Source: Eubacteriales bacterium (GTDB lineage Bacteria > Bacillota > Clostridia > Lachnospirales > Lachnospiraceae). Taken from it: a DNA stretch of 53,952 bases. Below, in pieces: positions 1 to 53,952 of the stretch (positions are counted from its first letter, which is position 1; each line of letters begins with the position of its first letter). The stretch spans positions 1 through 53,952 of the forward strand of contig JAUNHC010000037.1 in assembly GCA_030524175.1 (NCBI GenBank), given 5' to 3'. The notes under the pieces are model-generated. The model was not told the origin of the DNA. It saw only the letters and a list, made by a program, of their open reading frames with translations, and searched no databases. A program made the translations under genes and the position numbers.

Positions 1-250
1 GCATTCCGTCTGCAAGACCTACGGTTGTAGTGGTCTTTCCTTCACCGGCAGGTGTAGGATTGATAGCGGTTACAAGTACCAGCTTGCCGTCCTGTTTGTC
101 AGTTTCTTTTAACAGGTTATAATCGATTTTTGCTTTGTACTTGCCGTACTGCTCCAGATATTTGTCATCAATACCTGCTTTTGCCGCAATCTCAGTAATC
201 GGCTGCATTTCGCACTCCTGTGCAATTTCGATGTCAGTTTTGAATCCCAT
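1..250 (-). CDS. fhs: formate--tetrahydrofolate ligase, N-terminal part (runs off window)
   Basis: Only the first 83 codons are present; the gene continues past base 1. The start ATG at 250 is preceded by a strong AAAGGAGG at 8 nt spacing. The peptide begins [18 protein letters not shown] and reaches the nucleotide-binding loop ([14 protein letters not shown]), which is diagnostic of formyl-THF synthetase. The enzyme activates formate to 10-formyl-THF with ATP, the entry to the methyl branch of the Wood-Ljungdahl pathway. It lies downstream of the acs genes on the same strand, so both branches are probably co-expressed. Identity is secure from the N terminus and the context; the rest cannot be judged. 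Confidence 0.95.
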
Positions 251-369
251 AGAAATTACCTCCTTTTGCTTTGTACAAGCTATTTGTTTTTTATATAAAA
301 CAGAAATATATCCGGCAGCTGTTCCCCAGTCAGTATCCCGCATAGTCCTGAACAGTCACCATATCTGCT

Positions 370-1044
370 TTATTTCATATCATTGATACACTTCAAAAAC
401 GCTTTTAACGAACCGATAATGACATCTCCCATAACGGCCATATCCTCAGCCTGGAAGGAAACAGGAAAATTATCGGAAAACAGGATCTGGGATGAGGGCG
501 GAAATTCTTCATCGCCTTCCCACAGTATCATCTGGATTTTATATCCCGGATAAATTTCCGTCTCATAAGCAGCATCTCCGTGATTTACCGGAAGAGCCTT
601 CATATGCTCCATGATCGCCTTGAAATCGGAAAGACGGTTTCCATAGGAAAATGCCAGCCGCTTAATGCATCTTCCGTCAAATTGACGCAGATAAACTTCC
701 CCCCAGGGCATTTCTCTGTAAGTTTTAAACTTACCGGTGCCCTCTGAAGCTGCTCCATGAAGCAGAAAACGGATGGTGAGGATTTTTGCATAAATCATCT
801 CTTCCAACGGATAATAGCCCTTGTCATCTTCAAGATGGGTCACCTGGAAATCCGGATAAGTGATCTGATATACCGTTCCCAGAAATGTAAGGGTAAAAGC
901 CTTCTTCTCCTCATCATAGGGAATGGAAAGCCTTCCGGCAATCTCCCCTGGGTCGGCAGCCTTATACTGCTCAGTATAGTGCTCCCAGGGCATCCTCTCT
1001 TTGCTGTCCTTTTCATAATTCAATTCATTCAAGTTAAAAGCCAT
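370..1044 (-). CDS. DUF3786-type protein of the acs locus, function unknown
   Basis: This is a 224-residue soluble protein with no signal peptide or membrane segment. I chose ATG 1044 (MAFNLNELNYE) because GAGGTG precedes it at 4 nt; the longer open frame starts further upstream without a better ribosome site. The pattern of a central FLGTVYQITYPDF stretch followed by HGAASEGTGKFKTYREMPWG resembles DUF3786 proteins, which I know to occur near corrinoid and CODH/ACS genes in acetogens. It sits 37 nt after acsV and before fhs in the same orientation. A role in corrinoid or cofactor handling is inference from position only; no catalytic residues are recognised. Confidence 0.75.
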   Translation of the reverse strand: MAFNLNELNYEKDSKERMPWEHYTEQYKAADPGEIAGRLSIPYDEEKKAFTLTFLGTVYQITYPDFQVTHLEDDKGYYPLEEMIYAKILTIRFLLHGAASEGTGKFKTYREMPWGEVYLRQFDGRCIKRLAFSYGNRLSDFKAIMEHMKALPVNHGDAAYETEIYPGYKIQMILWEGDEEFPPSSQILFSDNFPVSFQAEDMAVMGDVIIGSLKAFLKCINDMK

Positions 1045-1081
1045 GTGCCACCTCAATCTATTGAACAACACTGATGTGCTG

Positions 1082-3019
1082 TTAGTTTTTTACCTGTTCC
1101 ATCACAGACGGGAACATTCCGAGATCTGTATGGGGAATGAAACATGCCCCTACAAATTCATCCATATAGTTGGGAACTGTTGAAAGCTCCAGATATGTCA
1201 TATTGGATGCCAGATCATAGGTCTTCTTCTCTGCCGGTGTGGAGAGAAGCATCAAGTATGCACCTGTAAGTGACGAATTGCCGATATAATGGAATTTCTC
1301 CAGTGAGATATCAGGGAACATTCCAATATTTACAGCATTTTTCATATTGATTCCGCTTCCGATACCGCCTGCCACATAAACATTGTCTATCATAGAGATA
1401 TCGAAATCCACAGAACTGAGCATAGTACGGATTGCTGAGAAAATTGCACCCTTGGCACGGATAAAGTTGTCAATATCCACCTCGGTGATCTCCACATCCT
1501 TCACAGAACCGGCCTCTTCCTCAAAAGCCAGCACATAACTTCCCATACCGTATTCATCGTGACGGATCCTCTTGCCCTCTCGGATAAATTTACCCTTAGG
1601 ACTGATAATACCATTGATATATAATTCACTTATAAGGTCAATGATACCTGAGCCGCACAACCCGATAGGCTTAGTACCAGGCTCACCGATCACCTTGTAG
1701 ACCGGCTCCATAGTGTCTTTATCGATGGTGCATTCCTCAATAGCCCCATCGGTAGCGCGCATTCCGCAGGAAATGTCGCCGCCTTCAAAGGCAGGTCCTG
1801 CAGAGCAGGCACAGCTCATCATAAAATCTGAATTGCCGAAAACTAATTCCCCGTTGGTCCCCAGATCAATAAACAGAGAAAACTCCGGTTTGTTCCACAT
1901 CATGCTGACCAAAGTTCCGGCTGTGATATCACCGCCTACATAGCTTCCGATATTAGGAGCCATAATAATATGGGCATCCTGATTAATATCAATTCCCACA
2001 TCTGAGGCAAAGAGAGAATTGGTTTTAAAGAATGCAGGAATATAAGGCTCCATACGTAAGGGATCTGCATTGATTCCTGCAAACAGATGATTCATCGTTG
2101 TATTTCCGGCCACACACATTCTGTATATCTGGCTTTTGGGGATATTTGCACTTTTGCACATCTCCTTGATCATAGGATTGATCGTCTCGGAAATCACTGC
2201 TTCCTGAAGCTTCTTTCTTCCGCCCGGCTTCTGTGACTCAATAATCCTGTTGATAACATCTGCCCCGAAACGGATCTGACCGTTTCCTGCAGAACCCTTA
2301 GCCAGAATCTGACCGTTCTCCATATTTATAAGTACTGCTGATACCGTAGTGGTACCTATATCTACTGCCAGACCTCCGATAACAATATTCTCATCTATGC
2401 CGAAAACGTCATAGACAAACATATCATCTGAAGTAGTACGCAGCACACATTTCACTGAAAAATTATTATTCCGGAGCACATCTGGAAGCTTTCTCAGCAC
2501 TGTATAAGGAATCCTTACCCGTTTTAGATTCAAGAACTTTCTCAGTGCGCGGGACAGCCGCTCATTGTCCGGCATAGTGTCATCCAGAGTAGGAGGATCC
2601 ATAGTAACCTCCACCACATCCAGACTGTTGCTCAATTGTATACCCGTGAGTTCAATCTCACTCTTGGCATTCTCGAAAATGGCTATTTCCTCTTTGGAGC
2701 TTAAATCTGCAACCTTCATCCTGCTCTTATACGCTGATGCAATATCAGGTACAAGCACAGTCACGTCCGCACTGACCGTACTGACACAAGCCAGGCGCCA
2801 GCCCTGGTCAAATTCCTCATCTGAGATATGAAGGGTCTTCTTTGTATTTAATTCTCCGCTCTTCAGCTGCACCCGGCACTTTCCGCAGGAAGCATTGCCG
2901 GAGCATGGAGCGTCAATAGCCACATTGGCCTCACGTGCAATTTCCAGCAGATTGTCTCCCAAGTTGGCATACGTCTCTACCACACTGCCATCTTCGAATG
3001 CAAATGTTACCTTGAACAT
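1082..3019 (-). CDS. acsV: corrinoid activation protein, RACo type (AcsV)
   Basis: This 645-residue protein has an N-terminal 2Fe-2S ferredoxin domain with Cys39, Cys45, Cys48 and Cys78. A linker follows, then an ASKHA-type ATPase domain (GLAVDIGTTTVSAVLI near residue 220; FIDLGTNGE further on). Proteins of this layout reductively reactivate the Co(II) form of the corrinoid iron-sulfur protein at the cost of ATP. ATG 3019 is chosen because AAAGGTGG lies 6 nt upstream; the TTG two codons earlier is too close to that site. It follows the acsE terminator, so it may be expressed at a different level from the acs structural genes. Confidence 0.93.
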   Translation of the reverse strand: MFKVTFAFEDGSVVETYANLGDNLLEIAREANVAIDAPCSGNASCGKCRVQLKSGELNTKKTLHISDEEFDQGWRLACVSTVSADVTVLVPDIASAYKSRMKVADLSSKEEIAIFENAKSEIELTGIQLSNSLDVVEVTMDPPTLDDTMPDNERLSRALRKFLNLKRVRIPYTVLRKLPDVLRNNNFSVKCVLRTTSDDMFVYDVFGIDENIVIGGLAVDIGTTTVSAVLINMENGQILAKGSAGNGQIRFGADVINRIIESQKPGGRKKLQEAVISETINPMIKEMCKSANIPKSQIYRMCVAGNTTMNHLFAGINADPLRMEPYIPAFFKTNSLFASDVGIDINQDAHIIMAPNIGSYVGGDITAGTLVSMMWNKPEFSLFIDLGTNGELVFGNSDFMMSCACSAGPAFEGGDISCGMRATDGAIEECTIDKDTMEPVYKVIGEPGTKPIGLCGSGIIDLISELYINGIISPKGKFIREGKRIRHDEYGMGSYVLAFEEEAGSVKDVEITEVDIDNFIRAKGAIFSAIRTMLSSVDFDISMIDNVYVAGGIGSGINMKNAVNIGMFPDISLEKFHYIGNSSLTGAYLMLLSTPAEKKTYDLASNMTYLELSTVPNYMDEFVGACFIPHTDLGMFPSVMEQVKN

Positions 3020-3108
3020 CGGCAACCACCTTTCTCATAGCCTGTCAATATTTATTTTCTTAGAAACAAAGTAGACAAAATATAATAAATTAAGTCTCCT
3101 GTATTTTG

Positions 3109-3142
3109 CAAAAGGGCTGAAGGCCCGAAGCCTCCAGCCCCT
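3109..3142 (-). terminator. hairpin terminator after acsE
   Basis: On the minus strand GGGCTGGAGGC (3130-3140) pairs with GCCTTCAGCCC (3114-3124) around a 5-nt loop and is followed by TTTT. The stem is 11 bp with one G-T pair. The U tract is short, so termination is probably partial, which would let some transcription reach acsV and fhs. Confidence 0.7.
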
Positions 3143-3174
3143 TAAGTTAACATATTCTCTATTCCACTGACTGA

Positions 3175-3960
3175 TTAGATCTCCAGGTAGGAATCTGCGT
3201 ACAGAGTGTTGTTCTTGAATACATCACAGGATTTGATCGTCTCCATAAGTCTTAAATCACAAGGATTTACGATTGCGGAGGTGAGGCCCTGCATCATGCA
3301 CATTGCCACTAAAGCGGAATCCATGATCGGACGGATATGTTTCGGCATACCGTTGCTGTTGTTAGAAAGGCCGCCGGTTGAGTTCAGGCCCATGTCGGAG
3401 AACATTTTGATTGCTTCCAGTACTTCCAGCTGTTTGTCCTGCATTCCCTTTACAACGAGGAATAACGGGTCAAACCACAGATCTGTCGGCTCCATACCAA
3501 GCATCATACCTCTTTCCAGCATGTTCTGGCAGTGCATCATACGTTCATCGTTGTCTGCTGCAATACCTTCTGCGGAGCAGAGTGCAATAACAATTGCATC
3601 ATTAGCTGCTGCAAGGTCGATATTCTCGATTCTTCCGCCTGCATCAGCAGAGTTTACGATCGGTTTGCCTTTTGCTCTGTTATATACAGAAATACCAGCT
3701 TCGATTGCTTTCTTGTTAGCGGTATCCAGTGCCAGAGGAACATTGTCAAAGTTTTCCTGAAGAAGCTTAACTGCCCATTTCATCAGGTCTTCGCCGTCGT
3801 TTTCAGCAGGTCCGATATTTACATCAAGATAAGTTGCACCTGCCTCTAACTGCTCCTTCGCTCTCTTTAAGATCGGCTCAGGATTTCTTGTTGCCATTGC
3901 ATCACGAATGGCTGGTGAAATACAGTGGATTCTTTCCCCAATAGTTACAAATTTTGCCAT
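3175..3960 (-). CDS. acsE: 5-methyltetrahydrofolate:corrinoid iron-sulfur protein methyltransferase
   Basis: This 261-residue protein is the normal length for AcsE. It is a TIM-barrel pterin-binding methyltransferase that moves the methyl group of methyl-THF to Co(I) of the AcsCD corrinoid protein. Visible family features are the opening FVTIGERIHCISPAI, the pterin-site DVNIGPAEND and the GLSNNSNGMP loop with the catalytic-type Asn. AAAGGAG precedes the ATG. It is the last gene of the run acsB-acsB-acsD-acsC-acsE and is followed by a hairpin. Confidence 0.97.
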   Translation of the reverse strand: MAKFVTIGERIHCISPAIRDAMATRNPEPILKRAKEQLEAGATYLDVNIGPAENDGEDLMKWAVKLLQENFDNVPLALDTANKKAIEAGISVYNRAKGKPIVNSADAGGRIENIDLAAANDAIVIALCSAEGIAADNDERMMHCQNMLERGMMLGMEPTDLWFDPLFLVVKGMQDKQLEVLEAIKMFSDMGLNSTGGLSNNSNGMPKHIRPIMDSALVAMCMMQGLTSAIVNPCDLRLMETIKSCDVFKNNTLYADSYLEI

Positions 3961-4041
3961 ACTCTTGTTCTCCTTTACTTTATAAATGACAGCCGGTCCG
4001 GCTCTTCCCCAACCGGCTGCAAGTTACTTTATCAATTATGC

Positions 4042-5382
4042 TTACATATCTTTTAAGAATTTCACAAGCTGTACAGCTTCTCTCGGTCCTACGATAACTT
4101 CCCATCCCGGAAGCTTGGACTCAATATCACCCTTCAGCACTGCAACTTTTCCAGGGATCACAAGTTTTCTGCAGGAAACCTTCGGCTCAACCTGTTCCTG
4201 GATAAACTTGGCAATACTGCTTCCTGAGAATTTACCTGCTGCCCAGGATGTCAGAACAGATAATCCGCCTGCATCACAGATAGCAAGATTCAGCGGAACA
4301 CCTGAGCGCTCCAATTCTCCGGATACCACGAAATATGTAAGAGCGAAGTCTACGGTAACAAGTACCAGAGAATCTTCCACACCGCCGTTGATCGGGTAGA
4401 TGCCCGGCTCAACCTTCATCGGCTTCTGAGGATCAGTGAATACGTTCTGACGCAGTCCGTATAACGGAAGAGCTTCAGCGTATGTCATCTGCTCCATAAC
4501 AATGATGGAACCATATTTCATAGTGAACAGGGAAGCAAGAGCTGCCTGTAAATGTTTGTCACCTTTTGCAACCTTCACAGTATTAACGATAGACGGATAA
4601 CCGAAGGTTCTGTCCTGATCCTTTAATGCTGCACGGCGCACCTGTACTGCATTTGCGAAAGTAGCTTTGATATCGCCGCCAGTCACATCCAGCACAAGGT
4701 TCTTGTTGCCAAGCTTCTCAAGAGCTGCAACTGTGTCATATAATTCATTTAAGTCTTTTCCGGATACACCAAGAACAACACCTGCTGCAGTTGCAACAGC
4801 GCTCATAGCTTCATAATTGGAAGCGTCAGCTCCGTTCAAGACTGGTTTGCTGTCTTTGCATACTTCAATGGCAGCTTTTGCAATTTCAGGATCAGAGCAT
4901 CCTAAAACCAGAGTTCTGCCTAAACCTGCTGCTTTTTTCACAAGCTCTGTGTATTTAGCAGCATCAGCTCCTTCTCCGCAGTTAACGTATACAAGTTCTG
5001 CATACATTCTCTCACCAATACGTTCGTAGTCAACTGCCGGGATTTCTGCTAATTTAGCATCAACAGCAGCATCGTCCATATCTGTACACAGTGCAACTGC
5101 GTATCTTGTTTTGCTCACAAAAGTTTTCTCATGTCTGAATAATACGGTCTCGCCGCCCAGAGTAAACTCTTCTGCGCCTGCACCGATCTTGATCGTTTTC
5201 ATGGGCGGTGCGGTAGCTTCTGACAGAGAAGCCAGCGCTTCTTCAGACATATGAGGACAAGCAGAAATGTCCATAGCGCCCTGTGCAACTTTCATTGAGA
5301 AAGCCATACATGTGGGGCAGCCGCATTCCTTACAGTTTTTCTTTGGTGTTAATTTAAAGATCTGAATACCATTCAGTGCCAT
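4042..5382 (-). CDS. acsC: corrinoid iron-sulfur protein large subunit
   Basis: This 446-residue protein carries an N-terminal 4Fe-4S module (Cys17, Cys20, Cys25, Cys42) followed by a TIM barrel and a C-terminal corrinoid-binding region. With AcsD it forms the CoFeSP that carries the methyl group from AcsE to acetyl-CoA synthase. Length and domain order match the family. The ribosome site AGGAGG lies shortly before ATG 5382. The acsD stop is only 20 nt upstream, indicating translational linkage of the two subunits. Confidence 0.97.
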   Translation of the reverse strand: MALNGIQIFKLTPKKNCKECGCPTCMAFSMKVAQGAMDISACPHMSEEALASLSEATAPPMKTIKIGAGAEEFTLGGETVLFRHEKTFVSKTRYAVALCTDMDDAAVDAKLAEIPAVDYERIGERMYAELVYVNCGEGADAAKYTELVKKAAGLGRTLVLGCSDPEIAKAAIEVCKDSKPVLNGADASNYEAMSAVATAAGVVLGVSGKDLNELYDTVAALEKLGNKNLVLDVTGGDIKATFANAVQVRRAALKDQDRTFGYPSIVNTVKVAKGDKHLQAALASLFTMKYGSIIVMEQMTYAEALPLYGLRQNVFTDPQKPMKVEPGIYPINGGVEDSLVLVTVDFALTYFVVSGELERSGVPLNLAICDAGGLSVLTSWAAGKFSGSSIAKFIQEQVEPKVSCRKLVIPGKVAVLKGDIESKLPGWEVIVGPREAVQLVKFLKDM

Positions 5383-5402
5383 ATCTTCTTCCTCCTATTC
5401 AA

Positions 5403-6344
5403 TTACACAAGTGCTTTGATCATTTTTGAAATAGTTGCAACAGACTGAGGATGTCTTAAGATAACTGCATCAGATCCTGCTGCCAGGTCTGCTGCTGCGG
5501 TAACGATTTCCATATCGATCCCACGTTCATCCTGCGGTCCCCATTCCGGCATGTCGGCTTCAGAAGCCATAGCCTCTTTAACGCCCCATGTCTCAGAAGC
5601 AACTGGTGTAATGATAGGCATCTGCAGCATGTTATCATTCTGGGATAAAGCTGCACCTTTGATACGGTCCATTGTGGATACTACATACTCATATCCATAT
5701 CCAACTGCTGCACTTCCGATATTCATAACGATCTTCTGTGCGTTTACACCTAACTGGCTGGTAACAACATTCAACTGCTTTGCAAGGTTGATATCTACAG
5801 CGGACTCAGCGCCTACGATCTGATTGTAAGCAAGCCCTGCTGCTGCGCCGATTGCTTTGTAGTTCTCTTCTTTTTCAGACATGATAAGAACATTTCTTCC
5901 CTGAAGAACCTCTGCAACCTTTGGAAGCAGCTCTGCGTCCTTCTCAACATTCTTACATCCTTCAACAACCAGCGGGCAGTCTACTGCGTCTGCAACCTCT
6001 TTTACAACTGCGATCAACTCTTCCACAGATTTGTCAGCTCCGTTCGGGTCTCCGCCTTCCAGAACAAGGGCAAGGAAATCTGCACCTTCCATAGCTGCTG
6101 CCTTCTTGGCGATATCTGCCATTGTAACAGCACCTTCATAATAAGCCTTGATACCTTCAGATGCGCCCTCAAGGCCCATATCAGAAATTTCCACACCTAC
6201 CTTAGGTGAGTTTTCTGATTCAGAATCAAAGGTGTAGAACGGGAAAGATGAGTCTCCGCCAAGGGTGACTGTCTTATCTCCGCTTCCGATTGTGACTGTG
6301 TTAATCTTTGCATTAAACTTTTGTGGTTTCTGATTAAACGGCAT
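5403..6344 (-). CDS. acsD: corrinoid iron-sulfur protein small subunit
   Basis: This 313-residue protein has the usual AcsD length. It is a TIM-barrel subunit that pairs with AcsC and shields the corrinoid. It begins MPFNQKPQKFNAKINTVTIG and includes the conserved GGDSSFPFYTFD segment of the family. AAGGAGG precedes the ATG. It is placed between the downstream acsB copy and acsC, so the genes for methyl delivery and acetyl synthesis are contiguous. Confidence 0.96.
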   Translation of the reverse strand: MPFNQKPQKFNAKINTVTIGSGDKTVTLGGDSSFPFYTFDSESENSPKVGVEISDMGLEGASEGIKAYYEGAVTMADIAKKAAAMEGADFLALVLEGGDPNGADKSVEELIAVVKEVADAVDCPLVVEGCKNVEKDAELLPKVAEVLQGRNVLIMSEKEENYKAIGAAAGLAYNQIVGAESAVDINLAKQLNVVTSQLGVNAQKIVMNIGSAAVGYGYEYVVSTMDRIKGAALSQNDNMLQMPIITPVASETWGVKEAMASEADMPEWGPQDERGIDMEIVTAAADLAAGSDAVILRHPQSVATISKMIKALV

Positions 6345-6421
6345 TTCTCGTTAGCCTCCTTAAAAATTTATTCCGGCAGGCACACCCTTCAGGACATGCC
6401 CGCACTATTGGCAATATTATA

Positions 6422-8548
6422 CTACATCATTGGTTCCATTGACAAGGCAGGATGGTTATGTTCTGTCAAAAATGCAACAAGGGTTTCCGGGTCGGAGGCC
6501 ACTGTTTCGTCGCCCACCATATCGGTGAAATTGTCGATTCCGTAAAGCTCTTTTGCAGTCTTGTTCAGACGCTCTGCCACTGTCTCTTTCAGTTCTTTCG
6601 GCATCCATACGATACGCTGGATTCCGCCTTCTGCCTTCATGAATTTCTTAGATGCGATGAAATGCTTTCCATGGCCCATAAAGCCCGGCGTCTGCACACC
6701 GCCTCCGGTCATGGATGCCATCTCCGGGAAGGTCATCCCAAGAGGAGTCATACCGCCGTATTCACGGTTGGCGATCACAACACCATTGGAGAACGGTTCG
6801 ATTCCACAGATACATTCAAAGCATCCGCAGGAGGTCATGGGATCCTGCATGATGGAGTACAGAGTTACATGTTCCAGGGCTCCCTGGGAATATTTCTGTA
6901 CTGCTTCATCCACATCCTCGTATGCTCCGATCTCCTCATCAACAGGACGCTCTTTTGTGATGATCTGGCATGGTCCTGCCGGGTCAAGCTCATTTGTTGC
7001 CTTGGCGTCCAGCCATGACACTGCACCGCAAAGCCCCAGTCTCTCCGGAGTTACCACACATACATGGGAGGGTGAAAATGCCTGGCAGAGAATACAGCTG
7101 TAATAAACATCCACAGATTCATCCGTTAATGTTTCAAGACGTGCATCTCTCTTATCGAAGGCCGGAATTGCAAGCTCATGGCGGATTTTTGTACATTCTG
7201 CCGGCTCCGTATAAATCTTCACCTGGCATTTATCCACCACTGCCTCAAATTCATTCTTCACCTGTGCATACAGCACCTCGCCGATGTGTCTGGCCCGAAA
7301 GCCTGCATCATAGGCATCTTTGCTGATACGGATACGTAACATATCCCTCTGGCCTGTATGGTATACACCTTCAATACAGTTGATATAATTGTGGAATTTA
7401 CGCTCGATTACCGGTTCAAAATCGGACTGCATCTTCTTGCCTGCCACTTCTACCACGTAGGCAATACTCTGCTTGCTGCCGATTTCAAAGGCATCGATAT
7501 CAGGACCGATCAATTCTATCTTGTGGTCCTCAACTTCCTCCATGGGTCTGGTCTGCACCAGCTCGGCACAGTCAACTCTGGAACCGTCGAACTCTACCTG
7601 CATGTCAGGGCGCCGGATGATCTCTCCCTCAAAAGCCGAGGCAAAAGCCACCGGAATATCAATATTCTTAATCTTGATCTTGATATTTCTTGCTTCCAGA
7701 GAAACCTTATTGAAATTCTCCACTTCCGGGCACGGGATCAGTGCTCCCGGAACTTCCGCAATATTCTCCGTCTCGTTGGAGATTACCGGGAACCCCAGCT
7801 TGATCGCCCCTGCACCAGCTGCCAGGATCACATCGTCCACCGGCTTGAATGCATTGACAAAGGCCGGAACCCTCTCTGCCGTATAGGTGATCAGACTTCC
7901 TGCATCTCCTGGCGTTACATTTCCGAAAATAAGAGCTGCGCGCAGTGCTACTGATACTACATGGATGACAGAGGTGACATCTTTGCCCAGAGGTACGATC
8001 CTAAGATTGTATCCCATCTTAAGCCCAAGCTCCTGAGCCTGGTCGATGATTCCGCCCACCAGTGTTACCAGAATACCCTGGGCCTGATAACTCTTGATCA
8101 GGTCCACACCCTCCTTTGAGGTGGGTGCGGAACCAAGAATAACAGCAACTCCCGGGATATCTCCTGTAACAAGAGGCACTCCCATTTCACGGATAATAGA
8201 ATCCGCTAAATGGCCATAGCACGGCTCTTCATAAGGCAGTGCACCGTCCAGATATTTCAGCGCTTCGATAAATTCCGCGCACAGGGCAGTCGCTACGCCG
8301 GACATAAGAGCATCGTCCAATGCATGTTCCCTTGTCATAAGGGTCTTTACAACGCCCAGCGCCTCCTTCAGTTCACCTAATGTCTTTACCTTTACACCTG
8401 TTACGGCATAATAGCAGGGCAGACAGTACGCAGTATTTGGAAATCCCACAGCTTTATCTGACCCGTACTGCACAACCGCATTGTCTACTGCCTGTACTGT
8501 CAGTCCGTACACTGCATCATTTCCGCTGAAAATTCTGTTGATCAACAT
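6422..8548 (-). CDS. acsB: acetyl-CoA synthase, downstream copy
   Basis: This 708-residue protein joins CO, CoA and the methyl group of CoFeSP to acetyl-CoA. All A-cluster ligands are present: Cys485, Cys488, Cys497 and Cys507 hold the 4Fe-4S cluster, and the Cys574-Gly575-Cys576 motif binds the distal nickel. The family signatures MTSCGCFE and TGGGVQTPGFMG are intact, so the copy looks functional. Compared with the adjacent upstream copy it is almost identical over the last 400 or so residues but only about half identical over the first 280, which cover the CODH-facing domain. GGAG lies about 11 nt before ATG 8548. Confidence 0.96.
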   Translation of the reverse strand: MLINRIFSGNDAVYGLTVQAVDNAVVQYGSDKAVGFPNTAYCLPCYYAVTGVKVKTLGELKEALGVVKTLMTREHALDDALMSGVATALCAEFIEALKYLDGALPYEEPCYGHLADSIIREMGVPLVTGDIPGVAVILGSAPTSKEGVDLIKSYQAQGILVTLVGGIIDQAQELGLKMGYNLRIVPLGKDVTSVIHVVSVALRAALIFGNVTPGDAGSLITYTAERVPAFVNAFKPVDDVILAAGAGAIKLGFPVISNETENIAEVPGALIPCPEVENFNKVSLEARNIKIKIKNIDIPVAFASAFEGEIIRRPDMQVEFDGSRVDCAELVQTRPMEEVEDHKIELIGPDIDAFEIGSKQSIAYVVEVAGKKMQSDFEPVIERKFHNYINCIEGVYHTGQRDMLRIRISKDAYDAGFRARHIGEVLYAQVKNEFEAVVDKCQVKIYTEPAECTKIRHELAIPAFDKRDARLETLTDESVDVYYSCILCQAFSPSHVCVVTPERLGLCGAVSWLDAKATNELDPAGPCQIITKERPVDEEIGAYEDVDEAVQKYSQGALEHVTLYSIMQDPMTSCGCFECICGIEPFSNGVVIANREYGGMTPLGMTFPEMASMTGGGVQTPGFMGHGKHFIASKKFMKAEGGIQRIVWMPKELKETVAERLNKTAKELYGIDNFTDMVGDETVASDPETLVAFLTEHNHPALSMEPMM

Positions 8549-8574
8549 TGCTGAACATCTCCTTTGGATTTTTC

Positions 8575-10704
8575 TTACATCATCGGTTCAAGGCTTAATG
8601 CCGGGTGTCCTTTTTCTGTAAGGAAAGCTACCAGTGTCTCAGGATCTTCTGCAACAGTTTCGTCGCCGATCAGATCTGTGAAATTGTCAATTCCGTAAAG
8701 TTCTTTTGCCGTAGCATTCAGTCTGTCTGCCACAAATTCTTTTAATTCTTTCGGCATCCATACGATACGCTCGATACCGCCTTCTGCCTTCATGAATTTC
8801 TTAGATGCAATGAAATGTTTTCCATGGCCCATGAAGCCCGGAGTCTGCACACCGCCGCCGGTCATGGATGCCATTTCCGGGAAGGTCATTCCGAGAGGTG
8901 TCATGCCTGCATACTCACGGTTTGCAATAACTACACCGTTTGAGAACGGCTCGATACCACAGATACACTCAAAACATCCGCAGGAGGTCATAGGATCCTG
9001 CATGATAGAGTACAGAGTAACATGCTCCAGAGCACCCTGGGAGTATTTCTGTACTGCTTCATCAACGTCTTCGTATGCACCTACGTTCTCGTCGATCACT
9101 CTCTCTTTTGTGATAGTCTGGCAAGGTCCGTTCGGATCAAGCTGATGGGTTGCCTTTGCGTCCAGCCATGAAACAGCACCGCAAAGTCCAAGTCTCTCCG
9201 GAGTTACCACACATACGTGTGACGGTGAGAATGCCTGGCAGAGGATACAGCTGTAATATACATCCACTGACTCATCCGTAAGAGTTGCAAGACGGTCATC
9301 ACGTTTGTTGAATGTAGGAATAGCAACCTCATGACGGATTTTTGTACAGTCTTCCGGATTTGTATAGATGATAACCTCACATTTATCAACAACTGCTTCG
9401 AACTCATTCTTAACCTGGCTGTAAAGCACTTCGCCGATATGTTTCAGACGGAATCCAGCATTGAATGCATCAATGCTGATACGGATACGCTGCATATCTC
9501 TCTGTCCTGTATGGTATACACCCTCGATACAGTTAATATAGTTATGGAATTTACGCTCGATTACAGGCTCGAAATCAGGCTGCATGTTCTTGCCGGCTAC
9601 CTTTACAACATAAGCAATGCTGTTCTTGCTGCCAAGCTCCATACCGTCCACATCCGGTCCGATAACTGTGATCTTGTGATCCTCGATCTCGGTCATCTCT
9701 GCAGTCTGTACCAGCTCGGCACAGTCTACGCGGGAACCGTCGAATTCCACCTGCATGTCTTTACGGCGGATGATCTCACCTTCAAATGCAGATGCAAAAG
9801 CAACCGGAATATCAATATTTGTAATTTTAATCTTAATGTCGCGGGCCTCAAGGGAGGTAGCATTAAACTCTTCCACCTTCGGCTGCTTGATCAAGCTCTT
9901 CGGTACGGACGGTGTGTAGTCCATATCGTTTGTAACTACAGGGAAACCATAATAAATAGCTCCTGCACCGCAGGCAACTGTCTTCTCATCCAGAGGTCCG
10001 AATGCATTAACGAATGCACGGAATCTGTTGAAGGTATACTCCTGAAGAGCTGCTTTGTCTCCTGGTGTGATATTTCCGAAAATCATAGCTGTTCTGCAGG
10101 CAGCAGATACGGCATGGCATACGGAAGAAATATTCTCTCCGATAGGGAATACACGTACATTAAAGCCTGTCTTGTAATTTGCTTCTTTCAGCTGTTCGAT
10201 GATTCCGCCAACCAGACATACGAAATTACCCTGTGACTGATAGCTCTTTACAAGTGCACATGCCTCTTCCACTGTAGGAGCAGCATTGATGATAACTGCG
10301 ATTCCGGGGATATCTCCGGTTACAAGCGGTACACCAAGCTCACGGATCTGAGCATCTGTCATATGGCCAAGATACGGCTCATCATATGGCTGCTGTCCGT
10401 CAATATATTTCATAGCTTCGATCAACTCTGCTGATAATGCAGTTGCAACACCTGAGTTGAATGCTGAATCAAGACGACGTTCTCTTTTCATAATAGTCTT
10501 GATATATGTAAGGGCTTCCTTAGCTTCCTTCAGAGTGGTGATCTTTGTACCGGTCTCTGCGTAGTAGCAAGCCAGGGTATATGCGGTATCCGGAAAGCCT
10601 ACTGCTTTGTCTTCGCCATATTTGGCAACGGCATCGTTTACAGCTTGCTCTGCTTCCGCATACATGGTATCATTTCCGTTAAATACGATATCAAATAAAA
10701 GCAC
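8575..10704 (-). CDS. acsB: acetyl-CoA synthase, upstream copy
   Basis: This is the second intact acetyl-CoA synthase, 709 residues from the GTG at 10704. An ATG exists at 10710 but only 1 nt separates it from AGGAGG, whereas the GTG has 7 nt spacing. Starting there also aligns the N terminus (MLLFDIVFNGND) with the downstream copy (MLINRIFSGND). A-cluster ligands are Cys486, Cys489, Cys498 and Cys508 plus Cys575-Gly576-Cys577. It follows the nearer CooC ATPase by about 30 nt and precedes the other acsB by 26 nt. It arose by tandem duplication; which copy is the main enzyme cannot be told from sequence. Confidence 0.95.
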   Translation of the reverse strand: MLLFDIVFNGNDTMYAEAEQAVNDAVAKYGEDKAVGFPDTAYTLACYYAETGTKITTLKEAKEALTYIKTIMKRERRLDSAFNSGVATALSAELIEAMKYIDGQQPYDEPYLGHMTDAQIRELGVPLVTGDIPGIAVIINAAPTVEEACALVKSYQSQGNFVCLVGGIIEQLKEANYKTGFNVRVFPIGENISSVCHAVSAACRTAMIFGNITPGDKAALQEYTFNRFRAFVNAFGPLDEKTVACGAGAIYYGFPVVTNDMDYTPSVPKSLIKQPKVEEFNATSLEARDIKIKITNIDIPVAFASAFEGEIIRRKDMQVEFDGSRVDCAELVQTAEMTEIEDHKITVIGPDVDGMELGSKNSIAYVVKVAGKNMQPDFEPVIERKFHNYINCIEGVYHTGQRDMQRIRISIDAFNAGFRLKHIGEVLYSQVKNEFEAVVDKCEVIIYTNPEDCTKIRHEVAIPTFNKRDDRLATLTDESVDVYYSCILCQAFSPSHVCVVTPERLGLCGAVSWLDAKATHQLDPNGPCQTITKERVIDENVGAYEDVDEAVQKYSQGALEHVTLYSIMQDPMTSCGCFECICGIEPFSNGVVIANREYAGMTPLGMTFPEMASMTGGGVQTPGFMGHGKHFIASKKFMKAEGGIERIVWMPKELKEFVADRLNATAKELYGIDNFTDLIGDETVAEDPETLVAFLTEKGHPALSLEPMM

Positions 10705-10734
10705 TGTCATACCTCCTAATTTACAGATCTTTTT

Positions 10735-11499
10735 TTAATCCTGATCTATCTTCTCTTTGATTTTCCTAATCTCAGCAGTGACTGTCCCGCTGAAATCATA
10801 AGGTGATTTACCTTGGCGGTCGGCATCAATAACCTCTGTATTGTAATGAATCATCCCAAGCAGATCCTCAGCCGGAATCTTAGCTTTTATAAACTCTTCG
10901 TCATCCTCATTGCGGACTTTATTGGCCACAACCTTTACCTGGGAAACTCCCAGGTCTTTTGCAAGACGTTTTACATTTCGATAGGTCTGAACACTTCTGG
11001 CTCCCGGTTCAATGACCACCACAAACGCATCCATGCTCTCTGTGGTCCCACGTCCGAGATGCTCAAGTCCTGCCTCCATGTCAAGGATAACAACATCATC
11101 CCTGTGAAGTACAAGATTATTGATAATACGCTTAAGCATTACGTGTTCCGGGCAGACACATCCGCCTCCGCCTGTCTCCACGGTACCCAGGACTAAAAGC
11201 CTTACGCCGTTGCAGACCTTCCCGTAGGTATCAGGGATATCATCCACCTTTGGGTTCAGTTTATAAAATTGATTCTCGCTGTTGGCTCCGGTACGCTCCG
11301 CTACCAGTTTACGCATTCTGGATACGGGCACAATGGCATCCAGCGTCTCCTCGTCAAACCCAAGAGCAAGCCCAAGGTTTGCATCCGGGTCCACATCCGC
11401 TGCCAGGACCTTCCTTCCTTCGTCTGCATACAATCTGGCAAGTGTTGCCGCAAATGTTGTCTTTCCTACTCCGCCTTTACCGGTTACTGCTATCTTCAT
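10735..11499 (-). CDS. cooC: CooC/AcsF-type nickel-insertion ATPase (copy next to acsB)
   Basis: This 254-residue MinD-type P-loop ATPase starts MKIAVTGKGGVGKTT, a deviant Walker A with the signature lysine. A CxC pair in GGGGCVCPEHVM is the nickel-binding dimer-interface motif of CooC. Such proteins load nickel into CODH or, in the AcsF subgroup, into acetyl-CoA synthase. It lies between cooS and the two acsB genes, so a role with either target is plausible. The ribosome site before the ATG is weak (AAAGG at long spacing). Confidence 0.9.
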   Translation of the reverse strand: MKIAVTGKGGVGKTTFAATLARLYADEGRKVLAADVDPDANLGLALGFDEETLDAIVPVSRMRKLVAERTGANSENQFYKLNPKVDDIPDTYGKVCNGVRLLVLGTVETGGGGCVCPEHVMLKRIINNLVLHRDDVVILDMEAGLEHLGRGTTESMDAFVVVIEPGARSVQTYRNVKRLAKDLGVSQVKVVANKVRNEDDEEFIKAKIPAEDLLGMIHYNTEVIDADRQGKSPYDFSGTVTAEIRKIKEKIDQD

Positions 11500-11592
11500 A
11501 AATTACCGCGCCTTTCTATACATTAAATCCGGAACCGCTCTGCGGTCCCTCGCCGATGTGCTTACCGCGCTTATTAAAGCAAAGTATTTACA

Positions 11593-13485
11593 TCAGATAC
11601 CTAATGCAGCTCTCTTTTCTTCGATTCTCTCGATCATTAAATCGCCTAATTTATCAATGTCCTTTTCAACAGTGTAGCAAGCCTCTACCCAGTCTGTCAG
11701 GCCGCCCTTTAACAGGCCGTCAACTTCACTGGATCCATAAGCATAAGGTTCAACGCCAAGGTAGGTGTCAATACCGGTTCCTACAACGTAGTTTCCGATG
11801 GAAACAGCCTTCTCTGACATCCACTCAGGAGCACATCCTACAAGCGGGATCTGAGAAATATTCCATCCGGAATCTTTTGCGATTCTGGAAGCAAGGACCA
11901 TCATACGGCTGATGTCTACACAGGAGCCCATATGTAATACAGGAGGAATGTCTGCAAGTTCGCACACACGCTTCAGTCCGGCACCGCAGAGATCTTTCGC
12001 TCTCTTGTCCATCAGGCCTGCTTTTGCAGCTGCCTGGGCAGAACATCCGGAAACAACCATGAGCACATCGTTTGCAATGAGTTTCTTCATCAGTTCAATA
12101 TGTGCTGCGTCAGGACGGATCTTCGGGTTGTTGCAGCCAACCATGGCTACTGCACCGCGGAGAACACCGGATTTGATACAATCAATTACCGGAAGCATAG
12201 TGCCTGTCACGTCAACGTGTGAATTGGTTACACCATCCAGTTTCTTTTCAATCTGCTCTACAGAGAAGCCTACAACTGCTTTCTGTTTCAGTTGAGGTAT
12301 GTATACCAGGTCTTTATTTCTGTTCTTAAAGTTCTCGATCGCTGTCTTAACGATCATTTTTGCATTTTCACCGGCTGTCTTAGCGTTGAATCTGATGAAA
12401 TCAGAGTCAGGCATCTGAGCGATCGGTGATGTGGTGATGAATTTTGTGTGGAAGCATTTGCTCAAAGGCCCTAATGCCGGGAAAATACACTGTACGTCAA
12501 CAACGATTGCCTCACAGGCACCGGTGAGTACAACATTCTCCTGCTGCAGGAAGTTTCCGGCCATAGGAATTCCGCGGCGCATTGCAACTTCATTGGAAGT
12601 ACAGCAGACACCGGATACGGTGATGCCCTGTGCACCCATGGATTTAGCATAATCGATCATTTCCTTGGAATCGGCATACTCACAGATCATCTCGGAAAGA
12701 GACGGGTCATGTCCGTGAACTACGATATTAACATTTTCTTCTACCATAACGCCAAGGTTAGCTTCTGTCTCTACTTCTCTCGGAGTTCCGAAAAGAACGT
12801 CTGAGAACTCAGTACCCATCATGGAACCGCCCCATCCATCACAAAGACCTGAACGCAATGCCTGACGGATCAAAGCCTCCGGCTTGGAGGAACATCCCAT
12901 ATGTGTCATATGAAGGGAACATGAAACCTCACGGTCAATAGCACGTGGACGGATTTCTTCTCTGTCCCAGATTTCCTGTGTGTGCTCCGGAGCACGTTTT
13001 GTAAAGGTCAAGGTTCCGAAAGGTTTGCCGTATTCCATCAAACCTACTTCTGCCACCTCATGGGCAACATCATAAATGTCTCTGCCTTCTGTCTCAACAC
13101 CGAACTCTGCTGCCAGACGAAGTAATTTCTCAGGATCTTTCACCTTGTAGTTTCCGTCTGCTGCTGACTCGTAAAGTGTGTGGGCAATCTCACGTCCATG
13201 ATCGGAATGGGTTGCTGAACCGCCTGCTGTAAAGCGAAGGTAGTTTCTTCCAACGATACCATGTACGTCACATCCGCAGATACCTTTTGGTGCTTTCGGG
13301 GTGATACGGCACGGACCCATGGAACAGATACGGCAGCATACACCGGATTCACCAAATTTACAGTGTGGAGTCTGGTTTTTTACTCGAACCTGCCAGGCAT
13401 CGGCGCCAACTTTAGCACCTGTCTCTAATAACCGGTTAGTGGCAGCTTCAAATTCTTCCACTGTAGTCAATTTGAATTCACTCAT
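11593..13485 (-). CDS. cooS: anaerobic CO dehydrogenase catalytic subunit
   Basis: This 630-residue Ni-Fe CODH reduces CO2 to CO, the carbonyl carbon for acetyl-CoA synthase. The N terminus carries the D- and B-cluster cysteines (Cys42, Cys50, Cys51, Cys54, Cys59, then Cys70/Cys72). The C-cluster region includes the His of VVHGHDPSLSE (residues 255-265) and later conserved cysteines (GVCCTS, MVGCNN, VSGCSAQ, MGSCVD). AGGAGG lies 6 nt before ATG 13485. It is also called acsA when paired with acsB, as here. It precedes one CooC gene and follows another, with a structured 208-nt gap upstream. Confidence 0.97.
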   Translation of the reverse strand: MSEFKLTTVEEFEAATNRLLETGAKVGADAWQVRVKNQTPHCKFGESGVCCRICSMGPCRITPKAPKGICGCDVHGIVGRNYLRFTAGGSATHSDHGREIAHTLYESAADGNYKVKDPEKLLRLAAEFGVETEGRDIYDVAHEVAEVGLMEYGKPFGTLTFTKRAPEHTQEIWDREEIRPRAIDREVSCSLHMTHMGCSSKPEALIRQALRSGLCDGWGGSMMGTEFSDVLFGTPREVETEANLGVMVEENVNIVVHGHDPSLSEMICEYADSKEMIDYAKSMGAQGITVSGVCCTSNEVAMRRGIPMAGNFLQQENVVLTGACEAIVVDVQCIFPALGPLSKCFHTKFITTSPIAQMPDSDFIRFNAKTAGENAKMIVKTAIENFKNRNKDLVYIPQLKQKAVVGFSVEQIEKKLDGVTNSHVDVTGTMLPVIDCIKSGVLRGAVAMVGCNNPKIRPDAAHIELMKKLIANDVLMVVSGCSAQAAAKAGLMDKRAKDLCGAGLKRVCELADIPPVLHMGSCVDISRMMVLASRIAKDSGWNISQIPLVGCAPEWMSEKAVSIGNYVVGTGIDTYLGVEPYAYGSSEVDGLLKGGLTDWVEACYTVEKDIDKLGDLMIERIEEKRAALGI

Positions 13486-13504
13486 TATAGACCTCCTTTA
13501 ATTT

Positions 13505-13527
13505 GTACATCCGTTAAGAGTATGTAC
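13505..13527 (-). promoter_or_regulatory. dyad GTACAT-N11-ATGTAC upstream of cooS
   Basis: A perfect 6-bp inverted repeat with 11-nt spacing sits in the cooS leader. A second near-perfect dyad, TCTAAAATTTAGA (13537-13549), lies just beyond it, next to a possible -10 (TATAAA, minus strand, 13551-13556). The -35 is not convincing. Spacing and symmetry suit a dimeric regulator, but no regulator can be named. Confidence 0.35.
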
Positions 13528-13578
13528 GTTTGTCTTTCTAAAATTTAGATTTTATAACAAATAAGCCACATGGCCGGG

Positions 13579-13688
13579 AACCCATCCCCGCCCATGGGTT
13601 ATTTTCCGTAAAAAAATATCATCAGGTTTATGTGCCGGAATTCCCCAAGCGCATAAACAGCCCTTGCCGAAAAAAAGCGGCAAGGGGT
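13579..13688 (-). other. three hairpins between the second cooC and cooS
   Basis: The gap holds AACCCAT/ATGGGTT (13579-13600), a stem GTTTATG/CATAAAC, and a 9-bp stem CCCTTGCCG/CGGCAAGGG (13662-13688) just after the cooC stop. The last follows the gene as a terminator would, but the U-rich run is in the loop rather than after the stem. This may be a weak terminator or an RNA-stability element separating the maturation genes from cooS. Confidence 0.4.
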
Positions 13689-13693
13689 GTTGC

Positions 13694-14464
13694 TTATAGA
13701 TCGAGCTTGTCTGCAATTGCCTTCAGGGCTGCCTTGACAGGATTATCCTCCGGCAAAGACGCCGTTGGGCGCCCCTGGCAGTCATACTCATATACCATCT
13801 CATCCTGGGGAACCACGCCTAAAAGGTTCAGTCCCTGGATCTGGATTTCTTCTTTAATGCCATCGTTTAACTCTCCCTTAGGAGCACGGTTAATGATCAG
13901 TCCCACAGTTCTTGGTTTCATATCGCATTCCTCGATCAGTTTGGCAATACGGCCTACGGCCTGTACGCCTCTGCGGGAGCAGTCGCTCACCAGAATGGCT
14001 GTCTGCATGGTCGGAAGAACTCCTCTGCTGATATGCTCCATGCCCGCCTCATTATCCACCACAAAATAAGGATAGTTATTCTGATATTTAGTAAGCTGGG
14101 ACTGCAGCAATCCGTTTACAAAGCAATAGCAGCCCTTCCCTTGTGTCCTTCCCATTACAAGCAAGTCAAAATCTTTATCTTCAGTCAAAGCGTCCTCAAA
14201 ACGGATTTCTGCGTAATCAGCCTTGGACATTCCCAAAGGAATGGGATTATCCTTTGACATCTCCGCCCGGGCAATCTCCTCACGGACATCGCCAAGGGTA
14301 GTCTCAACCTTAACACCCAGAACCTCGTTCAGATTAGAGTTGGCATCAGCGTCCACAGCAAGAACCGGTCCCTTCCCCTGATCACAGAGGTACTGGATCA
14401 GCATCCCGCAGAGCGTGGTCTTTCCAACACCGCCTTTTCCTGCAACAGCAATTACATGCGCCAT
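13694..14464 (-). CDS. cooC: CooC-type nickel-insertion ATPase (copy next to cooT)
   Basis: This 256-residue P-loop ATPase starts MAHVIAVAGKGGVGKTTLCG. It has the deviant Walker A and a CxC motif (GKGCYCFVNG), as expected for a CODH nickel chaperone. I chose ATG 14464; AGGAGG lies 11 nt upstream and the in-frame GTG at 14476 is too close to it. It is a clear paralogue of the CooC next to acsB, not a recent copy. Proximity to cooT and the His-rich gene suggests this is the one serving CO dehydrogenase. Confidence 0.9.
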   Translation of the reverse strand: MAHVIAVAGKGGVGKTTLCGMLIQYLCDQGKGPVLAVDADANSNLNEVLGVKVETTLGDVREEIARAEMSKDNPIPLGMSKADYAEIRFEDALTEDKDFDLLVMGRTQGKGCYCFVNGLLQSQLTKYQNNYPYFVVDNEAGMEHISRGVLPTMQTAILVSDCSRRGVQAVGRIAKLIEECDMKPRTVGLIINRAPKGELNDGIKEEIQIQGLNLLGVVPQDEMVYEYDCQGRPTASLPEDNPVKAALKAIADKLDL

Positions 14465-14515
14465 ATAACGTGGCACCTCCTTAGAATTATTGAAATATCC
14501 GTTAAATCTTCCTGC

Positions 14516-14698
14516 CTATTCACAGCTAAGCTTCACTATGCTCTCGGCAAGATCCACCATAAGGATGCTTCCTTCCACAATCCTCTCATCCCCCATAATA
14601 TCTCTGAGGATGATTTTGTTTCCCTCTACATCAATACGGCTTACATTTTTAAAAATCACAGAGTTGTCATTTTCTTTATATACAGTTGCAAGACACAT
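14516..14698 (-). CDS. cooT: CooT-family nickel-binding protein
   Basis: This 60-residue protein starts MCLATVYKEND. The Cys directly after the start Met is the nickel ligand of CooT, and the rest is a small beta-rich domain ending VDLAESIVKLSCE, as in the family. ATG 14698 is used because it places this Cys at position 2; AGGAGG lies about 10 nt upstream, and a TTG three codons earlier is too near it. CooT helps nickel delivery to CO dehydrogenase. It is encoded between the His-rich protein and CooC, mirroring the cooC-cooT-cooJ cluster of Rhodospirillum rubrum. Confidence 0.88.
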   Translation of the reverse strand: MCLATVYKENDNSVIFKNVSRIDVEGNKIILRDIMGDERIVEGSILMVDLAESIVKLSCE

Positions 14699-14717
14699 TT
14701 TAATCAAGCCTCCTAAA

Positions 14718-15125
14718 CTATTTCATTTCCTCTTTTACAAGAGTGAGGGCCAGTCCTAACCTCATGTTACCCTTCTGGAAATCAGCCACACCTTCTTTGA
14801 TCGTCTTGGCAGCGGCATCCATTCCCATCTTGCTCAGGTTGTCAGCCATCTGGTCAAGCTCCTGGGCATGATGCTCATTGTGCTGCAGCATATAGGTGAG
14901 AAGAGCAACTGTCTCATTCTTACAGTCTCCCCCTGAGCAGCTTCCGCAATGTCCGTGAGTATGCCCTTCAGCCTTGCAGGAGTCCCCGTGGGAATGATCA
15001 TGTTCCTCTCCGGCCTCATGGCTGTGAGTATGACTGTGGGTCACTCCGTCGCCGTGTGTATGCTCATGTGTATGCTCATGTCCATGGTGGACAATGTTAC
15101 CGTTTTCATCTTTAATTAAGTGCAT
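14718..15125 (-). CDS. histidine-rich metal-binding protein, CooJ-like
   Basis: This 135-residue cytoplasmic-looking protein has two parts. Residues 14-60 are packed with HxH repeats and end in a Cys/His cluster (HGHCGSCSGGDC). Residues 68-135 form two predicted amphipathic helices (LLTYMLQHNEHHAQELDQMA, then KTIKEGVADFQKGNMRLGLA). A His/Cys-rich stretch beside cooT and cooC suggests nickel storage or delivery for CODH/ACS. Rhodospirillum CooJ has a comparable make-up but with the His-rich part at the C terminus, so this looks like an inverted analogue. AAAGGAG precedes the ATG. It is the first gene of the locus. Confidence 0.8.
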   Translation of the reverse strand: MHLIKDENGNIVHHGHEHTHEHTHGDGVTHSHTHSHEAGEEHDHSHGDSCKAEGHTHGHCGSCSGGDCKNETVALLTYMLQHNEHHAQELDQMADNLSKMGMDAAAKTIKEGVADFQKGNMRLGLALTLVKEEMK

Positions 15126-15486
15126 GTAAATGCTCCTTTCTGCTTCACTACGCCTGTAAACATCATATTTTCAGCCGGAAACGGACGCGGAACCGCTGAA
15201 ACAAGGCATCCGTATCTGACAAGAATTTATCAATTATCCCTATTATACAACCTTTCAGCATTATTATCAAGGAATTTTTCATAAAATTATACTAAAAATT
15301 TCGATTTTTGGGGTTCTTATTTATGTCATTTTAGCAGTATTGTTATTATTTTAACTTATTAGTTATTTCTTTAACAGAATTACTGTTGCAAATTTGTAAT
15401 ATATTTGATGTGATTCTTTCACATTTATATGCTATACTTTGCCAAGTGTAAAGCAGAAGCTATGATTGATTGAGGAGGAATTATTA
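15126..15486. other. divergent intergenic region, AT-rich
   Basis: These 361 nt separate the acs locus (minus) from the aldo/keto reductase (plus). They must hold the promoter of the whole nickel/acs locus, though I see no strong consensus there. On the plus strand an extended -10, TGCTATACT, lies at 15431-15438, about 50 nt before the reductase start. The centre is very AT-rich. No gene or RNA is recognised. Confidence 0.5.
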
Positions 15487-16311
15487 TTGAAAGACAGTAT
15501 TTTCTTAAATAACGACAGAGAAATGCCTCTTCTGGGGCTGGGTGTGTATAAAATAACGGACAGCGAAGCCGAAAGCGCAGTTACTGCCGCCATAGCGTCA
15601 GGATACCGCATGATCGATACTGCTTCCGTGTACAAAAACGAAGAAAGTGTGGGACGCAGCATTGCAAAATCCGGTGTTCCCCGCAAGGATTTGTTCATCA
15701 CCAGCAAAATATGGAATACAGCCCAGCGCCTGGGGGATGTAAAGGGCGCTTTTGAGCGGAGCCTTGAGAGACTGAAGCTGGATTATGCAGACTTATATCT
15801 CATCCACTGGCCCGTGCCGGGCTGTTACCTAAGCACCTGGAAGGAGTTTGAGAAGATTCTTGAATCCGGCCGTGCTCTCTCCATCGGCGTAAGCAACTTT
15901 GAAATCCGACACCTTGAGGAACTGAAAAAAATATCCGGAATCGTACCGGCTGTAAATCAGATTGAATGCCACCCTTTGTGTTATCCTAAGGATCTCATCG
16001 AGTATTGTCAGGAAAGCGGCATCCAGGTCCAGGCTTATGCACCGCTGGCAAGGGGCGCTTATCTTGACAATGATGTCATGTGTGTCCTGGGTACAAAATA
16101 TGCCAAGACTCCCGCTCAGATAGGACTCCGCTGGGCTGTACAGAAGGGAATTTCCGTAATCCCCAAATCCGTCCATCCGGACAGGATCGCCGCCAACAGC
16201 GCTATTTTTGATTTCACCATCCAGCAGGAGGATATGGATATCATTGACACCTTAAATCAGGATTACCACAGCTCCAGTATCCCCGATGATCTGCGGGACA
16301 TTTTATTCTAA
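15487..16311 (+). CDS. aldo/keto reductase
   Basis: This 274-residue NAD(P)H-dependent oxidoreductase of the AKR fold has the catalytic tetrad in order: Asp and Tyr in IDTASVYKNEES, Lys in FITSKIW and His in LIHWP. The C-terminal cofactor loop ISVIPKSVHPDRI binds the 2' phosphate or adenine of the nucleotide. The start is a TTG at 15487, 8 nt after AGGAGG; upstream open codons lack a ribosome site. The physiological carbonyl substrate cannot be told; enzymes of this subgroup act on methylglyoxal-type and sugar aldehydes. Confidence 0.88.
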   Translation: MKDSIFLNNDREMPLLGLGVYKITDSEAESAVTAAIASGYRMIDTASVYKNEESVGRSIAKSGVPRKDLFITSKIWNTAQRLGDVKGAFERSLERLKLDYADLYLIHWPVPGCYLSTWKEFEKILESGRALSIGVSNFEIRHLEELKKISGIVPAVNQIECHPLCYPKDLIEYCQESGIQVQAYAPLARGAYLDNDVMCVLGTKYAKTPAQIGLRWAVQKGISVIPKSVHPDRIAANSAIFDFTIQQEDMDIIDTLNQDYHSSSIPDDLRDILF

Positions 16312-16335
16312 TCCGCCGGCAATGTCCTCGTATAT

Positions 16336-16391
16336 AAAAAACCTGCCTGGCAGAACCGCTTTTCAAATGCGCTTCTGCCAGGCAGGTTTTT
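16336..16391. terminator. bidirectional terminator between aldo/keto reductase and gpsA
   Basis: A perfect stem of about 19 bp (AAAAACCTGCCTGGCAGAA at 16337-16355 with its complement at 16373-16391) encloses a 17-nt loop. The arms carry A and T runs on the outside, so the same hairpin can stop transcription from both convergent genes. Confidence 0.93.
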
Positions 16392-16405
16392 CCAGTTTCC
16401 CTCTT

Positions 16406-17416
16406 CTATTCCCACGGCAGCATAGGTGTCTCCACTTTTTTATCCCGGAGCATAAGGTCGATGACCGCTTCTGATGCCGGCTTGCCCTCGAAAAGCACCT
16501 TGTTCACTTCATTGATGATGGGCATCTCCACCTGGAATTTCTCACAAAGCCCTTTGGCAGCCTTGGCGGAGTACACGCCTTCCACCACCATCTTCACCTC
16601 TGCCATCGCTTCTTCCATAGAATATCCTTTGCCCATAAGATATCCTGCTTTGCGGTTGCGGCTGTGTACGCTTGCACAGGTAACGATCAAATCCCCGATA
16701 CCCGAAAGTCCGTAAAATGTTTCAGCCTTGGCTCCCATTTTCACTCCAAGACGTGCTATCTCAGCAATTCCCCTTGTGATAAGGGCGGCCTTGGTGTTGT
16801 CCCCATACCCCAGACCATCCGCAGTACCTGCAGCAAGGGCGATGACATTCTTCAATGCACCCCCAAGCTCCACCCCTAAAATATCAGGAGTGGTATACAC
16901 CCGGAAAACAGGGCTCATAAATATCCCCTGAAGATACTCTGCTGTCTCTCTGGTGCGTGCACTGACCACACAGGTGGTGGGGAGCCCTTTCCCTACCTCT
17001 TCTGCATGGCTGGGTCCGGAAAGCACACATACGTCACCATTTGGAATTTCTTCTTCGATAATTTCGCTTAAGGTCATGAGAGTATTCTCTTCCACACCCT
17101 TTGCCACATTCACAATCTTCTGTCCGTCCCTTACAAAAGGCGCCATCTGTTTGGCCGTACTTCTGGTAAAGGGAGAAGGCACAGCAAGAACAGCCACATC
17201 AGGATCCTTCAGAGACTTCTCCAGATCCGTGGTGATCTCCATAGACTCCGGCAGTCTCACTCCCGGAAGCTTAGACTCATGTTCCCGCTTTTCACGGAGC
17301 ATTTCCACCTCATTTTCAAGGGCGGACCACAAAGTTACTTCATGTCCGTTGTTAAAAAGAAGCAGAGATAAAGCAGTTCCCCAGCTTCCGGCCCCTAATA
17401 CACTGATTTTTGCCAT
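16406..17416 (-). CDS. gpsA: glycerol-3-phosphate dehydrogenase [NAD(P)+]
   Basis: This 336-residue enzyme reduces dihydroxyacetone phosphate to sn-glycerol 3-phosphate for phospholipid synthesis. It shows the Rossmann motif ISVLGAGSWGTALS, the GPSHAEEV segment and the catalytic-lysine region ELGGALKNVIALAAG. ATG 17416 (MAKIS) is preceded by AGAGGTG at 6 nt. It is the third gene of der-plsY-gpsA. PlsY uses the product, so two steps of lipid head formation are adjacent. Confidence 0.96.
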   Translation of the reverse strand: MAKISVLGAGSWGTALSLLLFNNGHEVTLWSALENEVEMLREKREHESKLPGVRLPESMEITTDLEKSLKDPDVAVLAVPSPFTRSTAKQMAPFVRDGQKIVNVAKGVEENTLMTLSEIIEEEIPNGDVCVLSGPSHAEEVGKGLPTTCVVSARTRETAEYLQGIFMSPVFRVYTTPDILGVELGGALKNVIALAAGTADGLGYGDNTKAALITRGIAEIARLGVKMGAKAETFYGLSGIGDLIVTCASVHSRNRKAGYLMGKGYSMEEAMAEVKMVVEGVYSAKAAKGLCEKFQVEMPIINEVNKVLFEGKPASEAVIDLMLRDKKVETPMLPWE

Positions 17417-17428
17417 AACGATCACCTC

Positions 17429-18082
17429 TTATGCTTTCTTCTCCCCTGATTTCCCAAGGAAGATTTTATTTTCTGTCCCTTTCAAAAGACGTACAATATT
17501 TGCTCTGTGGCGGTAAAATGCAAGTAATGTCAGCACAGCCATCACCCCGTATAATTCCATAGTGTGAGGTCTGTCCATACCGTAAGCCCCCAGCTCTCCG
17601 AAAACGATCACACAAATAAATGCAGTGAGATATGCGCTGACTGAGCACAGTGACACATAATGGGTGGTAAAGAAAAGCCCAAAGAAAATCACAAAGCAGA
17701 TCAAAAAAATCCGCCAGTCAAAGGCTATTACAAGTCCCACCGATGCCGCCACACCCTTTCCTCCCCTGAAATTAAGGTAAAAAGGGAAATTGTGGCCCAG
17801 AATACATCCCCCGGCAGCATAAAGACTGAGAAGCGGGAGAATATCAGGGCAGCTGTTTCTGAACAGCGCCTTGGCAATAAGTATAGCCGCCACGCACTTC
17901 AGACAGTCTCCCAAAAGGGTAAGAGCCCCTGCCTTTTTTCCGAAAGTGCGCAGTGCATTGGTGGTACCCGCATTTCCGCTGCCATGTTCACGGATATCTG
18001 TCTGGTGCATCCTGCCGATAATATAGGAGGTCTGAAACAATCCGCACAGATATCCAATTGCCAAACAAATCAAACGTTCCAT
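17429..18082 (-). CDS. plsY: acyl-phosphate:glycerol-3-phosphate acyltransferase
   Basis: This 217-residue integral membrane protein has five or so hydrophobic segments. Family motifs are GSGNAGTTNALRTFGKKAG (residues 36-54) and FRGGKGVA (near 108), which bind the acyl phosphate and glycerol 3-phosphate. It makes lysophosphatidic acid at the membrane. It lies 5 nt after der and 12 nt before gpsA, in one operon. Confidence 0.95.
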   Translation of the reverse strand: MERLICLAIGYLCGLFQTSYIIGRMHQTDIREHGSGNAGTTNALRTFGKKAGALTLLGDCLKCVAAILIAKALFRNSCPDILPLLSLYAAGGCILGHNFPFYLNFRGGKGVAASVGLVIAFDWRIFLICFVIFFGLFFTTHYVSLCSVSAYLTAFICVIVFGELGAYGMDRPHTMELYGVMAVLTLLAFYRHRANIVRLLKGTENKIFLGKSGEKKA

Positions 18083-18087
18083 AATAC

Positions 18088-19413
18088 TCAGTCCTTTTCC
18101 CCTCGTTCACGTACAATAAACTTCAATGATGTGCCCCTGAACCCAAAGGCATCCCTGATTTTGTTTTCTATATATCTGGTATAAGAAAAATGCATCAGCT
18201 CTTTGTCATTGACAAAAATGACAAATGTGGGCGGGCGCACAGACACCTGAGTCATATAGAAAATCTTCAGGCGTTTCCCCTTATCGGAAGGGGGCTGCTG
18301 CATAGCCACTGCCTCTGACAGGATTTCATTAAGCACCCCTGTCTGTACACGCAGGGTCTGATTCTCAATGACCATATCAATAGTCTCGAACATTTTGGAA
18401 ATCCTCTGGCCTGTCTTGGCAGATATAAATACAAGCTCAGCATAGGGCATATATGCAAGGACGTCCCGGATACGGTTGGTGTGCTTGTAGATCGTCTTGT
18501 CATCCTTCTCAATGGCATCCCACTTATTGACAGCGATGATCACACCCTTACCTTTCTCGTGGGCGATGCCCGCAATCTTGGCATCCTGCTCTGTCACGCC
18601 CTCGGTGGCATCGATCATGATCACAACAATATGGGCACGCTCAACAGCCGTCACTGTCCTGATCACACTGTAACGCTCAATTTCTTCTTTTACTTTTCCC
18701 TTGCGCCGCAAGCCTGCCGTATCAATAAAAATATAGTCCCGTCCCTGCCAGGTAACCTTCGTGTCAATGGCATCTCTTGTGGTTCCGGCAATGTCAGACA
18801 CGATCACCCGTTCCTCGCCCAGAAGCTTATTCACCAAGGAAGATTTCCCAACATTGGGCTTACCTACAATAGCGATCCTGGGAATGTCATCCTCTTCCTC
18901 CATTCCGGCTCCCTCAGGAAAATCCTTCACCACTTCATCCAGCATATCACCAAGCCCCATCCTGTTGGCCGCTGACACAGGGACCGGCTCTCCGATGCCC
19001 AGATTATAAAATTCATAGACATCCATCATATACTTCTGCACACTGTCCACCTTATTCACCACCAGGACAACCGGCTTGCCGCTTCTGCGAAGCATATCCG
19101 CCACCTTGGCATCGGAATCAACAAGGCCCTGACGGACATCGGTAATAAAAATGATCACATCTGCCGTATCTATGGCAATCTGTGCCTGCTCCCTCATCTG
19201 GGAAAGGATCACATCACTGCTGTCCGGCTCTATACCCCCCGTGTCAATGAGGGTGAAAGATTTATCCAGCCATGTGACATCTGCATAAATCCTGTCTCTG
19301 GTCACGCCCGGCGTATCTTTCACAATGGAAATCTTCTCGCCCGCCAGTGCGTTAAAAAGAGTGGATTTACCTACATTCGGCCTGCCCACTATGGCGACTA
19401 CTGGTTTACTCAT
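18088..19413 (-). CDS. der: ribosome biogenesis GTPase Der
   Basis: This 441-residue protein has two tandem GTPase domains and a C-terminal KH-like domain. The first domain has [16 protein letters not shown] and NKVD. The second has [16 protein letters not shown] and NKWD. The double G domain is unique to Der (EngA), which acts in 50S subunit maturation. AAGGAG precedes the ATG. It heads the der-plsY-gpsA operon. Confidence 0.97.
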
Positions 19414-19549
19414 ACATTTATCTCCTTTTCAATCTTCATCTGCAGCAGATCCTCTCATCAATTGCTGTCCGCTGCTCTTTCATTCGTTCTCTTCTATTTT
19501 ACCATCCTTTCTATCATACCAATTTTAAAAGTAAAAATCAATAAATTCC

Positions 19550-19578
19550 TTGACGTGATTTAGGGCAAATGTTATAAA
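19550..19578 (+). promoter_or_regulatory. sigma-A-type promoter of prs
   Basis: TTGACG (19550-19555) and TATAAA (19573-19578) are separated by 17 nt, about 48 nt before the prs start. Confidence 0.8.
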
Positions 19579-19625
19579 TGTAGTAGAAATCATTTTTTTG
19601 ATTATGAATACTTAGGAGGAATATT

Positions 19626-20798
19626 ATGCCGAACATAGAATTACTGGAAAAATCTATGCCTGTTGCACCAATCCGCATTGCTGCTCTCGCAGGATGTCAG
19701 GAACTTGCACAGGAAGTAGATAAAAAGCTGGTAAAATTCCGTAAGGAGCTGGTAGCCAAGAAAGACTTAAGTATTATCCCCTCAGGATACAGTGAAGACA
19801 CTTTCCTGGTGGAATGCGAATGCCCCCGCTTTGGCACCGGCGAAGGCAAAGGATATATCAACGAATCTGTCCGCGGTACTGACTTTTATATCATGGTTGA
19901 TGTGACTAACTACAGCCTGACTTATACTGTATGCGGACATGAGAATCATATGTCACCGGACAACCATTATCAGGATTTAAAGAGGATCATCTCTGCCGCC
20001 ACAGGCAAAGCCCACCGTATCAATGTGATCATGCCTTTCCTATACGAAGGACGGCAGCACAGACGCTCCAAGAGGGAGTCACTGGACTGCGCACTGGCCC
20101 TGCGGGAATTAAGCGATATGGGCGTATCCAACATCATAACCTTTGACGCCCACGACCCCCGGGTACAGAATTCCATCCCTTTAAACGGCTTTGACAACTT
20201 CTTCCCCACCTATCAGTTTTTAAAGGCACTTGAAAAGAATGTGCCAGATTTTAAACTGGACAATGACCACCTTATGATCATCAGCCCCGATGAAGGCGCT
20301 ATGTCAAGGGCTGTGTATTTTTCCAATATCCTTGGTGTGGATATGGGTATGTTCTATAAACGCAGGGATTATTCCACTATTGTCAACGGCAAGAATCCTA
20401 TTGTTGCCCATGAATTTTTAGGTGATTCCGTGGAAGGCAAAGACGTGGTCATCATTGATGATATGATCTCCTCAGGAGAGAGTATGCTGGATGTTGCCAA
20501 ACAGATCAAAGAGCGCCATGCCAACAGAGTTTTCATCTGCACTACCTATGGACTGTTCACTGACGGACTGGACAAATTTGACGAATATTATGAAAAAGGA
20601 TGGCTGGATCATGTGATCACCACCAACCTGAATTACCGTATCCCTGAACTGCTCACCAAACCTTATTACATTGAGGCAAATATGAGCAAATATCTGGCAA
20701 GCATTATAGATATTATCAACCATGATGTATCAGTGGAAAAAGTCCGCTCCAGCAACGATAAGATCATGGAACTTGTGAAAAAGCTTGGAAAGCATTAA
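19626..20798 (+). CDS. prs: ribose-phosphate pyrophosphokinase (PRPP synthetase)
   Basis: This 390-residue enzyme makes PRPP from ribose 5-phosphate and ATP for nucleotide, His and Trp synthesis. The PRPP loop is DVVIIDDMISSGESM (near residues 275-290) and the metal-binding region FDAHDPRVQNSIP is present. The family norm is about 315 residues. This long form has extra N-terminal sequence and insertions, which I associate with Lachnospiraceae and relatives. AGGAGG stands before the ATG. It is transcribed alone between two convergent or divergent minus-strand groups. Confidence 0.93.
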   Translation: MPNIELLEKSMPVAPIRIAALAGCQELAQEVDKKLVKFRKELVAKKDLSIIPSGYSEDTFLVECECPRFGTGEGKGYINESVRGTDFYIMVDVTNYSLTYTVCGHENHMSPDNHYQDLKRIISAATGKAHRINVIMPFLYEGRQHRRSKRESLDCALALRELSDMGVSNIITFDAHDPRVQNSIPLNGFDNFFPTYQFLKALEKNVPDFKLDNDHLMIISPDEGAMSRAVYFSNILGVDMGMFYKRRDYSTIVNGKNPIVAHEFLGDSVEGKDVVIIDDMISSGESMLDVAKQIKERHANRVFICTTYGLFTDGLDKFDEYYEKGWLDHVITTNLNYRIPELLTKPYYIEANMSKYLASIIDIINHDVSVEKVRSSNDKIMELVKKLGKH

Positions 20799-20817
20799 AA
20801 ACATATAACAAAATTGA

Positions 20818-20852
20818 CAAAAGGGAATCCCTCTGCAGGATTCCCTTTTTTG
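20818..20852. terminator. terminator between prs and pgeF
   Basis: A 10-bp stem, AAGGGAATCC with GGATTCCCTT (20821-20847), has an A run before and a T run after it, so it can serve both convergent genes. Confidence 0.92.
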
Positions 20853-20935
20853 CTTGCTCTTTTTCAATTTTATTGATGTCTGCCTGAAGAGGACAGCATC
20901 CGCCCCGGCTCCCTTCTGACCCCGACATCATTTTA

Positions 20936-21784
20936 TTACAATAAACCAAGAAAGGCGCCAAGATTCCCTCGTTTTCCCTTGGATGCACGGTGGGAAAACA
21001 GAAATTCCGGATTACAGCAGGTACACAGGTTAGGCATGGAAATACGTTCCCGCAGGATTCCCGCCTCCATGAGGATAATCCGGTTAGCCTCCCACAGATT
21101 CAGCTGGAATTTGCCGCCGCCTTTTCCGTAAAATAAAAGCTCCCACTGCTCCGGCCGGAAAACCTTCTTAAACTCCTCGATCACATCCTCGCTCACCTCA
21201 TAACAATCCTGACATATAGACGGCCCTATTGCAGCATACAGATCAGAGGGCGATGTCCCGAAGGTTTCCTTCATTTTTTCCACTGTAACAGCTCCTATTT
21301 TGCCGGCAGTTCCCCTCCAGCCTGAATGGGACAGGCCCACAGCCCTCTTCACCGGATCCACAAAATAAAGAGGAACACAATCCGCATAAAAGGTGGCAAG
21401 TACCAGTCCGGGAACATCGGTTATCATACCGTCCACATCCGTATAGGGACGGGGTTTTGTAATTCCGTTCCCTCTGTCCCCCTCTGTGATCACCCTCACG
21501 TTGGTAGTATGAGTCTGGTCTGAGGACACAAGATCTTCCGGAGAAAACCCGATCGCTGCCCCAAGCCTTCTGTAATTCTCCTGTACGGCTTCTTCCTCAT
21601 CCCCTCTGGAAAAGCTAAGGTTCATAGAGGAATAAATCCCCCTGCTCACCCCTCCCAGACGGGTGCTGAATCCGTGCGTGATCCCGGAAATACCGTCCAG
21701 CATGGGATAGGTCAGATAGGTGACTCCTTCTTTCTCATTTACCTTCATTTCAGGAATAGAACTATTGTGCCATTTAATCTTCAT
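20936..21784 (-). CDS. pgeF: PgeF/YfiH-family (multicopper-type purine nucleoside phosphorylase fold) protein
   Basis: This 282-residue protein contains the conserved zinc/His signature of the YfiH family: DQTHTTNVRV, ADCVPLYFVD, LSHSGWRGTAG and NLCTCCNPEFLFSHRASKG. Members act in peptidoglycan fidelity and have purine nucleoside phosphorylase activity. ATG 21784 (MKIKWHNSS) has AAAGGGG upstream; the longer open frame starts without a ribosome site. It is the last gene of the rplS-to-pgeF run, 11 nt after yraN. Confidence 0.9.
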   Translation of the reverse strand: MKIKWHNSSIPEMKVNEKEGVTYLTYPMLDGISGITHGFSTRLGGVSRGIYSSMNLSFSRGDEEEAVQENYRRLGAAIGFSPEDLVSSDQTHTTNVRVITEGDRGNGITKPRPYTDVDGMITDVPGLVLATFYADCVPLYFVDPVKRAVGLSHSGWRGTAGKIGAVTVEKMKETFGTSPSDLYAAIGPSICQDCYEVSEDVIEEFKKVFRPEQWELLFYGKGGGKFQLNLWEANRIILMEAGILRERISMPNLCTCCNPEFLFSHRASKGKRGNLGAFLGLL

Positions 21785-21795
21785 ATGATTCCCCT

Positions 21796-22188
21796 TTATG
21801 TACAATAATCAAACGCATTCTCTATCCAGCAGATGCCGGAATCATCGAACCCGACCACATCAAAGCGGCAGGCAACATCAACACTTCCGTAATGGGTCAT
21901 AAGATAATACCGGGCCACTTTGCTGATCACCCGCTGCTTCGCTTTCCCCACTGCAGCAAGAGCGCCTCCTGCGCGGCTGTCTGTGCGGTACTTTACTTCC
22001 ACAAAAACGAGATATTCCCCGTCTCTGGCAATCAGATCAATTTCTCCCATACGGCACCTGTAATTTTGCTCCAGGATCTCAAATCCTTTAGACTCAAGAA
22101 ATTCTGCTGCCAGTCTCTCAAAACGGCCCCCTGTTTCCCTTTTATTTTCTTTCAGAGCACTCCACTCTTTTCTGTCTGATGTAGGCAT
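21796..22188 (-). CDS. YraN/UPF0102 nuclease-fold protein
   Basis: This 130-residue protein matches the YraN family: GRFERLAAEFLESKGFEIL, then CRMGEIDLIARDGEYLVFVEVK, a PD-(D/E)xK-like core with Glu, Asp and ExK. The family is endonuclease-like with an undefined role, and it conventionally follows rnhB. Here the two are separated by the repeat element at 22246-22399. The ribosome site before ATG 22188 is poor. Confidence 0.9.
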   Translation of the reverse strand: MPTSDRKEWSALKENKRETGGRFERLAAEFLESKGFEILEQNYRCRMGEIDLIARDGEYLVFVEVKYRTDSRAGGALAAVGKAKQRVISKVARYYLMTHYGSVDVACRFDVVGFDDSGICWIENAFDYCT

Positions 22189-22245
22189 CTTTTGTAACTA
22201 TGTATCTGTCTGCCGGGTCACCGCCCACAGCGTAATTCCTCAGCT

Positions 22246-22399
22246 GCAGAAATTTGTAACTGTTCAGAACCATGAACAGTTACGCCGCAAGCCCATGAAA
22301 ATCGCCTTTGGCGATGGGGCTTGCTTTTGGCTGTTCAACGTTTTCGCACGGACTGTGCAGTAAATGCACAGTCCTGTACTGAACAGTTACAGAAATTTT
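22246..22399. repeat. multi-hairpin inverted-repeat element (MITE-like) overlapping the rnhB 3' end
   Basis: This 154-bp block is bounded by near-identical inverted ends (AAATTT next to GTAACTGTTCAG on the left, its complement at 22379-22399 on the right). Inside are three hairpins. They are GTAACTGTTCA/TGAACAGTTAC (22256-22283), GCAAGCCCAT...GGGGCTTGC with a nested ATCGCC/GCGAT (22287-22325), and a perfect 10-bp GGACTGTGCA/TGCACAGTCC (22350-22374). No transposase is encoded. The form suggests a non-autonomous repeat; its copy number elsewhere is unknown. Confidence 0.7.
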
Positions 22400-23141
22400 T
22401 AATAAAAGTTCTTCTGTGGATGGGGCTTGGGCCGTATTTTCTTATGGCTTCAATATGAGCCGCAGCACCGTAGCCCTTATTTGAATCAAACCCGTATTCG
22501 GGCATTACCTTATGGTATTCTGTCATCATACGGTCCCTGGTCACCTTCGCCACAATACTTGCAGCGGCAATGGATACACTCTTGGCATCTCCCTTGATAA
22601 TGGGCACCTGAGGAATGGTAATACCGGGAATGGTAACTGCATCGTTCAGGAGAAGCTGAGGTTTGACCTTCAATTCTCCCACTGCCTGGCGCATTGCTTC
22701 ATAGGTTGCCTGAAGAATGTTGATCTCATCGATCCTGGCCGGGCCTGCCATACCAAGCCCCACGGCAACAGCCTGTTCCATAATCACATCATACAGCTCT
22801 TCCCTCTTTTTTGCAGAGAGTTTCTTGGAATCATTCAGATAGAGTATGCCGCAGTCTTTGGGCAGGATCACTGCACAGGCCACAACCGGTCCGGCCAGAG
22901 GGCCGCGCCCCACTTCATCGATCCCGCACAGATATCCCAGGTGCTCATATTTATGCTCATAAACCTTCATTTGCTCTATACGGCTTTTCTCCGCTTCAAG
23001 AGCTGCCTCTTTTTTGCGGTACTGCTCAATGAGCTTTTGCACGCCGCCTCGTGTATCACTTGCGTACCTTGCATATAATTCAGGAGAAGAAGCGGCCGGG
23101 GCGGCTTCAAATTCGGCTTTGATCTCACTAATAGTTTTCAT
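22335..23141 (-). CDS. rnhB: ribonuclease HII
   Basis: This 268-residue enzyme cleaves the RNA strand of RNA-DNA hybrids. The catalytic DEDD set is visible: Asp and Glu in GIDEVGRGPLAGPVV, Asp in LNDSKKLS, and Asp in VTRDRMM. An N-terminal stretch of about 70 residues precedes the domain, as in many Firmicutes. The start at 23141 overlaps the rbgA stop as ATGA. The normal domain end (PSPIHRRTFIKNF) is followed by about 16 Cys-containing residues encoded by the inverted-repeat element, so the native stop has been replaced. Confidence 0.94.
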   Translation of the reverse strand: MKTISEIKAEFEAAPAASSPELYARYASDTRGGVQKLIEQYRKKEAALEAEKSRIEQMKVYEHKYEHLGYLCGIDEVGRGPLAGPVVACAVILPKDCGILYLNDSKKLSAKKREELYDVIMEQAVAVGLGMAGPARIDEINILQATYEAMRQAVGELKVKPQLLLNDAVTIPGITIPQVPIIKGDAKSVSIAAASIVAKVTRDRMMTEYHKVMPEYGFDSNKGYGAAAHIEAIRKYGPSPIHRRTFIKNFCNCSVQDCAFTAQSVRKR

Positions 23142-23992
23142 CTGTCCTGTTCCTCTGTCCACTCTAAGGTGATACGCCCGATTTTACCGCTGCGGAATTC
23201 CTCAAACAGAATGGAAGCTGCTTTGGCGTAATCAAGCTCCTCCCCCTTTTTAAGGCAGCCCCGCACCTTAGCTATGGCCGACAGGACGTCCACAGGCAAG
23301 CCTTCCTCTGATACAGAGTACCGCTGCTCCAGCACGCCGCTGTAACGTGTGCGAAGATAATCTATAAGCTTTAAAGACAGCTCCTCCATATTCAGGATAT
23401 CATCCTTGATGGAACCTACCAAAGCCAGACGTATCCCTACCTCCTGATCCTCGAATTTAGGCCAGAGGATTCCTGGGGTGTCCAGAAGCTCCACCCCTTT
23501 ATTCAGACGGATCCATTGCTTTCCTTTTGTCACTCCGGGCTTGTTCCCTGTTTTCGCACAGGCTTTTCCTGCGAAGGTATTGATAAAAGTGGACTTCCCC
23601 ACATTAGGGATTCCAACCACCATAGCCCGGATAGGACGGTTCTTAATACCCCGCCTTTTATCTCTTTCTGTCTTTTCCTTACATGCTTCCTGAATGGCGA
23701 TCTGGATTGCTTTCATTCCTGATCTGTTTCTGGAGTCTACCTTTACCACGTAGAAGCCCTTTTCCTGAAAATATGATTTCCACGCTTCATTCTGACGCTC
23801 ATCTGCCAGGTCAGACTTATTCAGGAGAATGAGGCGCGCCTTATTCTTGCCCAGCTCATCTATATCAGGGTTTCTGCTGGAAAGAGGCACACGTGCATCC
23901 ACAAGCTCAATGATCAGGTCAATGAGCTTAATATCTTCCTGCATCTGTCTCTTTGCTTTGGTCATATGACCAGGGTACCACTGTACATTCAT
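23138..23992 (-). CDS. rbgA: ribosome biogenesis GTPase RbgA/YlqF
   Basis: This 284-residue circularly permuted GTPase has the order NKSD (LLNKSDLAD), then GIPNVGKSTFIN, then DTPG. It begins MNVQWYPGHMTKAKRQM, the conserved YlqF N terminus, so ATG 23992 is used; AAAGG lies upstream. RbgA is needed for late assembly of the 50S subunit. It sits 5 nt after lepB and overlaps rnhB by 4 nt. Confidence 0.96.
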   Translation of the reverse strand: MNVQWYPGHMTKAKRQMQEDIKLIDLIIELVDARVPLSSRNPDIDELGKNKARLILLNKSDLADERQNEAWKSYFQEKGFYVVKVDSRNRSGMKAIQIAIQEACKEKTERDKRRGIKNRPIRAMVVGIPNVGKSTFINTFAGKACAKTGNKPGVTKGKQWIRLNKGVELLDTPGILWPKFEDQEVGIRLALVGSIKDDILNMEELSLKLIDYLRTRYSGVLEQRYSVSEEGLPVDVLSAIAKVRGCLKKGEELDYAKAASILFEEFRSGKIGRITLEWTEEQDR

Positions 23993-23997
23993 ATATT

Positions 23998-24609
23998 TTA
24001 ACCTTTCAAAAATCCAATTTTCTTTACCGGGGATAAAGTAAACCATAATTTCCCCACAATATAACGTTTCTTCACCTTCCCGATATCGCCGTAACGGCTG
24101 TCTTCGCTGTTGTTGCGGTTGTCCCCCAGGACAAAGTATTCACCGCTCCCCAAAGATACCGGGCTGTCCGCCAGACCTGCATTGCTGATAGAGGGAAAAT
24201 CCTTACCTTCCTTATATGTCTTCCCGTCGATCAATATACGGCCGTCCACGATCTGCACAGTCTCTCCCGGAAGCCCCACCACACGGCGTATATGAAGGGC
24301 AGCATCGTCACTGGCATTTGTTTTAAACACGATAATATCCCCCCGTTTTGGAGAAGATACTTTGTAAACCACACGGTTCATGAAGAACTTGTCACCCACA
24401 GACAAAGTAGGCTCCATAGAACTTTCCTGCATAGTGACAGACTGGAACATCATTATGGCAACAACAGCAGCAAAAGAAAGGGCCACTACAATTTCAAAAA
24501 CCCAGAGAAGTACATTTCTGACTTTTTCATTGCCAAGCTTTTCCCTGGCGTTTATGACAGCCTCATTTTCCTTCCAGCTTTTTTCCTTTTTTATCTTTTT
24601 TCCCTTCAT
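23998..24609 (-). CDS. lepB: signal peptidase I
   Basis: This 203-residue membrane protease removes signal peptides from exported proteins. It has a Lys-rich cytoplasmic N terminus and one membrane segment (residues 39-61). The Ser nucleophile is in QESSMEPTLSVGD, the general-base Lys in SPKRGDIIVF, and GDNRNNSEDSR forms box E. ATG 24609 has GGGAG at 5 nt. It lies between rplS and rbgA, the usual Firmicutes order. Confidence 0.95.
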   Translation of the reverse strand: MKGKKIKKEKSWKENEAVINAREKLGNEKVRNVLLWVFEIVVALSFAAVVAIMMFQSVTMQESSMEPTLSVGDKFFMNRVVYKVSSPKRGDIIVFKTNASDDAALHIRRVVGLPGETVQIVDGRILIDGKTYKEGKDFPSISNAGLADSPVSLGSGEYFVLGDNRNNSEDSRYGDIGKVKKRYIVGKLWFTLSPVKKIGFLKG

Positions 24610-24693
24610 CTGTTCTCCCATTCCATGGGGAATTTTCCCGGCACATAAGATTTCATTTCTCTATACACGCCTTCCCCACACTTTTTCTTAATG

Positions 24694-24728
24694 GAAAAAG
24701 AGGGACAATACCTAAGTAATTGTCCCTG
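24694..24728 (-). terminator. terminator after rplS
   Basis: On the minus strand GGGACAAT pairs with ATTGTCCC around a 9-nt loop and is followed by CTTTTTCC. It separates rplS from lepB, so lepB needs readthrough or its own promoter. Confidence 0.88.
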
Positions 24729-24747
24729 CCCCTTAAAAACTATGAAA

Positions 24748-25095
24748 TTATTTAACGCGCTCTTTAACCTTAGCAGATTTACCTACACGGTCTCTTAAGT
24801 AGTTCAGTTTCGCACGGCGTACTTTACCGCGGCGGATAACTTCTACTTTAACCACATGAGGGCTGTGCAGCGGCCATGTCTTCTCAACACCAACGCCGTT
24901 GGAGCTCTTTCTTACTGTAAAGGTTGCTCTTGTGCTTCCGCCCTGTTTCTTAAGAACAGTTCCCTCGAAAATCTGGATTCTCTCACGGGTACCCTCTTTG
25001 ATCATTGCGTGCACTCTTACTGTGTCGCCTACGTTGAACTGCGGCACATCCGCTTTTAACTGAGCGGCTTCAATGTTTCTGATAATTTCGTTCAT
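24748..25095 (-). CDS. rplS: 50S ribosomal protein L19
   Basis: This 115-residue protein has the standard L19 length. It lies at the 30S-50S interface. Characteristic segments are [30 protein letters not shown] and [17 protein letters not shown] 25095 has AGGAGAG upstream; the longer open frame is spurious. Confidence 0.97.
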
Positions 25096-25173
25096 GTTAT
25101 TCTCTCCTATTCTTATGGATGTTCTTAATACATAAATCTGTAACAGAGGACCATCTTTTTCACAACACAAACG

Positions 25174-25202
25174 ATTATACAATAGATGTCTTGTCAATGC
25201 AA
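25174..25202 (-). promoter_or_regulatory. promoter of rplS, inside the 3' end of trpA
   Basis: On the minus strand TTGCAT (25197-25202) and a perfect TATAAT (25174-25179) are separated by 17 nt. The -10 overlaps the trpA stop codon, so rplS transcription starts directly after the trp operon. Confidence 0.8.
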
Positions 25203-25975
25203 GAAGTTTTTACAGCATCTTTCATTTTTTTCACATAATCACGCACTGCCGGAACACAGTCTCTGCCCTGGGCCGCCACCATCCTGACAATAGCGGAACC
25301 TACAATGGCACCGTCAGACAAGGCCGCCATTTCTGCCGCCTGTTCCGGAGTGGAGATACCGAATCCCACGGCACAGGGGACATCTGCTGCCTCTCTCACC
25401 ATAGAAACCATTTTTCCGATATCTGTGCTGATCTGGGAACGGACGCCTGTAACTCCAAGTGAGGACACTACGTAGACAAAGCCTTTCGCTTCCTTTGCGA
25501 TCATGATGATCCTCTCCCGGGATGTGGGGGCGATAAGGGAGATCAAATCCACCCCGTACTCTTCACACACACCGGACAATTCTTCTTTTTCTTCATAAGG
25601 AAGATCCGGTACGATCAGTCCGTCAATCCCGCATTCTGTACAGCGCTTCATAAACTTGTCTTTGCCATAGGTAAAAATCGGATTCACATAGGTGAGAAAT
25701 ACCATTGGTACCTTTACTGTTTTCCGCGCCTCTTTTACCATGTCAAAGAGCTTATCCGTGGTGCATCCGGCACTTAACGACCGCTCGTTGGCTTCCTGTA
25801 TCACAATCCCCTCCGCCACAGGGTCTGAGAAGGGCACGCCGATCTCGATGAGATCGGCCCCTGCCTCCTCCATGGCGATCAGGAGCTTTTTCGTTGTCTC
25901 CAAATCCGGGTCACCTCCGGTGACAAAGGGTATAAATGCCTTTCCTCCTGCAAATGCCTCCTTGATCCTACTCAT
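25175..25975 (-). CDS. trpA: tryptophan synthase alpha chain
   Basis: This 266-residue TIM barrel cleaves indole-3-glycerol phosphate to indole. The catalytic Glu is in [16 protein letters not shown] and the partner Asp in [12 protein letters not shown]. The phosphate loop GFGISTPEQ is present. It overlaps trpB by 8 nt, which suits the alpha-beta complex. It is the last gene of the trp operon. Confidence 0.97.
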
Positions 25976-27164
25976 ATAAATTTACCCCCTTATATCTAGC
26001 AATTGCCGCCACATCTTTGTCTCCCCTTCCGGAAATATTGATGACGATGATCTGGTCTTTTTTCATAGAAGGGGCCAGCTTACGGGCATATGCCACTGCG
26101 TGGGCGCTTTCTATGGCCGGGATGATCCCTTCTGTCCTGGAAAGATATTCAAAGGCCTCCACCGCCTCCTTGTCTGTGACAGGGACATATTCAGCTCTTC
26201 CCGTGTCAGCAAGATTGGCGTGTTCCGGCCCGATGCCCGGATAGTCAAGCCCTGCTGAAATAGAATACACCGGAGCAATCTGACCATATTCATCCTGGCA
26301 GAAAATTGATTTCATTCCGTGGAAAACACCGGTACTGCCTTTTGCAATGGTAGCAGCATGTTTCTCTGTATCTACCCCGTGTCCTGCTGCCTCACATCCA
26401 ATAAGCCGTACCTGGGGATCCCCTATAAATTCATAGAAGGCACCCATGGCATTACTGCCCCCGCCCACACAGGCCAGGACAGCATCAGGCAGACATCCTT
26501 CCTTCTCCATAAGCTGTTCCTTGATCTCTTTTCCTATTACTTTCTGGAAATCCCGGACAATGGTAGGGAAGGGATGAGGCCCCATCACAGAGCCCAGCAC
26601 ATATAAGGTGTCATCCATTCTTCTGGTCCATTCTCTCATGGTCTCATTCACCGCATCCTTCAGAGTCATGGTACCGCTGGTCACAGGATGTACTTTTGCC
26701 CCAAGAAGCTCCATACGGAATACGTTAAGGGCCTGACGGTCCGTGTCCTCTTTTCCCATATAGACTTCACATTCCATATCCATAAGAGCTGCTGCCGTAG
26801 CTGTGGCAACACCGTGCTGTCCCGCTCCTGTCTCAGCGATCACACGGGTTTTTCCCATTTTCTTTGCCAAAAGCACCTGTCCCAGAACATTATTGATTTT
26901 ATGGGACCCTGTATGATTCAGGTCTTCCCTTTTCAAATATATTTTAGCTCCCCCAAGATCTTTTATCATCTTCTCTGCATAGTAGAGAATGGAGGGGCGG
27001 CCTGCGTAATTCTTAAGCAGGTCTTCCAGTTCCCTGTTGAATTCCGGATCTTTTTTATAATGGTTATATGCTTCTTCAAGCTCTTGTACGGCTGTCATTA
27101 AGGTTTCCGGAATGTATTGTCCGCCGTACTCACCGAAACGTCCTTTTTTCTCTTTTTTGTCCAC
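25968..27164 (-). CDS. trpB: tryptophan synthase beta chain
   Basis: This 398-residue PLP enzyme condenses indole and serine to tryptophan. The PLP lysine is in the motif HTGSHKINN (near residue 87), the phosphate-binding loop is GGGSNAMG, and the catalytic Glu is in AETGAGQHG. Length is normal for the TrpB1 type. It follows trpF by 5 nt. Confidence 0.97.
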
Positions 27165-27169
27165 TTTTA

Positions 27170-27814
27170 TCAGTCCTCCGTTTTTCTATAAATACTGCTT
27201 TCAAATTCTCTCACATTTCTCATGAATCCTAGGATTTTTTGTTCGTCCTTCACACCGTCAGTCTCTGCGCCGCTGCTGATGTCCACCCCGAAGGGAAGGG
27301 TTTTGATCCCGGCAAGCCTTCCCTTAATATTGTCCGGTGTCAGCCCGCCTGCAAGCAGGAAGGGTTTCCTCATATCCGGCAAAAGGGAAAGATCAAAGGC
27401 ATCTCCCGTACCGCCGTACTCACCAGCCTTATAGGTATCCAGGAGAAGCATGTCGCAGGACAGCTTTTCCATCTCACTGACATACTCCCTGGATCTGACT
27501 CTCACAGCTTTTATAACAGGTTTCTCCGTCCAGGCTTTGAGAAACAGGATTTCTTCCTCTGTTTCATCTCCATGAAGCTGGATGACATCGATAATATCCT
27601 TATCTGCCAACAAAAGAATATTTTCGGGATTTTCGTTTACAAAAACTCCCACTGTCCTGATATCCGGATCCAGGAGTTTCCTTAACTCCTCAGCTCTTTC
27701 CGGTGATACCCGTCTCTTGGTACCTGCAAAAACAAAGCCTGCATAGTCCGGTTTGCAGCGGTTTAATATCTCTGTATCCTCAGGTCTTCTGATACCACAG
27801 ATTTTTATTTTCAT
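27170..27814 (-). CDS. trpF: phosphoribosylanthranilate isomerase
   Basis: This 214-residue TIM barrel begins [13 protein letters not shown]; the Cys of KICG and the Asp of FDLSLLPD-like motifs match the TrpF active site. It carries the FAGTKRRVS and GVDISSGAE phosphate-site segments. It converts PRA to CdRP. It is a separate gene, not fused to trpC. Confidence 0.95.
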
Positions 27815-27838
27815 TTTTCACACCTCGTAAATACCCTA

Positions 27839-28624
27839 TCAGGAACAACCTCCTGCAAGCTTTCTCAGCATATCCCCTTTATCCCGGGCCCGCATCAGTG
27901 TCTCCCCCACAAGGATTCCGTTCACACCTTTTTCGTAAAGTCTGGCTACATCTTCACTGGTACGGATCCCACTCTCAGCAATAAATGGAATCTCTTTAGG
28001 CGCCAGCTCCCGAAGATGAAGGCTGTTGCCCAAATTAACTGTAAAATCTTTTAAATTACGGTTGTTCACCCCAATGAGTCTGGCTTTTGCATTCACTGCA
28101 GTCATAAGCTCTGTCTCATCATGGACTTCCACAAGGGCAGAAAGTCCAAGGGAATCACAAATATACTGATATTCCTGGATCTCTGCTCCGGAAAGAAGTG
28201 ATGCAATAAGAAGAACTGCATCTGCACCGATCACCTTGGCCTCAAAAATCTGATACGGGTCAACAGTAAAATCCTTCCTGAGAATGGGAATGGAAATATT
28301 TGCACGTATTTCCCTTAAATACTCATTGCTCCCCTGGAAAAAATGAGGCTCTGTGAGCACAGAGACAGCTGCTGCCCCCGCCTTTTCGTAAGACCGGGCG
28401 ATTTCCACATAAGGGAAATCCTCTGCGATCAATCCCTTGGAAGGGGAAGCTTTTTTCACCTCGCAGATGAAATGCAGGCCCGGCTCCCGGAAAACCTTCT
28501 CAAAAGGAAATCCTGTCCTGACATTCATAGACAGGGCTTTTTCCTTCATCTCTTCCGGTGAGACCGACCTTTTTGCCTCTTCCACCCGGATCCTGGTATC
28601 TGCTGCTATTTTATTAAGAATCAT
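27839..28624 (-). CDS. trpC: indole-3-glycerol phosphate synthase
   Basis: This 261-residue TIM barrel has FICEVKKASPSKGLIAEDF (active-site Lys and Glu), LRKDFTVDPYQI, IGVNNRNLKDF and AESGIRTSEDV, all TrpC signatures. ATG 28624 is preceded by AGGAGG. It closes the indole ring of CdRP. It lies 57 nt after trpD. Confidence 0.96.
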   Translation of the reverse strand: MILNKIAADTRIRVEEAKRSVSPEEMKEKALSMNVRTGFPFEKVFREPGLHFICEVKKASPSKGLIAEDFPYVEIARSYEKAGAAAVSVLTEPHFFQGSNEYLREIRANISIPILRKDFTVDPYQIFEAKVIGADAVLLIASLLSGAEIQEYQYICDSLGLSALVEVHDETELMTAVNAKARLIGVNNRNLKDFTVNLGNSLHLRELAPKEIPFIAESGIRTSEDVARLYEKGVNGILVGETLMRARDKGDMLRKLAGGCS

Positions 28625-28681
28625 GATTTCCTCCTGTTTCGCATTTGTCTGCACCTATATTTTGGAACAGCAGGACTTTTC

Positions 28682-29707
28682 TCAGCCTGCAGTTTCTGCC
28701 TCTGCCGTCAGACGGACAAACTCCTGCAGTTTTTCGTAAGCCTTGCCGCTGTCGATCAATTCTTCTGCCATACGGATACCATCCGCAAGGCTGATTCCAT
28801 CCTTTCCCAGATATAGGCTCATACCTGCATTCATAAGAATAATGTCACGTTTCGGCCCTCTCTCCTTACCCTTAAGGATATCAAGAGTGATCTGTGCATT
28901 TTCTTCCGGTGTTCCTCCGATCAGCTGATCCAAGGGACATCTCTCAAGCCCGAACTGCTCCGGTGTTATGGTGTAAGACGTAATCTCACCGAAGCGGATT
29001 TCATAAACATAGGTCTCTCCTGTGAGAGTTATCTCATCCAACCCGTCGGAACCGCATACCACCACACCTCTGTTAACCCCCAGATTAGAAAGCACTCTTG
29101 CCAGTGCAGGTGCCAAAGCCTTATCATATACACCCAAAAGCTGCATAGTAGCCGCCGCAGGATTAGACAAAGGCCCTAATATATTAAAAACAGTACGTAC
29201 TCCAAGCTCCTTGCGCACCGGGGCCGCAAATTTCATGGAGGAATGATAAGCAGGGGCAAACAGGAAGCAGAGATCACATTTTTTCAGAATGGCTTCGTTC
29301 TGCTCTGCACTTAAATTCAGCTGCACCCCAAGCCGTTCCAGCACATCTGCCGCGCCGCTCCTGCTGGATACGCTTCTGTTGCCATGCTTAGCCACCGGTA
29401 CCCCTCCTGCAGCCACCACAAATGCTGCAGTGGTGGAAATATTAAAGGTTCCTACCTCGTCCCCGCCGGTTCCTACTATATCAATGACCTCCCGCACCGG
29501 GTGTATCTTTATCCCTTTCTCCCTCATCACCTCCGCAAACGCTGTGATTTCTTCAATGGTCTCCCCCTTTATCCTGAGAGCCGTGAGGAAGCCGCCCATC
29601 TGTGCCTGGGTAGCCGTACCGTCCATCATCTCTCCCATAACAGCCTTTGCTTCGTCAAATCCTAAGTCGTCTCCGTTTGTCACTCTGTAAATGGCATCTT
29701 TCATCAT
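28682..29707 (-). CDS. trpD: anthranilate phosphoribosyltransferase
   Basis: This 341-residue enzyme attaches PRPP-derived phosphoribose to anthranilate. Family motifs are DIVGTGGDEVGTFNIST, VAKHGNRSVSSRSGAAD and FNILGPLSNPA. AGGAGG lies 9 nt before the first ATG. A 107-nt gap with a long hairpin separates it from trpG; the other trp genes are packed much more tightly. Confidence 0.97.
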   Translation of the reverse strand: MMKDAIYRVTNGDDLGFDEAKAVMGEMMDGTATQAQMGGFLTALRIKGETIEEITAFAEVMREKGIKIHPVREVIDIVGTGGDEVGTFNISTTAAFVVAAGGVPVAKHGNRSVSSRSGAADVLERLGVQLNLSAEQNEAILKKCDLCFLFAPAYHSSMKFAAPVRKELGVRTVFNILGPLSNPAAATMQLLGVYDKALAPALARVLSNLGVNRGVVVCGSDGLDEITLTGETYVYEIRFGEITSYTITPEQFGLERCPLDQLIGGTPEENAQITLDILKGKERGPKRDIILMNAGMSLYLGKDGISLADGIRMAEELIDSGKAYEKLQEFVRLTAEAETAG

Positions 29708-29742
29708 AGTTTATATCCTCCTGTCACTGTCAATTGTCAAGA

Positions 29743-29810
29743 TGCCAGGGATAAAAGGTCATACAATGCATCCTCATATATAAGAGGATCACTTTTAAGC
29801 CTGGCGTCAT
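29743..29810 (-). other. 68-nt hairpin between trpG and trpD
   Basis: Outer arms GACGCCAGG and CCTGGCATC pair with one G-T, and an inner stem ATCCTC/GAGGAT (29772-29791) caps the structure. There is no following U run, so it is not a simple terminator. It could act in mRNA processing or in setting differential expression within the operon. Confidence 0.55.
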
Positions 29811-29814
29811 TTTA

Positions 29815-30390
29815 TTATATGTTCATAAAGTTCTGTAAAATATCTTTCCCCCTTGGGGTTAAAATGGATTCCGGATGAAACTGAAGCCCAAAAACAGGAA
29901 GATTCCTGTGCTGTACAGCCATCACTTCGCCCTCTTTGGAAACAGCGGTGACTTCCAGCTCCTTTGGCAGGTCTTTTTCCTCCACAATAAGAGAATGGTA
30001 TCTGGCAGCCTCGATCTCCCCGGGCAGTCCTGCAAACAGCCTGCATGGTGCGGTGATTTGGATCATATCCTTCTTTCCGTGCATCAATTCATGGGCAAGG
30101 CTTACCGTGCCTCCCAATGCTTCACAGATACCCTGATGTCCCAGGCATACTCCCAAAAGAGGGATTTCTATCTGCTTATCAGCTATTTCACGGATCAATG
30201 CCTCACAGATACCTGCCTCTGCCGGTCTTCCCGGTCCTGGAGAGAGAATGATGCGCTCCGGTTTCCTCTTCAGCACATCAGAAACTGTATATTCCCCGTT
30301 GCGGATAACCTTGATATCCGGCTGTATTTCTCCGATCATTTGATATAGGTTGTAGGAAAAACTGTCATAATTATCAATCAAAAGTATCAT
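29815..30390 (-). CDS. trpG: anthranilate synthase component II (glutamine amidotransferase)
   Basis: This 191-residue class I amidotransferase begins MILLIDNYDSFSYNL. The nucleophile Cys is in LGVCLGHQGI and the His-Glu pair in FGLQFHPESIL. It supplies ammonia to TrpE. It overlaps trpE by 4 nt (ATGA). Similar proteins also serve p-aminobenzoate synthesis, but the operon makes TrpG the primary role. Confidence 0.95.
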   Translation of the reverse strand: MILLIDNYDSFSYNLYQMIGEIQPDIKVIRNGEYTVSDVLKRKPERIILSPGPGRPAEAGICEALIREIADKQIEIPLLGVCLGHQGICEALGGTVSLAHELMHGKKDMIQITAPCRLFAGLPGEIEAARYHSLIVEEKDLPKELEVTAVSKEGEVMAVQHRNLPVFGLQFHPESILTPRGKDILQNFMNI

Positions 30391-31847
30391 CGGTCCACCT
30401 CCTGCGCCTGCTCCAGTGCCTGGATGACTGCCTTGGCCTTGTTGGCTGACTCCTCATATTCCTTCTCCGGTATACTGTCAGCCACAATTCCGCCTCCCGC
30501 CTGCACATAAACCTTGCCGTTCTTTTTTACTGCCATACGGATTGCAATACAGGTATCCAGATTTCCCGTGAAATCCAGATATCCGAGAGCACCGCCGTAA
30601 ATGCCTCTCGGCGCCTTTTCCAACTCCTCAATGATCTGGCAGGCCCGGATTTTCGGTGCGCCGGAAAGGGTGCCTGCGGGAAGAACAGCTTCCACGGCAT
30701 CCAACCCATCATAATCCTCCCTGATATCTCCTTCTACCTGGGAACAGATATGCATAATCCGTGAGTATCGGTGGATCATCTGGTATCTGGTGACTTCCAC
30801 AGTGCCGAAACGCGATATTTTCCCAAGATCGTTTCTGCCCAGATCCACCAGCATATTGTGTTCCGATAGTTCCTTCTCATCTGCCAGAAGTTCCTTTTCC
30901 AACGTCTCGTCTTCCTCCTGGTTCCGCCCTCTGGGCCTGGAACCTGCCACCGGAAATGTGGTAAGCCTTCCATGCTCCAGCCGTACAAGAGTTTCCGGCG
31001 AGCTGCACATTACTTCCAGGTCATCGATTTTAAGATAGACCATATAAGGGGACGGGTTGGTGGTACGGAGAACCCGGTAAGCATGAAAAAGACTTCCGTC
31101 ATATGGGCTCTCAAACTGACGTGAGATAACTGCCTGGAAAATATCCCCCTTGCGGATATATTCCTTTGTCTTTTCTACCACTGCGCAGTATTCCTCTTTG
31201 CTGAAATTACAGGTGAAATCTGTTTTGCCTCCCGCTTCCGGTGTAACTTCTTTTTCAAGAGGTTCCCTTAAGAAGGCTGCCATACGCTCAAGGGCTGCCA
31301 TGGCTTTTCCGTAGTTTTCCATGAGGGAATCTGTTTTTATATTAACTATGATCTCTATTTTCTGCTTCAGATGGTCATATACGATCACCTTTTCAAACAA
31401 CATCACATCGAAATCATCAAAATCGCCGCTTGCAAGCTTTAGCTCCGGCTCTGCGTAATGAATCATGGAATAGCCGAAATAACCGACCAGCCCTCCTGCA
31501 AAGGGCGGCATGTCAGGAAGGACAGGCCCGCGGTATTCCTTCATCAGCTCTCTGATCACTTCCAAAGGATCATCCGTCTCCACTGTCCGCTTCTTCCCGT
31601 CTTTTTCAATGGTAACGAAGCGGTCCTTACCGGAGATACGAAGCAGCGGGTCGCAGCCAAGGAAAGAATATCTGGCCCATCGTTCGCTGCCCTCCACACT
31701 CTCCAGAAGAAAGCAGCGGGTGCTTCTTCCTGTGATTTTCTTTAAGATTCCCATGGGCGTGATAAAATCCGCATAAATTTCTTTGCGTACCGGCAGGAGA
31801 GGATATTCCTCTGCCAGTTCCAATAATCTGGTTACCTCTGTTTTCAT
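30387..31847 (-). CDS. trpE: anthranilate synthase component I
   Basis: This 486-residue chorismate-using enzyme has the tryptophan feedback motif LLES (CFLLESVEGSERWARYS), GDIFQAVISRQF, the AGSRPRGR motif and GTLSGAPKIRA. ATG 31847 (MKTEVTRLLELAEEYPLL) is chosen over the longer frame because AAAGGAG lies before it. It is the first gene of trpEGDCFBA, downstream of the T-box leader. Confidence 0.96.
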   Translation of the reverse strand: MKTEVTRLLELAEEYPLLPVRKEIYADFITPMGILKKITGRSTRCFLLESVEGSERWARYSFLGCDPLLRISGKDRFVTIEKDGKKRTVETDDPLEVIRELMKEYRGPVLPDMPPFAGGLVGYFGYSMIHYAEPELKLASGDFDDFDVMLFEKVIVYDHLKQKIEIIVNIKTDSLMENYGKAMAALERMAAFLREPLEKEVTPEAGGKTDFTCNFSKEEYCAVVEKTKEYIRKGDIFQAVISRQFESPYDGSLFHAYRVLRTTNPSPYMVYLKIDDLEVMCSSPETLVRLEHGRLTTFPVAGSRPRGRNQEEDETLEKELLADEKELSEHNMLVDLGRNDLGKISRFGTVEVTRYQMIHRYSRIMHICSQVEGDIREDYDGLDAVEAVLPAGTLSGAPKIRACQIIEELEKAPRGIYGGALGYLDFTGNLDTCIAIRMAVKKNGKVYVQAGGGIVADSIPEKEYEESANKAKAVIQALEQAQEVDR

Positions 31848-31893
31848 GCTGTCGTTCTCCTTTCTTAGACGGGCGGGATGGTAAAGAGAAAAT

Positions 31894-31915
31894 ATTGTGT
31901 GCATCCCCCGGAGGG
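31894..31915. repeat. 22-nt dispersed repeat, copy 1
   Basis: The stretch ATTGTGTGCATCCCCC plus CGGAGG and a final G is identical to 51936-51957, 20 kb away. Here it lies between the trp T-box terminator and trpE. The CCCC/GGGG core can fold on itself. Confidence 0.7.
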
Positions 31916-31924
31916 GTTCTGTAC

Positions 31925-32215
31925 ACAAAAAAAGCTTCTGCCCCTTAACGTAATGTTATGGGACAAAAGCTTAAACTTCTGCGATACCACCCAAATTGAC
32001 TGTCCTCCAAAATACAGACAATCCACTCCATTCATGTACTATCATACATGCCCCGGTTGGTAACGGATGGGGTCTCCCGTCAGTCCCTACTCCCCTGAAG
32101 GTTTCAGTCTGCCCTCGCAAGTCCATTCTAAAAAAACTCCGCTGCCGTCCTCTCACCGCCGGACTGCTCTCTGTAAACATCTGTCTTTTTATACTACTCT
32201 TGCTCATCGGTTTCT
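31925..32215 (-). promoter_or_regulatory. tryptophan T-box leader of the trp operon
   Basis: The minus strand contains the T-box core TGGGTGGTATCGC (31981-31993), followed by a terminator (AAGCTTTTGTCCC with GGGGCAGAAGCTTTTTTT). Upstream are the Stem I landmarks AGAGTAGTA and ACAGAGAG, and a specifier-loop stretch GAATGGA that offers the Trp codon UGG. Uncharged tRNA-Trp would stabilise the antiterminator and turn on trpE onward. Confidence 0.93.
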
Positions 32216-32231
32216 TGCTTTTTCTGAAAAT

Positions 32232-32260
32232 AGTATAATATGCATTTTTTTATTTGTCAA
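32232..32260 (-). promoter_or_regulatory. promoter of the trp operon
   Basis: A perfect TTGACA (32255-32260, minus) and TATACT (32232-32237) are spaced by 17 nt, just upstream of the T-box. Confidence 0.9.
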
Positions 32261-32330
32261 CACTTTTTTACATCTTTGCTTTAAATTTTTAGTGTGATAC
32301 AGTATCTTTCCTATGATCCACACAGCAGGA

Positions 32331-33206
32331 TCAGTAGCACAGGACCTCACATCCATCCTCTGTGACCAGGACCATGACTTCCCACTGTGCGGAAGGTTTC
32401 CCGTCTTCAGTGCGCACAGTCCAGCCGTCTTCCTCATCTGTGAAAATTTTATCGCTGCCCATGTTGACCATGGGTTCGATGGTAAATATCATGCCGGGTA
32501 CCATAAGCACTCCGCTGTTTTCTTCAGAAACATAACTCACCCATGGATCCTCATGGAATTCCAAACCTACACCGTGACCGCCGATTTCACGGACCACAGT
32601 ATATCCGTTTTCCAGTGCATGGACATGTACAGCATGGCCCATGTTTCCTATGGGTGTCCATGGTTTCACCTTGGATATCCCTATATCCACGCATTCCTTC
32701 ACCACCTGCACAAGCCGTTCCCGCTCGGGGCTTACCTGCCCGATGCAGAACATTCTTGAGGAGTCGGAAAAATACCCCTGATAAATGGTGGAGACATCCA
32801 CATTGATAATATCTCCCTCCTTCAGAACTTCCTCCTCACAGGGGATTCCATGGCATACCACATTATTTATTGATGTACACACACTTTTAGGAAAACCTTC
32901 ATAGTCCAAAGGTGCCGGTATTCCGCCGTGCTTTACCGTCTCCTGGTGTACCCAGGTATTTATTTCCTCCGTGGTGACTCCGGCTGCGATATGCTCCTGT
33001 ACGTAGTCAAGGACAGCAATATTAATCTTGCAGCTCTCCTTGATCTTCTCTATCTGGCCGGGTGTTTTGATCAGATCATGGTCAATGACCGGCAGTCCCT
33101 TCTGGCGCAGAAGTTCCAGCTTCTGGTCAAATGCCTCATGGCACTTCTTGTATTTCTTTCCGCTGGCGCACCAGCAGGGATCATTTCTCCCGATTTTTCC
33201 TGACAT
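32331..33206 (-). CDS. map: methionine aminopeptidase with N-terminal SEC-C zinc motif
   Basis: This 291-residue protein has a SEC-C motif at the N terminus (GRNDPCWCASGKKYKKCH, residues 6-23) and a type I methionine aminopeptidase domain after residue 45. Metal ligands are visible in NVDVSTIYQGYFSD (Asp, Asp), GHGVGLEFHEDP (His) and FTIEPMVN (Glu). It removes the initiator Met from nascent chains; the SEC-C zinc finger may dock it at the ribosome. It is transcribed alone. Confidence 0.95.
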   Translation of the reverse strand: MSGKIGRNDPCWCASGKKYKKCHEAFDQKLELLRQKGLPVIDHDLIKTPGQIEKIKESCKINIAVLDYVQEHIAAGVTTEEINTWVHQETVKHGGIPAPLDYEGFPKSVCTSINNVVCHGIPCEEEVLKEGDIINVDVSTIYQGYFSDSSRMFCIGQVSPERERLVQVVKECVDIGISKVKPWTPIGNMGHAVHVHALENGYTVVREIGGHGVGLEFHEDPWVSYVSEENSGVLMVPGMIFTIEPMVNMGSDKIFTDEEDGWTVRTEDGKPSAQWEVMVLVTEDGCEVLCY

Positions 33207-33231
33207 ATCACATTTGCTCCTTGTTTATAAT

Positions 33232-34164
33232 CTACTTTTTATTACTATGAAAATTCTGTCCTATCATTCCGGCCAGTGCTCTGGAGCGGCCGGCAGGCAG
33301 ATTAAGAAGAACAATAGCCGCCAAAACAAGTACCACTCCTGCAAAGGAAGCCCCTGTCATCCCCTCGTGAAACACCGCAACACCGGCTATGGTGGCCACC
33401 ACAGGCTCAATGGACGCCATGATCGATGCGGAGCTGGCTTTTACATAAGATAAACCTATGGTGTAGAAAAGGTAAGGCAGCACAGCCGTTATAAAGGCTG
33501 TGAGAAATATAAGGAGGACAAGCCGGCCTTTATCCTGCGCCGCAGCTATTTTCTCTGCCATATCACCGGGACGGCAGACAAAAAGAGCCCCTGCCCCGCC
33601 GCAAAGAAAAGCATAGGTGGTAACTGTGACAGGACTGTATTTCCGCAGGGCGAAGGTACCAAGAATACTGTACAGCCCGTAACCAAAGCCAGACATCAGC
33701 CCGAATCCCACTGCAGCAAGTGATATCCGTCCTCCCCCAACCATTCCTGTCACCAAAATACAGCCTGTAAAGGCCAGTCCCAGGGCTATGACCTTCCTTG
33801 TATCAAGCTTCTCGTGAAACAAAACAAGGGACATGAGCATGACCATAACCGGGGCTGTATATAACAGAATTGCCGCCACAGACAGAGATGCCATAGAGAT
33901 TGTTGTGAAATAGCACACCGTAAACATAAGGATACTCAGGACCCCAAGCCCTATAAACCACCCTATGTCCCTAAGCCTGATACGAAGCTTATCCTTGTCA
34001 TACAAAGCAGTCACAGCCACAAATATGACAGCTCCTCCCATGATACGCAGAGATGCTATCTGGATGGAGCTGAACCCATAGTTTCCCAGTTTCCGCACAA
34101 AAATCCCCATAATTCCCCAAAGACTTCCGGCGATCAATATAAAAACAGGTGCCAAACGTTTCAT
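33232..34164 (-). CDS. EamA/DMT-family transporter
   Basis: This 310-residue protein has ten hydrophobic segments in two repeated EamA halves (GSLWGIMGIFVRKLG near the start; MSGFGYGLYSILGTFALR near the start of half two). Such proteins export or exchange small metabolites. ATG 34164 (MKRLAPVFIL) follows GAGGGG. The substrate cannot be named from sequence. Confidence 0.88.
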   Translation of the reverse strand: MKRLAPVFILIAGSLWGIMGIFVRKLGNYGFSSIQIASLRIMGGAVIFVAVTALYDKDKLRIRLRDIGWFIGLGVLSILMFTVCYFTTISMASLSVAAILLYTAPVMVMLMSLVLFHEKLDTRKVIALGLAFTGCILVTGMVGGGRISLAAVGFGLMSGFGYGLYSILGTFALRKYSPVTVTTYAFLCGGAGALFVCRPGDMAEKIAAAQDKGRLVLLIFLTAFITAVLPYLFYTIGLSYVKASSASIMASIEPVVATIAGVAVFHEGMTGASFAGVVLVLAAIVLLNLPAGRSRALAGMIGQNFHSNKK

Positions 34165-34269
34165 TTTCTCTTTCGTCCCCTCATAATACAGGCAGCTTCC
34201 TTGTCTCTGCACTGCAGCTTATTCTCCAACAGTCCGGGCACACCGGAACTGCTGTACTTATTTATCATT

Positions 34270-35046
34270 TTACCCAAGCGCCACATCAAGGATCATCATC
34301 ACCACGAATCCCACTCCAAAAGCGATAGTCCCCACATTACTGTGCTCTCCCTCACTGGCTTCGGGTATAAGTTCCTCCACCACCACATAAATCATTGCTC
34401 CGGCGGCAAAGGAAAGAAGGTAAGGAAGAACAGGTGTGATATAGGCGGCCAGAAGCAGTGTCACACCTCCTGCCACAGGTTCCACTGCCCCGGAAAGTGT
34501 TCCGTAAAGAAATGCCTTACCTCTGCTTGAGCCGTCACCGCGAAGGGGCATGGAAATAATAGCTCCCTCCGGAAAATTCTGGATAGCAATACCAACAGCC
34601 AGCGCAAAAGCTCCCGCTATAGTTACTGTATCATTTCCCGAAATGGCACCTGCAAACACTGCACCTGCGGAAAGTCCTTCCGGAATGTTATGGATAGTCA
34701 CTGCAAGCACCAGCATTGTGGTCTTTTTTAAAGAGCATTTCGGCCCTTCAGACTCGTCACAGCCCAAATGAAGATGGGGCACGATCTTGTCCATCAGAAG
34801 AAGAAAAGCAATTCCCAGCGAAAATCCTGCCGCTGCGGGAATGAAAGCAAATTTGCCCATACCTCCGCTCATATCCATGGCCGGTATCAAAAGAGACCAC
34901 ACCGAAGCCGCCACCATGACACCTGAGGCAAAGCCGAGAAACGCTTTCTGCACCAGAGGTTTTAATTCTCTGCGCATAAAAAATACACAGGCCGAACCTA
35001 ATGTTGTTCCGATAAAAGGTATCATAAGCCCTAAAAATATCTGCAT
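34270..35046 (-). CDS. ZIP-family divalent metal transporter
   Basis: This 258-residue protein has about eight membrane segments and the ZIP metal-site motifs HNIPEGLSAG and NFPEGAIISMP. A short His/Cys-containing loop (PHLHLGCDESEGPKCS) separates segments 3 and 4. It probably imports zinc or another divalent metal. ATG 35046 follows GAGGAG; the longer open frame is not needed. Whether it also feeds nickel to the acs locus is unknown. Confidence 0.88.
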   Translation of the reverse strand: MQIFLGLMIPFIGTTLGSACVFFMRRELKPLVQKAFLGFASGVMVAASVWSLLIPAMDMSGGMGKFAFIPAAAGFSLGIAFLLLMDKIVPHLHLGCDESEGPKCSLKKTTMLVLAVTIHNIPEGLSAGAVFAGAISGNDTVTIAGAFALAVGIAIQNFPEGAIISMPLRGDGSSRGKAFLYGTLSGAVEPVAGGVTLLLAAYITPVLPYLLSFAAGAMIYVVVEELIPEASEGEHSNVGTIAFGVGFVVMMILDVALG

Positions 35047-35187
35047 TCCATATCTCCTCTCTCTTGAAATTTTCCCACAGCCTGCGTAGTAAATACGCAT
35101 ACCTGTGTGAATTGTCACTGTCATCTTATTGAGAGTAAACAGTAACATTATCATAACACAATTTTGGAAAAATAACACTAAATTTTC

Positions 35188-35216
35188 TTGCTCTCACACC
35201 AGGACTGTGCTATACT
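35188..35216 (+). promoter_or_regulatory. promoter of the TPP riboswitch-thiT unit
   Basis: TTGCTC (35188-35193) and TATACT (35211-35216) are separated by 17 nt. The expected start is about 35223, immediately before the aptamer. Confidence 0.75.
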
Positions 35217-35225
35217 AAATCATTG

Positions 35226-35310
35226 AACCAAGGGAGCTTGCGCATGCAGGCTGAGAGGAAGCGGGGCTTCGACCTTTTAACTTGATTTGGATAATGCCAA
35301 CGTAAGGAGG
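35226..35310 (+). promoter_or_regulatory. TPP riboswitch (THI element)
   Basis: The conserved blocks of the thiamine pyrophosphate aptamer are present in order: GGGAGC, GGCTGAGAGG, GACCTTTTAACTTGAT and GGATAATGCCAACGTAAGGA. The ribosome site of thiT (AAGGAGG) overlaps the 3' end of the aptamer, and no terminator fits between, so control is probably at translation initiation. Confidence 0.95.
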
Positions 35311-35319
35311 AAAATGAAT

Positions 35320-36015
35320 ATGATGAAATCTTTAGTAACCGCCGACGGCGGTCTCACTACTGCAGGCTATGCAGTATCTGTCATCGCAGTACTTCTGCTC
35401 ATAGCAGCCGTTGTATTTCTTTGCAGAAAAAACAGTTCCAATGTTAAAATGACAACACAGCAGCTTGTTACCTGTGCCGCAGCACTGGCACTTGCATTTA
35501 TCGCGTCCTATATCAGGATATTCAAACTGCCCTTCGGCGGTTCTGTCACCTTATTCAGTATGCTTTTTATAGCACTGATCGGATATTGGTACGGACCTAA
35601 GGTGGGTATCATCACCGGACTGGTATACGGAATCCTTCAGTTTTTGCAGGAGCCATATGTGCTGTCACTGTTCCAGGTATGCTGCGATTATATATTCGCA
35701 TTCGGTGCCATGGGATTATCCGGCCTCTTCTCCAAATCAAAGAAGCACGGACTTCTCAAGGCTTATATCATTGCAATCTTAGCCCGGGGAGCTTTCCACG
35801 CTCTGGGAGGTTATCTGTACTGGATGGACTATATGCCCGAGAATTTCCCGCAGTCTCTGGCAGCGCTTTATCCTATTATTTATAACTATGGCTACATACT
35901 TCTGGAAGGTGTTCTCACTGTCATCGTGATTTCTATCCCGGCCGTATCAAAGGCCCTGACTCAAATCCGGACAGTAACCACCCCCGCAGGCAAACTAAGC
36001 CCTGCCTCAAAATAG
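35320..36015 (+). CDS. thiT: ECF-type thiamine transporter substrate-binding protein ThiT
   Basis: This protein of about 231 residues has six membrane segments and the ThiT motifs FGGSVTLFSMLFIALIGYWY, LQFLQEPY and YWMDYMPENFPQS. It binds thiamine and works with the shared ECF energizing module encoded elsewhere. An N-terminal extra helix precedes the core. ATG 35320 is 9 nt after AAGGAGG; ATGs at 35314 and 35323 are alternatives. The TPP riboswitch immediately upstream confirms thiamine as the ligand. Confidence 0.93.
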   Translation: MMKSLVTADGGLTTAGYAVSVIAVLLLIAAVVFLCRKNSSNVKMTTQQLVTCAAALALAFIASYIRIFKLPFGGSVTLFSMLFIALIGYWYGPKVGIITGLVYGILQFLQEPYVLSLFQVCCDYIFAFGAMGLSGLFSKSKKHGLLKAYIIAILARGAFHALGGYLYWMDYMPENFPQSLAALYPIIYNYGYILLEGVLTVIVISIPAVSKALTQIRTVTTPAGKLSPASK

Positions 36016-36036
36016 CCTCTCAAATATCTCTCTTTT

Positions 36037-36072
36037 ACAGCCTCCGGTACCCTTGCCGGAGGCTGTATTAAT
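36037..36072 (+). terminator. terminator after thiT
   Basis: An 11-bp stem, ACAGCCTCCGG with CCGGAGGCTGT (36037-36066), is followed by ATTAATTT. Confidence 0.8.
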
Positions 36073-36089
36073 TTGCTGTTTACGATAAC

Positions 36090-36118
36090 TTGCATTCTTT
36101 CTCATATTGTTCTATAAT
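36090..36118 (+). promoter_or_regulatory. promoter of the MATE gene
   Basis: TTGCAT (36090-36095) and a perfect TATAAT (36113-36118) have 17-nt spacing. Confidence 0.85.
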
Positions 36119-36171
36119 GAACTATATAATTACCTGCACCTGTGTGCGGGTTCTATTTAATATTAAAAGTC

Positions 36172-36187
36172 CCGGGCAATTGCCCGG
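36172..36187 (+). promoter_or_regulatory. 16-bp perfect palindrome in the MATE leader
   Basis: CCGGGCAATTGCCCGG lies 17 nt before the start codon and ends next to the ribosome site AAGGAG. It may be an operator for a dimeric repressor or an RNA hairpin that limits translation. Confidence 0.55.
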
Positions 36188-36204
36188 AAGTAAGGAGTAA
36201 ACTT

Positions 36205-37575
36205 ATGGAACAGTCACGCAACGAACAGCTAGGTACCATGCCTATCCCAAAACTTATGGTCAGTCTTGCCATCCCCGCAGTCATCGCCCAGCTTATCAAT
36301 GTTTTGTACAACATTGTTGACCGCATGTACATAGGACATATTGAAGATATCGGTCATATCGCACTGACGGGAGTGGGACTTACCTTTCCCATACTGATGC
36401 TCATTTCTGCTTTCAGTGCATTTATCGGTGCAGGAGGCGCACCTCTCTCTGCCATTGCCCTTGGGAAAGGAGATAAAGAAAGGGCGGAAAAAATACTGGG
36501 GAACGGAGTAAGCGTCCTTCTTGTCTTCTCCGTTGTCCTTACGATTTTCTTTATGATTTTTAAGCGCCCGCTGCTGTATATGTTCGGGGCCAGCGACCAG
36601 ACTATTGTATATGCTGAAAATTATATTACCATATATCTGATAGGAACTATATTTGTCCAGTTTGCACTGGGCCTGAACATGTTTATATCTTCCCAAGGGC
36701 AGGCAAAGATTGCTATGCTTTCCGTACTCATAGGTGCAGTTACCAATATTATCCTTGACCCTGTGTTCATCTTTGTATTCCACATGAATGTACGTGGTGC
36801 CGCACTTGCCACAATTATCTCTCAGGCCCTTAGTGCAGTATGGGTCGTACGCTTTCTGCTGTCCAAGAAATCTGTTATCCGGATCCGCAAAAAGAACCTG
36901 CGGCCTGATTTTCGGATCATAGGAAGTGTAATGGCTCTTGGAATCTCGCCTTTTATCATGCAGGCAACAGAAAGCGCCATCAATATCGTGTTAAACCGGG
37001 GACTTCAAACCTACGGCGGGGACCTGTATGTGGGAACTATGACGATCCTTCAAAGTGTTATGCAGCTTATTGTAGTGCCTGTCCAGGGCTTTACCCAAGG
37101 TGTGCAGCCTATAATCAGCTACAACTTCGGTGCCCGCAAATTCGACAGGGTAAAAAAGACATACCGTCTGGCCATTGGGTTCACCTTTGTTGTGGCAACG
37201 GTCGCATGTCTCTGCACCGTGTCTTTCCCCACAGTATTTGCCCGTATCTTCACTTCAAACGGAGATCTCATCGCACTCATAGCAAAGGTAATGCCTATTT
37301 TCATGTCAGGTATCTGGATCTTCGGAATACAGATGGGCTGCCAGACTACATTTATGGGACTTGGACAGGCAAAAATCTCCCTGTTCATAGCTTTGCTGCG
37401 AAAGGTTATCCTTTTAATCCCTCTGGCAATTATACTGCCCAGATTTTTCGGAGTTATGGGGATTTATTATGCTGAGCCTGTGTCTGATATCACAGCCGCA
37501 GCTACAGCAGGGATCATTTTCTTATGTGTACGTAAAAAAATCGTATCTGAGGAAGCTCTGGCAAAACTTAACTGA
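36205..37575 (+). CDS. MATE-family efflux transporter
   Basis: This 456-residue protein has twelve hydrophobic segments and the duplicated MATE architecture (IPAVIAQLINVLYNIVDRMY; GISPFIMQATESAINIVLNR). It exports cationic drugs or metabolites with Na+ or H+. ATG 36205 is 7 nt after AAGGAG; the upstream open codons cross the palindrome and have no ribosome site. It stands alone between two terminators, with its own promoter. Confidence 0.92.
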   Translation: MEQSRNEQLGTMPIPKLMVSLAIPAVIAQLINVLYNIVDRMYIGHIEDIGHIALTGVGLTFPILMLISAFSAFIGAGGAPLSAIALGKGDKERAEKILGNGVSVLLVFSVVLTIFFMIFKRPLLYMFGASDQTIVYAENYITIYLIGTIFVQFALGLNMFISSQGQAKIAMLSVLIGAVTNIILDPVFIFVFHMNVRGAALATIISQALSAVWVVRFLLSKKSVIRIRKKNLRPDFRIIGSVMALGISPFIMQATESAINIVLNRGLQTYGGDLYVGTMTILQSVMQLIVVPVQGFTQGVQPIISYNFGARKFDRVKKTYRLAIGFTFVVATVACLCTVSFPTVFARIFTSNGDLIALIAKVMPIFMSGIWIFGIQMGCQTTFMGLGQAKISLFIALLRKVILLIPLAIILPRFFGVMGIYYAEPVSDITAAATAGIIFLCVRKKIVSEEALAKLN

Positions 37576-37586
37576 TATTCACCTGA

Positions 37587-37632
37587 CAGGACCCCCTTCG
37601 CTGCCTTCTCCGCTGCGAAAGGGGTCCTTTTG
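37587..37632. terminator. terminator between MATE and the anti-sigma-type gene
   Basis: GGACCCCCTTCGC (37589-37601) pairs with GCGAAAGGGGTCC (37615-37627) and is followed by TTTTG. It lies between convergent genes. Confidence 0.85.
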
Positions 37633-37640
37633 TATGATAC

Positions 37641-39065
37641 TTAATTTCCCGAGTCTGCCACATCAAGCTGCACAAAGACTTCATCATCTCCGCTGCCCTG
37701 ATGGTAAACAAGGTACAGGTCATCCAGCCATTGTTCCGGTATGGCAAATCCCAGATGCACTGTTTTTTTCTCCCCGGCCTTTAACGAAGTATTGAAAAAA
37801 TGAGAGGTGTTCTTAAACGCAGAGGAATCAAAATAGAAAGGCAAATGGTCAACGCTTAATTCATAGGAATCACAGCCTCTGAGGTTCTCAACCGAGGCTG
37901 ATAATTTATCTTCTTCTCCCAACACTGCCACATATGTTCCGTCTTCCCCTTGAATCAGATTACAGAACTGAGGCTGTACATTCACATCTGCAGCATCCTC
38001 TTCGCCTGTATTTTCAAGCTCCATTGTCACTTCCAGGTATTTTACAGGGTATATGCCCATTTCCTGCTGAACAAGTTTTCCTTGTGCTTCATCCCAGAAC
38101 TTAGCCAGGACTGAATGATCAGGCAGGGAACCATCCTTCCCCAGAAAGCTCTTAATTTCCTGGTATTCCGCAACTGTCCCTTCATTGATCAAAGAAAGAT
38201 CAACTCCCTCCTTCACGGAAGCCTCTGTCACTTTTGCCCGGACCTCCGCCGGCTCCCCTGTATTGGTAAAAGCAAAAATTTCTTTAAAGGAATCCTGCAT
38301 TCCCACTATTTTATCATGAGGTACGGTGAGATCAACAATTTCTGTTTCCATGGCTTCTGCCGCCGGATCATAGGAATATGCCTTAAAAGTACGGTCAGGA
38401 TCCTGCTCCGGTACTTCTGTGATACTTATATTCTCACACACCTTCCAAAGCTCTTCATCCGGTATATCCTTACTTGCATATATTACAACCATATGACCTG
38501 ACTCTTCAAACGCTAAAAATACAATATGGGAATAATCGTATCCTTCCCTGTTCAGAATATATGCCTTGGCATTAGCAAAATCCCTCTGCTCATAACCGCT
38601 CACATCCTGGAAGGTTTCTGTCTTCGTACCGCTGGCATCCAAAATGCTCAGCCCATTGCCTCCGAATTCTCCCTGATAAGAATATTTTCCTTCCTCCCAT
38701 TCCTCGTATCCTTCCGGCAGATATCGGGCCGTAATCTCAATAGGAGGAATATAAGTATCTTCTTTTATATCATTGGAAACTGATGCCTGATACTTGTCCT
38801 TGTCAAAATCCACCTTTGTATTGAGAAGTTTTACTGCTGCATATACACTGCCGGACAGTACAACTGCAAGTGCCACAGAGGCGGCTGCAAAAGCAGGCCT
38901 GTGCAGAGAAAGACGTTTTTTAGCAGTGACACTGTTAAGCAAGCGCTCCTTTTTGTTCCGGTATCTCTCAGAGAAAACATGCTCTGTCTCCTGGTACTCA
39001 CATTGTTCTTCCTGAATGAACTCTCCTAAATTCTCTAAAATCTGATCTATATCCCTTTTTTTCAT
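37641..39065 (-). CDS. membrane-anchored anti-sigma-type protein
   Basis: This 474-residue protein has a cytoplasmic N terminus of about 55 residues, one membrane segment (PAFAAASVALAVVLSGSVYAA, about 58-78) and a large outer domain. The outer part includes DUF4367-like sequence (PPIEITARYLPEGY; FLAFEESGHMVVIYAS), and the last 200 residues look like a separate beta-rich region. The gene overlaps the sigma factor gene upstream, the typical arrangement for an anti-sigma partner. AAGGAG lies 9 nt before the ATG. The signal sensed is unknown. Confidence 0.75.
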   Translation of the reverse strand: MKKRDIDQILENLGEFIQEEQCEYQETEHVFSERYRNKKERLLNSVTAKKRLSLHRPAFAAASVALAVVLSGSVYAAVKLLNTKVDFDKDKYQASVSNDIKEDTYIPPIEITARYLPEGYEEWEEGKYSYQGEFGGNGLSILDASGTKTETFQDVSGYEQRDFANAKAYILNREGYDYSHIVFLAFEESGHMVVIYASKDIPDEELWKVCENISITEVPEQDPDRTFKAYSYDPAAEAMETEIVDLTVPHDKIVGMQDSFKEIFAFTNTGEPAEVRAKVTEASVKEGVDLSLINEGTVAEYQEIKSFLGKDGSLPDHSVLAKFWDEAQGKLVQQEMGIYPVKYLEVTMELENTGEEDAADVNVQPQFCNLIQGEDGTYVAVLGEEDKLSASVENLRGCDSYELSVDHLPFYFDSSAFKNTSHFFNTSLKAGEKKTVHLGFAIPEQWLDDLYLVYHQGSGDDEVFVQLDVADSGN

Positions 39066-39591
39066 CTATCTCAGCTCCTTTTATCTCACGAATCTGTTTC
39101 CTGGCACGCTCCAGCCGCTTATTCACAACATCCTCGGACACACCTAAAATCTCTCCTGTCTCCTTAGCCGTAAATCCGTAAAAGCAGCGAAGCCTGATCA
39201 CCTCAAAAAATGATTCCTGCAGTCCGCATAAAAGACCGCTTAAATATTCCCTGTCCTCCGCAGCCTGTATAGGAAAAACAGCTGCGTTTTTATCCTCCAG
39301 ATATTCCTGGGACACAATATGCTCTGATTCCCGGTGGTTTCTGCGGTACTGGTCAATTGCCGTTGTCCTGAGTATCCGCATTACCAGCATTTTCGCCGTA
39401 TCCTCTTGTGCACTGTCAATTTCGGGCAAATATTTGATCAACTTTACGAAGGCATCGTGTACTGCATCCTCAGCCTGCTCACTGTGATGAAGGATAGAAA
39501 AAGCCGCCGCGTACATTTTCTGCTCATATAACTCATAAAGTTCTTCTAATAACCGGCGTTCTTTTTCTTCCGCCTTTCTCTTCAGAAACAA
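38998..39591 (-). CDS. ECF-type RNA polymerase sigma factor
   Basis: This protein of about 197 residues has sigma region 2 (LYELYEQKMYAAAFSILHHS, then QAEDAVHDAFVKLIKYL) and region 4 with a helix-turn-helix (FTAKETGEILGVSEDVVNKR). The likely start is TTG 39591, 8 nt after AGAGAGG; the open frame extends to 39735 without another ribosome site. Its 3' end overlaps the anti-sigma gene by 68 nt in another frame. It directs polymerase to a small regulon, probably including its own operon. Confidence 0.85.
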   Translation of the reverse strand: MFLKRKAEEKERRLLEELYELYEQKMYAAAFSILHHSEQAEDAVHDAFVKLIKYLPEIDSAQEDTAKMLVMRILRTTAIDQYRRNHRESEHIVSQEYLEDKNAAVFPIQAAEDREYLSGLLCGLQESFFEVIRLRCFYGFTAKETGEILGVSEDVVNKRLERARKQIREIKGAEIDEKKGYRSDFREFRRVHSGRTM

Positions 39592-39736
39592 TATCTTCAC
39601 CTCTCTTTCTTTTTGAGCTGCTCTTAATAAATATAACGCTGGGACAAGACGATTCCTGACCTGATAAATGATTTTTTTAAATAAAAGAAAATCCCCGGGA
39701 ATCTGAAACATAACTGCAATTCCCAAAATCTCCAAG

Positions 39737-39790
39737 TTAAAAGAGGCTGCTGCTCCATGATCATTTCACCGGTGCAACAACCTCTTCGTT
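39737..39790 (-). terminator. terminator after the MotB-like gene
   Basis: On the minus strand AAGAGGTTGTTGC pairs with GCAGCAGCCTCTT and is followed by TTAACTT. The T-run is modest. It ends the two-gene MotAB-like unit. Confidence 0.65.
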
Positions 39791-39847
39791 TTGTTTTCTT
39801 ATAAATTGAGGAACCAATAGGATTCCGCAGTTCTCTCCGCTGCCTGC

Positions 39848-40825
39848 TTAATTCTCGTTTTTCTTCTCATTCTGCTGGGTTTCTGTGTCAGAGCTGCTCA
39901 TAATCTTATTCAGCTCATCGATCATCTCGTCATCCTTCAGACGGAATTTAACTTCCACACGGCGTGATGCATCTTTATCCACATTTCCGTTCTCATCCAG
40001 AATAGGATTGGCCATGGAATGGCCGTTCACTGTAAGATAATCCTCCAGGTCAGCCACCTGACTGTCATTAAGGAAATCATACTGGATATCCAGAAGGTAC
40101 TGTGCCACTGCCAGGGAACGCTGCTGTGAAAGTTCCAGGTTGTAGCTGTAATCACCGTCTGTATCTGTATAACCGTCAATGATGATCTCTGCCAGATAAG
40201 GCTTATGGGCCTCTTCCAGAAGAACCTTGCAGTAAATAGGAAGAATATTCTTTAATGCCTGCTCACCTTCCTTGGTGAGATCTGCCTCGTCATAATCGAA
40301 CATAACATTGGCATCCAGGGTCAAGGCTCCTGTCTGAGAATCAATATCAACCGTAACATTGTTCTTGGCAAATTCCTGCTTCAGTGATTCTACCACTTCC
40401 GCCTTAACGCCGATAATATTGTCGATTTTTGCCTGCTGGTCAGCCAGAAGTGCTGTCTTTTCATCCAGAGCTGTCTTCTGTGCATTTAAGGTAGACTCCT
40501 GGTCCTTCAGCTTGGCGGCAAGCTCCGCAAGAAGCTGCTGCTGCTCTGCCAGCTTTTCATCCTGTGTTTTTAACTGTTCATCCTGATTCTTAAGCTGGCC
40601 TTCCTTTTCCTCCAGAGCATTCTGCTTGGCCAGGATTTCCAGGGTATATTCCTCCTGAAGGGCGATTTTCTCATCCCGTTCCTTGATACTGGCATCATAG
40701 CTTTTCTGAGCCTGGAAAAGTGTCACGCACATGATCAGTACGAAAAGAAGCAGAACGCCCGCCATCATGTCGGAATAAGAACGCCAGACATTGAATCCGC
40801 TGTTCTCTGATTTCTTTTTGCGCAT
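39848..40825 (-). CDS. MotB/OmpA-like protein of a stand-alone motor module (ZorB-like)
   Basis: This 325-residue protein has one membrane helix near residues 17-38 (SYSDMMAGVLLLFVLIM) with the Asp expected to bind the driving ion. Residues 45-150 form a Gln/Lys/Glu-rich coiled coil. Residues about 170-300 are an OmpA-like peptidoglycan-binding domain (DGYTDTDGDYSYNLELSQQR). It resembles ZorB and MotB, but the long outside coiled coil is atypical. It lies 12 nt after the MotA-like gene. No flagellar genes are nearby. Confidence 0.82.
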   Translation of the reverse strand: MRKKKSENSGFNVWRSYSDMMAGVLLLFVLIMCVTLFQAQKSYDASIKERDEKIALQEEYTLEILAKQNALEEKEGQLKNQDEQLKTQDEKLAEQQQLLAELAAKLKDQESTLNAQKTALDEKTALLADQQAKIDNIIGVKAEVVESLKQEFAKNNVTVDIDSQTGALTLDANVMFDYDEADLTKEGEQALKNILPIYCKVLLEEAHKPYLAEIIIDGYTDTDGDYSYNLELSQQRSLAVAQYLLDIQYDFLNDSQVADLEDYLTVNGHSMANPILDENGNVDKDASRRVEVKFRLKDDEMIDELNKIMSSSDTETQQNEKKNEN

Positions 40826-40837
40826 GTTTCTCTCCTT

Positions 40838-42490
40838 TTATCTGAATAAGCTGAATTTCCCTTTCTGTGCCGCTTTTGAAAGCTCCCTGATATTCTTCGC
40901 CATATCCTCAAGAAGGGCTTCCTGGCGTTCTCCCTGAGCCTCCAGCACATCCTGTACCTTTTCCAGGGATTCTTTATTTGCATTCTGGGCAGCAACACTT
41001 GTAAGGTGTCCTCCCATAAGATAGATATCCTTGTTCTCCTTGGCAACAGTAATATCTGCCAGAAGTCTTCTCACCTGATCCATTGTCTTATAAGCAAGCT
41101 TCTGGTATTCCACAAACTCCTGCATCTTCAAATCGAAATCTTCTACGATATGCTTGTTTGCTTTCAGTAGATCTCCGCTTAACTGACTGGAGGCAGCCGC
41201 TTTCTCCATACCCTGTGCTGCAGTCTCCACATATTTCTGCATGGTCTGGTTACAAGCCACCCAGAATTTAGCAGACGTTTTCTCTGCCTCTTTCAGATAA
41301 TCACTGAGATGCTGGTAATCCACCTGCTGCATCTTCTGGATCTCCTGATTCTCCTGTACGATCCTGTTGGCAGTGGACATATAACGGCCCTGCATATTGC
41401 CAAGCTCTGTGAGAAGGCTCTTCATAGCCTTTTCCTGATTGATATAGGAATCACCCAACTGCTGGCTCATAGTCTGGAACAAGGTACTGGTGTAATCCGC
41501 ATTGTCCTTCTGAGCCTTTTTCAACTGCTCCAGGGCAGTATTGAAATCCTTAAACTGCATATTAAAGGAACCGTGCATCTCCTCCATGAAAGCATCCAGG
41601 ATCTCCTTCACTGCATCCTGCTGGCATCTGGTCACAGAAGCCACCAGCATATCAAGAGAATCGTTCATCTTCTTAAAGGTAGGCGTGATCACCTTCTCAA
41701 AGCTGTCCGCCATCTGAACGGAAAACTGTTCTGCCATCTGTTTCATTGCCCTTGTCTGAAGCTTCTGGCTTGCCACAAGAAGATTCCTTGACTCGTTCTC
41801 CGCTGTGGGAAGTACATAAGCATGAAACTTCTCCAAAAACGCCTGGAGATGCTCTGTCATGGCAGAATACTCACTCTTCATCCCATAGGTATAGACGATG
41901 GACAAAGAAATACCGTAAATGGAGGTAAGGAATGCCACCTTGATACCATCCACCAGTGCGGCAACTGAATTAGTCATAGCTGCGTAATCATTGGGCGAAA
42001 AATTCTTAAGGCCCCACACAAGCCCCACAAAGGTACCTAAAATACCAAGGCTTGTAAGAATATCCGGCACCATTTCCAATAATCTTTTATGTATGTGAAG
42101 ATCAATCTCTTCCTCGTTGATGTATTCTTCCACATCTCCGATGCCTTCCTGGCTTTTATTGATGCTGCTTGTAAAATTATCCATCTTTTTATCCAGGTAA
42201 TGGTGGTTGAAAATGTCATCAAGGTATGATAAATCCTTGGTGTCAGCCTTCCCCGGAGTTTTAAAAATGCTGCTCAGTTCATCTGTGGCATGGCCGAAGG
42301 CGTTGGAAAGGTTGTTCATTTTAAACATCCCCCCGAACATTCCTGCCAGATAAATGACAACCATTATGCCAAGAAATACAAAATTATAAATCATGACACT
42401 CATGGCGCCCTGTCCTACGTAAATGGTCATTCCCGCCGCAGCTGCGAGAACAACAATAAACAGAATTACATTAGTAATCTTTTTTCCCAT
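40838..42490 (-). CDS. MotA/TolQ/ExbB-like protein with long cytoplasmic tail (ZorA-like)
   Basis: This 550-residue protein has two N-terminal membrane segments (about 4-22 and 33-55). A second pair carries the stator motif PDILTSLGILGTFVGLVWGL (near 145) and VAFLTSIYGISLSIVYTYGM (near 185). The remaining 330 residues are a helical, coiled-coil tail rich in Gln, Met and Lys. This matches the layout of Zorya ZorA, a proton-driven stator with a long tail. GGAGG lies 6 nt before ATG 42490. No ZorC/D/E-type effector is adjacent, so antiphage function is not shown. Confidence 0.82.
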   Translation of the reverse strand: MGKKITNVILFIVVLAAAAGMTIYVGQGAMSVMIYNFVFLGIMVVIYLAGMFGGMFKMNNLSNAFGHATDELSSIFKTPGKADTKDLSYLDDIFNHHYLDKKMDNFTSSINKSQEGIGDVEEYINEEEIDLHIHKRLLEMVPDILTSLGILGTFVGLVWGLKNFSPNDYAAMTNSVAALVDGIKVAFLTSIYGISLSIVYTYGMKSEYSAMTEHLQAFLEKFHAYVLPTAENESRNLLVASQKLQTRAMKQMAEQFSVQMADSFEKVITPTFKKMNDSLDMLVASVTRCQQDAVKEILDAFMEEMHGSFNMQFKDFNTALEQLKKAQKDNADYTSTLFQTMSQQLGDSYINQEKAMKSLLTELGNMQGRYMSTANRIVQENQEIQKMQQVDYQHLSDYLKEAEKTSAKFWVACNQTMQKYVETAAQGMEKAAASSQLSGDLLKANKHIVEDFDLKMQEFVEYQKLAYKTMDQVRRLLADITVAKENKDIYLMGGHLTSVAAQNANKESLEKVQDVLEAQGERQEALLEDMAKNIRELSKAAQKGKFSLFR

Positions 42491-42604
42491 AGTATGCCTC
42501 CCCATTGATGGTTTCTTCTGAAATATAATACACAATTACTCGTTTTTATTCATGATATCACAACCTTCATCCAAGGACAAGGTGAAATCACCATTTGCCC
42601 TCAA

Positions 42605-42640
42605 ACAAAAGAAAAAAGAATGGCCTTCCCCATTCTTTTC
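42605..42640 (-). terminator. terminator of the pheST-phosphatase operon
   Basis: On the minus strand AAGAATGG pairs with CCATTCTT (42617-42637) around a 5-nt loop and is followed by TTTTCTTTTG. It isolates this operon from the MotAB-like pair downstream. Confidence 0.88.
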
Positions 42641-42703
42641 CTCTTTTTCAGGCATGTATCTGCCTCTGCCCGGGTGCCGCCACTCCGGGAAAAGACAATA
42701 TAT

Positions 42704-43315
42704 TTATCCTGTATATACCTTATCTTCCGCCAGAAATCTGGCTTCTCCGTCTATGACTTCCGCAATGTTCACACTGCAGTTAGGCGGCACATTACCATGC
42801 CAGAAATTTTCCGGTTCCCGGTAGATGTTCTGCTGGAGAGCACGCATGGCACATCCATGGGTGGAAATGAGGATCGTCTTGTCCTGAAGGTCCGGGTCAT
42901 GGATTTTTTCCTCCCAGAAATCTCTGGTACGGTCCAGAATGTCCCGGATATCCTCCCCATTTTCAGGCCTTTGATAGCAAATGGGATTTTTAAAAAATAC
43001 ATCCATCTCTTTGCTGATCACGTTTCCCTCCTGGTCCTTAAACTGTGTGCCCTCAAGCACACCAAAATTAATTTCCTGGATCCTTTCATCAGGAATCACC
43101 GGAATGCCCCTGTCTCCCACAATGCACTCTGCTGTCTGTCTTGCCCGGAGCAGCGGACTTGTAAAACAAAGGTCAAAAGATATATTCTTAAGGGCCTGCC
43201 CTGTGAGCCGTGCAAGGCGGATTCCCTCTTCAGCCAGAGGGATATCCATAGCGCCTTGTACCTTTTTCAGCCGGTTCCATTCTGTTACACCGTGCCTTAT
43301 CATATATAGCAGCAT
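42704..43315 (-). CDS. histidine phosphatase (phosphoglycerate mutase-like) family protein
   Basis: This 203-residue protein has the RHG catalytic motif at residues 7-9 (MIRHGVTEWN) and the second His in LISTHGCAM. Members include cofactor-dependent phosphoglycerate mutase, alpha-ribazole phosphatase and broad phosphatases. The short length favours a phosphatase over a mutase. Its start overlaps the pheT stop (TGATG), so it is translationally coupled to pheT; the reason for the pairing is unclear. Confidence 0.88.
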   Translation of the reverse strand: MLLYMIRHGVTEWNRLKKVQGAMDIPLAEEGIRLARLTGQALKNISFDLCFTSPLLRARQTAECIVGDRGIPVIPDERIQEINFGVLEGTQFKDQEGNVISKEMDVFFKNPICYQRPENGEDIRDILDRTRDFWEEKIHDPDLQDKTILISTHGCAMRALQQNIYREPENFWHGNVPPNCSVNIAEVIDGEARFLAEDKVYTG

Positions 43316-45732
43316 CAGCTTCTCAACTCGATTCCAAGGCTTGTGAGGCCGTTCAGTATCTTCTTCATGGCTGCGGTGATCTCGTTCTCTTCCAAAGTCT
43401 TGTCATGAGCACGGAATACCACTGAATAAGCCATAGATTTATAGCCCGCCTTAATCTGGCTGCCTTCGTAAATATCGAAAAGCTGGCAGCTTTCCAGAAT
43501 CTTTCCGCCTCTCTGTTCCAGAACCGCCTCAATCTGTCCGGCCAGAACATCTTTTGGAACTACAAGGCTTAAATCACGTGTCACTGCCGGATATTTGGCA
43601 ATTCCGGTGAACTTGTGGCTGAAACTTGCAAACTCAAGGACTGTAAGTATGTCAATGACGGCCACATAGGCTTTCTCACCGATATCATAGGTGTCTGCAA
43701 CAATGGGGTGAACCTCTCCCAGATAACCTACCACTTTTCCTTCGTAAACCATATTTGCCTGTCTTCCCGGATGAAGATATGGTTTTCCGCTTGCCGGGTC
43801 ATAAGTCATCTTGGCCTTCATTCCCACTTTCTCAAAGTATTCCTCACAAACACCCTTCATGTCGAAGAAATCTCCGTTTCCGTACATTCCCAGCGTGAAA
43901 TGCATACGTTCCTCAGGAAGCTCTGTAAGAGGCAGGGATTTGGGACGGTATACATTTCCAAGCTCATAGAGACGGACATCTTTATTTCTTCTGTTATAGT
44001 TAGTGGCAAGGGAGGTCAGCATACCGTTTAAGGTGGTGGTACGCATAACACTGTAGTCCTCTCCCAAAGGATTATTGATGGTAATGCCGTTGCGCAGCTC
44101 ACTGTCTTTTGGAAGCCGCAGCTTGTCAAACACCTTAGGGCTCTCAAAGGAGTATGTCATTCCCTCGGAGAATCCGCAGTACTCTGCAATATCCCTGGCA
44201 ACCTGCTCAACACGAAGCTTAAAGGGCATTTTTCCTGTGGTAGCCTCACCGGTAGGAAGTGTGGTAGGAATCTTATCATAGCCGTAAAATCTTGCCACTT
44301 CCTCTGCCACATCTGCCAGACAGTTTATATCCTGGCGGAAGGTAGGCGCTACAATTTCATCCGCTGCCTCATCATAAGTCAGTTCAACACGTGCCAGATA
44401 ATCAAGCATCTCTTTCTTGGTAAGGTCTGTACCAAGAATAGCGTTAATTTTCTCTGCATCAAATTTCACTCTCGAAGGCTCTCTTGTCTCGAAGCAGGCA
44501 TCTACAATACCGCCCACAACCTCTCCGGCCCCTAATTCTTCCATGAGCTGGCAGGCCCTGTCAATGGCAGCCTGAGCATTGTTGGGGTCAAGACCCTTCT
44601 CAAACTTGCCGGATGCGTCTGTGCGCAGTCCGATTTTCTTGGAGGAAAGACGGATATTCGTTCCGTTAAAGCAGGCTGCCTCAAAAAGTACAGTTTTCAC
44701 ATCGTCTGTGATCATGGAATTCTCACCGCCCATAATACCTGCAATTCCTACCGGCTTCCTGCCGTCACAGATCATGAGAACGGAATCGTCCATAGTACGC
44801 TCCTGACCATCCAGGGTTACAAACTTTTCACCCTTTTCCGCACGGCGTACGATAATCTCTCTGCCCTCAATGGTGTCCAGGTCATAGGCGTGCATAGGCT
44901 GTCCGTACTCTTCCATCACATAGTTGGTGATATCAACCAGGTTATTGATGGGACGGATGCCGTTGGCCGCAAGACATCTCTGCATCCATTTAGGAGAGGG
45001 GCCTATTTTAACATTTTTCACTACTCTTGCACAGTAACGGGGGCACAGGTCTGTATCTTCTACTGTTACCTTAATATAGTCAGAAGCTTTTTCATCGTTT
45101 CCTGTAGCCTTTACTTCCGGCAGACAGAATTTCTTATTAAAGGTGGCCGCTGCTTCTCTTGCTATCCCCAGCACACCATAGCAATCCACTCTGTTAGAAG
45201 TGATTTCATATTCAAAAACCACATCCTCAAGGTCTAAGGCTTTGATCGCACTTTCACCGACTACTGCATCCTCCGGAAAAATATAAATACCATACTCAGG
45301 AGCCTCCGGATACATTTCTCTGGTGCTTCCCAATTCCTCAATAGAACACATCATACCGCAGGAATCCACACCCCGGAGCTTGCCTTTTTTGATCTTTACG
45401 CCGCCCGGTGTCTTTTTTCCGTCATGTCCTCCGGCCACACGTCCTCCGTCTAAAACAACAGGGACCTTATCCCCTTCCTTGACATTGGGTGCTCCGGTGA
45501 CGATCTGAACCGTCTCAGTGCCAACATCTACCTGGCAGACGATCAACTTGTCTGCATCAGGATGGCTTTCAATTTTTGTGATCTGCCCGATAATAATATT
45601 CTCCAGGTCTGCGTCAAGAGCCTCATAACCCTCAACCTTTGTCCCGGACAAAGTCATTGCATCTGTATATTCCTGCGCCGTTACATCCAAATCCGGCACA
45701 TACATTTTAATCCAAGATAATGAAGTATTCAT
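43315..45732 (-). CDS. pheT: phenylalanine--tRNA ligase beta subunit
   Basis: This 805-residue subunit has the N-terminal tRNA-binding (EMAP-like) domain, then the B3/B4 editing region, B5, a catalytic-like domain and the C-terminal anticodon-binding FDX-ACB domain. The start MNTSLSWIKMYVPDLD is characteristic. With PheS it charges tRNA-Phe. It is separated from pheS by 184 nt that contain a 41-bp triple repeat; the two genes are normally almost contiguous. Confidence 0.97.
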   Translation of the reverse strand: MNTSLSWIKMYVPDLDVTAQEYTDAMTLSGTKVEGYEALDADLENIIIGQITKIESHPDADKLIVCQVDVGTETVQIVTGAPNVKEGDKVPVVLDGGRVAGGHDGKKTPGGVKIKKGKLRGVDSCGMMCSIEELGSTREMYPEAPEYGIYIFPEDAVVGESAIKALDLEDVVFEYEITSNRVDCYGVLGIAREAAATFNKKFCLPEVKATGNDEKASDYIKVTVEDTDLCPRYCARVVKNVKIGPSPKWMQRCLAANGIRPINNLVDITNYVMEEYGQPMHAYDLDTIEGREIIVRRAEKGEKFVTLDGQERTMDDSVLMICDGRKPVGIAGIMGGENSMITDDVKTVLFEAACFNGTNIRLSSKKIGLRTDASGKFEKGLDPNNAQAAIDRACQLMEELGAGEVVGGIVDACFETREPSRVKFDAEKINAILGTDLTKKEMLDYLARVELTYDEAADEIVAPTFRQDINCLADVAEEVARFYGYDKIPTTLPTGEATTGKMPFKLRVEQVARDIAEYCGFSEGMTYSFESPKVFDKLRLPKDSELRNGITINNPLGEDYSVMRTTTLNGMLTSLATNYNRRNKDVRLYELGNVYRPKSLPLTELPEERMHFTLGMYGNGDFFDMKGVCEEYFEKVGMKAKMTYDPASGKPYLHPGRQANMVYEGKVVGYLGEVHPIVADTYDIGEKAYVAVIDILTVLEFASFSHKFTGIAKYPAVTRDLSLVVPKDVLAGQIEAVLEQRGGKILESCQLFDIYEGSQIKAGYKSMAYSVVFRAHDKTLEENEITAAMKKILNGLTSLGIELRS

Positions 45733-45769
45733 TTCGATAATCCCTTCTTCTGCTAATTTTACTTATTTA

Positions 45770-45892
45770 GGTGATTCCTCGACGCGAGGCCGGGGAAGCC
45801 GTTCGCTTATGGTGTTTCCTCGACGCGAGGTCGAGGAAGCCGTTCGCTCTAGGTGATTCCTCGACACAAGATGGAGGAAACCGTTAATAAAA
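45770..45892. repeat. three tandem 41-bp repeats between pheS and pheT
   Basis: Units start at 45770, 45811 and 45852, each beginning GGTG(A/T)TTCCTCGAC. Units 1 and 2 contain CCTCGACGCGAGG, a self-complementary hairpin, and end in CCGTTCGCT. Unit 3 is degenerate. A further hairpin with long A/T arms (GTTAATAAAAATACAC and complement) follows at 45885-45916, next to the pheS stop. Confidence 0.85.
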
Positions 45893-45916
45893 ATACACGC
45901 CGTGTATTTTTATTAA

Positions 45917-46942
45917 CTAGAACTGTTTTAAGAATCTGATGTCGTTTTCGTAGAGGAGGCGCATGTCGTCGATCTCATATTTCAGAAGGGCGATACGTTC
46001 CAGACCTACGCCGAATGCAAAGCCTGTGTATTCCTCCGGGTCAATGCCGCACATGCGGAGTACATTGGGATGTACCATGCCGCAGCCCAGGATTTCAATC
46101 CATCCTGAACCTTTACAGAAACGGCAGCCTGAGCCTCCGCACTTGAAGCAGGATACGTCAACCTCTGCACTTGGCTCTGTAAACGGGAAATGATGAGGTC
46201 TGAACTTTGTCTTTGTCTCCGGCCCGAACAGTTCCTGTGCAAATTCCTGAAGAGTACCTTTTAAGTCAGCAAAAGTAATATTCTTGTCGATCACCAAGCC
46301 TTCAATCTGATGGAAAGACGGGGAGTGAGTGGCATCCACCTCATCGGAACGGAACACTCTTCCCGGTGCGATCATACGGATCGGGAGCTTGCCCTTCTCC
46401 ATGGTACGGGCCTGTACCGGAGAAGTCTGGGAACGAAGGAGGATTGAGTCATTAATGAAAAAGGTATCTTGTTCATCTCTTGCGGGATGTCCTTCCGGGA
46501 TATTCAATTTCGTAAAGTTATAATCTGCATATTCTACTTCCGGACCTTCCACTACTTCATAGCCCATACCGATGAAAATCCGCTCTACTTCTTCTAAAGC
46601 GATCGTATTGGGATGGCGGTGCCCGATTTTCGATTTCTTAGCCGGAAGAGTGACATCGATAACCTCTGCTTTCATCTTCTCTTCACGTACTGCTTCTTCC
46701 AGTCTCTTCTTTGAAACTTCCAGAAGCTCTTCAATCTTTGCCCTTGTCTCATTGACAAGCTGTCCTACCTTTGGACGTTCCTCCGGTGCTACATCCTTCA
46801 TACCTTTTAAAATCGCAGTAAGCTCACCTTTTTTTCCAAGATATGCCACGCGCACATCGTTTAATTTGTCCAGGCCCTGGGATTCTTCAATCCTCTGCTT
46901 GGCTCCTTCAGCCAGCTCCTGTAGTTTTTCTCTCATATCCAT
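45917..46942 (-). CDS. pheS: phenylalanine--tRNA ligase alpha subunit
   Basis: This 341-residue catalytic subunit has the class II motifs [21 protein letters not shown], then [18 protein letters not shown] (motif 2) and [15 protein letters not shown] (motif 3). ATG 46942 ([10 protein letters not shown]) follows AAAGGAG; the longer frame would read through the T-box terminator. It is under T-box control. Confidence 0.97.
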
Positions 46943-46966
46943 TGTTTTGTCTCCTTTATAAGTGAA

Positions 46967-47200
46967 ATAAAAAAAGCTCCATCCCTGAAAAGGGACGAAG
47001 CAAATCCGCGGTACCACCCTGATTCCCACAGTCAAACTGCAGGCTCTCATCCTGCTTAACGCGCAGTCACGTCACTTCTTACTGCTATTTCAGAAGTGCA
47101 GCTCCGGTGGGAAACTCAGAAATTATCTGAACTTAAGGAAGCTTCCAGCCGATGACTCCCTCTCTCTGTTAGAAAATAATTCCCTACAAACACCTTCTAT
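46967..47200 (-). promoter_or_regulatory. phenylalanine T-box leader of pheST
   Basis: The core GGGTGGTACCGCGG lies at 47007-47020 (minus). A terminator follows: GCTTCGTCCC pairs with GGGATGGAGC and then TTTTTTT. The AG-bulge motif ACAGAGAG is near 47160. The stretch GCACTTCTGAA in the specifier region offers the Phe codon UUC. Low tRNA-Phe charging would allow readthrough into pheS. Confidence 0.93.
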
Positions 47201-47221
47201 GCTTTTAACTTATCACTACTT

Positions 47222-47250
47222 AATATGCCACAGAGTACAGATTCTGTCAA
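47222..47250 (-). promoter_or_regulatory. promoter of pheST
   Basis: A perfect TTGACA (47245-47250) and CATATT (47222-47227) are separated by 17 nt, just upstream of the T-box. Confidence 0.75.
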
Positions 47251-47293
47251 GTGCCTTTCCGCAAAAATACTTATTGTCCACTCCGCGACCGTA

Positions 47294-47317
47294 ACAGTTC
47301 AGGCCTGCCTGAACTGT
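47294..47317. repeat. perfect 11-bp inverted repeat
   Basis: ACAGTTCAGGC-CT-GCCTGAACTGT is an uninterrupted palindrome upstream of the pheS promoter. Together with the flanking CACTCCGCGACCGTAAC, it resembles the dyad at 49173-49232 (CACTCCGTGACC-A-GTAAC). Confidence 0.75.
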
Positions 47318-47372
47318 ACGCCTCCAATTCCTTAAAGAACATACTGCGTTAGATAAATAATAAATGATTTAA

Positions 47373-47955
47373 GCCAGTATACAGCGTAAATGTCCTGCGA
47401 ATATCCGGGAAGTACCTATAAATTCTGCCGAACCACACATTTTATAGGTAATTTGAGCCCGTAAACCGAGCAAATGTCCTGCATATACCAGGGAATTACC
47501 TATAAATTCTGCCGAACCACACATTTTATAGGTAATTTAAGCCCGTAAACCGAGAAAATATCCTGCAGATATCCGGGAAGTACCTATAATTTCTGCCGAA
47601 CCACACATTTTATAGGTAATTTTTGCCCGTAAACCGAGAAAATATCCTGCGGATATCCGGGAAGTACCTATAAATTCTCACAAACCACACATTTTATAGG
47701 TAATTTGAGCCCGTAAACCAAGAAAATATCCTGCGGATATCCGGGAAGTACCTATAAATTCTCGCGAACCACACATTTTATAGGTAATTTGAGCCCGTAA
47801 ACCGAGAAAACGTCCTGAGATTACCAGAAAATTACCTATAAGTTCTGCCAAACCACACATTTTATAGGTAATTTGAGCCCGTAAGCCGAGAAAATGTCCT
47901 GCGGATACCAGGGAATTACCTATAAATTCTGCCGGAGCACACGTTTTATAGGTAA
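47373..47955. repeat. 84-bp tandem repeat array (seven units plus a partial)
   Basis: The motif TACCTATAAATTCTGCCGAA recurs at 47413, 47497, 47581, 47665, 47749, 47833 and 47917, exactly 84 bp apart. A half unit precedes and the last unit is cut at 47955. Each unit has a conserved 10-bp hairpin, TACCTATAAA with TTTATAGGTA, and a more variable part with a CCTGCGGATATCCGGG-type dyad. Because 84 is a multiple of three, one minus-strand frame stays open by chance; it lacks a start signal. No gene is seen. Confidence 0.95.
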
Positions 47956-48144
47956 ACAGTGCCGATATCTAAAAGAATCCTAAGAAAAAGTCAGCAAAAT
48001 ACTTATAAAAGCACCGAAATAACAATAGCAAGATTCAAAATAAACATCACACACCCAGTTTTATTTAAAATGCAATGTATCCTCATCGGTTTCTTGGTTT
48101 AGAAACCAAATCTCTGCTGTAAATGGCCCGGATACTGTCCCAAT
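47956..48144. other. AT-rich spacer between repeat array and the YihY gene
   Basis: No gene is visible. A short stem, GGTTTCT with AGAAACC (near 48089-48108), lies after the YihY gene and might slow transcription, but it has no clear U run. Confidence 0.4.
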
Positions 48145-49077
48145 TCACGGCTTGTCCTTCTCAGCGTGACTTTCTTCCCTCTCTTTTATCTCCTCTGCCT
48201 CTTTCTGCTCTTTTTCCCTGTTCAGCATCTCTCTCACAGATTCCTGGGCCATGCGGAACTGTTTTTCAAAATAAGCATTGACCTCAGCTCCGTACAGCAG
48301 CAGATTCATACACACATAAAGCCAGAGCATCACAAGGATCAAGGCTGTTACATTACCGTACATATTGCTGAAGTTAGGAAAGAACTCAAAATAGATAGAA
48401 AAGAAGTAGGAAAACATGGACCAGGCAATCGCCGTCACCATGGCACCCGGAACCTGGCTCTTCAATGTAGCCTTACGGTTGGGGAGCGTCTTATACAATA
48501 TCAGGAAAACTAAAAAAAGCACAGCAAAAACCAGGAAGGTTCTTGCTCCGATGATCCTTCCGATGATAGTGCCTAAAAAAGGCACATACTTGGCAACCAT
48601 TGCCTGAATCCTGTTACCCAGTACAAGCAGGATCAAACTTGCGATCAAGGTCAAAACAAATAGCAATGTATAAAATACAGAATAAATACGTGTCATGATC
48701 CAGTTACGTGTCTCTTTTACATGGTAAATGGTATTCAATCCATTTGTGATAGACTGAAGGCCTTTCCCTGCAGACCACAGCGCGGTAAGAGCCGAGATGG
48801 GCACAACTGCAGAGCTGTTGCGGAACACCTCTGCCACAATTCCAAGAACAGTCTCCTGCAGGTTCTCAGGCACAAACCCTACGATCGCATCATGTATCAC
48901 ATTATAAGTCAGCGGCGTAAACCTCACCATGGTCACAAGAAAAAGCATGAAAGGAATAAAAGACATAATAAGGAAGTAGGCGGCCTGCGCTGCATAAGCC
49001 CCTACATGATCCCCTGATATGCGGTCCACAAACCCTTTCAGCAGCTGATAGGTCTTATTATCTTTTAACCCTCTCAT
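48145..49077 (-). CDS. YihY/BrkB-family membrane protein
   Basis: This 310-residue protein has six hydrophobic segments and the family signature HVGAYAAQAAYFLIMSFIPF near the start, followed later by LPNRKATLKSQVPGA. The C-terminal 35 residues are highly charged (Glu/Lys). The family is wrongly named ribonuclease BN in older records; its function is not defined, though transport has been suggested. Confidence 0.9.
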   Translation of the reverse strand: MRGLKDNKTYQLLKGFVDRISGDHVGAYAAQAAYFLIMSFIPFMLFLVTMVRFTPLTYNVIHDAIVGFVPENLQETVLGIVAEVFRNSSAVVPISALTALWSAGKGLQSITNGLNTIYHVKETRNWIMTRIYSVFYTLLFVLTLIASLILLVLGNRIQAMVAKYVPFLGTIIGRIIGARTFLVFAVLFLVFLILYKTLPNRKATLKSQVPGAMVTAIAWSMFSYFFSIYFEFFPNFSNMYGNVTALILVMLWLYVCMNLLLYGAEVNAYFEKQFRMAQESVREMLNREKEQKEAEEIKEREESHAEKDKP

Positions 49078-49172
49078 ACAATACTCCTGTCATCTGATGT
49101 CCATTCAGACACCGTTTTCTTCCAGTATCATACCATGAAACCAAACTCATGGCAAGACAGCGCTCTGCTTCC

Positions 49173-49232
49173 AGTGAACAGTAACGGGATATTGTTACTG
49201 CTCACTCCGTGACCAGTAACTTGTCAGTTACT
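49173..49232. repeat. paired dyads built on AGTAAC/GTTACT
   Basis: CAGTAAC (49179-49185) pairs with GTTACTG (49194-49200), with an outer AGTGA/TCACT. A second stem, AGTAAC/GTTACT, lies at 49215-49232. They sit between the SpoIID-like gene and YihY and belong to the same loose family as 47294-47317. Confidence 0.65.
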
Positions 49233-49255
49233 GTTACTCCGAGAACAATACACTT

Positions 49256-50650
49256 TTATTCTACAATGGTATCAATAGTCACATCCTTGAAAAAATAATC
49301 AATGATTTCTTCATAAGTATAATTTTCTTTTGCCATTTGATTTGCTGCATTCTGGCTCATCCCCACACCGTGGCCGTAGCCGCCTCCTGAAACAGACACA
49401 CCATTCCCCGGCGTTACCTCTAAAGTAAAATAAGCACTTGGAAGCAGCTTTCCGCCCTGAGTCTGGGTTCCGTCCTTCTCCGTGACGAAACAGCCCTGGG
49501 GGGACAGAAATTCACGTATGTCATATTCCTCTGTAACCTCATAGGCGCCATCCTCAGTAACTACCTGGAGACAGGTAACTGCTCCGCTTTCATTTTTCTT
49601 TACAATTTCTATATTTTTAAGGACACCGGTGCTTCCGGAGAGTTCCATTGCTTTCTGTGAAAGAGAATCCCAGGGAATATTTACACTCCACTTGCTCCAA
49701 GGTTCCTCTGAATCGAAGGTGCATTCCACACTTTTAAGGTAGGCGGCAGCCTCCTGGGCACCCCATATTTCATCTGTGCTGGTCACCCCTGCCGAGGTGG
49801 AAAAATAGTATGCCTCAATCAGCTCTCCGTCCTGCCGAAGCACTTCCCCCTTAGTCCTGCGCACCGCTTCCGTAGTTCTCTCCTGAGGAGGAATATTCTG
49901 GTAAACCTGATAATTTACACTGTCATCCACATCTGCTCCGTATTCCTCAAGTCTCCCCTCCTCCACTTGTTTCCATGCATATGTGCGGGCACAAACAGCC
50001 TGAGCCATCAGTGCCTCCATCTCGTAGGAGGACGGCATTTCGCTCGGTACAACAGCTTCCAGATAGGTTTCCAGGGGAAGCTGGTTTACGATAGTCAGCC
50101 CCTGTCCATGCTTTTGGATTTTAATGTTTCCCTGATAGACAGGACAGCCTTCCTGACGGCTGATCGAAGTGATCTCAATTCCGTCTGCCCCGCCTTCAAT
50201 CTCCACCGGCCCATTGGAAAGCTCCGGGCTCTCCGGCGTATATGTAACTGCATCTCCGTCAACTGTCAGGGTTACAGAAGAATGTTCATAGGACTGATAA
50301 TCTGTATCCATCAATAGCACACGGATTACAGGTCCGGCAGTCTCTTTCACTTCCCCGCCCCTGTCATCGGATATGGTCTTATCCTCCGGAGACGGCTCAG
50401 ATTCCTTCTGGCTTTGTGACTTATGATTTTCCTTCTCCGCTGTTTCATCTGCTGCCTTCTCTGCCTGTTCCTTTTGTTCCAATGCCTCATCTGCCTTACT
50501 GTTCTCTATTTTTTCTTTCTCCTCCTGCTCCTTTATGCTGTCTTTCTGGCGGCTTACGTTTAAGGCAAAAGCTTCATTAAGCAATGCCAGCCATATGAGC
50601 AAAACAGCCAGCAGAAATTTCTTTCCATATAAAAATCTGGTTTTCTTCAT
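49256..50650 (-). CDS. SpoIID/LytB-domain protein
   Basis: This 464-residue exported protein has a signal or anchor helix (residues 11-30), a Lys/Glu/Gln-rich linker (33-105), and a SpoIID domain. The motif LPLETYLEAVVPSEMPSSYE carries the catalytic Glu, and the C-terminal GGGYGHGVGMSQNAANQMA is diagnostic. SpoIID is a lytic transglycosylase acting on denuded glycan during spore engulfment. The linker and the absence of neighbouring spo genes leave open a vegetative cell-wall role. Confidence 0.9.
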   Translation of the reverse strand: MKKTRFLYGKKFLLAVLLIWLALLNEAFALNVSRQKDSIKEQEEKEKIENSKADEALEQKEQAEKAADETAEKENHKSQSQKESEPSPEDKTISDDRGGEVKETAGPVIRVLLMDTDYQSYEHSSVTLTVDGDAVTYTPESPELSNGPVEIEGGADGIEITSISRQEGCPVYQGNIKIQKHGQGLTIVNQLPLETYLEAVVPSEMPSSYEMEALMAQAVCARTYAWKQVEEGRLEEYGADVDDSVNYQVYQNIPPQERTTEAVRRTKGEVLRQDGELIEAYYFSTSAGVTSTDEIWGAQEAAAYLKSVECTFDSEEPWSKWSVNIPWDSLSQKAMELSGSTGVLKNIEIVKKNESGAVTCLQVVTEDGAYEVTEEYDIREFLSPQGCFVTEKDGTQTQGGKLLPSAYFTLEVTPGNGVSVSGGGYGHGVGMSQNAANQMAKENYTYEEIIDYFFKDVTIDTIVE

Positions 50651-50712
50651 AGTAAACTATATGAAGAAAACCAGAAAACATTTACAGTATTTTTAAATTT
50701 TATCCCGGCAGG

Positions 50713-51774
50713 TCAGTCCTTTATATAAAAACGATATGTTGTCACAGAATCGTATTTTTCTCCGGCCTCCAAAACAGGTGAATGAAAGCTCTCTTCATTT
50801 ACTGCATTTGGCTCCACCTGGGTTTCCAGGCAAAATCCATCTCTTTCATTGTAAATATGGCCGTTCTTACCTTTCTCCCCGCTGACAAAATTTCCTGCAT
50901 AAAATTGTACGCAAGGACAATCTGAAGTCACATCCATGGCAATCCCTGTGACAGGTGAATATGCACTGGCAATTAATCTTCGGCTTCCCTTTGCATAATT
51001 ATCAGTCACATAATTATGATCATAACCGCCTGTAAATGTAAGCTGCTGGAAATCAGAATTTATCTCTTCGCCTATTCTCTTCATTTTACGGAAATCCATA
51101 GGAGTCCCCTCAACCGGAGCATATTCCCCTGTGGGAATGGATGCGCTGTCCCGTACCGGTGTATAGTATTTTGCATGAATGGTAAGGTACTGGTCAAGAA
51201 CATTTCCGCTTCCTTCCCCTGAAAGGTTAAAATAGGAATGATTGGTCATATTCGCAACTGTAGTCTTGTCAGAAATACCTGCATAATGAATCTTCAGTTC
51301 ATTGTCTTCGGTGAATTCATACTGGACAGAAACACGGAATTCTCCAGGGTAACCGTTCTCCCCATCAGGGCTGATGCGGTATAAAACCAGGCTGTTCTTT
51401 TCTTCTGAAACACTTTCAACCTTCCACAGCTTCTTCTCAAATCCGTCAGGACCGCTGTGCAGGTTATTTTCATTTTCATTTTTGGCAAGCACTACTTTCT
51501 CACCATAAAGGGAAAAACCTGCTCCTTCGATACGGTTGCCGCTGCGCCCGATCACTGCTCCGAAAAAGCATCCATTATCCTCATACTCTTTCAGGTCATC
51601 ATACCCAAGAACCACATCCTTCAGGTTCCCTTCCTTGTCCGGCACACAAACTTTCACAAGCAGCGCACCGTAATCCAGCACCTCTGCGTAAGCACCGCTT
51701 TTGTTCTCAAGATGATAAAGCTTTACCGTCTCACCTGAGGGCAATTCACCGAATTTTCTTTCTGAAACACTCAT
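50713..51774 (-). CDS. galM: aldose 1-epimerase (galactose mutarotase)
   Basis: This 353-residue enzyme interconverts alpha and beta hexose anomers. The catalytic His is in NMTNHSYFNLSG and the catalytic Glu in FCLETQVEPNAVN; the substrate Arg is in GRSGNRIEG. Length is normal. It is transcribed alone from the structured region upstream. Confidence 0.93.
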   Translation of the reverse strand: MSVSERKFGELPSGETVKLYHLENKSGAYAEVLDYGALLVKVCVPDKEGNLKDVVLGYDDLKEYEDNGCFFGAVIGRSGNRIEGAGFSLYGEKVVLAKNENENNLHSGPDGFEKKLWKVESVSEEKNSLVLYRISPDGENGYPGEFRVSVQYEFTEDNELKIHYAGISDKTTVANMTNHSYFNLSGEGSGNVLDQYLTIHAKYYTPVRDSASIPTGEYAPVEGTPMDFRKMKRIGEEINSDFQQLTFTGGYDHNYVTDNYAKGSRRLIASAYSPVTGIAMDVTSDCPCVQFYAGNFVSGEKGKNGHIYNERDGFCLETQVEPNAVNEESFHSPVLEAGEKYDSVTTYRFYIKD

Positions 51775-51832
51775 CTTTTGATACCTCCCAATTGTTTTGT
51801 TCTTCTTACCAAATATTCTTTATTTTGAGTGA

Positions 51833-51938
51833 ACAAAGTGGACAAGTCCACTTCAACTCCCTAAATCCCTCACTTATGAGGGACTTGTACACTTTGTGCG
51901 CCAATGTGCAGCTGCGAAGCAGCCTTCCTCTGCACATT
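51833..51938. repeat. two nested inverted repeats upstream of galM
   Basis: ACAAAGTG(G/T)ACAAGTCC (51833-51849) pairs over 16 of 17 positions with 51881-51897. Immediately after, CAATGTGCAG (51902-51911) pairs with CTGCACATTG (51929-51938), with a nested GCTGC/GCAGC. Together with the next element the block is almost entirely base-paired. Confidence 0.75.
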
Positions 51939-51957
51939 GTGTGCATCCCCCGGAGGG
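51936..51957. repeat. 22-nt dispersed repeat, copy 2
   Basis: Identical over 22 nt to 31894-31915. Here it joins the two hairpin blocks upstream of galM. Confidence 0.7.
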
Positions 51958-52027
51958 TTTTTATATACTAGGAAAGTCATAACCTTGTAATCAGAACAAA
52001 CTGGAGTACTTTCCTAGTATATAAAAA
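51958..52027. repeat. 20-bp perfect inverted repeat with 30-nt loop
   Basis: TTTTTATATACTAGGAAAGT (51958-51977) is the exact complement of 52008-52027. The right arm abuts the terminator of the 6S-like RNA. It may terminate transcription in both directions or be the end of a small mobile repeat. Confidence 0.85.
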
Positions 52028-52250
52028 AAGGGCCAAAACTTATGGCCCTATTCTTTCTATGTAGTCCCGAAATGCCGTTCCCTTTTCTTTGACGCCTAGC
52101 CAAAGCTAGGTGGGTATCCTCAACAAATCTTCTGCCTTCCACAACGAGAGGCCTGACATCCAACCTGCGATCTTGGATTCCCTAAGTGTCGATGTAGGTT
52201 CAAATTAAAAAGGGGCATCGCACATTTCAGGATATAAACTTGTTTTCTTA
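52024..52250 (-). ncRNA. ssrS: probable 6S RNA
   Basis: No ORF is present, yet the region has a complete transcription unit on the minus strand. A strong promoter lies upstream and a terminator (GGGCC-ATAAGTTTT-GGCCC followed by seven T) ends it. The ends pair: TCCTGAAATG (near 52231) with CATTTCGGGA (near 52070), then CCCCTTTT with AAAAGGG. The middle has an interrupted helix and the hairpin CCTAGC/GCTAGG. A transcript of about 200 nt with a long closing helix and open centre fits 6S RNA, which binds RNA polymerase. Another structured RNA is possible. Confidence 0.6.
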
Positions 52251-52256
52251 ATGTTT

Positions 52257-52285
52257 ATTATACTCTAGTATATTCTGTTTTTCAA
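52257..52285 (-). promoter_or_regulatory. promoter of the 6S-like RNA
   Basis: TTGAAA (52280-52285) and perfect TATAAT (52257-52262) are separated by 17 nt on the minus strand. Confidence 0.85.
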
Positions 52286-52782
52286 CAGAAAATGCAGAAA
52301 AAAAATACCATTAATTTCATCAGCATTGTTATTCCTGCTTCTTTTGGGTTACAGTTTATCAATAATTAGTTTTTTGAAAAATCATAAGGACCCTTTATTT
52401 AAGTGTACAAAACCCACTGAAAAGTACAATTTGTTATGAAATCTGCAAGCCTTTCGCTCTCTGGGTTATGCGAATTATACAGAGAGAATCAGGTTTTTGA
52501 ATAACCTGACTCTTTTTCTGTATAAACTCCGCTAATATTTTTTTGATAAAAGTTAAGGGCTGCCGCACTTAGTGCGACAACCCCACTCTTTAATGCAACT
52601 ACATTTTTGTATTTATCTTTTTAACCACCATCTATTCGCCGTCTCCTCTCTGAGCAAGCTATTTTATTCGAACGCCTGTCAAAGTCGAACTTTCCTATTG
52701 TATAAAATAGGCTACCATTTTTCATGAAACGAAAGCTTTAAACTCTACATCTAGCATTTATTGTACTTTAGCACTACAACCT
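52286..52782. other. gene-free AT-rich region with hairpins
   Basis: No convincing ORF is seen. On the plus strand TCAGGTT/AACCTGA (52489-52509) is followed by CTCTTTTTC, like a terminator, and is preceded by CTCTCTG/CAGAGAG (52457-52486). CGCACT/AGTGCG (52564-52576) is a further dyad, and CCTATT/AATAGG lies near 52700. A small plus-strand RNA is possible but no promoter is clear. Confidence 0.4.
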
Positions 52783-53226
52783 TTATGCTGATGTTACATC
52801 AGACGTCACCGTGAAGGTAACTATTCCTGTATATTCGCCTGCTACTGTTACATTATCCTTATTTAATGTCACAGACATGGTTTGAGGAGTACGCTTATCA
52901 TTTGTAAATGTCACATTATCTCCCAGTGTTACAGTACATTTACTCTCTAAATGATCCTGTAATGTTAAATCCACATCTTTGCTCGCTGGAGCAATTGTAA
53001 TTGTATGATTAGGATCCAACACTCCTTCCGTAAGTTTGAACTCCAATGAACCTCCACTTTCAGTAATTGCCTGTACCCCGGAAGGAATTTCTATCGTATA
53101 ACTTTCTGCTGCAGTATAGCTTAAGTTCACATCTCCACCTTTCGTATTCTCCGCCAACACCGGAACACAAGTCCCCATTGCCAATACTGCTGCCAATCCT
53201 AATGCCATAATTGATTTTCTTTTCAT
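52783..53226 (-). CDS. secreted beta-sandwich protein (WxL-like surface domain)
   Basis: This 147-residue protein has a classic signal peptide (residues 1-25, cleaved after VLA). The mature part is Thr/Val-rich with alternating strands, from YTIEIPSGVQAI to GEYTGIVTFTV at the end. It lacks Cys in the start strand and has no sortase motif or membrane tail, so it is probably released or held by partners. AGGAGG precedes the ATG. The neighbouring partial gene encodes a similar domain, so they may form one surface structure. Function is not recognised. Confidence 0.75.
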   Translation of the reverse strand: MKRKSIMALGLAAVLAMGTCVPVLAENTKGGDVNLSYTAAESYTIEIPSGVQAITESGGSLEFKLTEGVLDPNHTITIAPASKDVDLTLQDHLESKCTVTLGDNVTFTNDKRTPQTMSVTLNKDNVTVAGEYTGIVTFTVTSDVTSA

Positions 53227-53366
53227 GATTATTTCCTCCTGAAATATGTTTTTATTTTTTATTTGCTATGCAATATAAAACTATTTTCTGCACTTCTTAC
53301 ACCATAGGGTGTTCAATGCTATTGTGCATCCCGCACTGTAGCTAGATGCTTTCTTTCTATTCTGGT

Positions 53367-53387
53367 CTGCGATATATCATATCGCAG
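53367..53387. other. 9-bp hairpin between the two surface-protein genes
   Basis: CTGCGATAT and ATATCGCAG enclose 3 nt. The position, 64 nt after the first gene's stop, suits a transcript-end or processing hairpin, but there is no U run. Confidence 0.45.
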
Positions 53388-53450
53388 CGGATTCAAAATT
53401 GTATCCATTGCTACCACCTGTTTCTGTTGCCACAAATTCCTTCATCCCGC

Positions 53451-53952
53451 TCACCGTAAATTAGGTTCATAAGCTATGGAAAAGGTAAGCGTCCCGCTGT
53501 AAAGCCCTGCACAAAGATTGCTTCCCGGTATGGATATCACATCCACCTGTCTTTCTGTCTCTCCTGAAGAAAAAACAACACTGTTCTGAAGAGGCGTAAT
53601 TTCTGCGTTGTCCATATGCAGCTTATATTCCCAGCAACTGTTTCCGCAGTACAATGCAAAATTTTGTCTGTCCCGGGACTCTGTTCCTTGTATGGTTACA
53701 ACCATATTTCCGCCCTCAGCATTAGCTGAAGGTATGGTACGGACAATAAAACTTTTACTTTCATTGAGCATCACGTGGGCCGGAATGTCTATTGTATATG
53801 CCGGCTCGTTGGATGGCTGTTCTATATCTTCTTGATTCTCATCTTCTTTCGTCTCGTCTTTCGGTTCCGGTGTTTCTGTTGCTCCCGGTACTGGCGTCAC
53901 CGTTGGTTCCGGGATTTCAGTCGGCATTGGCGTTACCGTCGGCTCCGGGATC
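53451..53952 (-). CDS. surface protein with Pro/Thr/Glu-rich repeats and beta-sandwich domain, 5' end beyond window
   Basis: The open frame continues past the window edge, so start and upstream domains are missing. The visible N-terminal part is a repeat of the type IPEPTVTPMPTE, then a Glu-rich stretch. The last 115 residues are a domain starting YTIDIPAHVMLNE and ending GLYSGTLTFSIAYEPN, parallel to YTIEIPSGV...GEYTGIVTFTV in the next gene. Pro/Thr repeats are typical of cell-wall-spanning stalks. No sortase motif lies at this C terminus. Confidence 0.8.
   Translation of the reverse strand, partial: IPEPTVTPMPTEIPEPTVTPVPGATETPEPKDETKEDENQEDIEQPSNEPAYTIDIPAHVMLNESKSFIVRTIPSANAEGGNMVVTIQGTESRDRQNFALYCGNSCWEYKLHMDNAEITPLQNSVVFSSGETERQVDVISIPGSNLCAGLYSGTLTFSIAYEPNLR

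Follow-up and report, generated by a model that had tools for sequence, protein, structure and literature searches.

In the usual picture, acetyl-CoA synthase (ACS) is coupled to CODH by a closed channel for CO. Paired acsB genes are already known in print: a 2014 study (PMC4275979) described gut Lachnospiraceae whose acsA-acsB-acsD-acsC-acsE cluster holds acsB twice, the copies of TWA4 being 63% identical, and a 2023 study (PMC10625859) described duplicated acsB in ES2 and ES3, two strains of Eubacteriaceae, with the second copy inside the carbonyl-branch cluster or close to it. The operon analyzed here shares with the former an acsB pair in the same type of cluster in gut Lachnospiraceae, but the consulted passages of that paper treat the copies as whole genes and hold nothing on half-gene history, a link to CODH or the role of the second copy. 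ES2 and ES3 belong to another family; the consulted passages mention the duplication as a trait that may be adaptive, with no sequence analysis of the halves. We found no report of the acsB mosaic or of its CODH link in the open-licence PMC literature searched. Judged by title among the matches listed there, none of those on gene conversion concerned acetyl-CoA synthase genes, only PMC10625859 concerned acsB pairs among those on gene duplication, and only PMC4275979 matched for a second acsB copy in Blautia.

For both subunits, the nearest relatives of solved structure are the class-2 CODH/ACS chains of Clostridium autoethanogenum (6ytt), which belong to the same ACS and CODH family as the proteins here. 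According to the consulted passages of PMC11474084, the A1 domain of ACS is the CODH-binding domain of the class-2 complex, and the C. autoethanogenum ACS binds CODH through a surface other than that used in Moorella; the Moorella enzyme, which the earlier note had taken for comparison, is thus not the best model. One ACS is described for the C. autoethanogenum complex, whereas a single operon here encodes two with different A1 types. The monomeric Carboxydothermus ACS (1ru3), cited in the consulted part of PMC12289521, is an ACS without CODH contact and offers a model for a possible role of the downstream copy, with the difference that it is a form of the ordinary ACS whereas the downstream copy is encoded separately and has an A1 lineage to itself. 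The same source states that CO is also able to reach cluster A through solution.

The acsB pair and its occurrence

The window, a stretch of 53,952 nucleotides from a Blautia-related gut acetogen, contains a Wood-Ljungdahl operon with two intact acsB genes on the minus strand, acsB-U upstream and acsB-D downstream (Table 1). As the earlier note had it, both are intact and they lie 26 nt apart, which the ORFs bear out; the gene end originally given, 10704, reflects a start two codons inward, the ORF extending to 10710. Both copies score as full-length bacterial ACS against NCBIfam CODH_ACS_al_bet (NF040764; 1028 bits for U and 1052 bits for D, against a curated cut-off of 800 bits), and all three Pfam domains, CODH_A_N (A1), CdhC and ACS_CODH_B_C, are matched in each. 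The motifs YYSCILCQAF, HVCVVTPERLGLCGA, TSCGCFEC, IRE.GVPLVTGD and IFGN are present in both, so that the A-cluster cysteine motifs, the gating-helix motif and the alcove phenylalanine, to which we assign these roles from alignment and papers, are retained in U and D. The operon-type acsA is single in the genome. A scan gave 17 promoter-like matches against 12.5 expected and 14 terminator-like matches against 7.0 expected, and was not used as evidence.

Table 1. Coordinates of the acsB pair and neighboring operon genes in the window
Feature	Position	Strand	Basis or remark
acsB-U, upstream acetyl-CoA synthase, 711 aa	8575..10710	-	ORF and profile match
acsB-U residues 1-285, A1 (CODH-facing) domain, type A	9856..10710	-	N-half trees: copy-type clade; 29/30 type-tracking sites
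acsB-U residues 286-711, catalytic half	8578..9855	-	groups by taxon
acsB-D, downstream acetyl-CoA synthase, 708 aa	6422..8548	-	ORF and profile match
acsB-D residues 1-282, A1 domain, type B	7703..8548	-	N-half trees, fixed-difference count
acsB-D residues 283-708, catalytic half	6425..7702	-	trees, AU tests, change of sign
A-cluster segment of acsB-U, residues 491-650	8761..9240	-	younger conversion signal, paired with acsB-D segment
A-cluster segment of acsB-D, aligned to U 491-650	6608..7087	-	silent-site signal
acsA, CODH type A	11593..13485	-	blocks ~141-220, 401-480 and 521-620 track acsB-U A1 type
cooC-like ATPase gene, between acsA and acsB-U	10735..11499	-	genus-following; 0 type-tracking sites
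second cooC-like ATPase gene (cooC2), upstream of acsA	13694..14476	-	profile match
acsD	5403..6344	-	profile match
acsC	4042..5382	-	profile match; label ACDS subunit gamma
acsE, methyltransferase	3175..3960	-	profile match
acsV, corrinoid activation protein	1082..3025	-	profile match

The survey of related genomes proposed in the earlier note covered 116 genomes and collected acsB ORFs of at least 550 aa. Of the 46 acsB-bearing genomes, 16, this one included, have two acsB genes next to each other on a single contig; all 46 fall among the 64 listed as the same genus. One-contig assemblies (G001, G038) are among the 16, and Blautia schinkii DSM 10518 (L080) has the pair too; with this recurrence an assembly artefact is unlikely. 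One draft bin (L116) carries a stand-alone acsB.

Two histories within one gene

The amino-acid divergence of the pair is close to what had been estimated by eye. The first 280 residues, put at about half identical, are 57% identical over residues 1-285; the last 400 or so, said to differ at one position in nine, differ at about one in eight (88% identity over 286-711); and the A-cluster segment, called nearly identical, reaches 94% over 491-650.

When relatives are compared, gene copy determines the grouping of residues 1-285, and taxon largely that of residues 290-711. In AU tests on 55 chosen rows, with the groups named after a first tree, the C-half rejected monophyly of all downstream copies (p 0.0011) and monophyly of all A-type copies (p 1.7e-5), while the N-half rejected one Blautia clade and, in L086 and L083, U and D as sisters. 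The identity comparison, made on 110 rows after removal of 13 duplicates and, from this step onward, of the short copies L001-L031, found that paralogues of the same genome resemble each other more than cross-genus orthologues do in the C-half, and less in the N-half. The first tree held 101 rows after nine more removals; L131-L154, including the pair of G118, lie outside all trees. The grouping signal changes sign at about residues 285-300, the end of the CODH-binding A1 domain. As judged from these trees, the A1 domains of U and D are shown to be two old, separate lineages. The conflict between the half-gene trees, together with the change of sign, argues for homogenization of the catalytic half within lineages.

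The comparison of synonymous divergence by segment that the earlier note had suggested came out non-uniform, yet 491-650 alone stands out: pS between U and D is 0.77 in 1-285, 0.71 in 286-490, 0.49 in 491-650 and 0.76 in 651-711. Permuting U and D among genomes gave p values of 0/20000 for the N-half, 2/20000 for 286-490, 0/20000 for 491-650 and 637/20000 for 651-711. Since the permutation is significant even in the N-half, the pairs sharing codon use, the N-half was taken as the silent-site baseline. Relative to it, silent divergence is lowered in 491-650 (Wilcoxon over 12 Blautia pairs, p 0.02), whereas 286-490 shows no silent-site excess over the N-half control in the same pairs (p 0.38). 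In the L034 pair, pS falls to 0.26 in 491-650, hinting at a conversion tract at silent sites. A recent conversion of the entire catalytic half is rejected, silent sites being near saturation outside 491-650. These sequence comparisons thus support a catalytic half homogenized within lineages, mostly long ago, with a younger and modest conversion signal in this genome at 491-650 only. The proposal that gene conversion keeps the catalytic half alike therefore stands as far as the conflicting trees and the change of sign go, but describes a mostly old process.

Partial gene conversion between tandem paralogues is a familiar form of concerted evolution, in which one part is homogenized and the other stays different. 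The present case departs from the ordinary one in that the divergent part co-segregates with a separate partner gene.

The A1 domain and the CODH type

Two types of upstream A1 domain, A and S, occur in Blautia and its relatives, and the type goes with that of the neighboring acsA. Type-tracking sites number 33 in acsA and 30 in acsB-U, 29 of the latter before residue 281, against none in cooC or cooC2 and two each in acsD and acsC. The cooC gene, located between acsA and acsB-U, follows genus rather than type, acsD and acsC follow genus like the acsB C-half, and inside acsA type-matched blocks alternate with genus-following ones. Sites were also defined in Blautia alone, 50 of them in the N-half and 21 in acsA; in 50 held-out loci the two sets predict each other, with rho 0.81 and 0.79 in two tests. 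These correlations are uncorrected for ancestry, the loci being related, and the held-out set contains near copies both of training loci (L112, L115) and of its own members. In these other loci, acsD and acsC have no correlation with type, cooC has no Blautia-defined type site and the acsB C-half correlates weakly. A cruder whole-protein similarity score, computed on 53 loci having acsA, cooC and acsD after removal of duplicates, correlates at 0.92 with acsA but also at 0.87 with the C-half and 0.72 with cooC; it does not discriminate, and the site-based test with its controls was substituted.

By these comparisons, one of them on 53 chosen loci, the upstream A1 type is shown to co-segregate with the acsA type, skipping cooC, with four loci that break or blur the link: L064 and L085 have an A-type A1 and an acsA on the S side, L081 an S-like A1 and an A-like acsA, and L087 is mixed. 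By reading, acsA type sites 434-442, 460 and 469 lie near the start of Rossmann fold 2, the class-2 CODH-A1 contact, whereas sites 163-176 and 535-594 are not near the published class-2 interface.

The downstream copy behaves differently. Between the two CODH backgrounds the Blautia N-half has 61 fixed differences in U and none in D; random splits average 0.6, so the zero is not unusual by itself, and it may simply reflect a tolerant D interface. Codon bias is stronger in U than in D in all 13 genomes chosen for this comparison. The suggestion that the copies have specialized for different partners is thus supported for U, whose N-domain type follows the CODH type, and not supported for D, whose N-domain shows no difference between CODH backgrounds. 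Nor are conversion and specialization, posed in the earlier note as an either/or, alternatives, the data backing each in part.

Interpretation and significance

The reading that we favor, and consider somewhat probable on these sequence data, is an ancient pair of ACS isoforms encoded by one operon, with U matched to CODH and D sharing the catalytic half but having an A1 domain untuned to that CODH and serving as a secondary ACS. U would be the subunit matched to CODH and supplied with CO by the protein channel; selection would keep the U A1 domain and acsA from being separated, preserving a matched interface, while the remainder is reshuffled by recombination. D would most likely be made at a lower level than U and be loosely CODH-bound or free, perhaps using free CO from solution. 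A stronger version, possible but doubtful, makes both copies dedicated isoforms with a shared, homogenized catalytic half. One, channel-coupled, would have its A1 domain locked to CODH through co-inheritance; the other, uncoupled from CODH, would take free CO or CO from another source.

Tentatively, the pair may instead serve dosage: if ACS limits flux, two genes give more ACS, both copies assembling on shared CODH dimers, with mixed complexes among them, while the D N-domain drifts within the tolerance of the interface. The adjacency of the genes in one operon order, the single operon-type acsA and the motifs kept in both copies would fit, as would the statement, in the consulted part of PMC11321310, that CO binding is rate limiting for ACS. 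Identical copies would suffice for dosage, yet two A1 lineages are maintained across genera, and neither the 61-to-none contrast in fixed differences nor the consistently weaker codon bias of D favors it. Neutral recombination, in which acsA and the acsB N-half arrived jointly from A-type donors in chance tracts unbroken since, would make a matched interface unnecessary. Recombination in the operon looks common (acsE, for example, has two identity levels across relatives that do not follow genus), and the four exceptional loci point the same way. We nevertheless think this explanation unlikely, given the absence of type-tracking sites in cooC between two matched blocks, the alternation of blocks inside acsA, and the three genomes with an A/A operon that carry an additional, separate acsA-acsB locus, S-like in both genes (L056, L118, L119).

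The similarity of the catalytic halves could also have arisen by selection without conversion, both C-halves adapting in parallel to the host corrinoid protein and the CoA side and so converging within a genus. That acsD and acsC follow genus and that 286-490 lacks a silent-site excess are consistent with this, but the log-likelihood gaps of 124 and 214 in the C-half topology tests would demand very many parallel changes, and a silent-site signal does exist at 491-650; we regard it as highly improbable. Still less credit is due to a catalytic half that is just more constrained than the N-half, with no recombination. Residues 491-650 are strongly conserved in every comparison, and between genera the A-type copies show slightly lower identity in N (0.73-0.80) than in C (0.81-0.86), but the rejected topologies refute pure constraint, and constraint alone cannot explain a mosaic in which paralogues are closer than cross-genus orthologues in the C-half and not in the N-half.

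One practical consequence is that acsB trees built from the catalytic half can mislead on copy type. The operon also amounts to a natural domain-swap experiment, in which A1 and parts of CODH move together and the intervening gene does not, and so predicts interface residues. Were the two copies dedicated isoforms, sequence alone would locate the CODH:ACS interface, through the blocks of acsA that co-segregate with A1, and a single operon would provide two routes from CO to acetyl-CoA, one closed and one open. A common gut genus keeps a second ACS whose CODH-facing domain does not track CODH type, and uncoupled ACS in acetogens thereby becomes testable, a question of relevance to gas fermentation and to how CO is used in the gut.

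Operon content and spread of tandem acsB genes

The Wood-Ljungdahl operon lies on the minus strand and carries two intact acetyl-CoA synthase (ACS) genes, acsB-U (upstream, U) and acsB-D (downstream, D), 26 nt apart. The gene between acsA, which encodes the CODH, and acsB-U is presumably cooC, a label given from gene position; its profile matches are to ParA/MinD-like ATPases only, all under the cut-off. The DUF3786 gene closes the operon in most loci whose contig extends that far. The acsE gene is 95% identical to those of several genomes beyond the close relatives and 78-89% identical to those of many Blautia, and may also have been exchanged.

Genes of the Wood-Ljungdahl operon
Gene	Position	Strand	Remark
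cooC2 (cooC-like)	13694-14476	-	
acsA	11593-13485	-	
cooC (cooC-like)	10735-11499	-	between acsA and acsB-U
acsB-U	8575-10710	-	intact
acsB-D	6422-8548	-	intact
acsD	5403-6344	-	
acsC	4042-5382	-	
acsE	3175-3960	-	
acsV	1082-3025	-	
DUF3786 gene	370-1071	-	operon end

Searched in full (5.95 Mb in 119 contigs, 90.7% complete), the genome yielded no third acsB; for CODH the search gave a single acsA, that of the operon, and one distant gene (G000:C52:143084-144868, 30% identical to acsA). Out of 21 genomes screened, 7 others carry comparable distant CODHs (30-35%). Among named relatives, the nearest that the searches brought up is Blautia schinkii DSM 10518 (U 96%, D 92%).

A survey of 116 genomes turned up acsB in 46, every one of them among the 64 listed as the same genus (the window's own included). 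Two full copies adjoin on one contig in 16 of the 46, and one further pair, in G016, is split by contig ends. An order-wide draw gave a match in 20 of 392 genomes and tandem pairs in four of those 20, with G118 the sole pair outside the genus. The named loci contribute further pairs, in Lactonifactor longoviformis (L083), in Lachnospiraceae (L040, L064, L085, L086 and L087) and in a Clostridia bacterium (L098), and gene order around the pairs is kept as far as contigs reach. Earlier papers describe a second acsB in such clusters in TWA4, B. hydrogenotrophica and R. obeum (PMC4275979) and in Eubacteriaceae ES2 and ES3 (PMC10625859).

Separate histories of the two halves

U and D are 57% identical over residues 1-285 (the CODH-facing A1 domain, or N-half), 88% over 286-711 (the catalytic C-half) and 94% over the A-cluster segment, 491-650. 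Lachnospiraceae N-halves fall mainly into three types: A, found upstream in most pairs and also in four single copies (L037, L038, L039, L128); B, in downstream copies; and S, which covers the majority of single copies as well as the upstream genes of B. wexlerae and B. glucerasea. In N-half trees the A and B clades each join Blautia with other genera (support 99, 100 in the second tree, both starred); the tree of residues 290-711 groups Blautia U, D and S copies together (support 94, unstarred) and makes the L086 U and D copies sisters (98, starred). In AU tests, of groups picked after a first tree and with very small p values that are rough only, the C-half rejected monophyly of the full set of downstream copies (p = 0.0011; repeat 0.0017) and of the full set of A-type copies (1.7e-5), and the N-half, under a simpler model, rejected one Blautia clade (1.6e-44), Blautia upstream A and S copies as a single clade (1.9e-72) and U-D sisterhood at L086 (2.7e-36) and L083 (1.7e-7).

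Subtracting orthologue from paralogue identity gives negative values in every 30-residue window through 271-300 (-0.08 to -0.45), -0.01 at 286-315 and positive values in every window from 301-330 onward (+0.01 to +0.16). Because the alignment with PDB 3git, a shortened Moorella ACS, begins at U residue 293, we place this break at the end of A1. The N-half does not simply evolve fast, since same-type copies across genera are 0.73-0.87 identical there (0.81-0.86 in the C-half), versus 0.56 for the window's U and D (0.88 in the C-half). The catalytic half appears to behave as one shared pool within a genome.

Across residues 1-285, 286-490, 491-650 and 651-711, U-D pS in the window's genome is 0.77, 0.71, 0.49 and 0.76, and mean pS of the window copies against partners in other Blautia is 0.77, 0.74, 0.66 and 0.80. 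With B. schinkii as reference, and counting only codons for which the four genes encode an identical residue, D agrees in base with U rather than with schinkii D at a ratio of 34:20 in 491-650 (Fisher 0.003 versus 286-490, 0.007 versus all other segments pooled), 17:34 in 286-490 and 9:21 in 651-711; 1-285, at 40:39, is undecided. Across 12 Blautia pairs, the shared-codon excess is larger in 491-650 than in the N-half (p = 0.02), with no such excess in 286-490 (p = 0.38); L034 shows the effect most strongly (pS 0.26 in 491-650). These silent-site comparisons suggest that homogenisation mostly predates what such sites can reveal, with probable younger patches near the A-cluster.

The upstream A1 domain and the CODH

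Identity of acsA to the window's gene is 90-94% in A-type and 76-83% in S-type Blautia loci. Blocks at about 141-220, 401-480 and 521-620 track type, about 241-300 tracks genus and the remainder differs little; both cooC-like genes are genus-following or neutral along their whole length. Type-tracking sites, where A in Blautia equals A outside Blautia, unlike S in Blautia, number 33/630 in acsA, 30/711 in acsB-U (29 before residue 281), 2/313 in acsD, 2/446 in acsC, 0/254 in cooC and 0/260 in cooC2. Genus-tracking sites number 6, 28 (24 after residue 280), 27, 31, 9 and 5 respectively. The acsA tree clusters 14 A-type Blautia with L086, L040 and L083 (98, starred) and rejects one Blautia clade (7.9e-7); the cooC tree rejects one A-type clade (0.004).

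Site sets derived from Blautia only, 50 sites for the N-half and 21 for acsA, gave scores that correlated with each other over 50 other loci (rho 0.81, 0.79 in a repeat, kinship among loci ignored). The same rule at the 90% level gave no sites in cooC, acsD, acsC, cooC2 or acsE; at the 70% level cooC and acsE still had none, and the 7 sites in acsD, 6 in acsC and 1 in cooC2 showed no correlation (kinship ignored). The C-half control had 1 to 3 sites and correlated weakly (0.25, 0.40; kinship ignored). Exceptions to the match are L064 and L085 (an A1 of type A beside an S-side acsA), the two-gene locus L081 (A-like acsA, S-like acsB N-domain) and L087 (mixed). Extra loci with acsA and acsB alone, lacking the rest of the cluster, are L053, L056, L058, L081, L088, L118 and L119; in G009, G044 and G047 an S-like extra locus of this kind coexists with an A/A operon bearing a tandem pair.

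In C. autoethanogenum, CODH is described as contacting A1 via helix alphaA and its preceding loop, where Rossmann fold 2 begins (PMC11474084). Judged from the sequence, the acsA type sites at 434-442, 460 and 469 would fall near this region and those at 163-176 and 535-594 away from it.

The downstream copy and the proposed division of roles

Blautia with A-type and with S-type upstream copies are separated by 61 fixed differences across the U N-half (11 versus 3 genomes) and by none across the D N-half (11 versus 4 genomes; random D splits average 0.6). The window's D has an S-like residue at 19 of the 29 type sites, an A-like one at 2 and some other residue at 8, despite the genome's sole operon-type CODH being type A. 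Scored against the C. autoethanogenum A1 construct (6yua), an S copy (L045) reaches 338 bits, D 327 and U 298, which marks type A as the more divergent. Purifying selection acts on D (pN 0.046, pS 0.62 versus schinkii; U 0.023 and 0.44), and its codon bias is weaker than that of U in 13/13 genomes examined. D is missing from some loci, L037-L039 running directly from acsB to acsD. Among the loci examined no B-type copy lacks an upstream partner save L071, where the contig is cut. A distant stand-alone copy in a draft genome (L116:5151-7346), sharing 56-61% identity with the two copies of the window, attaches by a long branch to the B side in one tree; over the N-half it has 80% identity with the L098 downstream copy. 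The 13.5 kb contig of L116 has no CODH or cooC match; the neighbours are homocysteine methyltransferase, ApbE and flavin reductase genes.

The strongest rival reading is that the second copy serves dosage, with mixed complexes. The pattern we favour is one in which the CODH-facing domain behaves as a cassette matched to acsA, in the upstream copy only. U would then be the channel-coupled ACS, because its A1 type is co-inherited with acsA, and D, because its N-half is indifferent to CODH type, would be a secondary ACS not tuned to the operon's CODH.
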